From assembly GCA_028820455.1 (NCBI GenBank), contig JAPPJC010000001.1, positions 1 to 59,347 of the forward strand: 59,347 bases of DNA, written 5' to 3'. The DNA comes from Acidimicrobiaceae bacterium (GTDB lineage: Bacteria; Actinomycetota; Acidimicrobiia; Acidimicrobiales; Aldehydirespiratoraceae). Position 1 is the stretch's first letter. Every line of letters starts with the position of its first letter. Of the stretch, positions 1 through 59,347 are shown one piece after another. Made by a program: the position numbers and the translations under genes. The notes beneath the pieces were generated by a model. It was not told where the DNA came from, did no database searches, and saw only the letters and a list, made by a program, of their open reading frames with translations.

Positions 1-167
1 GATCAACACTAGGCATTACTATTGGATGTACTTGGCCGACAATTTATAGCCAAAATATCTATATCTACTTATAGTCCTATAACCGAGATCTAGAAATCTA
101 TAACAGAAATACCTTGACAAACAAGTGGCTGCCACGACAGAACATAAGCAAACCCCGAATAACAGAA

Positions 168-233
168 GGAGCTTCACTGAGTTATTCACAGCATCAGGCA
201 GGAGCTTCACTGAGTTATTCACAGCATCAGGCA
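168..233. repeat. 33-bp perfect tandem repeat (two units)
   Basis: Positions 168-200 and 201-233 are identical and directly adjacent. The repeat lies in the 526-base stretch before the first gene, in which I see no convincing coding region. The open frame across it on the minus strand is only the repeat read twice (an LLPDAVNNSVK-type duplication). Confidence 0.9.
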
Positions 234-346
234 GGCCGGGTGTAACTCTAACCACCTCCTCTTCTTATACCGTTCACCCACCATACTGAAGGCAGAAATT
301 AGAGGGCAGCCTATTCTGCACAGACCACGCCACCGCAATAGTTGCA

Positions 347-455
347 CTATAAACTAATGACTGAAGAAACAAACCATTCTGCACATCGTTCTGTGTGGGC
401 TTAAGCCACTTGTTGACCACCTATAAACTAATGACTGAAGAAACAAACCATTCTG
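347..455. repeat. 35-bp direct repeat, period 74, downstream of the HNH gene
   Basis: Bases 347-381 recur exactly at 421-455. The 39-bp filler between them is unrelated to the repeat and contains the perfect palindrome GGCTTAAGCC. The pair lies downstream of the stop of the minus-strand HNH gene and is the first example of the 70-75 bp period seen throughout the window. Confidence 0.9.
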
Positions 456-526
456 TGGCTGTCCACTGACGACTGCTGACCTGCAACTACCCAACCGAGA
501 GTTGATTTTATGCTGGGCTCTGCAAG

Positions 527-2128
527 TTACACAAGGTCCTTTGAACAAGGCTCTACAAGTCTATAGGGTTTAGCCCCTGTTGGTTCTCTGATTATCTGCC
601 AGTTGTTCTCATGAATCTTATGATGACACTGATAACACACAAGAACAAGACTCTCAATATCCGTCTTACCTCCTTGCGCCCAAGGCACAATGTGATGAGC
701 CTGACACATAGACGGATCAGCACCACAACCAACACACTCCCTGTCACGCAACCTAAGAGCCTTAAGCTGAGCAGCATTAACAGTACGCTTCGACCTTCCG
801 CACCACAAAGGCCTGCCTGGGCCATCAAACAACAACCCCGTCACACGCGCATCACACATAAGCCGATCAAACACTGACGGCGGAATAGGCCCAGCACCCA
901 TAACCTCAATAAGCCCACCCGGGCTACCACCCCCACCACTGCTTTCACCAGCATTGCTACTGGTACCACTACCTAAGGTGCCGCTACCGGCTTTATCTCT
1001 CTTGAAAGTGGAAATATCAGCAAAAACCAGAACCTCAGCAGTCGGACGTGACCCAATACCACTGCTAATCCCACAATTACAACCACCCCCACTAGAAGCA
1101 ACACTCCCATTAAAACCGGTACCCCCACCACCTATCCCATTACCCTCACCTGCAACGACCTCAGTGTCACTGCTATCACGCATGATTCTCTTACTTTTAT
1201 GAGGTTTGCTAGAAAGAGGGCCAAAGGTTGTGATAAGTTGCTCTAAAGCATCCGCGCTGCACTGCTCAAAACTACGCTGACTCCCACCTAATCCAGCAAC
1301 ATTAATACCACCACCCCCACCAGCGGCACCATTTACAGAACCACTATCACCCACTACGCCCACACCACTATCACCACTCACATCTCCACCTACACCCAAG
1401 CCATCACCCCACACAACACTATTACCAACACTCCGCCTATTAGTAGTGTTGACTGCCTGTTTTTTGTCGCCACGGTAAAACAACAGAGCAACCTCATTAA
1501 GACGACTACGAATCCTAGCACCAGTTACAGGATCGAATTCCCCTTTAAGATGAGTCATACCATCATCACCATCCCAAACACGCACTGAACGCCTAGCACG
1601 TTTGCGGGCAAAATCAGCTTCACCGCGATCCCGCTGACGCTGTGCAGCCCAACGCCGCACCCGCCTAGCAAACCGATCTTCAGGCATCACCTCAGCCTCT
1701 GCAAGCAGCACAGAGTCTTCCTGCACTGCTTCAGGGTTAACATCTCGGCTAGCCTTAGCTAGAGCATCAGCATTACCAAAAGAAATCTTCCCCTCATCCA
1801 CAGCATCACTAACCTTAGGCAGCTTACGTAGCTCACCTGCTGTTTGGACCTTCCTGCTAGCCTCACGCTTAGAAACACCAATACTATTACGCAACACCCC
1901 AACCCCATCATCTCCATGGCCCTCTACCCTAGAAACAACAGCCGCAGCAGCCGTCTGAAAAGCAACAAGCCTAGAACTTACAGACTTCGACAAAGTCAGA
2001 GCATCACGCACCTCCCCAATAGAAACCCGCCCAGACCTAACACAAATCAACATCTCCGCCAGGCTCTTATCCACTTGCTCGGTGATACTTATTAGCATAA
2101 TATTAACTATGCCTGCAGGGTGTGACAT
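527..2128 (-). CDS. DUF222 / HNH endonuclease-domain protein (13E12 repeat family type)
   Basis: Predicted 533-residue protein with an N-terminal DUF222-like helical region (about residues 15-200) and a C-terminal HNH nuclease module: CVGCGADPSMC, then CQAHHIVPWAQGG, then CYQCHHKIH. These supply the zinc-binding cysteines and the catalytic histidines. Such proteins are abundant, often multicopy, in Actinomycetota; their biological role is not settled. Unusual here are three glycine/serine-rich blocks (roughly residues 228-283, 319-356 and 377-403) that interrupt the DUF222 region and the approach to the HNH domain. The start is uncertain: an internal ATG at 2098 (MLISITEQ) is an equally good alternative, and no clear Shine-Dalgarno sequence precedes either. 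The DNA-nuclease assignment rests on the HNH motif; the target is unknown. Confidence 0.85.
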   Translation of the reverse strand: MSHPAGIVNIMLISITEQVDKSLAEMLICVRSGRVSIGEVRDALTLSKSVSSRLVAFQTAAAAVVSRVEGHGDDGVGVLRNSIGVSKREASRKVQTAGELRKLPKVSDAVDEGKISFGNADALAKASRDVNPEAVQEDSVLLAEAEVMPEDRFARRVRRWAAQRQRDRGEADFARKRARRSVRVWDGDDGMTHLKGEFDPVTGARIRSRLNEVALLFYRGDKKQAVNTTNRRSVGNSVVWGDGLGVGGDVSGDSGVGVVGDSGSVNGAAGGGGGINVAGLGGSQRSFEQCSADALEQLITTFGPLSSKPHKSKRIMRDSSDTEVVAGEGNGIGGGGTGFNGSVASSGGGCNCGISSGIGSRPTAEVLVFADISTFKRDKAGSGTLGSGTSSNAGESSGGGGSPGGLIEVMGAGPIPPSVFDRLMCDARVTGLLFDGPGRPLWCGRSKRTVNAAQLKALRLRDRECVGCGADPSMCQAHHIVPWAQGGKTDIESLVLVCYQCHHKIHENNWQIIREPTGAKPYRLVEPCSKDLV

Positions 2129-2309
2129 AAAACCTACGCAAATATGTTCAAAACATAATAATTTCCAGAAATAGAGTAAAAACTCAAACCTTTGAATATG
2201 ACAATGCCGCTGCGACGAGGATAAACCACGGGGAAGTGTATAAGCATATTTGCCATTGTCGAGCGTTTATATTCCAACATCGACACCGTGGCTGCTATAA
2301 GAGCACTGC

Positions 2310-2419
2310 CCTCATCATCTCCATCGTCCTGCGTCTTTTCGGCTATGCGCAGTTCTTAGAGACGACACTCAGCCGACCTAGACCTCATCATCTCCGTCGT
2401 CCTGCGTCTTTTCGGCTAT
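2310..2419. repeat. 37-bp direct repeat, period 73, copying the 3' end of the small minus-strand gene
   Basis: Bases 2383-2419 encode the last codons (IAEKTQDDGDDE) of the small gene that stops at 2378. The same 37 bp, with one substitution, recurs at 2310-2346, beyond the stop codon. The 36-bp filler is unrelated. This is a clear case of a gene terminus duplicated at the window's typical spacing. Confidence 0.9.
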
Positions 2420-2536
2420 AGTTCGAGCAGCACTGTGTACGGCTTTTTCAACAGCGGGATATACTGTCTGAACCGCTTTGCGGCCTGCCTCAAGTCCTGC
2501 TCCTATTGCAGCTCCTACCATAAATATGCCTAGCAT
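2378..2536 (-). CDS. 52-residue small membrane-associated protein, unknown function
   Basis: The chosen ATG at 2536 is preceded by a strong AAGGAGG-like site (complement of the cctcc near 2547-2551). A longer frame reaches upstream but lacks such a site. The product begins MLGIFMVGAAIGAGLEAG, a short glycine-zipper-like hydrophobic segment, and ends with an acidic tail (QDDGDDEV). Its size and glycine pattern resemble small YtxH-like membrane proteins, but no family can be assigned. The 3' end is duplicated 73 bp further downstream. Confidence 0.6.
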   Translation of the reverse strand: MLGIFMVGAAIGAGLEAGRKAVQTVYPAVEKAVHSAARTIAEKTQDDGDDEV

Positions 2537-2722
2537 TATTATTTTTCCTCCTTGTCTTTGTTGATGATGTAAGCAGTTTCGCATAGCCATTCGACTAAGA
2601 TGCCGTAGACGAATTCTGCTTCTTCCGTTTCACAGCAAAGTGACCAGTACTTTAGCAATAAGCACTAATAAATGACAATAGCAAACACGATAACACGTTC
2701 AACAACCGTTGTACAGCACCAC

Positions 2723-2824
2723 CCTAAGCAGTAACACTAAACAAATGCGCACTCAGATTCGAGTAGCTCGAATAGCACAGACATACAGCATTATCCTAAG
2801 CAGTAACACTAAACAAATGCGCAC
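2723..2824. repeat. 30-bp direct repeat, period 72, with palindromic filler
   Basis: Bases 2723-2752 recur exactly at 2795-2824. The 42-bp filler contains the perfect inverted repeat ATTCGAG-tag-CTCGAAT. It lies in the roughly 590-base gene-free stretch between the small minus-strand gene and the kinase gene, which otherwise holds no supported coding region. Confidence 0.9.
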
Positions 2825-2927
2825 GCTCAACACACGGACGCGGTAAGCCCGAGAGGTAATTGGAGACCTCGGAGTAGTAACACTGAAGACACGACAGCCA
2901 GCTAAAACAATACTCCAAACAACAACT

Positions 2928-3108
2928 CAAACAGCAACATCTTACTGGCGACAATAACGTGCAGGCCGCCCGCTGCTGAACGGCAGCTCAGAGGCCTCGT
3001 CCAAACAGCAACATCTTACTGGCGACAATAACGTGCAGGCCGCCCGCTGCTGAACGGCAGCTCAGAGGCCTCGTCCAAATAGTAACACCTTACTGGCAAC
3101 AATAACGT
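2928..3108. repeat. Three-step array: two perfect 74-bp units plus a degenerate third repeat
   Basis: Units 2928-3001 and 3002-3075 are identical over 74 bp. They are followed at 3076-3108 by a 33-bp third copy of the unit's beginning with four substitutions. Each full unit can be read as a 33-bp repeat followed by a 41-bp segment containing a stem-loop, AGGCC and GGCCT outer arms around GCTGC and GCAGC inner arms. The array ends about 20 bp before the start codon of the kinase gene at 3129. Confidence 0.92.
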
Positions 3109-3128
3109 CAGACTGCTAGCATGAAATT

Positions 3129-5186
3129 ATGAGACAAAACCATAACACCGAAACATCTAAACTAAACACCGAACCACTCGAACCAACTACGGAGACTCTT
3201 CCCAATCCGTCTCCTGAAGTATTCGATGCGCTCACTTTACGCAGCGTACGCAACATCCTTTGCAGCTTTCTCAATGCTCTGAAGGCTCATAGTGCCAGGA
3301 TCAACAACCTGAATGTCTACCCTGTGCCTGACGGTGACACCGGTACCAATATGACTTTAACCTTGCAGTCGGTAGTAGACGAATTAGCAGACAGCAAGGA
3401 AACCAGCAAAGATACCAGCACGGGATCAGCGAACCAGAAGCATTTCGGGACAGGATCATACAAGGAAAACGATATCAGCGAAGACGATATCAATAAGGAA
3501 GACTTCGCAGAGTTGACCAAAGCTGTTTCTTACGCTGCTTTGATGGGTGCTCGTGGTAATTCTGGGGTAATAATGGCTCAAGTTTTACGTGGTATCATCA
3601 AAGAACTACAAGAAGCCAACTCGGCTGATAAGCCACTCAACTCAAGAGTGCTGGCAGGAGCTTTTTCTACAGCTACGAAACAAGCATATGGTGCCGTTGG
3701 CAATCCAGTGGAGGGTACAATCTTGACTGTGCTGCGTGAAGCTTCCGAAGCCGCTCAAGCCGCAGCTGACAACAACTCTAACCTGCTAAAAATGTTTCAA
3801 GCAGCCCACACCCGTGGCTACAAAACATTAGCTCGCACCCCGGAAATGCTGCAGGTATTAGCCGACGCAGGGGTCATCGATGCTGGTGGAGCTGGACTAA
3901 TGCTACTCTTTGATGCTGTCTTGGCCGAGTTGGGAAGCCATAAAATACCTACCCCCGATACCATGCCAGGCTCTATGTCAGGTACTACCACTACACCAGG
4001 CTCTATGTCAGACACTGCATCAGACATGAACACCGACGCCGCACACCCGCAAACCACCCAAGCACAAACAACCCCATCCCGCGCACAACAAACATCAGGC
4101 CACCACCACGACCATGAGTCCTCCACGCAAGAGTCTTCTATAGCTGACTTGCGCTATGAAGTTATGTTCCTACTCGACGCTGATGATTCTGCCATTGAAG
4201 GCTTCAAAAACGAATGGTCGACAATCGGGGATTCCATAGCGATAATCGGCGGAGACGGAATATGGAACTGTCACATCCACACTGACGCAATTGGAGCTTC
4301 TATCGAAGCCGCTATAGCGGTGGGACGTCCACATAGAATACAAGTTACCGATCTGCTGGAACAGGTAGCTGAACAACACGATGAGCACACACATCAGGAA
4401 CCGGCTACACCTAAACCCATAAAGCAGAAGTCAGGCCAAACTGAGCAACAAAAGACACAAGCCAACGAACAATCAAAAGAGCATAGCAGCAGCACACCAC
4501 TCATACCTATGGGCATTACCGAGCCTCATAAATGCTCGGTTGTGGCTGTAGGTGTCGGCAAGGGTATTGAGGCAATGCTTATGTCAATGGGTGTTAGCCG
4601 TGTGGTGTCTGGGGGAGCGTCTATGAATCCTTCAACAGCTGAGCTACTCGCCGCCGTAGATTCCTTATCTACGGGTGAAGTGGTGATCCTCCCCAACAAT
4701 TCCAACATAATCGCAGTAGCCGAACAGCTTGATGCTGTTACTGAACGAAATGTGAGTGTCGTGCCTACCACTAACGTCTTGGAAGGGATCGCCTCACTGA
4801 TGGCTTTCAGCTCAGACAACACAAGCAGTGTCAACAGTCATTCCATGAGCTCAACCTCTGCTGATACTACAACCGGCGAGGTCACCCGAGCCGTGCGGGA
4901 TTCTGTTAGCACGATTGGCGCAATCAAGACAGGTGATTGGATCGGTGTTGGCCCTAACGGCGTTGTGGTGATCACTCAAGACGAAACTCAAGCCGTAATT
5001 GAACTTTTTTCCGCTTTACTCAATGAACAACAGCATGAACTACTGACAATCCTTACCGGAACCGATGCAAACGAAGCCTCCATAGCCGCCGTGGAAGCTC
5101 ATATAGCCAATCAACATCCCGACCTAGAAGTTGAAATCCACGATGGTGGACAACCCCTGTATCCCTACTACATCGGCTTAGTATGA
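3129..5186 (+). CDS. fakA: DhaL/DegV-type fatty acid kinase-like protein (YloV/FakA family)
   Basis: A 685-residue protein with an N-terminal DhaL-type ATP-binding domain: NVYPVPDGDTGTNM carries the metal-binding aspartates, with GARGNSGVIMAQ and DAGGAGLML further on. A C-terminal domain with SVVAVGVGKG and GGASMNPST is typical of FakA/YloV. Family members phosphorylate fatty acids bound to FakB partners; no fakB is visible here. In Mycobacterium the homologue also sits next to recG, as here. Two hydrophilic insertions are unusual: an acidic Ser/Thr block within the DhaL domain (nt about 3385-3515), and a His/Thr/Ser linker (nt about 3950-4130) containing a 30-bp duplication that repeats PGSMS. 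Confidence 0.85.
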   Translation: MRQNHNTETSKLNTEPLEPTTETLPNPSPEVFDALTLRSVRNILCSFLNALKAHSARINNLNVYPVPDGDTGTNMTLTLQSVVDELADSKETSKDTSTGSANQKHFGTGSYKENDISEDDINKEDFAELTKAVSYAALMGARGNSGVIMAQVLRGIIKELQEANSADKPLNSRVLAGAFSTATKQAYGAVGNPVEGTILTVLREASEAAQAAADNNSNLLKMFQAAHTRGYKTLARTPEMLQVLADAGVIDAGGAGLMLLFDAVLAELGSHKIPTPDTMPGSMSGTTTTPGSMSDTASDMNTDAAHPQTTQAQTTPSRAQQTSGHHHDHESSTQESSIADLRYEVMFLLDADDSAIEGFKNEWSTIGDSIAIIGGDGIWNCHIHTDAIGASIEAAIAVGRPHRIQVTDLLEQVAEQHDEHTHQEPATPKPIKQKSGQTEQQKTQANEQSKEHSSSTPLIPMGITEPHKCSVVAVGVGKGIEAMLMSMGVSRVVSGGASMNPSTAELLAAVDSLSTGEVVILPNNSNIIAVAEQLDAVTERNVSVVPTTNVLEGIASLMAFSSDNTSSVNSHSMSSTSADTTTGEVTRAVRDSVSTIGAIKTGDWIGVGPNGVVVITQDETQAVIELFSALLNEQQHELLTILTGTDANEASIAAVEAHIANQHPDLEVEIHDGGQPLYPYYIGLV

Positions 5187-5419
5187 GCCCCCTTTTGTCT
5201 AGTCTGGTATGTAACCCACTGTCTAGTCTTGTCTAGTCGGCTGAGTATATTCCCTCTCCCAATCGGCTCTAATTGCAAGCCCCCTGAATCGGCCTAATAT
5301 AATCTCCCTACTAACCTCCTCTTCTGCATCAGCCCAATATCAGGTTGAACATCTGCGTCGTCCACCGTCCACAACACCCCACACCAGCTCACAACACACC
5401 AGCTTCCTTTCAAACAACT

Positions 5420-7765
5420 ATGCCAGCAGGCGATCCTCCTTTAACGCTTCAAGACCTCCATAATCTGAGTGCTGGGCGTTTGCGCAATTCTGCTCCCAGC
5501 GCATTTCCCGGTCTTGCCAAGGCAGGAATACACACTGTGCTTGACCTGCTACAGCATTATCCACGCCGTTACCTCGACCGCACTCAACGCCTTGATATAG
5601 ACCAATTATCGATGGGCCAACTATCGCTTGACACCAGCACCAGCCCCACCAACACCAACAGGAACAAAAACACCAGTAATAGGACATCTGAACACAAACA
5701 AGAAACTGTCAAAGAGGTCTACGTTGTCGGCGAAGTGGTTAATTTGCAACGAAGACGAACCCGCCGTAAGCGATTTTCAGTGGTCAGTATGTGGCTGCGT
5801 GAAACCATCGGCATTATCGAACTTGTTTTTTTCAATCAAAGCTGGATAGCCAAGCAGTACAAAACCGGTGATACGGTTGTGGCTTTCGGCAAGATAAGTC
5901 GCTTCCGCGACAGATATCAGATGAAAAGCCCCACCATCGACAGGTGGGGTGACATGGCCGGACGAATAATGCCCGTGTACCCTGGGTTAACCAACACAGG
6001 TCTTCGCTCTTTCGAGTTTGCGCGGTTCGTAGATAACGCGCTTAACCGTTGTACAGCCCGAGGAATTGCAGATCCAGTGCCGACTAAGGTTTTGAAGAGA
6101 CTGGGACTGCTCAGCCGTCAACGGGCGTTAAACGGCATCCACAGACCAGAAACTCACAAGGACTACAGACAAGCTCGCCGCCGCCTCGTATTCGATGAAC
6201 TTTTGAGAATGCAAGTTGAGCTGGTACGTCGGCAGCGACGTTTGCGTGCCACCACTAGCGGAGTTTCCCATGTTATAAACGGAGAACTCACCAGAGGTTT
6301 CTACAGCAACCTACCATTCGAACTCACAGATACCCAGAAGCAAGTCATAGAAGAGATTTCCGACGATCTAGCCCAGCCGTGGCCTATGCACCGCCTATTG
6401 CAAGGCGATGTTGGTTCGGGTAAAACGGTAGTAGCCCTTCATGCTTTGCTCACCGCAGTTCAGGGTGGCTTTCAAGGCGTTCTAATGGCCCCCACTGAAA
6501 TTTTAGCCGAACAGCATATGGCGACTATACGAAGCCTAGTAGACGGACTTGAAATACCAGATCAGACGAGACTCAGCGGTAAAAGACCTTTGCGGGTTGA
6601 CCTGCTGACCAGTCAAACGTCTAAAACTTTGCGGCGTGATATTATAGCCAGTCTGACCACTGGTGCTGTCGATATTGTTGTGGGAACACATGCCCTCATC
6701 TCTGAAAATGTTGAATACAAAGCTTTGGCAGTAGCTGTTGTGGACGAGCAGCATCGATTCGGTGTGGAGCAACGCTCACAGCTACGCGACAAAAGTTCAA
6801 ACTCAGCGATTGTCAAAACAGTCGCAGCAACATCCGAAACAAAAACAGCACCCCCCGGAACGATCCCAGCAGCAACCACCGCAACAGCATCTACGTTGGC
6901 TTTTGGAACAATTCCCGACATGCTTGTGATGACTGCAACACCAATACCACGCACAGCTGCCATGACCGTCTACGGAGACCTGGAAGTGTCTATTTTGGAT
7001 GAGCTGCCTGCAGGTCGTCAGGCCATCACCACACTTCGGGCACCGACGCCTGAACACGAAAATCAAGTGTGGCAAGAAGTGCGCAGAGCAGTGGCAAAGG
7101 GACGCCAAGCGTACGTGGTTTGCCCACTCATTGAAGATTCTACCGCTTTAGCAGTACGCTCAGCCACCGAACTTTACGATTACCTCACCGAACCTGACAG
7201 CCCGTTGCACGATCTGAGGATAGGACTTCTTCACGGTCGTGTAGCACCAGCTGAAAAGCAACAGACGATGGAATTGTTTTATTGCGGCCAGTTTGACTTG
7301 CTTGTAACTACCACTGTTATTGAAGTGGGGGTAGACGTACCCAACGCCACGGTTATGGTAGTGGTAGACGCCCATCGTTTTGGCATCGCCCAGCTTCATC
7401 AACTACGAGGCCGGGTCGGACGGGGAAGCCACGCTTCTGTTTGTTATCTACTGGGTTCCTCAACAAGTGAAGAGGGGGAAGCCCGGCTTAATGCGGTAGC
7501 AGAAACCACCGACGGTTTCAAACTTGCTGAGGTAGACCTGGACCTACGTGGTGAGGGTACGATCATGGGTGCCCAACAGAAAGGTCGCAGCGACTTGCGT
7601 TTAGCTTCGTTGAGACATCACAAGCACTGGATAAAAAAAGCCCGTGAGATTGCGACTGACCTTGTCAGCCCGAATGGAACACTCGAAAAATATCAGATGA
7701 TCGCCGATGAGGTTGAATTCATATTTGAAAACAATCCTGCAGCAGATTTCCTGTTAAAAAGCTGA
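5420..7765 (+). CDS. recG: ATP-dependent DNA helicase RecG
   Basis: Branch-migration helicase that regresses stalled forks. An N-terminal wedge/OB domain (VYVVGEVVNLQRRRT to KISRFRDRYQMKSP) is followed by the SF2 motor: QGDVGSGKTVVAL (Walker A), APTEILAEQH, VVDEQHRFGVEQR (motif II), MTATPIPRT (motif III), and AHRFGIAQLHQLRGRVGRG near the TRG region. I place the start at ATG 5420 (MPAGDPPLTL); the frame extends upstream to a TTG at 5345 without recognisable sequence. Two insertions are odd: Asn/Thr-rich residues in the wedge (nt about 5625-5705), and about 38 Ala/Thr/Pro-rich residues between motifs II and III (nt about 6795-6908), where RecG proteins normally have about ten. The 230 bases upstream contain short degenerate repeats of a TGTCTAGTC/CGGCT type. 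Confidence 0.95.
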   Translation: MPAGDPPLTLQDLHNLSAGRLRNSAPSAFPGLAKAGIHTVLDLLQHYPRRYLDRTQRLDIDQLSMGQLSLDTSTSPTNTNRNKNTSNRTSEHKQETVKEVYVVGEVVNLQRRRTRRKRFSVVSMWLRETIGIIELVFFNQSWIAKQYKTGDTVVAFGKISRFRDRYQMKSPTIDRWGDMAGRIMPVYPGLTNTGLRSFEFARFVDNALNRCTARGIADPVPTKVLKRLGLLSRQRALNGIHRPETHKDYRQARRRLVFDELLRMQVELVRRQRRLRATTSGVSHVINGELTRGFYSNLPFELTDTQKQVIEEISDDLAQPWPMHRLLQGDVGSGKTVVALHALLTAVQGGFQGVLMAPTEILAEQHMATIRSLVDGLEIPDQTRLSGKRPLRVDLLTSQTSKTLRRDIIASLTTGAVDIVVGTHALISENVEYKALAVAVVDEQHRFGVEQRSQLRDKSSNSAIVKTVAATSETKTAPPGTIPAATTATASTLAFGTIPDMLVMTATPIPRTAAMTVYGDLEVSILDELPAGRQAITTLRAPTPEHENQVWQEVRRAVAKGRQAYVVCPLIEDSTALAVRSATELYDYLTEPDSPLHDLRIGLLHGRVAPAEKQQTMELFYCGQFDLLVTTTVIEVGVDVPNATVMVVVDAHRFGIAQLHQLRGRVGRGSHASVCYLLGSSTSEEGEARLNAVAETTDGFKLAEVDLDLRGEGTIMGAQQKGRSDLRLASLRHHKHWIKKAREIATDLVSPNGTLEKYQMIADEVEFIFENNPAADFLLKS

Positions 7766-7800
7766 CCAACAAATCAACAACAAAAAACTAAGAAGTAGCG

Positions 7801-7906
7801 GCTGACATGATAATGCGAGTAGTTGCCGGCACACACCGAGGTGGCATTCGACTTGCCTTCACCCGACTTGGTAGCTGACATGATAATGCGAGTAGTTGCC
7901 GGCACA
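7801..7906 (+). repeat. Duplicated rsmD start (33 bp, period 73) with a 23-codon leader ORF
   Basis: Bases 7801-7833 recur at 7874-7906. Both copies contain the start region and first codons of rsmD. The upstream copy's ATG (7807) opens a 23-codon frame, MIMRVVAGTHRGG and so on, whose TGA (7876-7878) lies one base before the rsmD ATG at 7880. The filler contains the palindrome CACCGAGGTG. Whether the leader is translated is unknown. Confidence 0.85.
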
Positions 7907-8599
7907 GCAAAAGGACGAAGACTTGCAGTCCCAACAGGCAACGTTACCCGTCCTACTCCTGGTAGAGTGCGTGAAGCAATATTCAACTCTTTATATTCAC
8001 AGGGGTTGATAGAAAATTCTCGTGTACTTGATCTATACGCTGGTACTGGCGCATTAGGTATTGAAGCTTTAAGCCGTGGAGCAGCTGAGGCAGTCTTCCT
8101 AGAACAAGACGCACGTGCAGTGACTTCCCTGAGAAAAAACTTGACTTCTACAGGTCTGGCTGAGCGAGCGACTATCATAGTTGCTGATGTTGAAAAAAAC
8201 CTCACCAGACTTCACACTGAACAAGCAGCGTCTTCAGGTTCTGGAAAAACTCATCAGAACTGCCAAACCCACGAAGATTCTCATGTCAATGTTGACACAA
8301 CCCTTACCAGACTTGACATATCCGACTTTTGCAAGCGTCACGTATCGGAACGTTTTTTTGAGCGTTCTTTTGATCTTGCTGTGGTTGACCCGCCTTATTC
8401 ATTCGAACGCTGGGAGTGGCTGTTGAAACGGATACCCGCCAAACTAGTGGTTGCTCAATCAAATCGTCGAATTGATATAGGACAAGAGTGGGAGATCAGA
8501 GGATGTAGAAGCTATGGGCGCACCGTGGTAACATTTGGTTTTTGGGCAGGAGCTTTGATAGAAAAGGACACTTTGGAAGTGAATGGATTAAGGCAGTGA
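7880..8599 (+). CDS. rsmD: 16S rRNA (guanine966-N2)-methyltransferase RsmD
   Basis: SAM-dependent methyltransferase modifying G966 of 16S rRNA. Family hallmarks: MRVVAGTAKGRRLAVP at the N terminus, TRPTPGRVREAIFN, LDLYAGTGALGIEALSRGA (SAM motif I), and VVDPPY (catalytic motif IV). I take ATG 7880; ATG 7886 (MRVVAG) is equally possible. An upstream in-frame extension would run through the duplicated start copy and is unlikely. Between motif I and DPPY is an insertion (nt about 8192-8330) built of three degenerate 51-bp steps, the outer two both reading LTRL. It is followed by coaD, whose start overlapped the rsmD stop before the junction was duplicated. Confidence 0.92.
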   Translation: MIMRVVAGTAKGRRLAVPTGNVTRPTPGRVREAIFNSLYSQGLIENSRVLDLYAGTGALGIEALSRGAAEAVFLEQDARAVTSLRKNLTSTGLAERATIIVADVEKNLTRLHTEQAASSGSGKTHQNCQTHEDSHVNVDTTLTRLDISDFCKRHVSERFFERSFDLAVVDPPYSFERWEWLLKRIPAKLVVAQSNRRIDIGQEWEIRGCRSYGRTVVTFGFWAGALIEKDTLEVNGLRQ

Positions 8600-8687
8600 C
8601 CCGTGTTTTGTATCCTACGTCTAGGATTAGCAGCGTGGCTTTTAGCACGAGGAATGGATTAGCGCAGTGACCCGTGTTTTGTATCCT
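8581..8687 (+). repeat. Duplicated rsmD-coaD junction (36 bp, period 71) with a 24-codon leader ORF
   Basis: Bases 8581-8616 recur at 8652-8687 with two substitutions. Each copy contains the last codons and TGA of rsmD overlapping the GTG start of coaD (GTGA). In the first copy the rsmD end is genuine and the coaD start is a decoy; in the second the reverse holds. The decoy GTG at 8596 opens a 24-codon frame whose TGA (8668-8670) overlaps the real coaD GTG at 8667. Confidence 0.88.
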
Positions 8688-9140
8688 GGTTCGTTCGATC
8701 CTATCCACTATGGACATTTGGAAATTATTGAAACGGTGTCACAAATATTCGGGCAGGTTGTTGTAGCTGCTATGTTTAACCCACAAAAGAATGAAGTCTT
8801 ATTCAGTCTTGATGAACGTAAACGAATAATAGTCGAAGCCTGTGCTCATATCCCGAATGTTTCTGTAGCGGTTTCTGAGGGCCTAGTAGTTGATTTGGCT
8901 AAAAAACTCGAGGCGGACTTTATCGTGAAAGGCTTGCGAGCCGTTTCGGATTTTGAGAGAGAACTGCAGATGGCACAAATGAATTTTGCTCTCTCAGGAA
9001 TCCATACAACTTTCATTCCCTCTGCTAGTCGACATTCGTTTTTAGCTTCAAAGCTAATACGTGAAGTAACTCGATTAGGAGGAGACGTATCACCAATGGT
9101 ACCCGAAGCTGTTATGCGACATTTGCCCAAAACCTCTTGA
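8667..9140 (+). CDS. coaD: Phosphopantetheine adenylyltransferase
   Basis: Penultimate enzyme of coenzyme A synthesis, making dephospho-CoA from 4'-phosphopantetheine and ATP. At 157 residues it matches the family length. VLYPGSFDPIHYGHLEII holds the nucleotidyltransferase (T/H)xGH-type motif, and VKGLRAVSDFERELQMAQMN and SRHSFLASKLIREVTRLGGD are family signatures. The GTG start overlaps a duplicated rsmD stop. The rsmD-coaD pairing is common in bacteria and supports the call. Confidence 0.95.
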   Translation: MTRVLYPGSFDPIHYGHLEIIETVSQIFGQVVVAAMFNPQKNEVLFSLDERKRIIVEACAHIPNVSVAVSEGLVVDLAKKLEADFIVKGLRAVSDFERELQMAQMNFALSGIHTTFIPSASRHSFLASKLIREVTRLGGDVSPMVPEAVMRHLPKTS

Positions 9141-9202
9141 TTCAACTCAAATACCCAGACGCAACCACAACAACCAATGCTCTTCAACCAATACCCTCTA
9201 TA

Positions 9203-9305
9203 CCTAATAGCCTGAATAGCGATCATCTACTGAGTGAGAGACTGGAGTGGAAGCATACAGGACTGCCATTGAACCCTAATAGCCTGAATAGCGATCATCT
9301 ACTGA
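9203..9305. repeat. 31-bp direct repeat, period 72, upstream of the SepIVA-like gene
   Basis: Bases 9203-9233 recur exactly at 9275-9305. The copies lie between the coaD stop (9140) and the next start (9337), so this pair does not include a start codon. The bases just after each copy still show weak similarity to one another. No coding region is seen in this 196-base gap. Confidence 0.88.
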
Positions 9306-9336
9306 ACGAAACATCGAATGAGCGAAACATCCGACA

Positions 9337-10029
9337 ATGCAGAACGAAGACACGGAAACCAGCAGCACCACAACTAACCACCAACGAGAGCCGTTACCTC
9401 CATCTGCTGTCGATGCTCTAGACGAACCGACCCCTCCTTTGCTTCCTACTCCATCTACACCTCATGGTCAGGTACCTTCAACCCCAACCGCTGCACGTGC
9501 ACGTAGTGGTGCTGTTGAGGCACTACTTCGTCAGGCCATGAGCATACTGGAACAAGCACGGCCTATGCCGCTTTCCACGTCTGTGATCATTAATCGTGAT
9601 GAACTGAATAGCGTGTTGACTCAAGCGTTTGAACTGCTGCCTGAGGAACTACAAGCTGCCAGATGGCTACTCAAAGAGCGCGATGACATGCGGGCAAGAA
9701 TGCGGCGTGAAGGTGAAGACATTATAGCCGCTGCACGGGCTCGTGCTGAACAGATGGTGCAGCGTAGCGAAGTAAAAAAGGAAGCCGATCGTCAAGCACG
9801 ACGCGCTATTGACACAGCCGAGGGTCAAGCACTGCGCATGAAGCTTGAAACAGAGGACTGGTGCGATCAACGTCTAGCAGGACTTGAGTCGCTGCTGCAG
9901 AAGTCGCTCAACGCCGTGCTAGCAGGACGTCAGCGACTTCAAGATACAAGACTACCCAACCCTGAAAACGAGACATCCGAAGATAAACCTGAAAAAAAGA
10001 TATACGACTACGATCATGACGCTGATTAA
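9337..10029 (+). CDS. DivIVA/SepIVA-like coiled-coil protein
   Basis: A 230-residue protein with a Pro/Thr-rich N terminus (about 60 residues) and a long charged coiled coil: LNSVLTQAFELLPEELQAAR, then MRREGEDIIAAARARAEQMV, which resembles DivIVA-family and ATPase b-subunit-like helices. In Mycobacterium the cell-division factor SepIVA is encoded directly before the DUF177 gene, and the DUF177 gene also follows here, so a role in division or envelope growth is the best inference. The C terminus is acidic. The ATG at 9337 has no strong Shine-Dalgarno; an overlapping ATG nearby is in another frame. The following 285-base gap (10030-10314) holds short degenerate repeats and the palindrome AGCGAGCTCGCT but no clear gene. 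Confidence 0.7.
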   Translation: MQNEDTETSSTTTNHQREPLPPSAVDALDEPTPPLLPTPSTPHGQVPSTPTAARARSGAVEALLRQAMSILEQARPMPLSTSVIINRDELNSVLTQAFELLPEELQAARWLLKERDDMRARMRREGEDIIAAARARAEQMVQRSEVKKEADRQARRAIDTAEGQALRMKLETEDWCDQRLAGLESLLQKSLNAVLAGRQRLQDTRLPNPENETSEDKPEKKIYDYDHDAD

Positions 10030-10314
10030 TCATGTTGAAGTCGGTTATTGACACGAACAACATAACCGAACACTGACAAACATAGCCAAACAACGCAACC
10101 AAGTTAAAACAGTGTTATTTGAGTTTTGGTTGGATCTAGCTCAATGCAAGTCGACTGCAGGAGTTGGCTCAACAAATATCGGCTAAAGGCAAATGGCAAC
10201 TATAAGGTTGGCTGAACACATAGTTTGGCTGAATGAACGGTGAACAAATAGCTGAAACCATCGCTGTCAAACAGGCTTAAATCAGCGAGCTCGCTAAACG
10301 AGCTTAAACAACAA

Positions 10315-10872
10315 ATGGATAATAGCTCTGAATCTGCTCAACTAATTTTGGACTGTGCCCAGCTAGATGCTGGTTCAACCGACACGATTGTCGTGTGCCA
10401 ACAGTTGGTGTTGGACAACGCGACTGTTGCTACAACCCACATACTGAACGGCTTGGTGACAGTAGACCTCACAGTAAATGCCACCACGGCTAAAAAACTC
10501 GTGGCCATAGGCAACGTGCACGGTACTTGGATAGCTGAATGTCGTCGCTGTCTTGACAAAATGGAAGGTCAACTTGAAGTACCAATAAGGGAAGTGTTTG
10601 AAGACACTCCCATTGAAGGTGAAACATGGCCTATTTCAATGTCACGGATCAATTTGGGGCCACCTGTACGTGAAGCTGTACTCTTGTCACTTCCTCTAAC
10701 ACCTCTATGCTCAACAACCTGCGCTGGCCCTGTACCCAACCGTTTCCCAACCGGCCCTGCGACATCCAATGAACCCGCGTCCAATAAACACGACTTAAAA
10801 GCTGTTCAATCTACCGACAAACAACCCAAAAACCCTACATGGGATGCTCTAAACCAGATACGCTTTGAATGA
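10315..10872 (+). CDS. DUF177 (YceD-like) protein upstream of rpmF
   Basis: 185 residues; VTVDLTVNATTAKKLVAIGN and GTWIAECRRCLDKMEGQLEV, then PIREVFEDTP, match the DUF177/YceD family. The CRRCL element and a later C-S-T-T-C pair look like a potential metal site, as in relatives. YceD-family genes almost always sit immediately before rpmF and are thought to act in 23S rRNA or large-subunit maturation. Here a 377-base gap separates the two genes. The C terminus has an added hydrophilic linker (PTGPATSNEPASNKHDLK). The last codons are duplicated downstream. Confidence 0.88.
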   Translation: MDNSSESAQLILDCAQLDAGSTDTIVVCQQLVLDNATVATTHILNGLVTVDLTVNATTAKKLVAIGNVHGTWIAECRRCLDKMEGQLEVPIREVFEDTPIEGETWPISMSRINLGPPVREAVLLSLPLTPLCSTTCAGPVPNRFPTGPATSNEPASNKHDLKAVQSTDKQPKNPTWDALNQIRFE

Positions 10873-10955
10873 ACACAGCAGCCCTGAGAGCTCATATGCT
10901 TTTATAGTCGACTCGCCTTCAAACCAGATACGCTTTGAATGAACACAGCAGCCCT
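10851..10955. repeat. Duplicated DUF177 3' end (35 bp, period 70)
   Basis: Bases 10851-10885, containing the last codons and TGA of the DUF177 gene, recur exactly at 10921-10955. The 35-bp filler includes GAGCTC, CATATG and GTCGAC palindromes. The remaining 294 bases to rpmF (10956-11249) contain short slipped repeats such as GATCAGCAA but no supported gene. Confidence 0.9.
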
Positions 10956-11249
10956 ATTGTGGCATTCGCAATATGTATCAACTAATTTTTGTGACAGTAC
11001 CAACGTAAGCTAAGCAAATAATACAAGACAAGTAGCAAAATAGGGCTAGATCAGCAATACAGAGAGATTCGACAAGAGATCAGCAACAGCAGTACAGAGT
11101 TAATTCAGTAGCATGGTGATAGTGCTAGGTAGTAATGCTGGTAGTGCCAGTCCAGGTAGATGCTTAAGCAGCAGATAGCCTTGGGTACACTTACAAGTTC
11201 GACTTATTCGTTTGATTTTGGTTTGTTCATTTAATGGTGAGTAACAGTT

Positions 11250-11432
11250 ATGCCAGTTCCTAAGAAAAAAACATCTAAAGCTCGTACTCGCAGCAGGCGG
11301 TCAGCTTCGTGGTACATCAAACAAAGCGGGCGCAGTATTTGCAGCCAATGCGGGGTTGTCAAAAGGCCTCATCATGCGTGCAAAGAGTGTGGTTGGTACC
11401 ATAGTCGGCAAGCTATAGAGGTTGCAGAGTAG
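11250..11432 (+). CDS. rpmF: 50S ribosomal protein L32
   Basis: 60 residues, the usual L32 size. The N terminus MPVPKKKTSKARTRSRR and the four-cysteine zinc ribbon (CSQCGVVKRPHHACKEC) are diagnostic of the zinc-binding form. It is followed after 53 bases by plsX, the classical rpmF-plsX pairing, which links ribosome supply with phospholipid synthesis. Confidence 0.95.
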   Translation: MPVPKKKTSKARTRSRRSASWYIKQSGRSICSQCGVVKRPHHACKECGWYHSRQAIEVAE

Positions 11433-11485
11433 AACTCCCAGCAAAAGATTTTAGACGTAAACAGCAAACGCTAGAAGATGAAGAC

Positions 11486-12487
11486 ATGAAGCCAGTGGCG
11501 GTTGACGCTATGGGGGGCGATTACGGCCCTGAACAGGTCGTGGCAGGTGGCTTGAAAGCTGTAAGAGAATTCGGTATTCCTGTAATGGTTGCAGGCCCTC
11601 CTGATGAATTGCAGAAAATTGAAGGAATACACGACGTAGAGATTATCGAGGCGCATCAGGTTATCCCTATGGACGCGGAACCCGGTATCAGCGTACGCAG
11701 AATGCGAGACTCTTCTATCTCCAGAGCTGCTGAAGCTGTGCGTAACGGCCGAGCTTCAGCCATGGTCTCCCCAGGAAATACAGGTGCTGTGATGGGTACT
11801 GCGATACTTCGGCTAGGCCGCATTCCTGGTATCCCTCGTCCAGCTGTCGCCACACGCGTACCCACCTACGGTGGCCTTCCCACCACCATGTTGGACTGCG
11901 GAGCCAATGCGGAGTGCAAGCCTGAATGGTTAGTGCATTTTGCCCGTATGGGCGTAATTTATGCACGAGATCGTTTTAACATCGAATGCCCTCGGGTGGG
12001 TTTATTGTCAATAGGCGAAGAAGAAGGCAAAGGCAATCCTTTTGTAAAAGAGGCCTACGAACTGTTGAACGATCAAAGATGGACCCATGATGTACATGCT
12101 GAATGGGTAGGCAACGTTGAAGGCAACAATATAATGTCAACAGACGTGGATGTAGTTGTCACCGACGGCTTCACGGGAAATATTACGCTTAAAGTACTTG
12201 AAGGTACCTTTCGAGAACTGATTCGTCGCTTCGCAAAAGCTATCGATGACGCAAAAACCGGCAAAGCTACGGACAGCGCGGTTGACGGTGTTGTCGATGG
12301 CTTAACGCAAGAATTGCATCCCGATAATGTAGGTGGAGCACTTTTACTCGGTGTCAAAGGAGTGTGCGTGATTTCGCATGGTTCTAGCAGTTCAGAAGCC
12401 ATTATGAATGCAATAGTCTTCGCACATGAGATGGCTACTGCTGGAATGATAGGACACCTTTCTGGTATTGGCCGCACCTCAAAGTGA
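11486..12487 (+). CDS. plsX: Phosphate acyltransferase PlsX
   Basis: 333-residue enzyme converting acyl-ACP to acyl-phosphate for phosphatidic acid synthesis. The N terminus VAVDAMGGDYGPEQVVAGG, SMVSPGNTGAVMGTA, LLSIGEEEGKGN and VTDGFTGNITLK are the family's conserved blocks. It is cytosolic and peripherally membrane-bound in known members. It is followed by acpP, whose product carries its substrate, and lies in an rpmF-plsX-acpP-rnc run widespread in bacteria. The length is normal, with no insertion. Confidence 0.95.
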   Translation: MKPVAVDAMGGDYGPEQVVAGGLKAVREFGIPVMVAGPPDELQKIEGIHDVEIIEAHQVIPMDAEPGISVRRMRDSSISRAAEAVRNGRASAMVSPGNTGAVMGTAILRLGRIPGIPRPAVATRVPTYGGLPTTMLDCGANAECKPEWLVHFARMGVIYARDRFNIECPRVGLLSIGEEEGKGNPFVKEAYELLNDQRWTHDVHAEWVGNVEGNNIMSTDVDVVVTDGFTGNITLKVLEGTFRELIRRFAKAIDDAKTGKATDSAVDGVVDGLTQELHPDNVGGALLLGVKGVCVISHGSSSSEAIMNAIVFAHEMATAGMIGHLSGIGRTSK

Positions 12488-12580
12488 GATCACCACACCT
12501 AAACACGCAAATCCCCGTCTAGTACTGCTAGATTTAAGGGTTTACATTAACATCCAATATTTATGCCCGGAGGTTTGCCT

Positions 12581-12871
12581 ATGACAGCAGAGACCCATGC
12601 AAAACAGGGCCCGGTCGAGCGCGATGAGGTGCGAACGTTGGTTTGTGATCATCTTGCCGACATTCTTGAAATCGAGCCCTCCGACATCAGTGAAGGTGAC
12701 TCCTTTGCTGATGATTTAGATGCCGATTCTCTTGCTCTGATCGAACTTGTTGAAATAATTGAAGAAGAAATGAGAGAACGTTTCGACGATTTCCGTATAG
12801 AAGACGAAGCTCTTCAAGATTTGCGAACTGTGCGCGACGCGATTGACTATGTTATGTCACAATTGAATTGA
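12581..12871 (+). CDS. acpP: Acyl carrier protein
   Basis: 96 residues starting at ATG 12581, chosen because GGAGG at 12569-12573 lies seven bases upstream; an in-frame ATG at 12563 contains that site and is less likely. The phosphopantetheine attachment serine is in FADDLDADSLALIELVE (DSL motif), and the acidic four-helix pattern is clear. It shuttles acyl chains for fatty acid and phospholipid synthesis. The N terminus is about 15 residues longer than in typical ACPs. The stop codon region is copied 72 bp downstream, next to the rnc start. Confidence 0.93.
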   Translation: MTAETHAKQGPVERDEVRTLVCDHLADILEIEPSDISEGDSFADDLDADSLALIELVEIIEEEMRERFDDFRIEDEALQDLRTVRDAIDYVMSQLN

Positions 12872-13069
12872 AACATGGTATCAAATTCAGTTCAAGTATG
12901 CTATCGACAAGCGCGGCGACAAACACAGACATTGCTGCATTGAAACATGATACCCCCACCCGCAAACACTGCTGAGTTAGAACAGCAGATCGGCTACAAC
13001 AATAAAGCAAAAAACGTTCACACACCCCCACCTGCAAACACTGCTGAGTTAGAACAGCAGATCGGCTAC
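12867..13069 (+). repeat. Two successive 72-bp-period duplications at the acpP-rnc junction
   Basis: A short copy (ATTGAAACATG, 12867-12877) recurs at 12939-12949 and carries both the acpP stop and an ATG. A second, 46-bp copy with one substitution lies at 12952-12997 and 13024-13069, inside the rnc reading frame. Both periods are exactly 72. The upstream decoy ATG (12875) opens a 22-codon frame ending in TGA at 12941-12943, three bases before the rnc ATG. Confidence 0.85.
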
Positions 13070-13756
13070 CAGTTCACCGATCGATCTTTATGCGACACAG
13101 CACTCACCCATACTTCTTGGTGTGCTGAGAACGACATGGGGCCTTCTAATCAACGTCTTGAATTTTTAGGTGATGCTGTTTTAGGGCTGGTAGCAGCTCA
13201 TTGGTTATACAGCGAGTACAGTGACCTATCCGAAGGCCAGATGTCTAAAGCTCGCGCTGAGATGGTAAGCAAAAACTCGTTAGCCGCAGCTGCACGGACA
13301 TGTGACTTGGGTCTATATTTGCTACTCGGTCAAGGTGAGGACAATTCTGGGGGCCGTCATAACCCGTCGCTGTTAGCTGATGGCTTAGAATCGGTTATAG
13401 GCGCAATATACCTTGACGGAGGATTAACCGCAGCTGAAACCACAATACGTAAAATACTCGGGAAATCGTTCAATAATATCGCTCAAGCCCCAGGTTTAAC
13501 CGATTTCAAAAGTCGACTCCAAGAAATAGCCGCTCATGCTGGAATCGCTCCACCTCACTACGACATAGCCAACAGTGGCCCCGAACACGACAAACGTTTT
13601 TATGCGTTGGTAACAGTTGGCGAAACGTTTGGGAAAGGAGAAGGAAGCACCAAAAAAAGTGCGTCGCAACGCGCTGCCGAACAAGCATGCGCAATACTTG
13701 CCAGCCAACTTACACAAGAAAAGAAACAAGAAAGAAATAGGCAGGAAAAGAAATAG
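12947..13756 (+). CDS. rnc: Ribonuclease III, with a duplicated N-terminal segment
   Basis: Double-strand-specific endonuclease of rRNA processing. The catalytic signature QRLEFLGDAVLGLV and the ESVIGAIYLDGGL motif supply the metal ligands. A C-terminal dsRNA-binding domain follows (FKSRLQEIAAHAG to KKSASQRAAEQACAIL). At the N terminus PPPANTAELEQQIGY occurs twice, 24 codons apart, because a 72-bp duplication kept the frame; normal RNase III begins near the second copy. No start codon exists at the second copy, so the first copy's ATG (12947) must supply translation. The lysine/arginine-rich C-terminal tail (KKQERNRQEKK) is an extra. Confidence 0.95.
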   Translation: MIPPPANTAELEQQIGYNNKAKNVHTPPPANTAELEQQIGYQFTDRSLCDTALTHTSWCAENDMGPSNQRLEFLGDAVLGLVAAHWLYSEYSDLSEGQMSKARAEMVSKNSLAAAARTCDLGLYLLLGQGEDNSGGRHNPSLLADGLESVIGAIYLDGGLTAAETTIRKILGKSFNNIAQAPGLTDFKSRLQEIAAHAGIAPPHYDIANSGPEHDKRFYALVTVGETFGKGEGSTKKSASQRAAEQACAILASQLTQEKKQERNRQEKK

Positions 13757-14080
13757 ATACAACTAGCGAAAAAATAATCGCAGTCAACAAACAAGCAGTG
13801 CTGACTGTATGAGTATCACAAACAAAAACGTGAGTACAATCGCCAAGCCGACAATCAGATATGGCCAATATAGCCGAAGTTTGATTTGCCTTGATTATGC
13901 TACGTTTGCCTTGATTAGGTTGAGGTAGACTTTGCTAAGATATATCAAGGAGAAACATACCAATTCGTTAGTGTCTTTCTAGCATCTTTACCACCTGGTT
14001 TTTTGTATTCTGCTTTTATTTCTAACACCACATTCACATTTCAAAAAACATGGCCACCACAGCGTGAAGGTTGAAACGGC
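13757..14080. other. Gene-free stretch between rnc and the Fpg-like gene
   Basis: 324 bases without a supported gene. A 13-bp direct repeat TTTGCCTTGATTA occurs twice about 25 bases apart (near 13875-13917). An AAGGAG element near 13947 is not followed by a start codon at a useful distance, so it may be a relic. AT-rich sequence precedes the TTG start of the next gene, but no promoter can be assigned with confidence. Confidence 0.4.
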
Positions 14081-15091
14081 TTGCTCACAACTAAGACATC
14101 CCTGAAAACTGATGCAGCTGGTCCTGCTGAATCCGATTCCACAGAGCAGATGACAGCCAAACAGAGGAAGTTGCTCGCAAGGATTGAACGCGCGCGTTCA
14201 GATCGTAACACCGCGAGTGCTGACAGGCCGGATGAAATGTTTGATTACGAACTGCCTGAAGTGGAACTTGTGCGCAAAAGCTTGGAAAGGGAGATCACGG
14301 GTCTAACTATTGAAAACTGTGAAGCAGCAAGTCTGAAATGCTTAAGAAGCTATTTCTTCCGTAAATACTTCACCAACCGTCTAGCAGGGGCAAAGATCAA
14401 CAAAGTGGAACGCATCGGCCTTTACATAGCTATCAAGCTTGAATCCGAGCAGTTTGATACCAGCCATGTGTTGATCCTGTCACTCGGTGCTTCAGGCTCA
14501 CCCAGATGGATGCCAGCAGACAGCAAAGAAAAACTGAAAAATACTGAAGTGGTGATAAAATTCTCCAACGGTAACAAGCTTCTGTTTGTCGACCCGGTCG
14601 GCACCGGTCAGCTATTTCTTGTGCCAGAAGATGATATCGCCACACACATACCTGAAGTTGCCAACTATGGCAGCGACCCCCTTAGCCCAGTAGCGTGGAC
14701 AGAGATCGGGCAACGACTACTACAACAAGAGCGTGAACTCAAAACCCTGCTCAAAGATGACACTTTCATGGTGGGGATAGACACTATCTACGTTGATGAA
14801 ATTCTTTTTGAAGCCGGTTTACGCTATGACCGAGTTGCCAACACCTTAAGCAGTCAAGAAATACGACGATTGCACCGGTCTCTAGGAAGTACTTTACACA
14901 ACGCCATGAAATACGGGGGAACATCATTGCCTGAGCGGCCTTTCACAAATCCTCTCGGAAATACCGGGGGATATTCAAACCACATCCAAGTGTGGGGACG
15001 ACACGATCAACTAAGCGTTCGATCGCGTGATCCGATAAAAAGAGTGCAATATCAAGGTTCCTGGACCTACTATTGCGATACCCAGATTTGA
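14081..15091 (+). CDS. Fpg/MutM-fold protein lacking catalytic residues
   Basis: 336 residues. The fold is recognisable: ELPEVELVRKSLEREI, LSLGASGSPRW, FVDPVGTG, IYVDEILFEAGL and GGTSLPERPF align with formamidopyrimidine-DNA glycosylase, and its place after rnc is where actinobacteria carry fpg. Yet the catalytic features are gone. About 55 residues precede the ELPEVE block, the nucleophilic proline position is tyrosine (DYELPEVE), the lysine of the RRAKY-type motif is replaced (RIGLY), DPRRFG has become DPVGTG, and GVGNIY has become GIDTIY. The zinc finger keeps only one of four cysteines (near the YYC at the end). It is probably a DNA-binding or structural derivative, not an active glycosylase. 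The start is a TTG; ATG 14237 is an alternative. Confidence 0.8.
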   Translation: MLTTKTSLKTDAAGPAESDSTEQMTAKQRKLLARIERARSDRNTASADRPDEMFDYELPEVELVRKSLEREITGLTIENCEAASLKCLRSYFFRKYFTNRLAGAKINKVERIGLYIAIKLESEQFDTSHVLILSLGASGSPRWMPADSKEKLKNTEVVIKFSNGNKLLFVDPVGTGQLFLVPEDDIATHIPEVANYGSDPLSPVAWTEIGQRLLQQERELKTLLKDDTFMVGIDTIYVDEILFEAGLRYDRVANTLSSQEIRRLHRSLGSTLHNAMKYGGTSLPERPFTNPLGNTGGYSNHIQVWGRHDQLSVRSRDPIKRVQYQGSWTYYCDTQI

Positions 15092-15130
15092 CCTATCGAC
15101 TGGGAGAATCAACAAAACGAGCATAAGGAC

Positions 15131-16453
15131 ATGGACAAAGATATAGACGGCTCTGATGCTTACGACTGGCAGCCAGATATGCAAGACGAGCCTACGGAAG
15201 AAAGCGAATCAGCGGATGAGAACACCGCTTCAGCTTCAGCACCGCCACCGGTGTTGCGTCCAAACACACACTCAGATCCCGCAGATAAAAAGACCAGTCA
15301 ATCACGTTTACTTGCTACAATACTACTTGCTCTGGTAACCGCGGTTTTCATAAACCTGGGCGTCAGAAAGTTAACCTCTGACAACCTGAACTCTAAAGGT
15401 GGTGGCTCTGAAGAAGCAGCTGAAGAGTCGTGGGTGAAAATAGGTGAGATTGATGACGAAGATGATGCCGACATTGAAGGCAACACGCCGTCTACAAGTA
15501 ATTCTGCAGAAGAATATGTACCCGGCTTACCATCCACAAATGACAATTCACAAGAACCCGCAGTTTATGTAGCTGAGTTTGTTGCTCCTTCAGTCGTGCG
15601 GGTCAGTACTGCCACTGGTCAAGGATCAGGAATAGTATGGGACGCTTCTGAGGGTTACATAATCACCAACCACCATGTGGTCAGAGACCCCATAATAGGA
15701 GATGTCGATACGGTGACTGTAACTTTCTCCAACGGCACCAGACTAGAAGGAGAAGTTGTTGGGGTCTCCCCCAACCAAGATGTAGCTGTCATACTCGTGG
15801 ACCCAGAAGAGGTTCAATTGAAGCCTGCTGTATTTGCGCCCATGCAATCAATCAAAATCGGACAACTGGCAGTGGCTATTGGGAGCCCATTCGGCCTCAC
15901 AGGTACAGTAACCTCTGGCATTGTCAGTGGTATTCGAATAAACCTTTACGGCGGCTCAGACCCTGAAGCACCCGTTCCAGTAGAGATGATACAAACTGAC
16001 GCTCCCATAAATCCGGGCAACTCGGGAGGAGCTTTAGCCGACCGCCAAGGCCGAGTGATCGGCATGAACACAAGCATTCAGACAGCAGGAGAAATGGGCA
16101 ACGTAGGAGTTGGTTTCGCGGTGCCCAGTGACACTATTGAGTTAATTGCAAATCGCATAGTCAAAGGAGAGTCACTTGATATAGGTTTCCTGGGGATTTC
16201 CAGCGAAACCAACGTATCGACCGAGGATGGGGTGCTCATCACAAGCGTAGTTGAAGACTCACCAGCGGATCAAGCTGGTATCCAAGTAGGCGACGTGATT
16301 ATTGGCCTTGAAGGTGAAACAGTGGAAACCATAGCCGAACTCTCCGCAGATATAAAGCTGCATCCACCGGGAGATGTGGTAGAACTAGAAATCCGACGCG
16401 ACAAAACTGTCTTCAGAACTAGTGTAGTGCTCAGCTCTTACACATCATCTTAA
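15131..16453 (+). CDS. Membrane-anchored HtrA/DegP-type serine protease with PDZ domain
   Basis: 440 residues: an acidic cytoplasmic N terminus, one transmembrane segment (LLATILLALVTAVFINLGV, about residues 58-77), an acidic linker, a trypsin-like domain and one PDZ domain. The catalytic triad is visible as His in YIITNHHVV (about 182), Asp in NQDVAVIL (about 217) and Ser in NPGNSGGAL (about 298). The PDZ domain begins near GFLGIS and contains DQAGIQVGDVIIGLEG. Such proteases handle envelope protein quality control. In many actinobacteria smc occupies the position between fpg and ftsY; here this protease does. Confidence 0.93.
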   Translation: MDKDIDGSDAYDWQPDMQDEPTEESESADENTASASAPPPVLRPNTHSDPADKKTSQSRLLATILLALVTAVFINLGVRKLTSDNLNSKGGGSEEAAEESWVKIGEIDDEDDADIEGNTPSTSNSAEEYVPGLPSTNDNSQEPAVYVAEFVAPSVVRVSTATGQGSGIVWDASEGYIITNHHVVRDPIIGDVDTVTVTFSNGTRLEGEVVGVSPNQDVAVILVDPEEVQLKPAVFAPMQSIKIGQLAVAIGSPFGLTGTVTSGIVSGIRINLYGGSDPEAPVPVEMIQTDAPINPGNSGGALADRQGRVIGMNTSIQTAGEMGNVGVGFAVPSDTIELIANRIVKGESLDIGFLGISSETNVSTEDGVLITSVVEDSPADQAGIQVGDVIIGLEGETVETIAELSADIKLHPPGDVVELEIRRDKTVFRTSVVLSSYTSS

Positions 16454-16456
16454 CTG

Positions 16457-16561
16457 CAATAAGCTTCAGACAAGCATTGCAACTCCAATACCGTGGATTC
16501 TAAAAGTCTGGTGGGACCAGCATATGTGACAATAAGCTTCAGACAAGCATTGCAACTCCAA
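16457..16561. repeat. 32-bp direct repeat, period 73, after the HtrA-type gene
   Basis: Bases 16457-16488, starting three bases after the protease stop codon, recur exactly at 16530-16561. The 41-bp filler contains the perfect inverted repeat CTGGT-ggg-ACCAG. A TATAAT at 16582-16587 follows and could be the -10 element for ftsY, but no convincing -35 is seen. Confidence 0.9.
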
Positions 16562-16628
16562 CGCCCGCGTAATTTCATCCGTATAATTTTTTAGGTATGA
16601 GCACAAATAGCAAACACAAGTAGAACCT

Positions 16629-17939
16629 ATGACTGTCCTGCAAATAATACTGCTCGTGTCCGCAGTGTCACTGCTGCTTATAGCAACGGTAACGGTGTCG
16701 CGGGTACGCAATCGCTCTAGTGATAGTAGACAGCAGTATAAAAAGCCGGCAAAATCGACTGTTCAACCTGAAAAACCGCTTCACCCAGCAACAACAGGAA
16801 CAACAGGCAACAACCTTGAACCCGATGAACCCGCCGAAACCGAACCTGAGCAACCCGAAGAACATGGCAAAGCTGAAAATCTAAAAGAAGCTGATGGAGA
16901 AATAGCGGCGGATCCGAAAAAATCCGCTAGGCCAGAAGAACCCGAACTTGAAGAATCTGAAGAACCAGACAGACCAGCCGAAGCTGAGGCTGATACCGCA
17001 CACGAAGAAACCGAAACCGAGGCTGTAGAAGAAGCTCGGCCGTCATTACGGGATCGTCTTAAAAAAGCCCGTAATGCACTAACCAGCTCACTAGCACAAA
17101 CTTTGAAGCGTTCTACGATCTCAGAAGAAACATGGGATGAGCTTACTGAAACGCTTATTCGAGCTGATGTCGGACTGAAAATCACCGATGAACTCATAGA
17201 GAAGACTAAAGACAAAACCCGCAGTAGCAAACTCAAAACACCAGCTGAAGTTGTGGTCGCATTGCAGGAAGAAATACGTGAAAGCTTGCGGATGGATAAC
17301 CGAGATTTACTCAAATCATCCAACCCGGATAAGCCATCGATATGGCTGTTTTTAGGAGTCAACGGTGCTGGCAAAACCACCACGATTGGAAAACTAGCCA
17401 TGCAGGAAAGCCGTTCGGGTACTCGTATCATGCTGGCTGCGGGCGACACTTTTAGAGCTGCTGCTGCGGAACAGCTCGCCATTTGGGCTGAACGTACAGG
17501 AGCAGACATCGTTAAAGGAGCAGCCGGAGCCGACCCTGCTTCAGTGGTTTATGACTCAGTAGCCTCAGCCGCAGCGAAAGGATTCGACCTGGTTATGGTA
17601 GACACCGCAGGCCGCTTACACACCAATCACAATCTAATAGACGAACTGCGGAAGATACGACGTGTGGCTGATAAGGGTGCCGCAAAAGTCACCGAAGTCT
17701 TACTTGTGCTTGACGCCACCATGGGTCAGAACGGGCTTGCACAAGCACGGCAGTTCACAGAAGCGGTCGACGTAACCGGTGTAGTCCTCACAAAACTTGA
17801 CGGATCAGCAAAAGGCGGGATAGTAGTGGCCGTGCAAACCGAGTTGAATATCCCAGTGAAACTAGTGGGTGTTGGGGAAGGGTTAGGAGATCTGATGCCT
17901 TTCGATGAAACCGAATTCACTGATGCCCTCTTCAATTGA
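16629..17939 (+). CDS. ftsY: Signal recognition particle receptor FtsY
   Basis: 436 residues. An N-terminal hydrophobic segment (LQIILLVSAVSLLLIATVTV) may anchor it, as in other actinobacterial FtsY. A strongly acidic Glu/Pro linker of about 110 residues follows, then the NG domain: GVNGAGKTTTIGKLA (G1), DTFRAAAAEQLAIW, DTAGRLHTNHNLIDEL (G3), TKLDGSAKGG (G4) and GVGEGLGDLMPF (G5). It docks SRP-ribosome complexes at the membrane together with Ffh, encoded next. Confidence 0.96.
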   Translation: MTVLQIILLVSAVSLLLIATVTVSRVRNRSSDSRQQYKKPAKSTVQPEKPLHPATTGTTGNNLEPDEPAETEPEQPEEHGKAENLKEADGEIAADPKKSARPEEPELEESEEPDRPAEAEADTAHEETETEAVEEARPSLRDRLKKARNALTSSLAQTLKRSTISEETWDELTETLIRADVGLKITDELIEKTKDKTRSSKLKTPAEVVVALQEEIRESLRMDNRDLLKSSNPDKPSIWLFLGVNGAGKTTTIGKLAMQESRSGTRIMLAAGDTFRAAAAEQLAIWAERTGADIVKGAAGADPASVVYDSVASAAAKGFDLVMVDTAGRLHTNHNLIDELRKIRRVADKGAAKVTEVLLVLDATMGQNGLAQARQFTEAVDVTGVVLTKLDGSAKGGIVVAVQTELNIPVKLVGVGEGLGDLMPFDETEFTDALFN

Positions 17940-17947
17940 ACAATCTG

Positions 17948-18013
17948 CTGCTAATCGCTGAAATGCTGCTAATTGGTTACTGATGTACTGCTAATCGCTG
18001 AAGTGCTGCTAAT
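17948..18013 (+). repeat. 26-bp direct repeat, period 40, upstream of ffh
   Basis: Bases 17948-17973 recur at 17988-18013 with one substitution. The second copy contains a GTG (18003) opening a nine-codon frame whose TGA (18030-18032) overlaps the ffh start at 18025. The period differs from the common 70-75 bp. Confidence 0.8.
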
Positions 18014-18024
18014 ATTGTCAAATC

Positions 18025-19518
18025 ATGTTTGAGGTTCTTAGAAATCGCTTTGAGGCTGTTTTTTCAAAATTAAAAGGACGCGGCAAACTGACTGCGTCTG
18101 AAGTAGATGCAGCATTGCGTGATATACGCATCGCATTGATAGAAGCTGATGTCAATGTTGACGTTGTCAAAAGTCTGACTGAACGCATCCGGCAGCGCAC
18201 TGTCGGCACAGAACTGTCAAAAGCTTTGAACCCTGGTCAACAAGTAGTAAAGATCGTACTGCAGGAGCTCACAACCAGTCTAGGTGGTGAGCCTCTCAAC
18301 ATCACTTACGCTTCTAAGCCACCCACAGTAATACTACTAGCCGGCTTACAAGGTACAGGAAAAACTACTAACTCTGTCAAGCTTGCGCAATGGTGTCAAA
18401 AGCAGGGTCGTAAGCCACTGCTAGTTGGTGCAGACTTGCAGCGTCCAGCAGCTGTTGAGCAACTCCGTACCCTTGGAAGCCAAATACAGGTCCCTGTTTT
18501 CAGCAAGCCAACTGATCCTGTGGAAGTAGCAGAAGAAGCTCTTGCGGAAGCTGCTCAGTCGGGCTGTGACGTGGTGATAGTCGACACAGCCGGCCGCCTA
18601 GCCATTGACAACGAAATGATGGTACAGGTCGGCGAAATATCTGCAACCACTAAGCCGCATTTCACTTTCTTAGTGGTTGATGCGATGACCGGCCAGGATG
18701 CTGTCACCAGTGCTAAAGCCTTCCATGAAACCCTAGCTCTTGATGGAGTCATTCTCACCAAACTGGACGGAGACGCTAGAGGTGGTGCAGCCCTTTCAGT
18801 TAAAGAAGTGGTTGGGAAACCCATAGCTTTTGCTTCCACAGGTGAGAAGCTTGACGATTTTGAGCAGTTCCATCCAGACCGCTTGGCTAGTCGCATTCTC
18901 GGGATGGGCGACATCGAAACTTTAATCGACAAAGCCGAAAACGTTTTCGAGGCCGAGGAAGCATCTAAAGCAACAGCCCGTTTGATTGAAGGGTCGTTCA
19001 CTTTTGACGACTTTCTCGACACCATGCAAAAAGTATTACAAATGGGCAACCTAGGTAGCCTGCTGAACATGATGCCAGGGATAGGTAAACAGTTACGCAA
19101 CGCAGATATTGATGAACAGCGAATCGGTCGTATCAAAGGGATGATACATTCAATGACCCCGCAGGAACGCTCCACCCCTGAAATCATTGACGCCTCCCGA
19201 CGGCAGAGGATAGCAGCAGGTTCGGGATGCCAGCCTAACGAAGTAAAAACCCTGATAGGGCAATTCAAGCAAATGCGTACAATGATGAAAACCATGATAG
19301 GAGGAGGGCCGGCTGGACGTTTTAAAAAACGTGGCAGTCGTATCAGCAGAAAAACAAGCAAAAACACCGCATACCAAAGAAGGGGCCGTGGTCGTAAACT
19401 CAAAGGTCGAAAACAAGGCGGAAAAAATCGCCGCGGCGGCCGTGTTACTCCTAAAGGAACCCGGCCCGCCCAAAGTATTCCAACCGGCAGTCCTCTAGGT
19501 TTGCCCGGGTGGGATTAA
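18025..19518 (+). CDS. ffh: Signal recognition particle protein Ffh (SRP54)
   Basis: 497 residues. NG GTPase domain: GLQGTGKTTNSVKLA, DLQRPAAVEQL, DTAGRLAIDNEMM and TKLDGDARGG. The methionine-rich M domain follows: FLDTMQKVLQMGNLGSLLNM, then GMIHSMTPQE, and AAGSGCQPNEVKTLIGQF, the helix-turn-helix that binds 4.5S RNA. The C terminus has an extra basic tail (GRGRKLKGRKQGGKNRRGG) rich in Lys/Arg/Gly, absent from most Ffh, that could add RNA or membrane contacts. It lies between ftsY and rpsP. Confidence 0.96.
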   Translation: MFEVLRNRFEAVFSKLKGRGKLTASEVDAALRDIRIALIEADVNVDVVKSLTERIRQRTVGTELSKALNPGQQVVKIVLQELTTSLGGEPLNITYASKPPTVILLAGLQGTGKTTNSVKLAQWCQKQGRKPLLVGADLQRPAAVEQLRTLGSQIQVPVFSKPTDPVEVAEEALAEAAQSGCDVVIVDTAGRLAIDNEMMVQVGEISATTKPHFTFLVVDAMTGQDAVTSAKAFHETLALDGVILTKLDGDARGGAALSVKEVVGKPIAFASTGEKLDDFEQFHPDRLASRILGMGDIETLIDKAENVFEAEEASKATARLIEGSFTFDDFLDTMQKVLQMGNLGSLLNMMPGIGKQLRNADIDEQRIGRIKGMIHSMTPQERSTPEIIDASRRQRIAAGSGCQPNEVKTLIGQFKQMRTMMKTMIGGGPAGRFKKRGSRISRKTSKNTAYQRRGRGRKLKGRKQGGKNRRGGRVTPKGTRPAQSIPTGSPLGLPGWD

Positions 19519-19581
19519 CAATCCGGGTGGAAACACCAACCCAAGTGAGAACAATTAACGCAATGTGTGAAAGGAACTAAA

Positions 19582-19995
19582 ATGGCAGTAAAGCTTCGCT
19601 TAGTGCGAATGGGTAAAAAGAAGCAACCCAGCTATCGGGTAGTAGCAGCTGACTCGCGAGCCCCGCGCAACGGGCGTTTCATCGAAGTAATCGGCTTCTA
19701 CCAACCTCGTCAGGAGCCATCGGTTGTGAAAATCGACAATCAAAGGGCTTTGCATTGGCTTCAGCATGGTGCTCAACCCACCGATAGAGTCAAAAAATTA
19801 CTTTCAATCAGCGGAGCTTGGGAAAGTTTCCGCCCAGCAGAAGCAGCCCCCGAGAGTACAACCCCCGACAATGCAACCCCTATCGCAACAGAAACAAACC
19901 CCGCCACTACTGGTACTACCAGTACAAACAACCAAGAAAACAACGACACTGAAAACAACAACCAAGAAAACAACGACGGAAGCGTGAACTCATGA
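19582..19995 (+). CDS. rpsP: 30S ribosomal protein S16 with low-complexity tail
   Basis: 137 residues starting at ATG 19582, preceded by an AAAGGA site; an in-frame GTG 15 bases upstream contains that site. The S16 core is clear: [39 protein letters not shown] and PTDRVKKLL. After about residue 80 comes a Thr/Asn-rich tail with a 30-bp duplication coding twice for NNQENND. The tail is much longer than in typical S16. The stop overlaps the khpA start (ATGA). Confidence 0.95.
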
Positions 19996-20252
19996 GCAAC
20001 AACGACTTAGCACCAACAGCTTATGCAATGTGCCATTACATAGTTTCTTCCATAGTCGACAACAAAGAAGCAACGAACGTCACCGCTTCTGCCATTAATG
20101 ACAATTTTGTTCGTTTGGATGTGCAGGTTGCTGATGGTCAACTAGGGCGGGTAATAGGCAAACGAGGTCGAGTAGCTCATGCTATCCGTACTTTAGTCCA
20201 AGCTGCCGGATCACGCGACGGCAAAGACATAGCCGTAGAGTTTGTTGACTGA
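19992..20252 (+). CDS. khpA: KH-domain RNA-binding protein KhpA
   Basis: 86 residues with a single KH domain; [20 protein letters not shown] holds the GxxG-type RNA-binding loop. It lies between rpsP and rimM and overlaps rpsP by four bases, the invariant actinobacterial position of this gene. In Gram-positives KhpA pairs with KhpB to bind RNA and influence elongation and division; no khpB is visible here. Confidence 0.93.
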
Positions 20253-20371
20253 GATACTCCCTCGCCACTTTGAACAACCTCTGTTCCGCCGCTTAAAAGC
20301 CCTTGCTCCTAAACACCCCCACCCACTCAAACAGCGATCAACAGCACTGTCAGTACGCGACTAATCAAATT

Positions 20372-20424
20372 AGAACTTGTCAGTTGACACTAGAGCTCGC
20401 TTGAAGTCAGACCTTGTTAGTTGA
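20372..20424 (+). repeat. Duplicated rimM start region (16 bp, period 37)
   Basis: AGAACTTGTCAGTTGA at 20372-20387 recurs as AGACCTTGTTAGTTGA at 20409-20424, where the second copy contains the TTG start of rimM (20414). The decoy TTG at 20377 opens a 15-codon frame ending in the TGA at 20422-20424, overlapping the rimM start. This is a degenerate and weaker case than the longer repeats. Confidence 0.55.
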
Positions 20425-20878
20425 GATCGGCCGCATAACACGCCCCCACGGCCTGCACGGCGAGGTGATGGCAATATTGGTGTCAAACCGGCTAGAACGA
20501 CTGGCGTCGGGGTCAATATTGACAACCGATTTGGGTGATCTTACAGTAGTTTCGTCTCGACCTCATGGCCAGCGTCATATTGTTGCGTTTGACGGCATAG
20601 CCACTCGCAACCAAGCTGAAAAATATCGAAGTCTCACTCTGCGAGCAGAGCCACTTCAAGACTTAAACGAGCTATGGGTTCACGAATTGATCGGCTCAGA
20701 AGTGGTTGACCAATTCGGTATTAGTAGAAGCACGGTAGGCCAAGTGATCGCAAATCCAGCCAGTGATCTATTGGAATTGACCAACGGGGCCTTGGTGCCG
20801 GTATGTTTTATCACTGATTTCATCCCTCACACTCAAGTAACCGTAACAGTGCCAGAGGGACTATTCGAGCCAAGCTGA
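20414..20878 (+). CDS. rimM: Ribosome maturation factor RimM
   Basis: 154 residues. The N terminus VEIGRITRPHGLHGEV is the RimM signature; a PRC-barrel follows (ELWVHELIGSEVVDQFG, then VGQVIANPASDLLELTNG, with FITDFIPHTQVTV). It assists 16S rRNA processing and 30S head assembly through S19. The only suitable start is a TTG. The order rpsP-khpA-rimM-trmD-rplS is conserved in Actinomycetota. Confidence 0.94.
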   Translation: MLVEIGRITRPHGLHGEVMAILVSNRLERLASGSILTTDLGDLTVVSSRPHGQRHIVAFDGIATRNQAEKYRSLTLRAEPLQDLNELWVHELIGSEVVDQFGISRSTVGQVIANPASDLLELTNGALVPVCFITDFIPHTQVTVTVPEGLFEPS

Positions 20879-20958
20879 ACTTTAGACTACCTGTACGCCA
20901 ACCGCTACCAGCATCCCTCAAATGAATAGTAAGACGACAACCTTCAAGTTGTGCTAAC

Positions 20959-21069
20959 AGTGCTAGCACAACAATGAGACAAGAATGGGCTTGAGAGACT
21001 GCGATCGGGCGCACAGTATAAAGGAAGCCTATAGTGCTAGCACAACAATGAGACAAGAATGGGCTTGAG
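20959..21069 (+). repeat. Duplicated trmD start (37 bp, period 74) with a 27-codon leader ORF
   Basis: Bases 20959-20995 recur exactly at 21033-21069 and include the trmD ATG (21059). The decoy ATG at 20985 opens 27 codons (beginning MGLRDCDRAHSIKEAY) ending in TGA at 21066-21068, just inside trmD. The 37-bp filler is unrelated to trmD and contains CGATCG. Confidence 0.88.
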
Positions 21070-21826
21070 GGTAGACATCTTTACGATTTTCCCTGAACCA
21101 GTCGAGATGATGGCTTCACTTTCTGTGATAGGCAGAGCTCGCACTGCGGGAGTGTTGGACGTGCGCGTGCATGACCTACGAATGGCTACTACCGATAAGC
21201 ACCGCAGCGTTGATGACACCCCCCTTGGTGGAGGTGCTGGAATGGTAATGATGCCACAACCATTATTTGACGTAGTAGAAACCGTCAACCCTCGCCGTCC
21301 TTTACTAAGTCTCTCGCCTGCAGGACGACGTTTCGATCAAGACTGGGCAAAAGCATTAGCTGATTCGGATGGCTTCTCTTTATTGTGTGGGCGTTATGAA
21401 GGAATTGACGAACGGGTCAATGAACACTTAGCAGATGGTGAACTTTCAGTGGGAGACGTAGTATTAGCAGGCGGAGAAATAGCCGCTCTGCTGGTACTTG
21501 AGGCGGTGGGTAGATGTGTTCCGGGGGTTTTAGGTAATGAGGAGTCAACATCAACAGAATCTTTCAATGACGGATTGCTGGAATACCCGCAGTACACTCG
21601 CCCAGCACAATTTCGAGAATGGAACGCACCCGAGGTTTTGCTATCAGGAAATCACGCGCTCATAGCCGACTGGCGACATGCTCAAGCTTTGGCGCGCACT
21701 ATTGAACGACGTCCTGATCTTATCGCACTTCGCGGCGGCCTCTCCAAATCTGAACAACACCTTCTGCTCACCCACAACCTGCAAGAAGCACTCAACAAAT
21801 ACAACAACCCTGAGAGGCTGAAGTAA
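21059..21826 (+). CDS. trmD: tRNA (guanine37-N1)-methyltransferase TrmD
   Basis: 255 residues of the SPOUT class with a trefoil knot. LRVDIFTIFPEPVE, LGGGAGMVMMPQPLFD, LLCGRYEGIDERV and SVGDVVLAGGEIAALLVLEA are the conserved SAM- and tRNA-binding blocks. It methylates G37 and prevents frameshifting. Its start lies in a duplicated 37-bp segment; the first copy is a decoy. The rplS gene follows after 176 bases. Confidence 0.96.
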   Translation: MGLRVDIFTIFPEPVEMMASLSVIGRARTAGVLDVRVHDLRMATTDKHRSVDDTPLGGGAGMVMMPQPLFDVVETVNPRRPLLSLSPAGRRFDQDWAKALADSDGFSLLCGRYEGIDERVNEHLADGELSVGDVVLAGGEIAALLVLEAVGRCVPGVLGNEESTSTESFNDGLLEYPQYTRPAQFREWNAPEVLLSGNHALIADWRHAQALARTIERRPDLIALRGGLSKSEQHLLLTHNLQEALNKYNNPERLK

Positions 21827-21921
21827 TGTCAGATGCTATAGTATTAAGGCAATATCAGAGCAGACACGTTGTATGCTTCTGCTAAGGTGTGCGCTAATAT
21901 CAAAGTTTCAAATGTCAACGT

Positions 21922-21957
21922 TTCAAAGACTTTGCACAGCTTCAAAGACTTTGCACA
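21922..21957. repeat. 17-bp direct repeat, period 19, upstream of rplS
   Basis: TTCAAAGACTTTGCACA occurs at 21922-21938 and again at 21941-21957 in the trmD-rplS gap. No coding region is evident in this gap. Confidence 0.8.
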
Positions 21958-22002
21958 AAAACTGTAGCTCACAGGAGCCTGATCAACTGAGTGGAGGTAG
22001 CT

Positions 22003-22353
22003 ATGAACTCAACTGACCATATCGATGCGCAAAGCCTGCGCTCTGATATACCCGAGTTTTCCCCCGGCGACAAGATCAGAGTTCATGTACAAGTATTGGA
22101 AGGTGAACGTTCACGTACTCAAGTGTTCGAGGGGCACGTAATTCGCCGTCAAGGTAGCGGAGTTCGTGAAACTTTCACAGTGCGTAAGATGAGCTTCGGT
22201 GTCGGTGTAGAACGCACATTCCCTGTGCATGCTCCCACAATTGAGCAAATCCAGGTGGTATCCGAGGGTTCTGTGCGCCGAGCCAAACTCTACTATCTAC
22301 GCAACAGGATAGGCAAGGGTGCCAAAATCAAAGAAAAGCAGTCTTACAGATAA
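22003..22353 (+). CDS. rplS: 50S ribosomal protein L19
   Basis: 116 residues from ATG 22003, preceded by GGAGG at 21993-21997, which decides the start over an in-frame GTG at 21991. L19 signatures: [52 protein letters not shown] and [20 protein letters not shown]. It sits at the 30S-50S interface. In many actinobacteria lepB and rnhB follow before yraN; here yraN follows directly. Confidence 0.96.
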
Positions 22354-22363
22354 CCCCGCTGAC

Positions 22364-22481
22364 CAGGTGGTAGACCTTTCAAAACAAGCCAGAGGCACCC
22401 GGGGTGACCCGCATACGCCGATCACGTTAGGCTAACTCAGGTGGTAGACCTTTCAAAACAAGCCAGAGGCACCTGGGGTGA
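22364..22481 (+). repeat. Duplicated yraN start (44 bp, period 74) with a 22-codon leader ORF
   Basis: Bases 22364-22407 recur at 22438-22481 with one substitution. Both contain the yraN GTG start and its first 13 codons. The decoy GTG (22367) opens 22 codons ending in TAA at 22433-22435, five bases before the real GTG at 22441. The 30-bp filler contains the perfect inverted repeat GTTAG-g-CTAAC. Confidence 0.9.
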
Positions 22482-22785
22482 GCAAAGAGCAGCCCGATGG
22501 TATCAGGATGCTGGTTACACCATTCTTGAACGCAACTGGCGTACACGCACAGGCGAAATAGATCTTATAGTTCGCAACAACAATGAAATCGTTTTCTGCG
22601 AAGTGAAAGCACGACGTTCCAACAGTGTTGGCACTGCATCAGAAGCAGTAAACTGGCGGAAGCAAAAACGTATCCGAACATTAGCCGCACAATGGCTGAA
22701 AGAAAACAACCAGCACGGGCAAGTTCGTTTCGACGTTGTAGCTATAACAGGTAACCAGATCAACGTAATCGAAGCTGCCTTTTAG
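22441..22785 (+). CDS. YraN/UPF0102 family nuclease-fold protein
   Basis: 114 residues. RGTWGEQRAARWYQDAGYTI, LERNWRTRTGEIDLI and VFCEVKARRS are the UPF0102 signature; the E-x-D...E-x-K arrangement is that of Holliday-junction-resolvase-like nucleases. Biological activity in this family is unproven. The GTG start lies in a 44-bp segment present twice. It is the last plus-strand gene of the housekeeping block. Confidence 0.92.
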   Translation: MVDLSKQARGTWGEQRAARWYQDAGYTILERNWRTRTGEIDLIVRNNNEIVFCEVKARRSNSVGTASEAVNWRKQKRIRTLAAQWLKENNQHGQVRFDVVAITGNQINVIEAAF

Positions 22786-22842
22786 TGTCCGAGGTCACTT
22801 TTAATGTGGTCGAATAAGTGATCAAAAGTGCTTTTTGTTGCC

Positions 22843-22945
22843 TGAAGCCGCTTCCTGTACCCTCAGCCTCTTCCAAATCGTGTACGGCCGGACGTCGTGA
22901 CACAGGCTATGACCTTGAAGCCGCTTCCTGTACCCTCAGCCTCTT
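22843..22945. repeat. 30-bp direct repeat, period 73, between convergent yraN and glycosyltransferase genes
   Basis: Bases 22843-22872 recur exactly at 22916-22945, about 36 bases beyond the stop of the minus-strand glycosyltransferase. The 43-bp filler contains CGGCCG and GACGTC. A weak inverted repeat CACTTTT...AAAAGTG near 22790-22830 might be a terminator, but its 20-base loop makes that doubtful. Confidence 0.88.
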
Positions 22946-22981
22946 GCATAACGGCTGCCACAACTGCTGCCAACAGTCTGT

Positions 22982-25900
22982 TCAGGCAATCCCGGCGAAC
23001 TTCAAATCGCAGCCAGGTCTTACTTCATTGGCTAAGCCAAGAAAATAGTCGTCGTCGATGTCCCAGGTGTGGCTTTCACCGTGACGCACTAGCATGTAGC
23101 CCATACCATGGGTGCGGTATATCTTCCCACCAACCAGAAGCGCATCATTGATCAAAGCACGATCAACTCCTTTGTGAATATGTTGCCATCCCGGAAAAGC
23201 GTCAAGGTGGTGACGGGCTATCATCATCGCCCCACCTGCGATAGTATGCGTGAACCGTTCACCTCCACCGGCAAAACGTTGGATAGTGCTATCCGCCTCA
23301 GCTAGGTAAACGTATTCTGCGCCTTTGCCCACAAGCATGGCATCAGAGTATTCGTAAGCCAACACTAAGTCCCACAGATGTTCCGGCCCATACAAGTCGT
23401 CGTCATCGAATTTAGTGATAAGCGTTCCTGAGGATTGACTGGTAGCAACATTCAGAACAGCTCCCAGAGGAAGACTTTCAGGTACGGCGACAACCTTATT
23501 GGGGCTGCTAACTTTTTCTAAAGTGTCGCTGACTTCAGCATTGTTGAAACCTTTGCCATGAAGAGCTAAGACAAGCTCTATTCTGGGATAGGTTTGCGCA
23601 GAAACAGCCTCCACCGCAGCAGCCAGACGATCAGGACGTCGAGTAGCCAAAAGCACCGACACTGTCGGCAGCGAAGGCACGGTAAAACTAGGATCAAGCA
23701 AACCAGGACCGGTAAACAGCTGACGAGTTCTTGCTTTTAAGGAATGCCTCTTGAGTGCGTTGCGACGCATAGCGACACTGAACGCTTCCCTAGTGTGACT
23801 GTCAGCTGTAACAACATTCGGGTCGGTCATCAGCGAGTGTAGCTCATCCCCAAGATAATCACATAGCTCCGGCTGGTCATCTGTGATATACACCACAGTT
23901 CCAGTAGCTGCCAACGACACCAGTAAACCACACCTCTGTACAATATCTTCATGATACTCAGCAGTGTCTTCAACATGATGTGCCCGGCGACACAACTTGG
24001 GCAAGTACATATGAGGATAAAACTGCGCAGTTCTGGTAATGCGCTGCGGTACTGGCAGATATTTTCGCGGTCCCAACGCCAATGCACCTCTACGGTGTTT
24101 GAAAAACCAGCCTTTAGGATTAAGCCTTTCAGCATCAAAAGCAGGCACTGAGAGGTAAGGTGGTAAATCCGACAGTACCGCTACCCGCACAGACGATTCC
24201 AACTGCAAGCCTGCTACTAGTTCTGCTGTGTCGGCAAGCAGTGCTTGCACGTTTTGAAGACTGTTTCGAGAGTTGCCTTTGCGACTGCTTTGCAGAACGC
24301 TGTCGACACAAATCACATTATCAGAAGCCGCTAAAACAGCATCGGAATGCGAGCCCGCAGTTGCAATCACCGCGCCAAGCCTGTACTGCGCTGAAGATGC
24401 CGAAACGGCTTTACGTGCTATGCTGCGCGCCCAGAGCAGCAGCTGCTCTGACACGCTGGCATGCTTGCTGGCTATGTATTCGAACTTGTTAGGTGATAGG
24501 CGGTATTCCTGCAGTATTCTGCGAATACCAGCAGCCGCCTGCTTGTATATGATGTCCTTGGTTTTGAATACACGCCAGAATATGCCCATGCATCTTCGTA
24601 TTCTTCTTATCGACCACAGGCTTTTCCATCTCATAGCCCGAAAAACCCAGAAGAGCATGCCTTTAGCAAGGTTTATCTTGCTGATCATCTGTTGGGCGCG
24701 TTTCTTGAATGCTCTTTGGGGTTTTTTGGGGACCCATTCCAGCAAGCTATTCTCTAGCCACTCTTTGGCGCGTTTCTTAAACGTTTTTTGGAGTTTTTGA
24801 GATGCTGCCTGAAGACGTTGAGAGGATTTCGGGAGGGATGTAATGCCAACTGTTTGGGAGTCTAACCATATCGTGTGGCAGAGTTCACGGGGGTCAACCT
24901 CACAACGAGCCGCCTTATGCAAAACCCGAGCACGCACAATCTCTACAATGGAACCGTCGTTCAGCTTCACAGCCCCACGGGAAGCTAAGCCCAACTCTTC
25001 GCGCAACTTAGCCACAGAATCGCCACCGACTCTAGTGCCTGCCGGAATGGTGACATGGAAAGCCGCAGCAGGAAAAGCTGTAATAGCATCTTCGCCCACA
25101 CCGAAACGCACTCTAGGATCACCCGACAGCAACCTACGAAAACGTTCAAATTCGGGATCCACTCCAGAAGTCACACCACTGTCTGCGAACAAACCTCCCG
25201 AATCTGGTGTTTCCACCCAAACCACTAGGTCATGAACCGTGCTAGCCAGTATTTCCTCAACGGTGACCAACTGGGAGTCGTAGTCAGTGCCACTATGACG
25301 AACATTTACCACATATTGAGGTACTGTAAAACTTCTACCAGGAGTAGCACTCCTAAAACCATGATGAGCTATCAGCTGGGAGATCTTAGCCCTCTGCAGC
25401 TCTAAGCTTTGAGATTCTGATTCGCTGGGAGAAGCCCCCACTCCCTGATGCCAGCACAACGCAGACCGAACCGGTACCAGCAAAGCTCCCTGAGTGAAAG
25501 CTCTGTACCCGAACTCTGTGTCTTCTGCACCCCACTGTGTGAACGTCTCATCATACCCCCCAATCCATTCAAAGAAAAAACGTGACACTCCCAGATTTCC
25601 ACCTGTAACCATCCGAAAAAGATCATCGTCATCAGAGGCTAAATCATCCGTGCGAGTCATATGAAACTCGATCCACTCGGGGCGCGACGAAGGCCGTCCG
25701 TCAGCAGTGAGAAGATCACCCAAAGTACCTGAACGGCGAAGTATCGAGCTGGAGTTTATGCCTGCAACATCCACATGCATTCTAAACCCGAGAGTGAGCA
25801 CATCACTTGCCGCATGATGCCAACGACTGTGTTCTGCCAGCCAGTTCGCTTCAGGCATCATATCACAATCCAAAAAAACGATAATGTCACCCGAAGCGGC

Positions 25901-26254
25901 TCGAACCCCTGTGTTGCGCGCCCGCGCCAACCCGAAACCACGATCCTCCTGATGCACCACTTGAACATTCAAAGCAGTTTTTTCGGGCTGCTGTAAAGGA
26001 ATACGCGATCCGTCATCTACTATGACAACCTCAAAAAGTTCTTTGGGGTATTTTTGGCTTTCAAGGGCAGCCAACGTGAGCTGCAAGGCATGAGGTGCTT
26101 CGTAATAGGGGATAACCACGCTAACGAATATCGACGGCTCGAACTGTGACAGAGAAGCAACGCTCAGAGAAGGCCAGTCGTTGCCTTTTGCATCAGCCGG
26201 TAACACCCACGACAAAGCTTTGGATACGCGGCTCATTGCAACAGCGCATTCCAC
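22982..26254 (-). CDS. Large multi-domain glycosyltransferase with two GT2 modules
   Basis: 1090 residues. The N-terminal module (about 40-330) is family 2: SVVIPYYEAPHALQLTLAAL, VVIVDDGSRIPL, ARARNTGVRAASGD, FLDCDMMPEANWL (DxD-type metal site) and GGYDETFTQWGAEDTEFGYR. The C-terminal module (about 848-1090) is a second GT2: TVSVLLATRRPDRL, ITKFDDDDLYGPEHL and GGAMMIARHHLDAFPGW. The middle region has a basic, tryptophan-rich stretch (nt about 24480-24830) and a segment resembling a further glycosyltransferase domain (VVYITDDQPELCDYLG). It probably decorates a cell-surface glycan; substrate unknown. It starts six bases after the stop of the upstream membrane transferase, so the two form an operon. 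An ATG at about 26236 (MSRVSK) is an alternative start. Confidence 0.85.
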   Translation of the reverse strand: MECAVAMSRVSKALSWVLPADAKGNDWPSLSVASLSQFEPSIFVSVVIPYYEAPHALQLTLAALESQKYPKELFEVVIVDDGSRIPLQQPEKTALNVQVVHQEDRGFGLARARNTGVRAASGDIIVFLDCDMMPEANWLAEHSRWHHAASDVLTLGFRMHVDVAGINSSSILRRSGTLGDLLTADGRPSSRPEWIEFHMTRTDDLASDDDDLFRMVTGGNLGVSRFFFEWIGGYDETFTQWGAEDTEFGYRAFTQGALLVPVRSALCWHQGVGASPSESESQSLELQRAKISQLIAHHGFRSATPGRSFTVPQYVVNVRHSGTDYDSQLVTVEEILASTVHDLVVWVETPDSGGLFADSGVTSGVDPEFERFRRLLSGDPRVRFGVGEDAITAFPAAAFHVTIPAGTRVGGDSVAKLREELGLASRGAVKLNDGSIVEIVRARVLHKAARCEVDPRELCHTIWLDSQTVGITSLPKSSQRLQAASQKLQKTFKKRAKEWLENSLLEWVPKKPQRAFKKRAQQMISKINLAKGMLFWVFRAMRWKSLWSIRRIRRCMGIFWRVFKTKDIIYKQAAAGIRRILQEYRLSPNKFEYIASKHASVSEQLLLWARSIARKAVSASSAQYRLGAVIATAGSHSDAVLAASDNVICVDSVLQSSRKGNSRNSLQNVQALLADTAELVAGLQLESSVRVAVLSDLPPYLSVPAFDAERLNPKGWFFKHRRGALALGPRKYLPVPQRITRTAQFYPHMYLPKLCRRAHHVEDTAEYHEDIVQRCGLLVSLAATGTVVYITDDQPELCDYLGDELHSLMTDPNVVTADSHTREAFSVAMRRNALKRHSLKARTRQLFTGPGLLDPSFTVPSLPTVSVLLATRRPDRLAAAVEAVSAQTYPRIELVLALHGKGFNNAEVSDTLEKVSSPNKVVAVPESLPLGAVLNVATSQSSGTLITKFDDDDLYGPEHLWDLVLAYEYSDAMLVGKGAEYVYLAEADSTIQRFAGGGERFTHTIAGGAMMIARHHLDAFPGWQHIHKGVDRALINDALLVGGKIYRTHGMGYMLVRHGESHTWDIDDDYFLGLANEVRPGCDLKFAGIA

Positions 26255-26260
26255 GGCAAC

Positions 26261-28150
26261 TCACTGCCCGGCAATGTATTCTCCCAGCAATGCTTTACCG
26301 TGCACAACCAGATATTCACCTCGCTCGACTACGGGGTTTTCCAGTGCTTCAGGAAGGATGCTTCCCCGGGCAAAATCGGGGATCCGGCGATTGCGATGTA
26401 TCATCACTAGATCATCATCCGATAGGTGTTCGAACTCATTTTCGCTGACAAGTCTACCGACAGGCTCATCAAGAATGTAGCTGACCCAAAGAGGCGAACT
26501 GCCCAAATTCAAAGTCCATATGCGGACGTTTCCTTCAATGTGTCCCTCGTCGTGCAGATCTTGCAGTATGGCACCTGCTTCTGCAGGGCCGGTGAGACGA
26601 CTGTGTCTGATATCCCCTGAGAGCAATCCAATGAAACCCCAAACGATCAGCAGCAACACCCCGAAACCTGCACTCCGAATTGTCAAGGCGGCCACAGACT
26701 CTTTGTGGATCAGTTTACGTCTTGTGTGTCTTGTGTTTTTCAAGCTACGTTTCGTGTCTGTTAAAACATTGAGGGTCATCCGGCTGAAAAGATCAAAACT
26801 CGCCGCTAAGCCTAGAGTGACAGGTGCAAGCCACGGAAAATTCCATAGCCTGTGAGTCCAAGCTCCCTGTTGCAATCCAAAAGTCATAAACGCAGCCACC
26901 AAAGCAGTAACGGCGACAGCTATTCTTGTCCTGCGGTCAATCAAGCCGATAAGTAAAACCGGCAGCCCCAGCAAACGCAGCCACAACGGTGTGAACTCGC
27001 TTACGAAATCCCATTGACGTGCCAGAAACTCAGTGAAAGTGAAAGCTGCGGTTCCCGTTGCGGCTGAGTTGCTGTTTGTGCGCAACCGTACACGTTCGAT
27101 TAGTTCAGCTATGTCGGTAGCGTTCAAAACCCAAAACGCAGTCACAAGCCCACCCAGCAGAACACCCAGCAACAATATTTGAAAAACAGGAGAACGTTTA
27201 GCCATACGGCATTTTCGTATTCCATGACAAAACCACTGTTTCACCAGACCAAACCGCTGGAGTTGCTGCTGTGATCGCCATTGCGATTGCTGTTGTGGTG
27301 ACATACCGTTAAGCGAACCTTCAGTAAACGAGCTTTTAGAACCATCGAATGAGCTTTTCGGGTTGCCCACCCAGCCAAAAAATACGCAAAACATAAGCAT
27401 CATCAGCGAAGCTAAAGCTATCCAAGATTGCATAGCAGTAAAAGCAAAAAGTATCATACCCCCACCCACAACCCACGAACTAGGCCTATTGTGTTTGTTG
27501 GCTTTGGATTTGCCCGGTTGGAGCTCACTTTCACCAAATCCAACTCTGGCGAATCCAACTCTGTCACTTAGCCAGAATGTCGCCGCGATTGAAGCCACGA
27601 TCAGTGAATAGCCTACACCGATGCGGCCGTATACGTAAAAAAAACCACTACTTGCCATCGCTGCCACAGAAAGCAAAATCGGCCCCCAAGCCAACCTCCG
27701 AACACGCAGTAAGGCAGCCATGAAAACGATCGTTGCTGCGCCCATCATAAATCCCGGCATCCGCAGACCAACAAGATTATCGCCGAACACTCCGACAGAA
27801 GCTACTATTGCAAACACCTGCAGAGGTGGATGATGAGCATAAGTGAACGCAGCCAGCGGCGCGGCATCCCCGGGTAGGATATTGTATTCAAAACGTGTGT
27901 AAGGCTCCAGCAAAGCCCCGAAACGTGATCGTACTAGGCCCAACTCCCAGAAGTTGCGTGCCTGCAAACCAAAACGGGCGAGAATACGGCCATCGTCACT
28001 GTCACCGAGAGGCAAAAACAAATCGGGAAGCCAGGCAGCGCACATTAGTAGAGCCAGCAAAGCCACTGCCGACCATCCCAACAGCGTCGACCGTCTCGAC
28101 AGTGTCGACAACCATTCCGGCAGTCTTCCTAAAATCCGTTGCACAATCAC
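26261..28150 (-). CDS. Polytopic PMT/ArnT-like (GT-C) glycosyltransferase
   Basis: 629 residues with about ten to twelve hydrophobic segments. The first loop after TM1 carries acidic residues (PLGDSDDGRILARFG), and AYAHHPPL-type sequence (TYAHHPPLQVFAIV) is characteristic of lipid-linked sugar transferases of the PMT/ArnT superfamily. A hydrophilic Ser/Gln-rich loop (nt about 27240-27360) interrupts the middle. The C-terminal domain is extracytoplasmic in relatives. It probably transfers sugars from a polyprenyl carrier to surface polymers, in a unit with the large GT2 protein. The gene diverges from the bc-complex cluster. Confidence 0.8.
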   Translation of the reverse strand: MIVQRILGRLPEWLSTLSRRSTLLGWSAVALLALLMCAAWLPDLFLPLGDSDDGRILARFGLQARNFWELGLVRSRFGALLEPYTRFEYNILPGDAAPLAAFTYAHHPPLQVFAIVASVGVFGDNLVGLRMPGFMMGAATIVFMAALLRVRRLAWGPILLSVAAMASSGFFYVYGRIGVGYSLIVASIAATFWLSDRVGFARVGFGESELQPGKSKANKHNRPSSWVVGGGMILFAFTAMQSWIALASLMMLMFCVFFGWVGNPKSSFDGSKSSFTEGSLNGMSPQQQSQWRSQQQLQRFGLVKQWFCHGIRKCRMAKRSPVFQILLLGVLLGGLVTAFWVLNATDIAELIERVRLRTNSNSAATGTAAFTFTEFLARQWDFVSEFTPLWLRLLGLPVLLIGLIDRRTRIAVAVTALVAAFMTFGLQQGAWTHRLWNFPWLAPVTLGLAASFDLFSRMTLNVLTDTKRSLKNTRHTRRKLIHKESVAALTIRSAGFGVLLLIVWGFIGLLSGDIRHSRLTGPAEAGAILQDLHDEGHIEGNVRIWTLNLGSSPLWVSYILDEPVGRLVSENEFEHLSDDDLVMIHRNRRIPDFARGSILPEALENPVVERGEYLVVHGKALLGEYIAGQ

Positions 28151-28172
28151 AGTAAGTTACTAGCAGTAAGGT

Positions 28173-28178
28173 TATAAT
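28173..28178 (+). promoter_or_regulatory. Candidate -10 element upstream of the bc-complex cluster
   Basis: TATAAT at 28173-28178 in the 76-base divergent region, about 49 bases before the GTG at 28227. No good -35 hexamer is visible at 16-18 bases, so the assignment is tentative. Confidence 0.4.
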
Positions 28179-28226
28179 AAGCAACCGGATGTTAAGTTCG
28201 TGAAGGTGTAATAGTATGGGAGTCCG

Positions 28227-28685
28227 GTGGTTGCTTTTATTCTATCGATAATAATAACTATCATGCTTATTGGGATGATACTCGCGTATATGAAACGCAG
28301 GCCAGCAGACGCACATCTCAGTTGGGGGGAAGCCATGCTAGGGGCTATGTTCGTGTTTTTGTTGCTGTTTTGGGTTTACGGAGTCGTGCCTCACCAGTGG
28401 TTGACATGGGCCGACAACGAATTGAACTGGCGTTCCGACAAGCTATTCGTTGGCCTTGGTGCTATCTTTGAAGCCCAGGAATACGGCGGCTCTATTCCGT
28501 TTACAATTACTTACGTAGCGATTCGAGATGTTATCGCAGTAGCCATATACGGAATCGCTATTGGGGGTAACATTGCCTTGTGGATGATGTGGCAGAATAG
28601 AGGCAAAGCCAAACGCAGAACAGAAGAGCTGTCTAGTTTCGGTCGCCCACTGATACGCGAAGGAACTGAAGTAAAAAAAGACTAG
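28227..28685 (+). CDS. Small membrane protein of the cytochrome bc cluster
   Basis: 152 residues with three predicted membrane segments (VAFILSIIITIMLIGMILAY; LGAMFVFLLLFWVYGVV; IRDVIAVAIYGIAIGGNIAL) and a basic C terminus. The loop VPHQWLTWADNELNWR is rich in aromatic and polar residues. I do not recognise a named family. Being first in a run with a ferredoxin, cytochrome b, subunit IV, Rieske protein and cytochrome c suggests an accessory or anchor subunit of that complex. The GTG start is preceded by GGGAG at short spacing. The ferredoxin gene starts four bases after its stop. Confidence 0.6.
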   Translation: MVAFILSIIITIMLIGMILAYMKRRPADAHLSWGEAMLGAMFVFLLLFWVYGVVPHQWLTWADNELNWRSDKLFVGLGAIFEAQEYGGSIPFTITYVAIRDVIAVAIYGIAIGGNIALWMMWQNRGKAKRRTEELSSFGRPLIREGTEVKKD

Positions 28686-28689
28686 TGTT

Positions 28690-29106
28690 ATGACTACTAC
28701 AGACGCTAACCCTCCAATGCCAGAGTTTCGTGACGACTACGTGCTGCATGAAGTGGATGCTAACTGGCTTTCACAAGCTGTTAGACCAAAACAATTCATC
28801 CACATCGACCAGTCTGAGTGCATTATGTGTGAAGGCTGTGTTGACATCTGTCCTTGGAAGTGCATTTTCATGGTGTCCCCCGATGCGGTTGACGAAGCAG
28901 TGGGCACCGAACTTCCTGGCACCGATCCCAGCGATCATGTTATATTCACTATAGACGACGATGTTTGCACCCGCTGTGCGTTATGTGTGGATCGTTGCCC
29001 AACCGGTGTGATAATTCTCGGCAAGGTAGACGATCCACCGCCCGAAGGGGACCGCGGTCAGCGCACTAATTCTCACGGATACGGATACGGAATGCGCCTG
29101 GCATAA
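28690..29106 (+). CDS. 2[4Fe-4S] ferredoxin associated with the bc complex
   Basis: 138 residues with two clusters: CIMCEGCVDICPWKCI and CTRCALCVDRCPTGVI (C-x2-C-x2-C-x3-C each), the second cysteine-rich motif ending CP as in classical ferredoxins. There is no transmembrane segment. It is encoded between the small membrane protein and cytochrome b, so it may be a peripheral electron-transfer subunit of the quinol complex. NuoI also carries two such clusters and is missing from the nuo operon downstream, but this protein lacks the NuoI context and typical N-terminal membrane-interacting helix, so I do not call it NuoI. Confidence 0.88.
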   Translation: MTTTDANPPMPEFRDDYVLHEVDANWLSQAVRPKQFIHIDQSECIMCEGCVDICPWKCIFMVSPDAVDEAVGTELPGTDPSDHVIFTIDDDVCTRCALCVDRCPTGVIILGKVDDPPPEGDRGQRTNSHGYGYGMRLA

Positions 29107-29337
29107 CGAAGCATAACGGAAGCATGGATACACAGACAACGCAGTAGACCACGAGCATACATGAGTAGTAAGCCGCAAAACACGACATCGGAAACAACAC
29201 TTTAGAAGAAGCGACAATTCAAAAGATTTAGAATACGTCTTATATGCCAAGTACTCTTAGTATAAGCAACGACATGTGCTGGTGAACTGACATATGCTAT
29301 ATGCTAATTGACATATGCCAATCAACGAGAAAAACAC

Positions 29338-30108
29338 ATGAAATCCCCAATCCATAGTCTGCCTGAACATTTACGCACTATTAGCGACCGAGTGAAAAAG
29401 TCGCAGGCCTGGACATCGATATTCCGTCCAGGGTCGATATTCCGTCCAGGGTACACCGACAACCCCCGCAACCGCTCATACGTCATCATGAACAGCGTGC
29501 TCTACCACCTTCATCCTGTGAAAGTGAAACGCCACGCAGTGAAAGTCAGTTATACGCTATGTCTTGGAGGATTGAGTTTTTTCCTGTTTATCCTCCTTAC
29601 CGTAACCGGTATTTTTCTGATGTTCTTTTATCGTCCTACCGCCGCGCAGGCATGGGACGACATTTACGCACTGCAAACCTCGGTCACGTTCGGGCTTTTA
29701 GTCCGCAACATGCATCGCTGGGCAGCTCATTTAATGGTGTTGTCGGTGTTTTTGCACATGGCTCGAGTTTTTTACCACGGTGCATACAAACCACCTCGAG
29801 AGTTCAACTGGGTTATCGGTGTCATCCTGCTGAAACTCACTTTGCTGTTATCGTTCACCGGCTACTTGCTGCCATGGGATCAACTAGCATTATGGGCTGT
29901 TACCGTCGGTACAAACATGATGGGCTATACTCCCGTATTCGGAGATCAAGTACGTTTCGTACTGCTAGGCGGAGTGGAAATCGGCACTGATACGCTGTTG
30001 AGATGGTATGTGCTACACGTTTTGATGCTGCCCTTTGTGATCGTGATATTTATGGCAATTCACTTTTGGCGCGTCCGTAAAGACGGGGGCATATCAGGCC
30101 CACTTTAA
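29338..30108 (+). CDS. Cytochrome b (b6-type N-terminal subunit)
   Basis: Four-helix heme b subunit of a quinol:cytochrome c oxidoreductase. Heme ligand pairs are visible: MHRWAAHLMVLSVFLHMARV, and the pair in HVLMLPFVIVIFMAIH, spaced H-x14-H as in cytochrome b6 and not x13 as in mitochondrial cytochrome b. TGYLLPWDQLALWAVTV matches the quinone-site helix. Start at ATG 29338; a TTG at 29308 extends it by ten residues. Near the N terminus an 18-bp tandem duplication (29416-29451) repeats SIFRPG. Split cyt b plus subunit IV indicates a b6f-like architecture. Confidence 0.92.
   Translation: MKSPIHSLPEHLRTISDRVKKSQAWTSIFRPGSIFRPGYTDNPRNRSYVIMNSVLYHLHPVKVKRHAVKVSYTLCLGGLSFFLFILLTVTGIFLMFFYRPTAAQAWDDIYALQTSVTFGLLVRNMHRWAAHLMVLSVFLHMARVFYHGAYKPPREFNWVIGVILLKLTLLLSFTGYLLPWDQLALWAVTVGTNMMGYTPVFGDQVRFVLLGGVEIGTDTLLRWYVLHVLMLPFVIVIFMAIHFWRVRKDGGISGPL
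29416..29451 (+). repeat. 18-bp in-frame tandem repeat in cytochrome b
   Basis: TCGATATTCCGTCCAGGG at 29416-29433 is repeated at 29434-29451, giving SIFRPG twice in the N-terminal cytoplasmic segment. Confidence 0.92.
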
Positions 30109-30173
30109 ACCCACAAACAACCCCCACCACCATCCCACACCTGAATGATAAACGAATTGTAAACACTGAAACT

Positions 30174-30992
30174 ATGGTAGAAATCCCTGAACATCTTCTT
30201 CGACGAGCAGCAGAAGCTCGAGCCAAAGCCGAAGCAGCTAAGACCTCAAAATCTGGTACAACTGCACAAACAGCAGACGCTGCCACCACGACGAGCACGA
30301 CAAACACTGCGGAGTCTGACTCCGCAAGTACTAGTAAAATCCCCGCTCACCTGCTCGAAAGATCACAAGCAGCTCGCGCTGCTTCAGCTGCTTCAGAAGC
30401 CGGCCCAACATCAGCTACCGCTGATACAAACACGAAAATCCCTGTTCAACCACCTACCAAGCGAACCACGCCTACTGGCACTCTTACTGGCCCAGCAGGA
30501 CACACACAGCGTTTGCTGACAGTAGTCAAATCCGGATCGATACAAGACGTTAAAGCCAAGCCGCAAGACAAAGTACACGTCTGGCCTCACCTGCTTGCTG
30601 CTGAGTTCGTGTCAACTCTGGTTATCACTGCGTTTGTGTTTTTGTTCTCGGTTTTTGTGAACGCTCCCCTATTGGAACTAGCCAACTTCAACCAAACACC
30701 AAACCCTTCAAAAGCCCCCTGGTATTTTCTCGGGCTACAAGAACTTCTGACGATGTTCCATCCGATGGTGGCAGGAGTGACCATACCCGGTGTCGGACTA
30801 CTGATACTGATGCTCGCTCCTTACATCGACAAGAATCCCTCGAAAGCACCAGAAGACCGTAAGTTCGCCATCAGTCTTATGACCATCCACTTGATGTTTT
30901 GGGCTGTACTGGTGATGATTGGATCTTTCTTTCGAGGCCCGGGGTTTAATTTTGTTTTCCCATGGGATGCAGGCTTGTTTTTTGAGTTGTGA
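30174..30992 (+). CDS. Cytochrome b C-terminal subunit (subunit IV-like) with N-terminal extension
   Basis: 272 residues. The conserved part starts near HVWPHLLAAEFVSTLVITAF and contains NPSKAPWYFLGLQELL, the equivalent of the PEWY quinol-oxidation motif, here APWY; three membrane segments follow. APWY-type motifs are seen in low-potential (menaquinol) complexes, which would suit an actinobacterium. The first 110 or so residues are Ala/Ser/Thr-rich and hold two copies of an IPxHLLxRxxxAR motif (IPEHLLRRAAEARAK and IPAHLLERSQAARAA) and a third partial one (KIPVQPP). It follows cyt b after 65 bases. Confidence 0.9.
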   Translation: MVEIPEHLLRRAAEARAKAEAAKTSKSGTTAQTADAATTTSTTNTAESDSASTSKIPAHLLERSQAARAASAASEAGPTSATADTNTKIPVQPPTKRTTPTGTLTGPAGHTQRLLTVVKSGSIQDVKAKPQDKVHVWPHLLAAEFVSTLVITAFVFLFSVFVNAPLLELANFNQTPNPSKAPWYFLGLQELLTMFHPMVAGVTIPGVGLLILMLAPYIDKNPSKAPEDRKFAISLMTIHLMFWAVLVMIGSFFRGPGFNFVFPWDAGLFFEL

Positions 30993-31028
30993 GTCGTAAT
31001 ACAAACAACGTGCTGCAGGAGCTTTAGA

Positions 31029-31949
31029 ATGATCGTTTACGTTGCTTTAGCCGTTTTAGCGGTGTTGGTCGCTATAACGATAATAGCCACTGCACGACGC
31101 TGGCAATCCGCCAAAGCCATCGCTATGGTCGTCTCTAAGGAGACTACCAGTGACAACCGGAGCAGCACGGAATCTTTACTCGCATTGGGCGGTAAAGCTT
31201 CAGCAGAGGAGATTGCCGTAGAACGTGCTGCAAAAGCTGTCCATTCAGCAACAATCGGCGGTGCTGATAGTAGCTCCACAGCAACCTCAAAAAAATCCGC
31301 CGCCAAAGCCGAGCCTTCTCAGCCACCTGATCCTGAGACGATCGGAGTGAACCGGCGGCAGTTCTTCAACCGTACCATAGTCATGCTCATGGGTATGAGT
31401 CTTTCAGGGTTCGGGGCAGCTTGTATAGCTTTCTTATGGCCTCAAGGTGCAAGCGGGTTCGGAGCAAAAATCAAAGTCGGTTTAGTAAGCGACCTGCTCA
31501 ACGAAATACGCGACAACAACGGCTTCTTATACAAGCCGGAGGGTCGCATGTGGCTAACCGAATACCCCAACGGTGCAGTAGAAAAAGCGATAGCCGCTTA
31601 CAGTGACTCGGAGTTGGCTGGTATGACCGCCGGGCAAAAACTAGGGCTCAGTAGCGGCATAGTGGCTCTCTACCAGAAATGCCCTCATTTGGGTTGCAGA
31701 GTTCCGAGTTGCCCGACCTCACAGTGGTTTGAATGCCCATGCCATGGCTCGAAATATAACCAGGTCGGTGAAAAACGAGGCGGTCCCGCGCCCCGGGGAA
31801 TGGATCGCTTTGCTGTGGAAGTCACTGCAGACGGCTCTCTTATCGTAGATACTGGCACAATCATTCAAGGCCCCCCCATAGGCACGAACACCACCGGACA
31901 AGAAGCAGAAGGCCCAAACTGTATAGGCCAAGTAGACGCCAGTCACTAA
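31029..31949 (+). CDS. Rieske iron-sulfur protein
   Basis: 306 residues. The [2Fe-2S] site is YQKCPHLGCRVP and FECPCHGSKYNQVGE, the two-part C-x-H motif including the disulfide cysteines. There are two membrane segments: one at the N terminus (MIVYVALAVLAVLVAITII) and one before the Rieske domain (FNRTIVMLMGMSLSGFGAAC). The N-terminal segment and an Ala/Ser/Lys linker are extra compared with classical single-helix Rieske proteins; actinobacterial QcrA also has additional helices. It oxidises quinol and passes electrons to the cytochrome c subunit encoded next. Confidence 0.94.
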   Translation: MIVYVALAVLAVLVAITIIATARRWQSAKAIAMVVSKETTSDNRSSTESLLALGGKASAEEIAVERAAKAVHSATIGGADSSSTATSKKSAAKAEPSQPPDPETIGVNRRQFFNRTIVMLMGMSLSGFGAACIAFLWPQGASGFGAKIKVGLVSDLLNEIRDNNGFLYKPEGRMWLTEYPNGAVEKAIAAYSDSELAGMTAGQKLGLSSGIVALYQKCPHLGCRVPSCPTSQWFECPCHGSKYNQVGEKRGGPAPRGMDRFAVEVTADGSLIVDTGTIIQGPPIGTNTTGQEAEGPNCIGQVDASH

Positions 31950-31950
31950 G

Positions 31951-32002
31951 GTCGACTATAAGCCAGAAAAATACAAGCCAAGTCAACTACAAGCCAGAAA
32001 AA
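31951..32002. repeat. 21-bp imperfect direct repeat, period 31
   Basis: GTCGACTATAAGCCAGAAAAA (31951-31971) and GTCAACTACAAGCCAGAAAAA (31982-32002) lie just after the Rieske gene. A second short repeat, TACGATTGCAAA, occurs twice near 32065-32095. The 271-base gap (31950-32220) shows no gene. Confidence 0.75.
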
Positions 32003-32220
32003 CCAGTAAACAATATGAAACGCCGACAAATACGACAGATACTATCTCCAGCAAGCACTATCCGAATACGATTGCAAACACTATTACGATTGCAAAAACT
32101 ATAAGGCAGACCACCACTTACAATCATCATTCGCAATGGACACCCGATAACCGCGTGCACTGAAACCGCTCACCACGAAGACACCTACACCCCCTACAAA
32201 CTCTGACTCCCTGATACAGA

Positions 32221-33480
32221 ATGCTACTCGCCGCTTCAACGCAACGATCGATTGGGCTGATCATCTTTGCTGTCATAGTCATCGGCTTTGCCTTATATCT
32301 TTTTTTCAACTCCCGCGCAGCTCGTCCCGAAGTGGGAAGCGAACTCGAACTCGCACCCAACCGTAAGCCCTACCTTGACGACTCCGAGCTTGAAGGCTCT
32401 AAACTCGACAAAACCCTACTAACAGGCCTGGCCATGTTGATGGTCATCAGTGTGGGACTCCCCCTTTACTGGTTAGGTGAACCCGGACGGCACGATGGGT
32501 TGATCGAACTCACAGATGAAATATTCACACGACGTGGGACAGCACTCTACGAAGAAGGAGCCGACTGCCAAGCCTGCCACGGTGCTCAAGGATCAGGAGG
32601 TTCAACAACATACACCCTTACAGACAATGAAGGAAACTTCATAGCAACGGTTGCCTGGACTGCACCATCACTCAATACGGTGCTGTCACGTTACAGCGAA
32701 GACGAGATAACCCACATCCTCAACTACGGACGCAACAATGTCATGCCCGCATGGGGTGCACCTGGTGGCGGCCCGTTAACCGAACAACAGCTTGAATACC
32801 TGATCTACTACCTGCGTAGTATCCAAATACCTGAAGCGGATATACGCAGTACCGTGGACCAGGGAATACGTGACGGCATAGCACAGCACCTCAACGTTGC
32901 AAACAACGACCCATCAGTGGATGAATGGCTTGCATCTGTAGAAGAAACAGTAGAAGAAGCACGCTCAATGGCATTGGCAGCGGATAGTTCCCTCGCAGGC
33001 GACGAAGACGCCATACGCTCAGCTGGGCTTGAACTACTTTCAGCAGGAAAAACCCCGGGCAGTGAACTTTACCTGACTTACGGGCGGATAATATTCAACA
33101 ACAAGGCTGCTAGCGGCACTTACAGTTGTGCTCGGTGCCACACTTACGGCTGGTCTTTCGATGCGACCACAGACGGTGACGATAACATCGACGGTCACCC
33201 AGGCCCCATTCTTGAAGCTTACAAAGATGGCGGCGGATTCTTTGGACCCAACCTTACCGGCGGCAGCACTTTAGACCAGTTTGAAACCGCTGCTGAGCAT
33301 GCCGACTTCATATCACAAGGCCAAGACATAGGCCAAACTTATGGCCGAGGAGGAGCAGGTGGTAACGGTCAGATGCCTGGTTTCGGCCCACGCCGAGACG
33401 ACAATCTCGAAGTAGCCTACCCTGAAACACTCACACCAGACCAAATTGATGCTGTTACTGCATTTGAGAGGAATCTGTAG
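32221..33480 (+). CDS. Membrane-anchored diheme cytochrome c
   Basis: 419 residues with two N-terminal membrane segments (GLIIFAVIVIGFALYLFF and LLTGLAMLMVISVGLPLYWL) and two heme c sites, CQACH (about residue 117) and CARCH (about residue 302). It is the expected electron acceptor of the Rieske/cyt b complex, as diheme QcrC is in other actinobacteria, though the two-TM N terminus differs from QcrC. Methionine and aromatic residues near HFMG-like and GQMPGFG sequence may provide axial ligands. The stop is followed within two bases by the next gene. Confidence 0.88.
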   Translation: MLLAASTQRSIGLIIFAVIVIGFALYLFFNSRAARPEVGSELELAPNRKPYLDDSELEGSKLDKTLLTGLAMLMVISVGLPLYWLGEPGRHDGLIELTDEIFTRRGTALYEEGADCQACHGAQGSGGSTTYTLTDNEGNFIATVAWTAPSLNTVLSRYSEDEITHILNYGRNNVMPAWGAPGGGPLTEQQLEYLIYYLRSIQIPEADIRSTVDQGIRDGIAQHLNVANNDPSVDEWLASVEETVEEARSMALAADSSLAGDEDAIRSAGLELLSAGKTPGSELYLTYGRIIFNNKAASGTYSCARCHTYGWSFDATTDGDDNIDGHPGPILEAYKDGGGFFGPNLTGGSTLDQFETAAEHADFISQGQDIGQTYGRGGAGGNGQMPGFGPRRDDNLEVAYPETLTPDQIDAVTAFERNL

Positions 33481-33482
33481 TG

Positions 33483-34514
33483 ATGCCTGAATCACTGAAT
33501 CTGCTAGCCGGCTTGGCTTGGGATCCTGAGATTCGAGGCTTTATGGCAGTGTTCGCCGGCACAGTGGTTCTATTCGGATCTGTATGGCTGATATTGGCTA
33601 CCAATGTAGGCTTCCGTCTCAGTACCATAATCACACTCACAGGACTGTTCGGCTGGATGGGGATAATGGCAGCAGTGTGGTGGATTTACGGAATAGGCTG
33701 GATAGGCAGTTCACCAGCCTGGAAGCTAATAGAAATCAATGTAGGCGATTTACAGCAAGCCAGTCTTGCCGAGGCCACAACTTTACCCAACCCGAGTGAG
33801 TTGCCTTCAGCTTTTGAACTAGCAGTTCTGTCTGACGATCCTGTAGCGCGAGCAGAGTTTGGGGCGGTGACTGTCGATACTCTCACAGCCGACCAAATCG
33901 AAGGTCTCACTTCAAATGAGATTGCTGAAGTTGTAGCTGAGGAACAAGAAAAGAACATAACAGCCAACTTGTCTGAACTAGCAGCAGTGGCACCTGCTGT
34001 GATATCCGCCGCTGAAGCAGACGGAAGGCTGAACTTCGGAGGGTGGAAGCTCCTATCGACAGCCGAATCGGGGGAAGCCCAAGCATCTGCCGTGGCAATG
34101 CTTATAGAAAACCCTAATCTGAAGTTCACCTCACAAAGCGATTTCAAGCTTCTCGATGCCTATAGTATCGGCGGCAAATCGACCCTACCTGCCAATCCCA
34201 CACGTTTAGACAGAATCGGGACACAAATTCAAACCGCTCTTACCATCACCAACCCGGTAAGTTACGGAATTGTGCAAGTGCAGGAGGTGATCGATCAACC
34301 TTTGTTACCTGGTCGACCGCCTCCACTTGCGAAGGTTGACCCGAACAAGCCGGTTATTTCCGTTATAATGGTCAGAGATCTAGGCGATGTCCGCCTCAGG
34401 CCTGCGTTAGTGACATTAGGATCGCTTGCCGTTTTTATCGCGTTTTGTCTTTTTCTGCATGAACGTGATAAGCAGGTGCGAAGACGACAAGAGGAGACCC
34501 TTGCAAACGCCTGA
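33483..34514 (+). CDS. Membrane protein of the bc/nuo region, unknown function
   Basis: About 343 residues with two N-terminal membrane helices (GFMAVFAGTVVLFGSVWLIL and LFGWMGIMAAVWWIYGIGWI), a long Ala/Glu-rich soluble domain and a C-terminal helix (VTLGSLAVFIAFCLFLH) before a basic tail. No named family is recognised. Its tight coupling to the diheme cytochrome c gene suggests an accessory subunit of the same respiratory complex. Start: ATG 33483, two bases after the cytochrome stop; a GTG at 33480 overlapping that stop is the alternative. Confidence 0.6.
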   Translation: MPESLNLLAGLAWDPEIRGFMAVFAGTVVLFGSVWLILATNVGFRLSTIITLTGLFGWMGIMAAVWWIYGIGWIGSSPAWKLIEINVGDLQQASLAEATTLPNPSELPSAFELAVLSDDPVARAEFGAVTVDTLTADQIEGLTSNEIAEVVAEEQEKNITANLSELAAVAPAVISAAEADGRLNFGGWKLLSTAESGEAQASAVAMLIENPNLKFTSQSDFKLLDAYSIGGKSTLPANPTRLDRIGTQIQTALTITNPVSYGIVQVQEVIDQPLLPGRPPPLAKVDPNKPVISVIMVRDLGDVRLRPALVTLGSLAVFIAFCLFLHERDKQVRRRQEETLANA

Positions 34515-34606
34515 ATTAAAAAGGCCGCAAGCTAGGCATACGCACATGAGAAACCTCCCATGACTTCTGCAAATACTGTTCAAACCTCAAAACAGCTGAC
34601 CAGCCA

Positions 34607-35167
34607 ATGTTAGCAACCGTTTTAGGGCAATACCTACCAGTTTTGGCCCTGCTGACACTTGTGATATTGTTTGCTGTGGGTAGTTTGCTGGCATCAAGAA
34701 TTCTTGCTCCACGCAAGCCCAGCATTCCAAAATCAGCTCCATACGAATGTGGTATAAAGCCCGCACAAGATACGCCAGACCATTTTCCGGTGAAATTTTT
34801 TCTGGTGGGAATGGCCTTTATAGTATTCGACGTGGAAATTATTTTGTTCTACCCCTACGCAGTTGCTCATGGTGGACTGGGAATATTCGGGTTAATGGTT
34901 ATCCTGGTGTTTACGTTCGCAGTATTTGAATCTTTCTTATATTTGATAAGCGAAGGTGCTCTCAACTGGGCCCCACAGTTGAAACCTGAAACCACTGTCA
35001 AGTCATCGCATGATAAGGCAGGCCGGCACACCACTCATGGACCGGAAGCAGTCCAGATGGCAACAGGGCAGAAACCAGAGACAATGCATTCAGTGGACAC
35101 AACGTCTCACACTGCCCCCACTGCTCGGAAAACTGTTCGCCGTGTAGGTTTTGAAGGTCGCCGCTGA
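34607..35167 (+). CDS. nuoA: NADH-quinone oxidoreductase subunit A
   Basis: 186 residues, three membrane helices. [20 protein letters not shown] and [19 protein letters not shown] are the NuoA signatures. A hydrophilic C-terminal tail of about 60 residues is longer than usual. The stop overlaps the nuoB start (TGATG). It is first in the complex I run nuoA-H. Confidence 0.95.
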
Positions 35168-35781
35168 TGGTTGAACTTCCCAAACAATTTCTTGATATCA
35201 ACGACTACGGCATCGAAGGTCTTCGGCACAACTTCATAACTTCCAACCTTGAGAAGCTTGTCAACTGGTCTCGAGCTCGGAGTTGTTGGCCCGCTACTTT
35301 CGGATTGGCTTGCTGTGCCATTGAAATGATGGCAACCGGTGCAGCACACTACGACCTAGCCCGTTACGGTATGGAAGTATTCAGAGCTTCCCCGAGGCAA
35401 GCCGACCTGATGATCGTAGCCGGGCGCGTGTCGCAGAAAATGGCACCGGTGTTGCGTCAAATATACGATCAGATGATGGAGCCGAAATGGGTGATCTCAA
35501 TGGGGGTGTGTGCTTCCAGTGGAGGCATGTTCAACAACTACGCTATTGTGCAGGGGGTAGACCAGATAGTGCCAGTAGACGTTTATGCTCCTGGCTGTCC
35601 GCCTGGCCCCGAAACTCTCATGCACGCTATTTTCACGTTACATCACAAGATCACCACTGGGGAGCTTCTAGCCCGTCGAAATCAAACCGCAAACGGTGGT
35701 GCTGGCTTCACAATAAAACAGCAAGACGGTCAAACAGCAACCTCTATGCTAAAACGCCCAAGCAACACCACGAGCAAATAA
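35167..35781 (+). CDS. nuoB: NADH-quinone oxidoreductase subunit B
   Basis: 204 residues. It holds cluster N2: the tandem cysteines in [11 protein letters not shown], with [10 protein letters not shown] and [11 protein letters not shown] supplying the other ligands. It passes electrons to quinone at the junction of the hydrophilic and membrane arms. The C terminus (after [10 protein letters not shown]) carries a short Gln/Thr-rich extension. Start at ATG 35167 overlapping the nuoA stop. Confidence 0.96.
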
Positions 35782-35840
35782 GCGACCCACACGAAAAACA
35801 CACTGAAAAACAAGCAATAACGACTCAGGAGTAGATTCCG

Positions 35841-35873
35841 ATGTCTACCAGCAACCTCAAATACCACTCCTGA
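35841..35873 (+). other. Ten-codon leader ORF before nuoC with sequestered ribosome site
   Basis: ATG 35841 opens MSTSNLKYHS and stops at 35871-35873, nine bases before the nuoC ATG. AGGAG at 35827-35831 precedes it at a suitable distance. CAGGAGT (35826-35832) and ACTCCTG (35865-35871) are perfect complements, so the ribosome site could pair with the leader's own stop region. Suggestive only. Confidence 0.35.
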
Positions 35874-35882
35874 AACAACAAA

Positions 35883-36383
35883 ATGACGCCACCAAATCAA
35901 CGCTACGGAGCAGCAGTCGGTGATCTTGCGAACTCTAGAGGACAAGCTGTTGTGCATCCCACCCTCGACAACTGGCTGAGCACAGCCACAACAGCTCAAG
36001 AAGATGATTTCAACCAACTGGTTTATCTGACCGCGGTTGATTATTTAGATTTCAACGCCAACCGATGCTTGCCAACTGGCATCTTAGCGGAACGTTACGA
36101 GGTGGTTGCCGGTCTTATGTGCTACGACCGTCGGGAGCGTTTACGTTTGAGAGTACAAGTCCCCGAATCAAAGCCTGAAATACCTACCTTATTCGATCTT
36201 TGGCCTGGCGCGGAGAATCTTGAGCGAGAAGTCTACGACATGTTCGGTATCGTCTTTACCGGTCATCCTGATCTCACTCGCATACTCATGCCAGAAGACT
36301 GGGCAGGCCATCCACTACGCAAAGACTACGATACCGGCTGGATACCCGTGCAATTCTCAGCAACAACCAACTCTCGCCGATAA
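35883..36383 (+). CDS. nuoC: NADH-quinone oxidoreductase subunit C
   Basis: 166 residues. NQLVYLTAVDYLDFNANR, LRLRVQVPE, IPTLFDLWPGAENLEREVYD and MFGIVFTGHPDLTRILMPEDW with GHPLRKDYD are the 30-kDa subunit signatures. It joins the hydrophilic arm next to NuoD. Its stop abuts the nuoD ATG without a gap. Confidence 0.95.
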   Translation: MTPPNQRYGAAVGDLANSRGQAVVHPTLDNWLSTATTAQEDDFNQLVYLTAVDYLDFNANRCLPTGILAERYEVVAGLMCYDRRERLRLRVQVPESKPEIPTLFDLWPGAENLEREVYDMFGIVFTGHPDLTRILMPEDWAGHPLRKDYDTGWIPVQFSATTNSRR

Positions 36384-37718
36384 ATGACCACAAATACCCG
36401 ACTTTCACTCGATTCGACAGGGGAAGCCTCTGTAGATTCAAAGAACCACTCTGCGATCAGTGCAGAATCTGCTGTACTACGCATATCCGAGGCTGAAGCA
36501 GCGACTGCAGCAGCGATAACGTCGACCGAGACAGCATCAACAGTCCCCACCGACAATAGTCGAGTGCTTCTCAATATGGGGCCTTCTCATCCTTCCACGC
36601 ACGGTGTTCTACGACTGTTGCTTGAACTTTCCGGCGAGACCGTATTAAGATCGAAGCCGATTATCGGCTACCTTCATACCGGTATGGAAAAAACCGCTGA
36701 GAATCTTACTTACGTGCAAGGCGGCACCAACGTAACCCGCATGGATTATGCGTCACCTCTGTTCACTGAATTGGCGTACTCGATGGCTGTTGAACGGCTC
36801 TTGGAAATTGAAATACCTGATCGAGCCGTGTGGATACGTATGCTCATGTGCGAACTCAACCGCATGAGTTCACATCTGCTGTTTATGGCTACCAACGGCA
36901 TGGACCTCGGGGCCGTGTCGATGATGATATACGGGTGGCGTGAACGTGAAGAGGTGTTGCGTTTCTTCGAAAAAGTCACCGGTCTGCGAATGAACCACAA
37001 CTATATTCGTCCCGGCGGTGTGGCTGCCGACCTGCCGGCAGGTTGGCGTGACGATGTTTCTGATTTACTTGAGCTGATCGAACCACGCCTCGACGAATAC
37101 GACACCCTGTTAACGGATCAGCCTATCTGGCGTGAACGCCTACAAGATGTGGGCATCATCACAACAGAAGAAGCTTTGGCTTTGGGTGCTACCGGACCGC
37201 TGCTTCGAGCATCAGGAATGCCCTGGGATTTACGGCGCGACGAACCTTACATGTTTTATGACCAGGTTGATTTCGATGTGGTGGTAGGTGACCACGGCGA
37301 CTGCTACGACCGTTACGCTGTGCGGCTCAACGAGATCCGTGAATCCATGCGGATAGTGTCACAGATCGCTGACATAATGCCTGAAGGCGATTTCCGTTCA
37401 CAAAACAAGAAAATCACCCCACCACCGAGGACCCGCATCAACGAATCGATGGAAGCTCTGATTCATCATTTCAAGATATTCACCGAAGGATTCCAAGTGC
37501 CAGTCGGGGATGTTTACGCCGCTGTAGAGTCACCACGCGGTGAGCTAGGTGTTTATATAGTGAGCAACGGCACCTCGAAACCGTATAGGCTGCACGTGAG
37601 AGCTCCAAGCTTTGTGAATTTGCAATGCTTGCCCCATCTAATGCACAACGGCCTGATCGCTGACGGTGTGGCGATCATTTCATCGGTTGATCCGATCATG
37701 GGAGAAGTAGACCGGTGA
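36384..37718 (+). CDS. nuoD: NADH-quinone oxidoreductase subunit D
   Basis: 444 residues, 49-kDa subunit forming the quinone site. NMGPSHPSTHGVLRLLLEL, IGYLHTGMEKTAENLTY, NYIRPGGVAADLP and the C-terminal SSVDPIMGEVDR are invariant blocks. The family normally begins just before NMGPxHPSTHG; here about 60 extra Ser/Thr/Glu-rich residues precede it. The stop overlaps the nuoEF start (4 bases). Confidence 0.96.
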   Translation: MTTNTRLSLDSTGEASVDSKNHSAISAESAVLRISEAEAATAAAITSTETASTVPTDNSRVLLNMGPSHPSTHGVLRLLLELSGETVLRSKPIIGYLHTGMEKTAENLTYVQGGTNVTRMDYASPLFTELAYSMAVERLLEIEIPDRAVWIRMLMCELNRMSSHLLFMATNGMDLGAVSMMIYGWREREEVLRFFEKVTGLRMNHNYIRPGGVAADLPAGWRDDVSDLLELIEPRLDEYDTLLTDQPIWRERLQDVGIITTEEALALGATGPLLRASGMPWDLRRDEPYMFYDQVDFDVVVGDHGDCYDRYAVRLNEIRESMRIVSQIADIMPEGDFRSQNKKITPPPRTRINESMEALIHHFKIFTEGFQVPVGDVYAAVESPRGELGVYIVSNGTSKPYRLHVRAPSFVNLQCLPHLMHNGLIADGVAIISSVDPIMGEVDR

Positions 37719-39778
37719 ACGAAGTCCTCGCCGCAGAGATCATAGCACGTTTCCCACGTCGGAAATCGGCTATGATAAGCCTTTTACATCTCGCTCAGCG
37801 GCAAGATGGCTATGTCACTGATAGTGCGATGCAGCGTATCGCCGTGCTTACCGGCACAACCCCTGCTGAAGTGAAAGGCACGGCCAGCTTCTATGAGATG
37901 TTCCGCTTCGAACCCACCGGCACTTACCTTTTGAATATTTGCACCAACATCTCCTGCTTACTAAAAGGAGGAGAAGAACTTCTAGATCATGCGTGCTCTA
38001 CTTTAGACGTGTCTTTGGGCGACACCACTGCTGATGGTGTTTTCACTCTGCAGGAAGCAGAATGTTTGGCAGCCTGTACTGAAGCACCATGCTTGCAAGT
38101 CAACTACCGCTACAAGTATCGTCTTTCAACTACGGATTTTGATCAATTGATCACCAGTCTGCGTGCAGGTGATCTACAAGCTGAGATACCTCCGCATGGC
38201 ACTTTGGCACGCAACCGACAAGCCATACCCGCAGAATACCCAGCAGGCATACTGCCACCGGAACAATGCCGAGAAATGCCTGTCTGGATGATTGGAGACG
38301 TCCCCGCCACGACTGAAAAAAGCGATACCCCCGCGAGCTCACCAGACCGTGACACACCAAGCGATACACCCGCTGTGAACGAACACAACCGTACACCGGA
38401 AGCCCATGCCCCTGGATACGTGAACAACCGAGGGCCTAAAATCATTACCAAGCGTTTCGGGTTTGCGGATTCTTTCACTTTGCAGCGTTACGAAGAGACC
38501 GACGGCTATCAGGGGCTGAAAACTGCTCTCGGACGTTCGCCTTCAGCGATTCATCAGTTGGTTAAAGATGCCGTGCTACTAGGACGTGGCGGTGCCGGTT
38601 TTCCGGCCGGTGTGAAATGGGGATTCCTACCACCAGATGAATATCCGTACTACCTTGTGGTTAACGGTGATGAGAGTGAGCCAGGCACTTACAAGGATCG
38701 CCTGCTCATGGAATGCGACCCGCACCAGCTGATTGAGGGTTGTCTGATCACCTGCTACGCTCTTGGAATCAAGCAGTGTTTTCTTTACGTGCGCGGCGAG
38801 ATGGCATTGGCGCAAGAACGCATCACCCAAGCCTTGAACGAAGCATACGCAGCGGGTTACGTGGGAACGAACATTCTCGACACCGAGTTTTCTGCTGATA
38901 TTGTGATGGTTTGGGGTGCTGGAGCATACATTGTCGGCGAAGAAACAGCACTCATCGAGAGCCTGGAGGGCAACAGAGGAATGCCCAGACTCAAACCTCC
39001 ATATTTTCCGGCTGCTATCGGCCTATATTCTCAACCGACCATTGTGAACAACGTGGAGACTTTGAGCAACCTGCCTTGGCTGCTCATGAACGGTGCTGAT
39101 GCTTACAAGCAGTATGGTTCTGAGTCATCTCCCGGTACTCGCATGTTTGCCGTGTCAGGTCATGTCAAGCGGCCAGGCGTATATGAAATAGAGCATGGCG
39201 TTACCACTTTCCGGGAGTTGATCTACGGTGAAAATTTCTGTCAAGGCATCCATGAAGAGCGAAAATTGAAAGCGTTCATACCCGGAGGCGGCTCCGCTCC
39301 CTGGTTCTTCGCAGAACATTTGGACTTGCCGCTTGAAGCCAAGGCCGTCTCTGAAGCCGGTTCGATGTTGGGGTCGGGTGCGGTGGTTGTAATGGACGAA
39401 ACCACCGATGTCGTGAAAGCGGCTTTACGTATTGTGAAGTTCTTCTCACACGAATCTTGCGGTAAATGTTCACCGTGTCGTGAAGGCACCAGCTGGATGG
39501 AACTCATTTTAAAGCGCATTTGCAAAGGTCGGGGCAGGCCTACGGATATCGCCCTACTGCTGGATATCGGCGACAATATAAGCCCTGGGCCGTATCCGGT
39601 GGCCGCTAACCCTGAAGCCGGTATCGAGGCTGTGCCTTTCCCGCCGAAACAAACCACTATCTGCCCTCTAGGTCCATCGGCAGTGGCACCTGTTGCTTCT
39701 ACCATCAGTCGCTTCCGAGAAGAATACCGAGAAAAGATACTGAGAAGCGTGCCAGTCAATTTGACGACCGTCGCATGA
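37715..39778 (+). CDS. NADH-quinone oxidoreductase NuoE-NuoF fusion
   Basis: 687 residues. Residues 1 to about 155 are NuoE: the [2Fe-2S] ligands are in ICTNISCLLKGG and EAECLAACTEAPCLQVN. After a Pro/Asp/Thr linker (nt about 38300-38400), NuoF follows: GRGGAGFPAGVKWGF (FMN/NADH binding), NGDESEPGTYKDR, GAGAYIVGEETALIESLEG, and cluster N3 in CGKCSPCREGTSW plus TICPLGPSAVAPV. E-F fusions occur in scattered bacteria. One polypeptide would carry the whole NADH-input site. Confidence 0.94.
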   Translation: MNEVLAAEIIARFPRRKSAMISLLHLAQRQDGYVTDSAMQRIAVLTGTTPAEVKGTASFYEMFRFEPTGTYLLNICTNISCLLKGGEELLDHACSTLDVSLGDTTADGVFTLQEAECLAACTEAPCLQVNYRYKYRLSTTDFDQLITSLRAGDLQAEIPPHGTLARNRQAIPAEYPAGILPPEQCREMPVWMIGDVPATTEKSDTPASSPDRDTPSDTPAVNEHNRTPEAHAPGYVNNRGPKIITKRFGFADSFTLQRYEETDGYQGLKTALGRSPSAIHQLVKDAVLLGRGGAGFPAGVKWGFLPPDEYPYYLVVNGDESEPGTYKDRLLMECDPHQLIEGCLITCYALGIKQCFLYVRGEMALAQERITQALNEAYAAGYVGTNILDTEFSADIVMVWGAGAYIVGEETALIESLEGNRGMPRLKPPYFPAAIGLYSQPTIVNNVETLSNLPWLLMNGADAYKQYGSESSPGTRMFAVSGHVKRPGVYEIEHGVTTFRELIYGENFCQGIHEERKLKAFIPGGGSAPWFFAEHLDLPLEAKAVSEAGSMLGSGAVVVMDETTDVVKAALRIVKFFSHESCGKCSPCREGTSWMELILKRICKGRGRPTDIALLLDIGDNISPGPYPVAANPEAGIEAVPFPPKQTTICPLGPSAVAPVASTISRFREEYREKILRSVPVNLTTVA

Positions 39779-39782
39779 CAAT

Positions 39783-39824
39783 TCTGACTATACCCAGCAC
39801 TAATCTGACTATACCCAGCACTAA
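39783..39824. repeat. 21-bp perfect tandem repeat between nuoEF and nuoG
   Basis: Bases 39783-39803 and 39804-39824 are identical and adjacent. Just before nuoG the element AGGAATTG also occurs twice; the second copy acts as the ribosome site for the ATG at 39876. Confidence 0.9.
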
Positions 39825-39875
39825 GAATTATGTGACAGGCTTTGCGAGGAAGGAATTGTAGAGGCAGGAATTGCA

Positions 39876-42800
39876 ATGGTAAACATCACAGTGGACGGAA
39901 TGCTTGTCGAGGCAGAAGAAGATGAGCTGCTGATATCTGCTTGTGAACGAAACGGAGTTCACATACCCAGGTTTTGTTATCACCCTCGCATGGAATCCGT
40001 GGGTATGTGCCGGGTGTGCCTAGTAGAAGTGGACACAGGACGCGGGGCCACTCTTCAGCCTTCCTGCGTTATCGCTGTAGCTGAGAACATGCAAGTTCAC
40101 ACCGACTCCGAAGCCACCAAAAAAGCCCAGGATGGGGTTTTGGAGTTTTTGTTGGTCAACCATCCTCTCGACTGCCCGATATGTGATAAGGGTGGCGAAT
40201 GTCCGCTGCAGGATCAGACCATGGCATACGGCCCAGGAGAAACCCGTTTCGTTGAAAAAAAACGCAATTTCGAGAAACCAATACCGATCAGTAGCACTGT
40301 CTACCTTGACAGGGAGCGTTGCATCCTATGTGATCGCTGCACCCGCTTTGCAGATCAAGTGGCAGGCGACCCTCTTATTCATTTCATGGGACGAGGTGCT
40401 CTTAGTGAAATAAATATTTTCCCTGATGAACCGTTCTCGTCTTACTTCTCAGGTAACACTGTGCAAATATGTCCAGTGGGTGCTCTCACAGCACTGCCCT
40501 ATCGTTTCAAAGCTCGTCCGTGGGACCTCAGCGACACACTTTCAACTGCTTGGGTTGACAGTATGGGTGCACGCGTCAATGTTCAAGCATCTCACAACCG
40601 AGTGCTGCGTCTGCTCGGGGAAGATTCCGAAGCTGTTAACTGGGGCTGGCTTTCCGATAAGGAACGTTTCGCTTTTGAAGCTCTCAACCATGAAAGCCGT
40701 CTTCGCTCACCACTCATCAGAAACAAAGCCAGTCCCATCACCACTGTCAATGATACCGACACTGAAACCGATGAAACCGATACCTGTACTGAAACCCACG
40801 AAACCGACAATCTATCAGATTATGGCTCCGCTGGAAACGAAGCCGACCACGACACACCCACGGCTGATGACTTTGTTGAAACCACCTGGGATGAGGCACT
40901 ATCTCGAACGGTTGACGCTCTAGCTGCTGCGCATCCTAAACGTATCGCCGTGCTGGGAGGGGCAAGACTCACCAATGAAGCACAATACGCTTGGATCAAG
41001 CTGATCAAAGGTTTTCTCGGCTGCGACAATGTTGATGCACAACTCAACGACGGTATCAAGGCAAACCTACTGCTAAATCTTCCACGGGCAACCATAAGCG
41101 ACACCTGCCGTCCGGATTCGACAGTGATCTTATTGGGGCCCGACCCGAAAGAAGAACTAGGTTCTCTGTATCTGCGTTTACGTCATGCAATAATGCGAGA
41201 CAACGTGTCTCTGATCGAGATACAACCCTGCGCTGGAGGTCTGACCAGCATAGCCGCCCATACGTTGCAACCTCAACCCGGTGAAACAGCAGTCCTGGTG
41301 AGATCACTGGTTCACGCTGCCAACTACGCCAGATCCACCAGAAAAGCCGGCATAGCCGATATAGATGCCTATCTCAACAAGAAAACACCCGGCGTGGGCA
41401 AGAAAAACAAGAAAAATCCCACCCCGAAGATCGCAGCGACCAGCTCCAACAAAGGCAAAGCAGTCAGAACTGCAAATGCCCTAGAAGCTGACGTTGAAAT
41501 CGCTGGGGTGGCTAGTACTGAGATTGCAGCTGCAGCCAAAACTTTGAGCCTCGCCTCTGAGGGGGTGACCATAATCTTGGGCCGTCCTTCTTTAGCTGAA
41601 TCCGTTCAGGCAATAGAGGAAGGGCTCCTTGAATTGCGGAAGCTTCCGTCTGTGAGGTTCTTGTCGGCGTTACGCCGTGGCAACATCCATGGTGCTCTTA
41701 ACACTGGCTTCGCTCCGGCTTGGCTGCCCGGTCACACGCATCAGAAGGCCACCAAAAAAAATCCGGCTGTGCGAAGTCGTTTCAAGGAGTTCTGGCCAAA
41801 ACTGCCCAACAATATAGGATTTGATGCTCAAGGCATACTCGCAGCAGCAGCAAGACATGAAATTGATGTGCTTATATTGTTGGGTGCTGATCCGCTCAAC
41901 GATTTCACCGACCGTCGAATGGCTCACGAAGGCTTACAAGGTGCAAGCATGGTGGTAGCTGTGGACATGTTTCTAAACGACTCGTCATCAGCAGCTGCCG
42001 ACGTAGTATTAGCTGCTGCCGGACCCACTGAAAGTGAAGGCACGTTCACTAACCTTGAGAATCGTGTCACACTGATGGGCCACAAGGTTACACCCCTGGG
42101 CACTTCCCGTCCCGACTGGACTATAGCAGCCGAATTAGCTTTTCGCCTGAACCCTGAACAGGATTTCAATTCAGACTCCCCACAGGCAATTCGAGCTGAG
42201 CTAGCTCGAGTATCAGATATGCACAGTATGCTCACCGAAGAAGCATTGAATGCCAGCCCTATTGAAGGAGTGCTGCTCACCAAAACCGGCAACCCCCCTA
42301 AAACTGCTGACCCATCTAACGGTGCTGGCCCATCTGAAGTTGCTGATCCTGATAAAACCGCTTCTGCGACAACAACAGCAACTAGTGTCAGTAGTTTCAC
42401 CACCACTGGCTTCAGCGCAAAACAGGCAGCAGTGAAATTGTCCGCAACTCCTGGAATATCGCTGCCGCCGCCAGCAACAAGAGACAGTCGCTCACAGACA
42501 GCGGATCTTTCGAAGCTTGCAGATACTGCCAGCTCCTTAGCTTCAGACTCAGGCAACCTTTCAGCTTCAACGGATACCAGTCAAATAAAAAAGAGTGCTG
42601 GTTACGTAAACTTGAAACTTGTGGCTATCCGCACTATGTACGACGATGGCGTAATGTTACGCCACTGCCCTTCAAGCAGCAAATCGGTACAACCTGCTAG
42701 TGCCCGCATCAACCCCAAGGCACTGAGCCGTTTAGGAATTGCGAATGCCGCTGAAGTGAAAATCACCTCGGATAGCGGCAGTATCAACGCCAAACTTTAT

Positions 42801-42953
42801 GCAGATAACGGTGTACCCGAAGGCTCCTTGGTTCTTCCCTGGTTGTCTCCTGGAGCACCAGCGAATACTCTTATAGCAGCCAATGAGCTTTCTACTACAG
42901 TGAAAGTAGAACCCCTTGCTTCACCATCCTCAGGTGTTGCCACTTCCCCATGA
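39876..42953 (+). CDS. nuoG: NADH-quinone oxidoreductase subunit G
   Basis: 1025 residues. N-terminal [2Fe-2S]: CYHPRMESVGMCRVCLVE; then HPLDCPICDKGGECPLQDQ (His/Cys-ligated cluster) and CILCDRCTRFADQVAGDP with ICPVGAL. A degenerate molybdopterin-oxidoreductase-like domain follows (ADVVLAAAGPTESEGTFTNL). Three low-complexity insertions are striking: a Thr/Glu/Asp repeat (nt about 40745-40860), a Lys-rich segment (nt about 41375-41470) and a Pro/Ser/Thr stretch (nt about 42280-42590) with a GPSE/ADPD-type 18-bp repetition. They make it longer than usual. It works with NuoEF in passing electrons from FMN to NuoB. Confidence 0.94.
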   Translation: MVNITVDGMLVEAEEDELLISACERNGVHIPRFCYHPRMESVGMCRVCLVEVDTGRGATLQPSCVIAVAENMQVHTDSEATKKAQDGVLEFLLVNHPLDCPICDKGGECPLQDQTMAYGPGETRFVEKKRNFEKPIPISSTVYLDRERCILCDRCTRFADQVAGDPLIHFMGRGALSEINIFPDEPFSSYFSGNTVQICPVGALTALPYRFKARPWDLSDTLSTAWVDSMGARVNVQASHNRVLRLLGEDSEAVNWGWLSDKERFAFEALNHESRLRSPLIRNKASPITTVNDTDTETDETDTCTETHETDNLSDYGSAGNEADHDTPTADDFVETTWDEALSRTVDALAAAHPKRIAVLGGARLTNEAQYAWIKLIKGFLGCDNVDAQLNDGIKANLLLNLPRATISDTCRPDSTVILLGPDPKEELGSLYLRLRHAIMRDNVSLIEIQPCAGGLTSIAAHTLQPQPGETAVLVRSLVHAANYARSTRKAGIADIDAYLNKKTPGVGKKNKKNPTPKIAATSSNKGKAVRTANALEADVEIAGVASTEIAAAAKTLSLASEGVTIILGRPSLAESVQAIEEGLLELRKLPSVRFLSALRRGNIHGALNTGFAPAWLPGHTHQKATKKNPAVRSRFKEFWPKLPNNIGFDAQGILAAAARHEIDVLILLGADPLNDFTDRRMAHEGLQGASMVVAVDMFLNDSSSAAADVVLAAAGPTESEGTFTNLENRVTLMGHKVTPLGTSRPDWTIAAELAFRLNPEQDFNSDSPQAIRAELARVSDMHSMLTEEALNASPIEGVLLTKTGNPPKTADPSNGAGPSEVADPDKTASATTTATSVSSFTTTGFSAKQAAVKLSATPGISLPPPATRDSRSQTADLSKLADTASSLASDSGNLSASTDTSQIKKSAGYVNLKLVAIRTMYDDGVMLRHCPSSSKSVQPASARINPKALSRLGIANAAEVKITSDSGSINAKLYADNGVPEGSLVLPWLSPGAPANTLIAANELSTTVKVEPLASPSSGVATSP

Positions 42954-42955
42954 AA

Positions 42956-43048
42956 ATGATCACTGCCACACCTGCAGCCACTGCCACACCTACGGATAGC
43001 ATCACACCCGCAGCCACTGCCACACCTGAGAATGGTAGAAGACCATGA
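42956..43048 (+). other. 30-codon Pro/Ala/Thr-repeat leader ORF between nuoG and nuoH
   Basis: ATG 42956, two bases after the nuoG stop, opens MITATPAATATPTDSITPAA and continues to a TGA (43046-43048) that overlaps the nuoH ATG. The DNA is a repeat of CACTGCCACACCT-type units (42961-42973, 42979-42991, 43015-43027). Tight coupling at both ends suggests it is translated, but no function can be named. Confidence 0.45.
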
Positions 43049-44334
43049 TGTTTCCATCGACTATGCTTTTGGCAACCGACCCTCTGCTGAGTGAGCCGAT
43101 CGGCCAAGTTGATCTTCTGCTCATGTCGGCAAAAGTGCTGACAGCTTTTGCGTTTCTGCTGGTTTCAGTGATGCTATTGATCTGGTTCGAACGCAAACTC
43201 ATCAGTCATATGCATCAGCGTATAGGCCCTACGATTGCCGGCCCTTGGGGGATACTGCAGACACTAGCGGATGGCATAAAACTGTTTTTCAAAGAAGACC
43301 TCATCCCCAGCAATTCCGACCGTTTTGTATTCAAACTGGCACCTTACCTTTCGCTGGTGCCCGCATTTCTAATCTTTACGATCATACCTTTCGGTGGCGA
43401 TTTCAACCATACTTCCACCCAAACCGATCCCGCTGCTTTAGGCACTGTCACCTGGCGGGACCACGCCACTTACCTACAAATAGCCGATCCGCATGTGGGT
43501 ATTCTGTTGTTTCTGGCAATGAGCTCCATAGCAGTGTATGGCATCATGTTAGCAGGCTGGGCTTCAGGGTCGAAGTATCCTCTGCTCGGCTCAGTAAGAG
43601 CTTCAGCGCAAATGATAAGTTATGAGGCCGCTTTGGGGCTTTCGGTGGCCTCGGTTGTGCTTATGACAGGGTCAATCTCCACCCATGACATGGTGGCTGC
43701 ACAGGCAGGTGACGGATTCGCCGGAATACTCCCCAACTGGAATGTGCTGGCAACAGGATTGGTACCTTTTTTCGTGTTCGCTATTGCTGGCACAGCTGAA
43801 CTCAATCGTCCTCCTTTTGATCTGGTGGAAGCAGAACAAGAACTAGTGGGTGGCTTCCACACCGAATATTCTTCAATCCGTTTTGCGTTGTTTTTCTTAG
43901 CAGAATTCATGAACACGATCACCATGTCCGCTATCATTGTGACACTCTTTTTCGGCGGTCCAGCAGGACCAGTGCTGATAGACAGTATCATCGGATCAGA
44001 CATAGGCTGGGCTTGGGGCGTACTATGGTTTTTTGCGAAGCTGTTTGTGTTTCTGTTTTGTTTTGTGTGGGTGCGTGCTACTTTGCCTCGTTTCCGCTAC
44101 GACCAGCTCATGAATATGGGTTGGAAACTTCTAACACCAACAGCGTTGTTGTGGTTTTTGTTCTTGAGCGCAATTAACATAGGAGACTCCCAAGGCTGGC
44201 ATCGAGCACTAGTGCTGGCAGTTTCTCTTCCAATTATGCTGCTAGCCGTTGTACTGATAAAACAAGCAGCCATAAACAGCAGCCGAACCCAAGAACAAGA
44301 ACACACTCAACAACCTTTAGACAATAGTCCCTAG
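43045..44334 (+). CDS. nuoH: NADH-quinone oxidoreductase subunit H
   Basis: 429 residues, eight or nine membrane helices. ERKLISHMHQRIGPTIAGPW, ADGIKLFFKEDLIP, GSVRASAQMISYEAALGL, GTAELNRPPFDLVEAEQEL and RATLPRFRYDQLMNMGWK are the NuoH signatures; it forms the quinone tunnel floor. It starts ATGATG overlapping the leader ORF stop. No nuoI-N follows; the next gene is an MBL hydrolase. Confidence 0.95.
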   Translation: MMFPSTMLLATDPLLSEPIGQVDLLLMSAKVLTAFAFLLVSVMLLIWFERKLISHMHQRIGPTIAGPWGILQTLADGIKLFFKEDLIPSNSDRFVFKLAPYLSLVPAFLIFTIIPFGGDFNHTSTQTDPAALGTVTWRDHATYLQIADPHVGILLFLAMSSIAVYGIMLAGWASGSKYPLLGSVRASAQMISYEAALGLSVASVVLMTGSISTHDMVAAQAGDGFAGILPNWNVLATGLVPFFVFAIAGTAELNRPPFDLVEAEQELVGGFHTEYSSIRFALFFLAEFMNTITMSAIIVTLFFGGPAGPVLIDSIIGSDIGWAWGVLWFFAKLFVFLFCFVWVRATLPRFRYDQLMNMGWKLLTPTALLWFLFLSAINIGDSQGWHRALVLAVSLPIMLLAVVLIKQAAINSSRTQEQEHTQQPLDNSP

Positions 44335-44409
44335 GCAAACAGCACATGCGCCCAGGGTATCAACCGTAGAAATCATCACACCAATAGTCCCTAGGCAAAC
44401 AGCACATGC
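44322..44409 (+). repeat. Duplicated nuoH-MBL junction (28 bp, period 60)
   Basis: Bases 44322-44349, including the nuoH TAG, recur exactly at 44382-44409, where they include the MBL gene's ATG (44406). The decoy ATG at 44346 reads only seven codons before a stop. The 60-bp period is an outlier from the 70-75 bp class. Confidence 0.9.
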
Positions 44410-45128
44410 TAAAACAGTTTTATTTCAAACAACTTCTATCAGGACAGGATTTTGCGCATGACGACCCTCTAGCCGATGAGATGGTTAACTTTGTTTACGC
44501 TGTAGGTGACCGTGACACTTCTGAGGCTGTGCTGATCGATCCTGCTTACGATATCAAGGGACTCCTCAGGGTGCTAGAAGCCGACGGCATGAAATGCGTG
44601 GGAGTGCTTGCCACTCACTATCATCCTGATCATGTGGGTGGGCAGATGTCAGGACTGAATATCGAAGGTATAACACAACTTTTGACACTTGTGTCCGTGC
44701 CTATTTACATTCAAACCGACGAAACTCATTACGTACGAGCAGTTACAGGTGTAGGTAACGACCACTTGGTGAAATGCTCATCCGGTGAAACGATCTCAGT
44801 GGGCTCAATAGAGATTGAACTGATACACACCCCAGGACATACACCAGGTAGCCAATGTTTTTTAGTGGAAGACAGGCTCATAGCAGGCGACACGCTCTTC
44901 CTTGAAGGTTGTGGTCGTACTGACCTACCAGGGGGTGACCCAGCTCAGATGTATGAAAGCCTCACAACCAAACTAACTAAAGTACCAGACAGCGTAATCT
45001 TATATCCCGGTCATTATTACTCGTCCGAGTCTTCAGCAACAATGGGCCACACACGCCAGCACAACGAAGTGTTTCACCACTCAAACCGAAAGCAATGGCT
45101 AGCCAATTTTGCTCCTTTCCAGCTGTGA
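44406..45128 (+). CDS. MBL-fold hydrolase (glyoxalase II-like)
   Basis: 240 residues of the metallo-beta-lactamase fold: THYHPDHVGG (HxHxDH metal site), IELIHTPGHTPGSQCFL, IAGDTLFLEGCGRTDLPGGD and LYPGHYY. The pattern is close to hydroxyacylglutathione hydrolase and persulfide dioxygenase-type enzymes, but the substrate cannot be read from sequence. It follows nuoH within a duplicated junction; its own 3' end is also duplicated. Confidence 0.85.
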   Translation: MLKQFYFKQLLSGQDFAHDDPLADEMVNFVYAVGDRDTSEAVLIDPAYDIKGLLRVLEADGMKCVGVLATHYHPDHVGGQMSGLNIEGITQLLTLVSVPIYIQTDETHYVRAVTGVGNDHLVKCSSGETISVGSIEIELIHTPGHTPGSQCFLVEDRLIAGDTLFLEGCGRTDLPGGDPAQMYESLTTKLTKVPDSVILYPGHYYSSESSATMGHTRQHNEVFHHSNRKQWLANFAPFQL

Positions 45129-45231
45129 TTAGAACCCCTACCCAGTGCTTAGAACAGGAAGCCGAATACACCCACACCGTACAACTCACACCCAGCTGTG
45201 ATTAGAACCCCTACCCAGTGCTTAGAACAGG
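45119..45231. repeat. Duplicated 3' end of the MBL gene (40 bp, period 73)
   Basis: Bases 45119-45158, containing the last codons and TGA of the MBL gene, recur exactly at 45192-45231 with a 33-bp filler. They lie in the convergent gap before the histidine kinase gene. Confidence 0.9.
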
Positions 45232-45280
45232 GAATTCATAGGGGATGTCCAGTATAAGTAAGGGGTATAGTAAGGCTCGC

Positions 45281-45295
45281 CGTTGTGTTACAACG
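45281..45295 (-). terminator. Weak hairpin at the histidine kinase stop
   Basis: CGTTGT-GTT-ACAACG (45281-45295) is a perfect six-base stem spanning the stop of the minus-strand kinase. It lacks a following T-run, so terminator function is uncertain. Confidence 0.25.
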
Positions 45296-46568
45296 CAGTG
45301 TCGGTGGAATGTTGTTCTGCGTCTGTGGGCAGGATTACTTTTATTTCGGTTCCTTCACCGATTTGAGACCGGGCTTCAATGCTGCCACTGTGACCCCGGA
45401 CTATGTCCCAGACCAGGCTTAAACCCAATCCGGTGTTTCGTCCTGTATCCCAGGTGGTGAAGAAAGGATTGTACATTTTGGATTTGGTTTCTTCACTTAT
45501 TCCAGTGCCGTTATCGCGAATGAATATATTCACGTTATCTCCCGACTTTTTCGAAATCACTATCAGTCGCGGATGGTACTCGTCATTCGTATCACGGCGT
45601 TTCTCTGCCATTGCTTGGCAGGCGTTCATTACCAGGTTTACGATCATTCTTGCCACGTCCTCCGGAATTATTAGAACCTCCCCAATAGTCGGGGCGAGTT
45701 GCATCACAACCTTTGCTTCAAAGCCGGGTTCATAGGCTTGGATTGCACGGTATCCGAGGTCGGTTTGTTCTTTCAGTAGCTGGTTCAGGCCTACATACCG
45801 GAAACTGCCGCCGGTACCGCGATCGTAGATCATCATGGCAGACAAGATATTTTTCAGTCTTCCGCTGTGTTCTTCTATCCGGTCTAAATTTTCGGTAATG
45901 GTTTGGATTAATTCTTTGACTTCCAGCCGATCGACATCTTCAGGTTGTGCGCACATTTCTAGCAGCTCAACAGTAAATTCCTTGGATGCTGCCGTAAAGT
46001 TGACGATGAACTGTAAGGGGTTTCGCATTTCGTGAGCCACACCCGAAGACACCTCACCTAACTCGGCTAACTTCTGCTGACTGATGATACGGTCTTGGCT
46101 TTCCTGAAGATCGGTGAGAGCTTGCTCTAGCTCTGCGTTTCTTTCTTGGAGTTCATCCGAAAGTTGGGTTACTAGATCCAATTGCATCGCTTTGATACAA
46201 TTTTGGCGTAACGTTTCCAAGGCCAAGCAAGCTTTAGAAACTTCGTCTCGGCCTCGTGGTTCGATCTTATAATCGTAATCACCCACACCCAAGTGTCGGA
46301 TCCATACTTCTACGCCTATAGTCCGCAAACCCACCCTGACTATCAGCGACGTTTTAAGCAAAACTACAGCCAACGTCACCGCCGATAGTATCAATAGTAC
46401 AACGTTGCCTTGCACAGCCGCTACCACAGTCATGCTGATCAGTAGCAAGTTGATTGTAAACACCAGCAGAAAATGCTGCACAGAGTAACGACGAATGCTG
46501 AACTTGGACATGCCGAAAGGGTCGTTGGACTCTATGTTCGAGTCCAACACAGCAGTCTCGTCATTCAT
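45288..46568 (-). CDS. Membrane sensor histidine kinase
   Basis: About 426 residues from ATG 46568 (MNDETAVLD), chosen because GGGAGG lies nine bases upstream; a GTG at 46610 extends the frame. Two membrane helices (FLLVFTINLLLISMTVVAAV and VVLLILSAVTLAVVLLKTSL), a linker/HAMP-like region and a coiled coil precede the kinase core: VAHEMRNPLQFIVNF (H box), NLVMNACQAMAEK (N box), FIRDNGTGISEE (G1) and TGLGLSLVWDIVRGHSGSI (G2). There is no receiver gene beside it, and almost no extracytoplasmic loop, so it may sense the membrane or a cytoplasmic cue. Confidence 0.9.
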   Translation of the reverse strand: MNDETAVLDSNIESNDPFGMSKFSIRRYSVQHFLLVFTINLLLISMTVVAAVQGNVVLLILSAVTLAVVLLKTSLIVRVGLRTIGVEVWIRHLGVGDYDYKIEPRGRDEVSKACLALETLRQNCIKAMQLDLVTQLSDELQERNAELEQALTDLQESQDRIISQQKLAELGEVSSGVAHEMRNPLQFIVNFTAASKEFTVELLEMCAQPEDVDRLEVKELIQTITENLDRIEEHSGRLKNILSAMMIYDRGTGGSFRYVGLNQLLKEQTDLGYRAIQAYEPGFEAKVVMQLAPTIGEVLIIPEDVARMIVNLVMNACQAMAEKRRDTNDEYHPRLIVISKKSGDNVNIFIRDNGTGISEETKSKMYNPFFTTWDTGRNTGLGLSLVWDIVRGHSGSIEARSQIGEGTEIKVILPTDAEQHSTDTAL

Positions 46569-46627
46569 GACTACACACCTCCCATTCGCCTTATCACCAC
46601 CATCCAGCACCCCCTCCTCTCTGAAGA

Positions 46628-48019
46628 TCAGTCCAAGCCTTCAGTTTCTGCAGCATCAAGAGCGCTTATAACCGCATCTAGCATGCGTGCGCTGCATCCT
46701 TCCATCATGACAGGTGGCACATATTCTTCTGATAGCTGTCGTGCTATCCACTGAAAAGCTGCAGTGGCTGTGGTCGGTGTAGACATAGCAGCCGCTGAGG
46801 AAGCGGAAGCAGCATCAGATAATGGTGTAGACTCAGTATCAGTAGGTGCAAAAAAGGCAGGTGTCGTGTTGGATTCAAGGTCAGCAGTATCGGCAGTACC
46901 AGCTGTTAACAGAGCTGCCGGCTGACCACGGTCACACCCATCGGAAACTGCAGTATCCAAAGGTATGCGCCCCAACAGAGGAACCCCAACTTCCCGAGCT
47001 AACTGCTGCCCACCGCCAACACCGAACACGTTAAGGCTTTTGCCGTCAGGAGTGAACAGTTCGCTCATGTTTTCGATTATTCCCACTATCCGCAGAAAGT
47101 TTTTACGACCCATGTCCGCAACTCGCGCCGCTACCTTTTGAGCGGCTTTAGCAGGAGTTGTGACGATTATCATTTCAGCTCGGGGGAGCATTCTCGCTAA
47201 ACCCATCTGCACATCTCCTGTGCCTGGCGGCATATCGATCACCAAGTATGCAAGGTCGTCACTCCATACGACATCCTCACAAAAATGCTGCACAGCCCTG
47301 TTCAACATCAAACCACGCCACATAAGTGCGGTGTCTTCACGGTCAACCAGAAAACCCATGGACACCACATCCAAGCGACCCGAACCGACAGCCTGGGATA
47401 TAGGTATTATCTTGCCGTCTTCCGAACGCAAACTCCCTTCCAACCCCAGCATACGGGGAACCGAATAACCCCAAATATCAGCATCCATAACACCCACCGC
47501 AAAACCATTATTTGCTAGTGCTGCAGCTAAATTAGTGGCAACAGAAGATTTACCCACCCCACCTTTACCGCTAGCGATCATCAATACTTTAGTGGTGGCA
47601 GGTATTGACGTATCGGGAGCTTTCTGGGCTACGTTCCAACGGGCTTTCGCCATGGCGGCAGCCTTCTCACCAGCAGTCAATTCAGACCAAATAATTTTGA
47701 CTTTGGTAATGTCAGGCAACGACTCTAGCCGGGCTTTCACGTCACGTTGAATCTGCGCTCGTAGTGGGCATCCCGAGGTGGTGAGGGCAACCTCGACATG
47801 TACCACCCCGTCGGGTAATATTTGAACCCCACGAGCCATACCCAGCTCCACTAGGTTACTTCCCAGTTCAGGGTCAACCACTCCCCGCAGCAAGTTCATG
47901 ACATCCTCAGGCAACAAATCCGCGGATTCTTCTTGAACCTGTGCTGCAGTACCCTTTGACAAAGGCGAGGTAGCTTCAACTTCTTGGGACTGAGACGGCT
48001 GCAATCCTTCAACACTCAT
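46628..48019 (-). CDS. mrp: Mrp/ApbC-type P-loop ATPase, Fe-S cluster carrier
   Basis: 463 residues. An N-terminal DUF59/MIP18-like domain (LRGVVDPELGSNLVELG, then TTSGCPLRAQI) is followed by the Mrp ATPase: ASGKGGVGKSSVATNLA (deviant Walker A), VMDADIWGYSVPRMLG, VIDMPPGTGDVQMGLA and GIIENMSELFTPDGK. Most Mrp proteins have a CxxC cluster site after IENMS; here that position is TPDG, without the pair. A C-terminal Ser/Ala/Thr linker precedes a helical tail. It is divergent from the IscA/ErpA gene, which supports an Fe-S role. Its start is echoed upstream several times. Confidence 0.9.
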   Translation of the reverse strand: MSVEGLQPSQSQEVEATSPLSKGTAAQVQEESADLLPEDVMNLLRGVVDPELGSNLVELGMARGVQILPDGVVHVEVALTTSGCPLRAQIQRDVKARLESLPDITKVKIIWSELTAGEKAAAMAKARWNVAQKAPDTSIPATTKVLMIASGKGGVGKSSVATNLAAALANNGFAVGVMDADIWGYSVPRMLGLEGSLRSEDGKIIPISQAVGSGRLDVVSMGFLVDREDTALMWRGLMLNRAVQHFCEDVVWSDDLAYLVIDMPPGTGDVQMGLARMLPRAEMIIVTTPAKAAQKVAARVADMGRKNFLRIVGIIENMSELFTPDGKSLNVFGVGGGQQLAREVGVPLLGRIPLDTAVSDGCDRGQPAALLTAGTADTADLESNTTPAFFAPTDTESTPLSDAASASSAAAMSTPTTATAAFQWIARQLSEEYVPPVMMEGCSARMLDAVISALDAAETEGLD

Positions 48020-48224
48020 ACAGTTACATCAGCCCACTTTAAGGGCATGCCCATAATCAACGAACGCCACCTGAAGCCCTTCAATACTCATATAATCATC
48101 TTCAACGCTCACTATGATTATAGAGCTATATCAGCCCGCTATTACCACCACACCCATACTTGGCAACGCTCACTATGATTATAGAGCTATATCAGCCCGC
48201 TATTACCACCACACCCATACTTGG
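48001..48224 (-). repeat. Ladder of duplicated mrp start regions, including a 61-bp tandem repeat
   Basis: The mrp start (MSVEGLQ, ATG at 48019) has a diverged copy 72 bp upstream (decoy ATG 48091, MSIEGLQ). Its frame of 20 codons ends nine bases before the real ATG. A GTG at 48112 (MSVEDDY) and another at 48173 (MSVAKYG) continue the series. The last two lie in perfect 61-bp tandem units, 48103-48163 and 48164-48224. Confidence 0.8.
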
Positions 48225-48239
48225 CAATTGCAGCCAGCT

Positions 48240-48344
48240 CCTGCTTATGTTGCTATCGTAGCAAATATGGCATAATACATGGTACAAGCTGCTACTGCAA
48301 TCCCTGTGCTGTTACCTGCTTATGTTGCTATCGTAGCAAATATG
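48240..48344 (+). repeat. Duplicated erpA start (30 bp, period 75)
   Basis: Bases 48240-48269 recur exactly at 48315-48344; the second copy carries the ATG of the IscA-family gene (48342). The decoy ATG (48267) reads ATG GCA TAA only. An in-frame extension from 48279 passes through the second copy and is probably not the start. Confidence 0.9.
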
Positions 48345-48662
48345 ATTACTCTTACCACAACAGCTGTTGAAAAAGTGGCTGAACTCATTGCAGCCGAATC
48401 TGAAAATGGTCTGGCTTTGCGCGTAGCAGTACGTCCCGGGGGCTGTTCAGGGTTTTCTTACGACATGTACTTTGATACCGATTTCGCCGAGGATGACCGC
48501 AAAGCCCAGTTTGGGAATGTTGAAGTAGTGGTGGACTCCTCCTCTGCAATGCTGCTCGAGGGAGCGACACTCGACTACTCGGACGGTTTGCAGAAAGCAG
48601 GCTTCTCTATCGACAATCCCAATGCGCAAAGAACCTGCGGCTGTGGCCAAAGTTTCAGCTGA
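48342..48662 (+). CDS. erpA: HesB/IscA-family Fe-S cluster carrier (ErpA-like)
   Basis: 106 residues from ATG 48342 (MITLTTTAVEKVAELI). RVAVRPGGCSGFSYDM and the C-terminal QRTCGCGQSF supply the three conserved cysteines of A-type carriers. It delivers [4Fe-4S] or [2Fe-2S] clusters to targets such as respiratory subunits, many of which are encoded just upstream. Divergent from mrp. Confidence 0.92.
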   Translation: MITLTTTAVEKVAELIAAESENGLALRVAVRPGGCSGFSYDMYFDTDFAEDDRKAQFGNVEVVVDSSSAMLLEGATLDYSDGLQKAGFSIDNPNAQRTCGCGQSFS

Positions 48663-48680
48663 TACCTGACAAGTGAACAA

Positions 48681-49400
48681 GTGTCGGACAGTATACCCCT
48701 GCCTCCAGGATGGTATGAAGACCCCGAAAACCCGAGACTGTGGCGTTACTGGAAAGGAGATATGTGGACCGAACATCGGCAGCCACGAGACCCTCAACTT
48801 CCAAACTTAGCACCAGTCACACTTCCGAGTACTTCAAGTAGCTCCTACGTGAGATCACCTGCCTATGAGCCCCAGACACCAACGGCCAACAATCCGCAAC
48901 CATCTACCTACGCTCAACCAACCCAACAACCTATATCAGGCCCACACAACCACATTGAATCCTCCCTACCAACAAATGGAACAAATGGAGCACCGCCTCC
49001 AGGATGGTATGAAGACCCTGAAAACCCGAGACTGTGGCGTTACTGGAATGGCATCACTTGGACAGAAAACCGTGCAACCCACCAGCAACTGGCACAGCAT
49101 TACCAGCAGCAAACAACCTCCGAAGAGGAAACCAGCATACAGGAAAATCCTTTCAAGGATAACCAGCAAAAACTTCAGGATCAAGAGGATCAACAGCTAG
49201 TAGAGAACATCCGCCTGAAACAGGCAGAAGAAGTCGCAGAGAAGTCTATAAAGTGGTTTAAAACCAGCTGGCGCTACCCAGCACGTCGAGTCCTGATCAT
49301 AGCAGTACCTGTATTGATCTTCTTGTGGCCAGAAATGCTGTTTTCAATAATTCTCATTGGGTTGATCTTTGCATTGATTAAAGTGATGAAGAGCCTCTAA
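48681..49400 (+). CDS. DUF2510 protein with two WYxDP modules and a membrane tail
   Basis: 239 residues. PPGWYEDPENPRLWRYWKGD near the N terminus and an almost identical copy at about residue 104 are DUF2510 modules, found in actinobacterial membrane-linked proteins. The two share about 50 bp of near-identical DNA (48700-48754 and 48992-49046), so the second arose by duplication with little divergence. A Gln/Glu-rich coiled coil and a C-terminal hydrophobic hairpin (VLIIAVPVLIFLWPEML) follow. GTG start. Function unknown. Confidence 0.8.
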   Translation: MSDSIPLPPGWYEDPENPRLWRYWKGDMWTEHRQPRDPQLPNLAPVTLPSTSSSSYVRSPAYEPQTPTANNPQPSTYAQPTQQPISGPHNHIESSLPTNGTNGAPPPGWYEDPENPRLWRYWNGITWTENRATHQQLAQHYQQQTTSEEETSIQENPFKDNQQKLQDQEDQQLVENIRLKQAEEVAEKSIKWFKTSWRYPARRVLIIAVPVLIFLWPEMLFSIILIGLIFALIKVMKSL

Positions 49401-49403
49401 ACC

Positions 49404-49445
49404 ACCCTATACCCTAGCAGTCGAACCCTATACCCTAGCAGTCGA
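49404..49445. repeat. 21-bp perfect tandem repeat, followed by a diverged 72-bp-period copy
   Basis: ACCCTATACCCTAGCAGTCGA occurs at 49404-49424 and 49425-49445. Beyond it, GCAGAAAAACTCTAG near 49465 is echoed by GCAGGAAAACTCTAG near 49537, 72 bases later and close to the stop of the minus-strand membrane gene. Confidence 0.85.
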
Positions 49446-49556
49446 AAATCACCCATCTCAAAAGGCAGAAAAACTCTAGTAGTATTCGAAAGTGCAATAA
49501 TATCCCGAACCGAACACATCGAATTTCGGGTGGCTCGCAGGAAAACTCTAGCAACA

Positions 49557-50357
49557 TTAGAAATTGCCATCACCTGGGATCTCTTGGGCATGGGTGGGAT
49601 CTCGCGGGGTATCCGATGTCTGCTCACGTGTATGCTCACGGCTCCCACTCAGTAAGTTGGGGCTTAAGAGCTCCGCCATGCCAGGCCAACCGGGCAGCAA
49701 CTTTGAAAATCTCTTGTCCACATAAACAAAAGTCGCCAATATCAACAGAAACAGCATAATAAAGTTAAAAACTTGACGCCCTACCAAGAATATGTTCAAT
49801 TCGGCGTTGTTGAAAAGCCAGACATCCCAAACAGATGACGCTAATTCGTAGAATGCTGCTACCCATGTAACATTGCGCAGGGTCGTCACAAAAACCGGAT
49901 GACTACGCATGGCCTCAGGTAGACTCAAAACCTTATCCGCAGCCCACAGGGCAAGAGGCTTACCCACAAGTACGCTGCCAGCCATTATCAGGCCTATCAG
50001 CACTTTTGTAGCTATACCAGTACCGAAATATACCGCTTCACCACTAACTCCGAAATCTACTAGATTGCGTTCAACGGCTATACTCACAGCTGCTCGCACA
50101 AGCAGGTACACAGTGATCACGGGCAACCAAGTACCGATCGGCAGACCCCGACGAAGGCGACTGTAAGCTGCCTTTATCGACCATGCTGTAGCCGCGAGAA
50201 CTGCTATCTCAGTGTTTCCAAAGTTATAAAACACCAAAAACAGCACAACTGGCATGATTTGGTCGAACTGATGATGTGCCCCCGTTAAAGGCGCTACATC
50301 AATTTTTGGTGCAACAGCAGCTGGCAGTGTTTCAAAATGAGTGTCCTCTTCAGCCAC
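49557..50357 (-). CDS. Polytopic membrane protein, possibly DUF3159/septation-like
   Basis: 266 residues with about six membrane segments (VLFLVFYNFGNTEIAVLAA; GTWLPVITVYLLVRAAVSIA; TKVLIGLIMAGSVLVG; FNFIMLFLLILATFVYV). The repeated two-helix arrangement and length resemble DUF3159 or VC0807-type proteins, but I cannot name a family with confidence. The GTG start lies ten bases after the stop of the SHOCT-like gene, so the two are co-transcribed. Confidence 0.55.
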   Translation of the reverse strand: MAEEDTHFETLPAAVAPKIDVAPLTGAHHQFDQIMPVVLFLVFYNFGNTEIAVLAATAWSIKAAYSRLRRGLPIGTWLPVITVYLLVRAAVSIAVERNLVDFGVSGEAVYFGTGIATKVLIGLIMAGSVLVGKPLALWAADKVLSLPEAMRSHPVFVTTLRNVTWVAAFYELASSVWDVWLFNNAELNIFLVGRQVFNFIMLFLLILATFVYVDKRFSKLLPGWPGMAELLSPNLLSGSREHTREQTSDTPRDPTHAQEIPGDGNF

Positions 50358-50367
50358 AGAAAACAGT

Positions 50368-50661
50368 TCACCCCACAGATATCTGAGACATCAATGCGGT
50401 TTTTTGTTCATCAAAAGTCGGTAGATCGATTTGCCCATCATCGTAGAGTCTGTGCAATTCTTCTACTTTTGCCACTATCTCAGCGTTGCTGAGTTGAGGC
50501 TCTGCGTTTTCTGATTCAACACCTGCTTCGTTCTCGGCTTCGGCATTTTCAGACTGACGGTAGTTGTTTCGCTCTAATCTTTTTTGGCGCTTAGCTTCAG
50601 CCCGAGCTTTTTTTGCCATGTCACGTTGACGTTTTGCGAAGGTAGATCGTCCAGTAGCCAC
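50368..50661 (-). CDS. Small basic protein with SHOCT-like C terminus
   Basis: 97 residues. The N terminus is a Lys/Arg-rich helix (FAKRQRDMAKKARAEAKRQK); an acidic Glu/Asn linker follows, then VEELHRLYDDGQIDLPTFDE, which fits the SHOCT motif often found at protein C termini. The GTG start is preceded by GAGGAG at good spacing. It is likely a nucleic-acid- or membrane-associated small protein; no defined function. Confidence 0.7.
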   Translation of the reverse strand: MATGRSTFAKRQRDMAKKARAEAKRQKRLERNNYRQSENAEAENEAGVESENAEPQLSNAEIVAKVEELHRLYDDGQIDLPTFDEQKTALMSQISVG

Positions 50662-51302
50662 CTTTATCTCCTCTTCTGGTTGTCTGTTATAGCCCGCATC
50701 TTGTTACCCAACAAGGCCATAAGCACAACTGAGTTCACATTGTAGAGGGCCCCAGCGCTCAGCGCATAGGGCTCAATAGTTCTTAGGTTCCATATTAAAG
50801 GCTATAGGATTACAGGCTATAGGCAAATAAGCAATCTGTTGACAAGTTTTAGGTTACATTTAAAAGCAAAGCACCCACGCGGTGGTTGCTGCGCCAGCCC
50901 ACTGGTGCTTGGCGGGCTGGCTGGCATCCGTCGTCGGGCGGTGTCGGGGTCTGGTCCTACCGCAGTGCCTATGGCGTCGTTGCGCACCACGCCCGCTAGG
51001 TCGCTGACCCATTCCACGTAATTCGTTTAGCGAACACCGCTCTCAACAAAGTCAACAAGCTGGGGTACACGCTGTGGCGTTGGAGAACCCGAATATCGAA
51101 TCGGTGCTCAGCGCGTGTCAACAACGATCCGCAGAAACTCGCTGACAACCTACTCGACTGCCAATGGATAGCTCCAGAGACAGCGCATCAATCCAGTCGG
51201 CCTTAGCATCAGCACACCGCGCACAACATGTTGTTGCGTATCAATCGCAACCCCGGACGGATCGAGCTGACTGCTCTTCAACATGCGACCGCTGTAGTGC
51301 GC
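50662..51302. other. Left flank of the GC-rich island, no intact gene
   Basis: 641 bases. After about 50870 the sequence becomes clearly richer in GC than the housekeeping region. Frames such as one reading MLLRINRNPGRIELTALQHA (from 51228) look protein-like but lack a proper end, and I see remnants only. AGGCTATAGG occurs twice near 50800-50822. This is the probable junction of an acquired segment. Confidence 0.4.
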
Positions 51303-52469
51303 TCAGATATGAGCGGACGCTGTGGCGATGCCCTCTTTTGCGGCTTGAGTCTTGACGTATCGGCGTACTGTAGGATCTGCGAAAGCGACTCTGCCGTGGC
51401 CTACCGAGATGATCAAACCTGCTGTGAGTAGCCGTTTGCGGTAGGTGCTCAGACTGCGGGTGTTGTGGCCCCAACGTGCCCCGATGTCCGCCACTGCGCT
51501 AGTGGCACTGTCGATGAGCATTGACACCAGGAACTTCCTATCGAGATCCGAGAGCTGGTGCCACACCGGACCGTGGACGTGCACGCCGAACTGTTCGCTG
51601 GCGTCTGCCACGGCACGTCTCACCTCTTCGAGGGTCACACCTCGGGTCAAGTCCTCGGTGTCATCCCACATATAGGAACCGATCAGCTGCACAAGGTATG
51701 GCTGGCCCATGGATGCGTCCACAGCGACATTCAGAGCATCATCTTCGATGCGACCGCCTGCCAGCTCAATAGGCTGACGTAGCGCAGTCGCTGCTTCCGA
51801 CGGACGCAGGTTGGTGATCTCGTGCCTGCGGCATCGTTGCAAAAAAGTGCTCGCATCTCCGGAGATCAACCGGTTTTCCAGCTCCGGCAGAGCCGCTCCT
51901 ACGAACGCAACTGGTCGCTGCGCTCGACGCGACACAAGCTGAAAGATGTTGCCGAACTGTCTGATCTCGCTGGTTTCGCTGGCGTGTAACTCATCAATCG
52001 TCACCAGCAACCCGGTGTTGCGCTCTGCAAGGAAATCCCCCAAAGCCGCCAGCGTGTCTTCCAGATCAATAGTAGCACGCTCAGTAGGATCAACAACAGG
52101 AACACGTTCTGTTTGTATACCAACTCCCAGTACTGAAACACCGGTCACAGCACGCTTAGGCGTAGGAGTGTGCTCGTGGCGCAGTGCAGCGAGCAGGCGT
52201 GATATTTTATATGCGATCTGTTCTACCAGACCGCTCCGGCCAACGACTACGGCTGAAACGACCATCCAACCTTGTTCTCTACAACGATTCTCAATCTCAT
52301 TCAACAACACAGTCTTTCCAGTGCCCCTCAGACCCCACAACAACGTGGCGTAGCTGGGGCTTCGAATGCTGTCGAATACCGTGCCGAAGCTGTTGAGAAC
52401 GTCTTGTCTCCCAGCCAACACAGGAGGACTGATACCGAACGAGGGAGAAAAAGGATTGTCAGGCCGCAT
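51303..52469 (-). CDS. AAA-type ATPase with winged-helix C terminus (ORC/CDC6-like fold)
   Basis: 388 residues. LLWGLRGTGKTVLLNEIE is the Walker A motif and LLVTIDELHASETS Walker B; FVGAALPELENRL and the arginine-rich RCRRHEITNLRPSEA follow as sensor/lid regions. The C-terminal 100 or so residues (LDRKFLVSMLIDSATSAVAD, then STYRKRLLTAGLIISVGHG) look like a winged helix. Proteins of this AAA_16/ATPase_2 type often occur in mobile or defence islands. It is a single gene, not beside an obvious partner. Confidence 0.8.
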   Translation of the reverse strand: MRPDNPFSPSFGISPPVLAGRQDVLNSFGTVFDSIRSPSYATLLWGLRGTGKTVLLNEIENRCREQGWMVVSAVVVGRSGLVEQIAYKISRLLAALRHEHTPTPKRAVTGVSVLGVGIQTERVPVVDPTERATIDLEDTLAALGDFLAERNTGLLVTIDELHASETSEIRQFGNIFQLVSRRAQRPVAFVGAALPELENRLISGDASTFLQRCRRHEITNLRPSEAATALRQPIELAGGRIEDDALNVAVDASMGQPYLVQLIGSYMWDDTEDLTRGVTLEEVRRAVADASEQFGVHVHGPVWHQLSDLDRKFLVSMLIDSATSAVADIGARWGHNTRSLSTYRKRLLTAGLIISVGHGRVAFADPTVRRYVKTQAAKEGIATASAHI

Positions 52470-52568
52470 AGCTGTTGTAAAAGCCTCCTAAATGATATAC
52501 GAGAGTCATACCACTGGACGATGTAAAACCGAAGCTCCGTCAATTCTACCAGCACCGATCATACGCCT

Positions 52569-52604
52569 TGCGGGATATTTGTTTTCTGCGGGATATTTGT
52601 TTTC
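52569..52604. repeat. 18-bp perfect tandem repeat
   Basis: TGCGGGATATTTGTTTTC at 52569-52586 and 52587-52604, in the 365-base divergent gap between the ATPase and the SRPBCC gene. No gene is seen in this gap. Confidence 0.88.
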
Positions 52605-52822
52605 TGCTGTTCATCGACTGCCTGATCACTCTGTCGCCATTCGAACAGACACAAGATGCTGAAAGCCGACCGGGAGTTAAACGTAATCGCACGTCACAAC
52701 TCACTACAAACGATCTCTCCGAGTGATAGGGCTTAGGCTGTAGATTCGATTCCCCGAAGGTCGTTGTCCTTCGCCGTCGAGCCTCAGCTGCACGAATATC
52801 AGCAATGACTGATAGAATCTCG

Positions 52823-52828
52823 TATAAT
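52823..52828 (+). promoter_or_regulatory. Perfect -10 element giving a probable leaderless mRNA
   Basis: TATAAT at 52823-52828 ends six bases before the ATG at 52835, so transcription would begin at the start codon. No Shine-Dalgarno sequence is present. Leaderless transcripts are common in Actinomycetota. No clear -35 hexamer is visible. Confidence 0.6.
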
Positions 52829-52834
52829 CTCACC

Positions 52835-53473
52835 ATGAAGTTCACGCCTTCTGATCACTTCGACGCAGGACAACGCTCACTGTCCACAACGACCCGCGAT
52901 GGCCAGCCGATGCGGGTCATTACTGCTTCTCGAACGTTCGATGTTACACCTGAAGAGTTGTGGGACGCGCTTACCATGCCTGAGAGGGTTCAACGTTGGC
53001 TCGGTCCGACGAGTGGGGATTTCAAAGTCGGCGGCCGGTTCGACATCGAGGACAACGCCAGCGGTGACATCCTCACCTGTGACAAGCCAACACTCATCCA
53101 AGTGACCTGGGAATACGACGGAGACACCAGTTGGGTGGACGCAACCCTGACACCGTCCGGGGATGGCACGACCCTCACCGTCAAGCACACCGCTGTGATA
53201 CCACTCGAGTGGTGGGAGCAGTTCGGTGCAGGAGCTGTTGGCATCGGATGGGAAATGGTGCTCATGGGTATAGCCGAACACCTGGCAGCACCGGATGCTC
53301 CACAGCTCAACCCAGCGGACCCCGTCCTTCGCAGCAGGTTCAACGAATTCATGGCCGCGAGCAGCGTTGCATGGGCCGACACTGAGATCGCCGCCGGGGG
53401 TGACCCCGACCAGGCACGAGCCGCTGCTGAGCGCACCCTCGCCTCCTATACCGGCGATAGCTCCGAAACCTAG
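52835..53473 (+). CDS. SRPBCC/AHSA1-family protein
   Basis: 212 residues from ATG 52835. ITASRTFDVTPEELWDALTM, PERVQRWLGP, DFKVGGRFDIED and VTWEYDGDTSWVDATLTPSG belong to the AHSA1 (activator of Hsp90 ATPase homologue 1-like) branch of the START/SRPBCC fold. These are small-ligand-binding proteins; the ligand is unknown. The start is chosen because a TATAAT lies immediately upstream; an in-frame ATG at 52805 adds ten residues. Confidence 0.85.
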   Translation: MKFTPSDHFDAGQRSLSTTTRDGQPMRVITASRTFDVTPEELWDALTMPERVQRWLGPTSGDFKVGGRFDIEDNASGDILTCDKPTLIQVTWEYDGDTSWVDATLTPSGDGTTLTVKHTAVIPLEWWEQFGAGAVGIGWEMVLMGIAEHLAAPDAPQLNPADPVLRSRFNEFMAASSVAWADTEIAAGGDPDQARAAAERTLASYTGDSSET

Positions 53474-53806
53474 TTATGCGTTTCACATAGGTTGTATCCG
53501 ATGGTGGATGCGGAAGTGGCCCTCTTGAGTGCGTTGTGGGTTCTGGCCGCCGGAGGCGGTTTCAGGGCGGGTTGAGAGCCGCTGCCAAGACTCCAGTCGG
53601 GTTCCCGAGACAATGTTGCGCGACAAGAATTCGCAGACACGCTCAACAGAATTGCAGACATCAGCGCAGTGTCTATCGTCCGGTACTGCAAATCAGTGGT
53701 GCTCACGTCTGAGTTTCGTCGAGAAAACACCACAGTGTGGTGATCCGATATCTCGAGCCGTCAAACGCCTGACTAGACGAGCAGTGCTCTACGATAGGCG
53801 GATAGT
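53474..53806. other. Gap before hsdR with a 15-bp palindrome and a possible gene remnant
   Basis: 333 bases. CACCACA-g-TGTGGTG (53728-53742) is a perfect inverted repeat with seven-base arms and could be an operator or hairpin before hsdR. A frame from about 53574 to 53744 reads protein-like sequence (RQEFADTLNRIADISAVSIV) without a start codon and may be the end of a broken gene. No other feature is seen. Confidence 0.35.
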
Positions 53807-56800
53807 GTGATATCTATGATTGACATTGTCGAAGCAGACGTTGAGGATGTGACGCTCGACTGGTTGGATGAGCTGGGTTGGCGAATCGTCCATGGCCCGG
53901 AGGTGGCCCCCGACACGGCATCTCTGGAACGTTCCGATTATGCTTCTGTGGTGCTGGCAGCAAGTTTGCGGGATGCGCTGGCACGGCTCAACCCGGATTT
54001 GCCCGGTGAAGCACTGGACGATACTTCCCGGCGGTTGACCCGACTCACGGGTGCCACGTTGGAAGCTCGAAACCGGGCTTTTCACCGCATGGTGGTGGAC
54101 GGTGTGACCGTGGAATACCGCGACAGCAGCGGGCGGATACGGGGAGCGCAGGCTCGGGTGCTGGATTTCGACGATCCTTCCAACAACGACTGGCTGGCTG
54201 TCAACCAGTTCACCGTGGTAGAGGACAAGGTTGAGCGACGCCTCGATGTGGTGCTGTTCGTGAACGGGCTGCCGCTGGGAGTCGTGGAGCTCAAGAATCC
54301 GGCGGATCCCGATGCTACGATCTGGACTGCCTGGCAGCAGCTTCAAACCTACAAGAGTGACCTTCCCACACTGTTCGCGATGAACGCCATGATGGTGGTG
54401 TCCGATGGTGTGGAAGCCCGACTCGGCACGTTGACCGCAGGGCGGGAATGGTTCAAACCTTGGCGTACCATCACCGGCGAGGAACTAGCCGACGAATGGT
54501 TGCCGCAGCTTCAAGTGCTGCTGCAAGGCGTGTGCACTCCCGAACGATTCCTTGAATTAGTCCATGATTTCATCGTGTTCGAAGACGACGGCAGCGGACA
54601 GCTCGACAAGAAGATCGCCGGCTACCACCAGTTCCACGCCGTGCAGGTCGCAGTCGAGGAAACACTGCGCGCAGCGGCATTGCAACGCACCATCAGCAGG
54701 GTTGACAAACCGAGTGATAGCTCAACCGGTGAACCGGACATCCAACCCCACGGTAACCTGATCCGCAAACCGAACGACAGCCCAATCAGCGAATCCCACG
54801 ACCCCACAACCTTCAGCCCGACCGACGAACCCGACAGCAACCCGGGTGGCGAGCCGGGTGATCGGCGTATTGGAGTGGTTTGGCATACTCAGGGGTCGGG
54901 TAAGAGTTTGACTATGGTGTTCTATGCTGGGCGGATCATCCGTGAGCCTGCGATGTCGAACCCTACCGTGGTGCTTCTCACCGACCGCAACGACTTGGAC
55001 GATCAACTTTTCTCCACGTTTTCGCGTTGCGCTGATCTGCTACGCCAGCCGCCGGTGCAAGCCCAGACCCGTGCGCACCTCAGACGGCTTCTCGACAGAG
55101 CTTCTGGCGGTGTCGTGTTCACCACGATCCAGAAGTTCCTACCCGACGATAGAAGCAACAGGCATCCGCTGCTGTCGGAGCGGAGCAACGTCGTCGTGAT
55201 CGCCGATGAGGCTCATCGCAGCCAATACGACTTCGTGGACGGTTTCGCTGCTCATATGCGTGACGCTCTGCCCAATGCTTCTTTCGTGGGGTTCACCGGA
55301 ACTCCCATCGAACTAGCGGACGCTAACACCAGAGCTGTTGTCGGTGACTACATAAGCGTCTACGACATTCAGCGTTCGGTGCAAGATCGAGCGACGGTAC
55401 CGATCTATTATGAGAGTCGTCTCGCTCGCTTGGCTCTCAGCGACGCCCAACGGTCCAGAATCGACCCCGATTTCGAGGAAGCCACCGAGGGCGAGGAGGT
55501 TCAACGCAAGGAGAAGCTGAAAACCAGATGGTCGCAGCTTGAAGCGGTTGTCGGTGCTGAGGGGCGTCTCCGTCAGGTTGCCGATGATATCAGCAGCCAC
55601 TACACAACCCGTTTTGAGGTCATGGAAGGCAAGGCGATGGTGGTTTGCATGAGCAGGCGCATATGCGTGGACCTTTACGACAGACTAGTGAGACTGCATC
55701 CCGACTGGCATCATCTCGATGACGACAAGGGGGAGATCAAGGTGGTTATGACCGGTTCGGCATCGGATCCGCTGGACTGGCAGCCCCACATTCGTAGCAA
55801 ACCCGGGCGTGAAATGCTCGCGAACAGGTTCCGTGATCCGGACGATCCTCTGCGGGTGGTGCTGGTGAGGGACATGTGGCTCACAGGTTTCGACGCTCCT
55901 AGCCTTCACACCATGTACGTGGACAAGCCGATGCGGGGACACGGGCTGATGCAGGCCATAGCCAGGGTCAACCGGGTGTTCCACGACAAGCCTGGTGGTC
56001 TCGTGGTCGACTACATCGGGCTGACCCACGAACTCAAACGGGCACTGGAAACCTACACTGAAAGCGGTGGTCGTGGCAAAACCGCTCTCAATCAGGACGA
56101 AGCGGTGACGGTGATGCGTGAGAAGCACGAGATCTGCCGCGGCCTGTTCTGGGGTTTTGATTGGACAGCGTGGACAGAGGGAGACTCCCAGCAGCGTCTG
56201 GGTCTGCTACCGGCGGCGTTGGAGCACGTACTAGCCCAAGACGACGGATCGGATCGTTGCACAACGGCTGTACGTGGGCTGTCCAAAGCGTTCGCGCTCG
56301 CCGTGCCGAACCCCACAGCACTGGCGATCCGTGACGATGTGGCGTTCTTTCAGACGGTAGCCGCCGCGCTGTCCAAACGCACCGCCGGTGAGGCCCGCCC
56401 CGAAGCCGAACTCAGCCACGCTGTCCGTCAGATCATCTCCAGAGCTGTAACCCCCGAGGGTGTGCTGGACATCTTCGCTGCCGCCGGCCTCGACAAGCCC
56501 GACGTTTCAGTGCTGTCGGAGGAGTTCCTGGCCGAGGTGCGGGGTCTGCCCCAACGCAATCTCGCAGTGGAAGCACTGCGCAGGCTCCTGCGAGATGAGG
56601 TCACCCGACGACGCAAACGCAACATAGTGCAGGCCCGATCCTTCGCGGAACTGCTCGAACGGACGATCCGCCGCTACCAGAACCGCGCCATCGAAGCCGC
56701 CCAAGTGATCGAAGAGCTGATTGTCATAGCACGGGAGCTCCGCGAAGCCGACACTCGAGGTGAACGGCTAAAGCTGTCCGAGGAGGAGCTGGCGTTCTAC

Positions 56801-57055
56801 GACGCGTTGGAAACGAACGACAGTGCTGTGAAAGTCCTCGGTGACGAAACTCTCAGATCCATAGCCTGTGAGCTAGTCGAGACTGTCCGCGAGAACGTCA
56901 CCATCGACTGGACTATGCGTGAGAACGTACGAGCAAACCTCCGCCGTCTCGTTCGCCGCATCCTGCGCCGTCACGACTACCCACCAGACAAGCAGGAGAA
57001 AGCCACCCAAACAGTCCTAGAGCAGGCCGAAGCCCTATCCGCGGCGACTGCTTGA
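53807..57055 (+). CDS. hsdR: Type I restriction enzyme HsdR subunit
   Basis: 1082 residues. Endonuclease domain: [20 protein letters not shown] gives the D...E-x-K metal site (about residues 146-163). SF2 translocase: [20 protein letters not shown] (Walker A, about 361), [26 protein letters not shown] (DEAH, about 468), [10 protein letters not shown] and [19 protein letters not shown]. It cleaves and translocates DNA in complex with HsdM and HsdS. An unusual Pro/Ser/Asp-rich insertion of about 55 residues (nt 54700-54860) sits directly before Walker A. The GTG start at 53807 could instead be ATG 53816. Its 3' end is duplicated downstream. Confidence 0.95.
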
Positions 57056-57136
57056 ACGGTTGGTACGCAACATTGAGTCTAGCATTTACTGCTGATACGC
57101 ACCAGAGCCTGTCAGCGGCGACTGCTTGAACGGTTG
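57041..57136 (+). repeat. Duplicated hsdR 3' end (22 bp plus weaker flanks, period 74)
   Basis: Bases 57041-57062, with the last codons and TGA of hsdR, recur exactly at 57115-57136; similarity extends weakly on both sides. The 52-bp filler is unrelated. This places the window-wide repeat pattern inside the acquired island. Confidence 0.82.
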
Positions 57137-57253
57137 ACCCACAACCGCCGACGCCGAGCGTCCCCAAAATATTCTGTCGGTCGATCCGGTGAATCTTCGA
57201 CCGGTCTTCGGTTTCGTATTGCGTTGGTTGTGTAAGAATGCAATAATGGGTGC

Positions 57254-58930
57254 ATGCCAAAGCGAGATTTGAACAAGACGAAGTCAGCGGCCGTGGGTGA
57301 CGCTGACGCTGATAAGAAGAATGGTGACGCTGATACGCAGGGTGCGGTCACGGGTTATGAGTCGGAGTTGTGGGGTATGGCCGATGCGCTGCGGGGCAGT
57401 ATGGATGCTGCGGTTTATAAGCATGTGGTGCTGGGGTTGATCTTCTTGAAGTACATTTCCGATGCGTTCGAGGAGCGTCGAGCGCAGCTTGTGACTGAGC
57501 AGACTGATGGTGCCGACCCTGAGGATCGTGACGAGTATCTCGCTGAGAACGTGTTCTGGGTGCCTAAGAAGGCTCGTTGGTCGGGTTTGCAGGCAGCAGC
57601 ACGTCAGAGCGATATCGGTGGGATGCTCGATGACGCCATGGACGCGATTGAGCGTGACAATCCCGTGCTCGCCGGGGTGCTGCCCAAGAATTATGCCCGT
57701 CCCGAGTTGGACAAAGTACGGTTGGGTCAGTTGATTGACATGGTCGGCAACATCCGGGTGGGTGACAGCGAGGCCCGTTCCAAGGATGTGCTGGGACGGG
57801 TGTATGAGTATTTCTTGTCGCAGTTCGCTAGTGCTGAGGGTAAACGGGGTGGCGAGTTCTACACGCCTCGTTGTGTGGTGAAGCTACTGGTGGAAATGAT
57901 AGAGCCTTACAACGGCAGGGTGTACGACCCGTGCTGTGGATCGGCGGGCATGTTCGTGCAGTCGGTGGAGTTCATCCGCGCCCACGCCACCGGCAACGGT
58001 AACGGAGGCAGGCTCCCGGCCGGTGCGCAAGCTGATATCTCTATTTACGGTCAGGAGTCGAATTACACGACATGGCGACTGGCTAAGATGAATCTGGCGA
58101 TCCGGGGTATTGAGGGGCAGATCGCGCACGGTGACACGTTCCACAATGATCTCCATCCCGACCTGAGGGCGGATTTCATTTTGGCGAACCCGCCGTTCAA
58201 TGTGAAAGACTGGGGCGGGGAGCGTTTGGAGGACGACAAGCGTTGGCAGTTCGGAGTGCCACCGGCGCGCAATGCTAACTTCGCGTGGGTGCAACATATG
58301 GTGCACCACTTGTCACCGAAGGGTCTAGCAGGGTTCGTGTTGGCCAACGGTTCGATGTCGTCGAAGCAGTCCGGTGAAGGGGAGATCCGTAAGAACCTGA
58401 TCGAAGCCGACTTGGTGGACTGCATGGTGGCTCTGCCTGGCCAGTTGTTCTATTCCACGCAGATACCAGCTTGCTTGTGGTTTGTGGCGCGGGGTCGTGT
58501 GGGGGCCGTTGCAGGTGGTGGTCGTGTGGGCGCCCGGTTCCGTGACCGCAGGGGTGAGTTGTTGTTCATAGACGCCCGCAAACTCGGCCATATGGTGGAT
58601 CGCACTCACCGGGAGTTCAGCGATGACGACATTGCGCGCATAGCCGACACCTATCACGCCTGGCGGGGCTCCAGTGACGGGCAGTACGAGGATGTCCCCG
58701 GTTTCTGCAAGAGTGCCACGTTGGATGAGATCCGGAAACACGACTACGTGTTAACACCCGGTCGTTACGTGGGAGTGGAACCCGAAGAAGAAGACGACGA
58801 ACCGTTCGAAGACAAGATGCGCCGCCTGACAGCCCAGTGGCGAGAACAACAAACAGAAGCAGCAAGACTGGACGCTGAGATCGAGAAGAACTTCGAGATG
58901 CTGGGCTTCGGAAGAGACGGCGTGTCATGA
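57254..58930 (+). CDS. hsdM: Type I restriction-modification methyltransferase HsdM
   Basis: 558 residues. The N-terminal HsdM_N helical domain ([20 protein letters not shown], then [20 protein letters not shown]) is followed by the N6-adenine methyltransferase: [18 protein letters not shown] (motif I, about residue 226), [16 protein letters not shown] and [14 protein letters not shown] (NPPF, about 313). It modifies the recognition sequence set by HsdS. The first 30 residues include a [15 protein letters not shown] repeat. No hsdS is present in the window; it may lie beyond the right edge. Confidence 0.95.
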
Positions 58931-58944
58931 AATTCAACCATAGA

Positions 58945-59013
58945 ACAAGCCGAAACCCTGTCTACGGCAACCGTCTGAACGGCTAGCCCACAACTACCGA
59001 CAGCACACTTCCC
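58945..59013 (+). pseudogene. Diverged copy of the hsdR tail after hsdM
   Basis: After the hsdM stop the sequence reads in frame EQAETLSTATV and a stop, against [11 protein letters not shown] and a stop at the hsdR end. The bases beyond the stop also resemble those after the second hsdR tail copy (CCCACAAC...). By eye identity is roughly 70-75 percent. It is a fragment without a start, consistent with a lost second copy or an older junction duplication. Confidence 0.6.
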
Positions 59014-59080
59014 CCTTTACCTTACCTTTTTACGTGTTTTTGGTGTTAGTGGCATATTCAGGTGTTTGCCGTGTCGGGTG

Positions 59081-59107
59081 TTGAAGAATGCTGATATCAT
59101 ATATAAT
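59081..59107 (+). promoter_or_regulatory. Candidate promoter for the coiled-coil gene
   Basis: TTGAAG (59081-59086) and TATAAT (59102-59107) are separated by 15 bases, slightly short, in an AT-rich stretch. An AAGGAG near 59138 has no start at proper distance, and the predicted coding start is at 59206. Confidence 0.45.
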
Positions 59108-59205
59108 TAAATAAAACAACTAGACCTAGACTGAAGTCAAAAGGAGAAGACAGTTCCAGACTCCAGACACCGATTAAATGGAGTAGTCAGGGCTGTTATA
59201 CGATC

Positions 59206-59347
59206 ATGACCACACCTACCCCCATCACTACGTTTGAGGATGACGTCACTGAACTCAAAACAGGTCAAGCCCGATTAGAAAATGACGTCTCCGAACTCAA
59301 AACAGGTCAAGCCCGATTAGAAAATGACGTCTCCGAACTCAAAACAG
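59206..59347 (+). CDS. Partial coiled-coil repeat protein (14-residue repeats), cut by the window end
   Basis: ATG 59206 opens MTTPTPITTFEDDVTELKTG and continues to the last base without a stop. From 59251 the DNA is a perfect 42-bp tandem repeat (59251-59292, 59293-59334 and a partial third), giving ELKTGQARLENDVS twice, two heptads per unit with hydrophobic a/d positions, a classic coiled coil. It sits where hsdS or an accessory gene of the restriction operon would be expected. A role cannot be assigned from the visible part. Confidence 0.65.
   Translation, partial: MTTPTPITTFEDDVTELKTGQARLENDVSELKTGQARLENDVSELKT

What the first reader, a model, noticed from the sequence alone, without database searches (positions are those of the whole stretch)
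48001..48224. Stepwise ladder of start copies upstream of mrp with largely synonymous differences
Reading the minus strand, the real start MSVEGLQ is preceded by MSIEGLQ 72 bp upstream, then MSVEDDY and MSVAKYG further up in 61-bp tandem units. The first two copies differ at four bases over seven codons; three are silent (GGA/GGG, TTG/CTT) and one gives Val/Ile. That bias hints that the decoy peptide itself is translated and constrained. The 20-codon decoy stops nine bases before the real ATG. The ladder suggests repeated rounds of the same process at one site.
Basis: seen in the sequence. Interest (0 to 1): 0.6.

Follow-up and report, generated by a model that had tools for sequence, protein, structure and literature searches.

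The report
Misplaced CRISPR insertions duplicating gene starts
The repeated 'start copies' in front of the mrp gene look like one small piece of a genome-wide pattern in which this bacterium's CRISPR machinery has pasted about 36-base DNA fragments into ordinary genes and gene boundaries more than two hundred times, copying the target each time.

Summary
The ladder is real. Reading the mrp strand, start-like copies sit 72, 93 and 154 bases upstream of MSVEGLQ; the outer two lie in a perfect 61-bp tandem repeat. The 'constrained decoy peptide' reading is not supported: relatives have a single, short mrp-erpA gap with no decoys, four base changes leaving at most one residue change occurs by chance 3% of the time, and across the genome repeats cover gene stops (36) more often than starts (21).

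The ladder is a local case of something larger. In 2.35 Mb of this Acidimicrobiia MAG I found 216 repeat-spacer-repeat (R-S-R) duplications of native sequence with three fixed geometries: ~36+36 (period 72-74), ~36+30 (65-66) and ~28+32 (60-61). The genome carries type I-G genes and arrays (36-bp repeat, period 72-74), type II cas9-cas1-cas2 genes, and a type I-E array (28+33, period 61). Twelve of 219 spacers match DNA elsewhere in the genome without flanking homology. Coding cases are almost all in frame. This is best explained by off-target Cas1-Cas2 spacer integration at unusual scale. At mrp/erpA the offsets 61, 72 and 75 fit, but the ladder is old and composite, so that local assignment is less certain (about 0.55).

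The parts
46628..48019 (-). mrp (NUBPL/Mrp Fe-S carrier), called start MSVEGLQ at 48019
   Evidence: ORF; Pfam PF10609 E=9e-78, PF01883
48029..48091 (-). 'Decoy' frame MSIEGLQ..., 20 codons plus TGA, 72 bp upstream of the mrp ATG
   Evidence: sequence; offset-72 match 47999-48020 vs 48071-48092, 82%
48103..48163 (-). 61-bp unit, inner copy; contains TATAAT and GTGAGCGTTG (MSVEDDY)
   Evidence: TRF; the repeat finder
48164..48224 (-). 61-bp unit, outer copy, identical (MSVAKYG)
48240..48269 (+). Upstream copy of the erpA start region (R1), ends in ATG then GCATAA
   Evidence: 30/30 identical, offset 75
48315..48344 (+). Native erpA start region (R2), ends in the ATG of erpA
   Evidence: relatives' ErpA starts here
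48342..48662 (+). erpA (Fe-S biosynthesis)
   Evidence: Pfam PF01521 E=2e-19
347..455 (.). R-S-R event, R 35, offset 74; S has a 28-nt match (96%) elsewhere in the genome (L245)
2310..2419 (.). R-S-R event, R 37, offset 73
2712..2824 (.). R-S-R event, R 41, offset 72
2928..3108 (.). R-S-R-S-R amplified event, period 74, self-match length 107 (= 74+33)
7801..7906 (+). R-S-R event over the start of an RsmD-like methyltransferase gene, R 33, offset 73
   Evidence: PF03602
8581..8687 (+). R-S-R event over the start of a coaD-like gene, R 36, offset 71
   Evidence: PF01467
9203..9305 (.). R-S-R event, R 31, offset 72
10851..10955 (.). R-S-R event, R 35, offset 70
12952..13069 (+). In-frame R-S-R event (72 bp = 24 codons) in the RNase III gene 12947-13756
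16457..16561 (.). R-S-R event, R 32, offset 73
20959..21069 (+). R-S-R event over the start of trmD, R 37, offset 74
   Evidence: PF01746
22364..22481 (+). R-S-R event over a gene start, R 44, offset 74
22843..22945 (.). R-S-R event, R 30, offset 73
44322..44409 (.). R-S-R event of the 28+32 class, offset 60
45119..45231 (.). R-S-R event, R 40, offset 73
57041..57136 (.). R-S-R event, R 22, offset 74

Best explanation
The ladder is a local, partly decayed instance of genome-wide off-target CRISPR spacer integration. A Cas1-Cas2 integrase attacks the two strands of an ordinary chromosomal site about one repeat-length apart (36 bp for type I-G and II, 28-29 bp for I-E) and inserts a fragment of about spacer length. 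Gap filling then duplicates the target, leaving native copy - new fragment - native copy. Where the target spans a gene start, this makes a 'decoy' start about 60-75 bp upstream. Recombination between the copies can amplify the unit (R-S-R-S-R). Shown: the repeat-spacer geometries, the CRISPR modules with the same geometries, spacers copied from elsewhere in the genome, and in-frame filtering. Inferred: that Cas1-Cas2 is the agent, which module made which class, and that the 61-, 72- and 75-bp offsets at mrp/erpA arose this way. The decoys are most likely by-products, not selected devices.
For: Genome-wide: 216 events in 2.35 Mb; non-coding counts 46 at offset 72, 31 at 73, 16 at 61, 7 at 66, against a background of 0.25 per offset. 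In 58 relative loci (0.59 Mb) only 4 repeats fall in offsets 59-76, a rate about 13-fold lower. Identical, recent events: R mode 36-37 with S 35-36; 28 with 32; 34-37 with 29-30. Host modules: cas4g-cas1g, cas3g, csb1, csb2 and arrays with a 36-bp repeat, period 72-74; cas9-cas1-cas2; I-E-type array of 17 exact repeats, period 61. Spacer origin: 12/219 S have near-full-length matches elsewhere with unrelated flanks, one of them tRNA-like, versus 9 of about 1000 random 37-mers. Class 60-61 targets resemble the I-E repeat (P 9e-7). 40/44 coding events are multiples of 3, versus 74/172 non-coding (P 5e-9). Amplified arrays have self-match length = period + R in most cases. At mrp/erpA: offsets 61, 72, 75 and a gap several times longer than in relatives.
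Against: At mrp the 61-bp repeat is a full tandem with only 3 bp beyond one period, whereas an R-S-R-S-R array would give about 28. The 72-bp pair is 22 bp at 82%, and the history includes a 21-bp step. No fragment of this gap matches elsewhere in the genome. Many 72-74 events have R shorter than 36 with little residual homology outside, which the simple model does not predict without later edge decay. The 36+36 class shows no similarity to the I-G repeat (P 0.35). No I-E cas1 or cse1 is in the assembly. No consistent PAM was seen by eye at source sites.
Confidence: 0.7

Rival explanations
1. Ordinary tandem duplication with divergence: replication slippage made 61- and 72-bp tandem copies of the mrp start region, unrelated to CRISPR, in a lineage with a high duplication rate.
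For: The 61-bp unit is a perfect full tandem with no distinct spacer. The start-proximal block can be read as an old 72-bp duplication extending beyond 36 bp. The genome also has many other full tandems with short periods (18-54).
Against: Genome-wide, most 60-76 repeats are interrupted, with locus-specific unrelated spacers; some spacers are copied from distant loci. Slippage does not predict three fixed R+S geometries equal to CRISPR repeat+spacer.
Confidence: 0.35
2. Functional decoy or upstream ORF: the copied starts are translated and regulate mrp by translational coupling or start competition, so the peptide is conserved.
For: Three of four differences are silent (P about 0.03); the decoy ends 9 nt before the ATG; a TATAAT lies in each 61-bp unit.
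Against: No decoy frame in any relative inspected. Duplications hit stops more than starts (36 vs 21). The real copy alone could account for the bias.
Confidence: 0.06
3. Assembly artefact: strain variants or chimeric reads were joined in tandem in the MAG.
For: The genome is a fragmented MAG of 84 contigs, and some contig ends have artificial-looking repeats.
Against: Coding cases are filtered for reading frame (40/44 in multiples of 3) and depleted in genes (20% of events vs 75% of sequence), which an artefact would not be. The spacer is not an allele of its neighbour.
Confidence: 0.05

Closest known systems
Non-canonical (off-target) spacer integration / neo-CRISPR loci by Cas1-Cas2 (Nivala, Shipman and Church 2018, Nat Microbiol 3:310; not held, cited in PMC9456107 and PMC11788318)
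   Same: Insertion of a spacer-sized fragment outside the array with duplication of a repeat-sized target; in the 60-61 class, sites resembling the native repeat.
   Different: Known in E. coli with over-expressed Cas1-Cas2 (PMC11788318); from memory, that paper also found a few putative natural cases. Here there are over 200 in one genome, in three geometry classes, inside and around housekeeping genes, with decayed and amplified copies.
Off-target integration by the type V-C minimal Cas1 integrase (reported in PMC13034035)
   Same: A natural integrase that inserts frequently outside the array.
   Different: Type V-C repeats and spacers are about half-size; here the geometry is that of I-G, II and I-E.
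Orphan or mini CRISPR arrays
   Same: Repeat-spacer-repeat anatomy.
   Different: Each R here is a different native sequence (for example the start of coaD, trmD or erpA), not a shared CRISPR repeat.

Membership tests
Off-target Cas1-Cas2 spacer integration (genome-wide pattern) | An adaptation module (cas1, cas2) in the same genome | tested here: met
   cas4g-cas1g (NF049935, 748 bits) and type II cas1+cas2 (TIGR03639, TIGR01573). The I-G cas2 was not separately called. I-E has an array but no cas1 in this assembly.
Off-target Cas1-Cas2 spacer integration (genome-wide pattern) | Target duplication of repeat length flanking an insert of spacer length | tested here: met
   R/S modes 36-37/35-36, 28/32, 34-37/29-30; host arrays 36+36-38 and 28+33. 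No type II array was found for comparison.
Off-target Cas1-Cas2 spacer integration (genome-wide pattern) | Insert derived from other DNA, not from the site | tested here: met
   12/219 inserts match distant loci with unrelated flanks; origin of the others unknown
Off-target Cas1-Cas2 spacer integration (genome-wide pattern) | Target sites resemble the native repeat or leader | tested here: inconclusive
   Met for the 60-61 class (P 9e-7; one counted site belongs to the array itself), not met for the 36+36 class against the I-G repeat (P 0.35); type II repeat unknown
Off-target Cas1-Cas2 spacer integration (mrp ladder itself) | Recognisable R-S-R with foreign S at 48020-48224 | tested here: inconclusive
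   Offsets 61 and 72 fit, but the 61-bp unit is a full tandem and no S source was found
Canonical CRISPR array | Shared repeat sequence across units | tested here: not met
   R sequences are locus-specific; neither array repeat occurs at mrp
Conserved upstream ORF / decoy start | Decoy frame kept in relatives | tested here: not met
   Relatives' mrp-erpA gaps hold no such frame
Dispersed mobile repeat (MITE-like) | The same unit at many loci | tested here: not met
   The unit is found only here in the genome and not in the genus mate

The most novel reading that the evidence does not exclude
In this lineage several CRISPR adaptation modules act as genome-wide insertional mutators. They insert a spacer-sized fragment and duplicate a repeat-sized target at over 200 chromosomal sites, adding 24-codon in-frame segments to housekeeping proteins and relocating or copying gene starts. 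CRISPR adaptation would then be a substantial source of genome change outside immunity.
Probability: 0.65. Interest if true: 0.87.

Novelty: new variant of a known kind. Interest (0 to 1): 0.75.

Why it matters
Off-target spacer integration is known mainly from engineered E. coli and a few suspected natural cases. A genome with about nine such events per 100 kb would show that CRISPR adaptation can act as a strong natural mutator. It would make several open questions testable by counting: how target choice, spacer origin (self or foreign), repeat-length rulers and selection act in vivo, and whether new arrays are born this way. It also warns that 'decoy starts', short tandem repeats and 24-residue insertions in such genomes are scars rather than functional elements.

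Tried and rejected
LRR proteins as the cause of the 72-bp offset in genes: only one protein (L136) is LRR-like; the other coding cases are unrelated. Dispersed element: the mrp unit occurs nowhere else. A start-specific process: stops are hit more often. A boundary motif for the 36+36 class: only weak composition bias. Repeat-like target choice for that class: not found. I-E effector gene cse1 in the assembly: absent. Residual homology outside short R copies: little above background (0.41 vs 0.375), though gapped alignment extends some to about 36. Canonical spacers matching the chromosome: none. A PAM at the source sites by eye: no consistent motif. The 2018 paper itself is not in the library.

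Full report
Observation. The window is contig C79 of a 2.41-Mb, 84-contig genome whose nearest relatives are Acidimicrobiia MAGs. The mrp ATG (48019, minus strand) has a 21-base near-copy 72 bp upstream. A GTG copy lies 21 bp above that, and another GTG copy 61 bp higher. The outer two lie in a perfect 61-bp tandem repeat (48103-48163, 48164-48224). A second exact repeat, 30 bp with offset 75, covers the start of the divergent neighbour erpA.

The decoy idea. Mrp and ErpA are divergent neighbours in most close relatives. In most of those relatives the whole stretch from the erpA start to Mrp residue 38 is about 120-200 bp and holds one leaderless-looking mrp start (TAGCAT, 5-7 nt, GTG or ATG). 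In the window the same stretch is about 434 bp. No relative carries a decoy frame. Four random substitutions in these seven codons leave at most one amino-acid change 3% of the time, so the silent bias is weak and could reflect selection on mrp alone.

A genome-wide pattern. I read 2.35 Mb of the genome and scanned for local direct repeats. Repeats with unrelated, locus-specific sequence between the copies pile up at a few offsets. Non-coding counts are 46 at 72 bp, 31 at 73, 16 at 61 and 7 at 66, against 0.25 per offset between 80 and 199. Fifty-eight relative loci (0.59 Mb), scanned the same way, give 4 repeats in the 59-76 range, a rate about 13-fold lower. For the events with identical or nearly identical copies, copy and spacer lengths are 36-37 + 35-36, 28 + 32 and 34-37 + 29-30. 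The copied segment is native sequence, for example the starts of RsmD-like, coaD-like and trmD genes in this window.

The matching machinery. The genome encodes a type I-G locus: cas4g-cas1g fusion, Cas3g, Csb1 and Csb2, with an array of a 36-bp repeat at 72-74 bp spacing on C29 and the same repeat at the end of C28. It also encodes a Cas9-Cas1-Cas2 locus on C58. A type I-E-like array of 17 exact 28-bp repeats at 61 bp spacing lies at the other end of C29. The 36+36 and 28+32 scar classes have the geometry of these arrays. The ~36+30 class has the geometry usual for type II arrays (own knowledge), but no type II array was found here. An I-E cas1 or cse1 is missing from this incomplete assembly.

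Inserts are captured DNA. Twelve of 219 spacers match another place in the genome over 26-37 nt while the flanks do not; in most the match covers nearly the whole spacer. Examples are L139:5235 (36/36 from L230) and L225:779 (30/30 from a tRNA-like sequence in L223); random 37-mers give 9 of about 1000. Tandem duplication cannot do this. In genes, 40 of 44 events change length by a multiple of three versus 74 of 172 elsewhere (P 5e-9). Events are strongly depleted in coding sequence (20% vs 75% of bases), as expected for real insertions filtered by selection. An exopolyphosphatase with such an event has tens of extra residues at that place relative to solved homologues. Several loci show the unit amplified with period d and self-match d plus about 36, as recombination between copies would give. 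Targets of the 60-61 class resemble the I-E repeat (P 9e-7, one site being part of the array); targets of the 36+36 class show no such similarity.

Mechanism and its limits. Off-target spacer integration by Cas1-Cas2 explains fixed geometry, target duplication, captured inserts and lack of a shared unit. I put about 0.85 on this for the genome-wide pattern. For the mrp/erpA gap I put about 0.55: the offsets 61, 72 and 75 all fall in the peaks, but the 61-bp unit is a full tandem and the 72-bp pair is old. The overall confidence of 0.7 is a compromise between the two. The many short-copy events at a constant offset remain only partly explained.

Comparison with what is known. Non-canonical spacer integration was described in E. 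coli with over-expressed Cas1-Cas2 (Nivala 2018, as cited in PMC9456107 and PMC11788318), and frequent off-target integration by a type V-C Cas1 is mentioned in PMC13034035. I found no report of a natural genome with hundreds of events among the papers searched, which leave out most subscription journals. The reaction is of a known kind; the scale and its effect on genes appear new.

Noticed in passing
window 47908-48019: Relatives start Mrp about 10 codons before residue 38; the equivalent window codon (residue 28) is GTT, so the mrp start may have moved upstream, or the called start MSVEGLQ may be wrong.
   Followed up: partly
window C79 as a whole: This contig carries 16 insertion scars in 59 kb, about three times the genome average (P 2e-4), while several contigs have none.
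   Followed up: partly
L248:6887-7917 (C29 end): Type I-E-like CRISPR array of at least 17 exact repeats at a contig end; its cas genes are probably off the contig.
   Followed up: partly
L150:1-10454 and L149:1-200: Complete-looking type I-G operon with Cas4-Cas1 fusion; a second array with the same repeat at the start of C28.
   Followed up: partly
window 48249-48263 and 48324-48338: A perfect inverted repeat TTGCTA-TCG-TAGCAA sits just before the erpA ATG and in its upstream copy; possible operator or leaderless promoter element.
   Followed up: no
window 48681-49400: DUF2510 protein with two copies of the WYEDPENPRLWRYW motif, next to erpA.
   Followed up: no
own genome, full tandem repeats: Besides the CRISPR-like offsets there is an excess of full tandems with period 21 (16 cases), cause unknown.
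   Followed up: no
L165 and L243 (C45, C21): Two contigs share long identical stretches, possibly an uncollapsed duplicate in the assembly.
   Followed up: no
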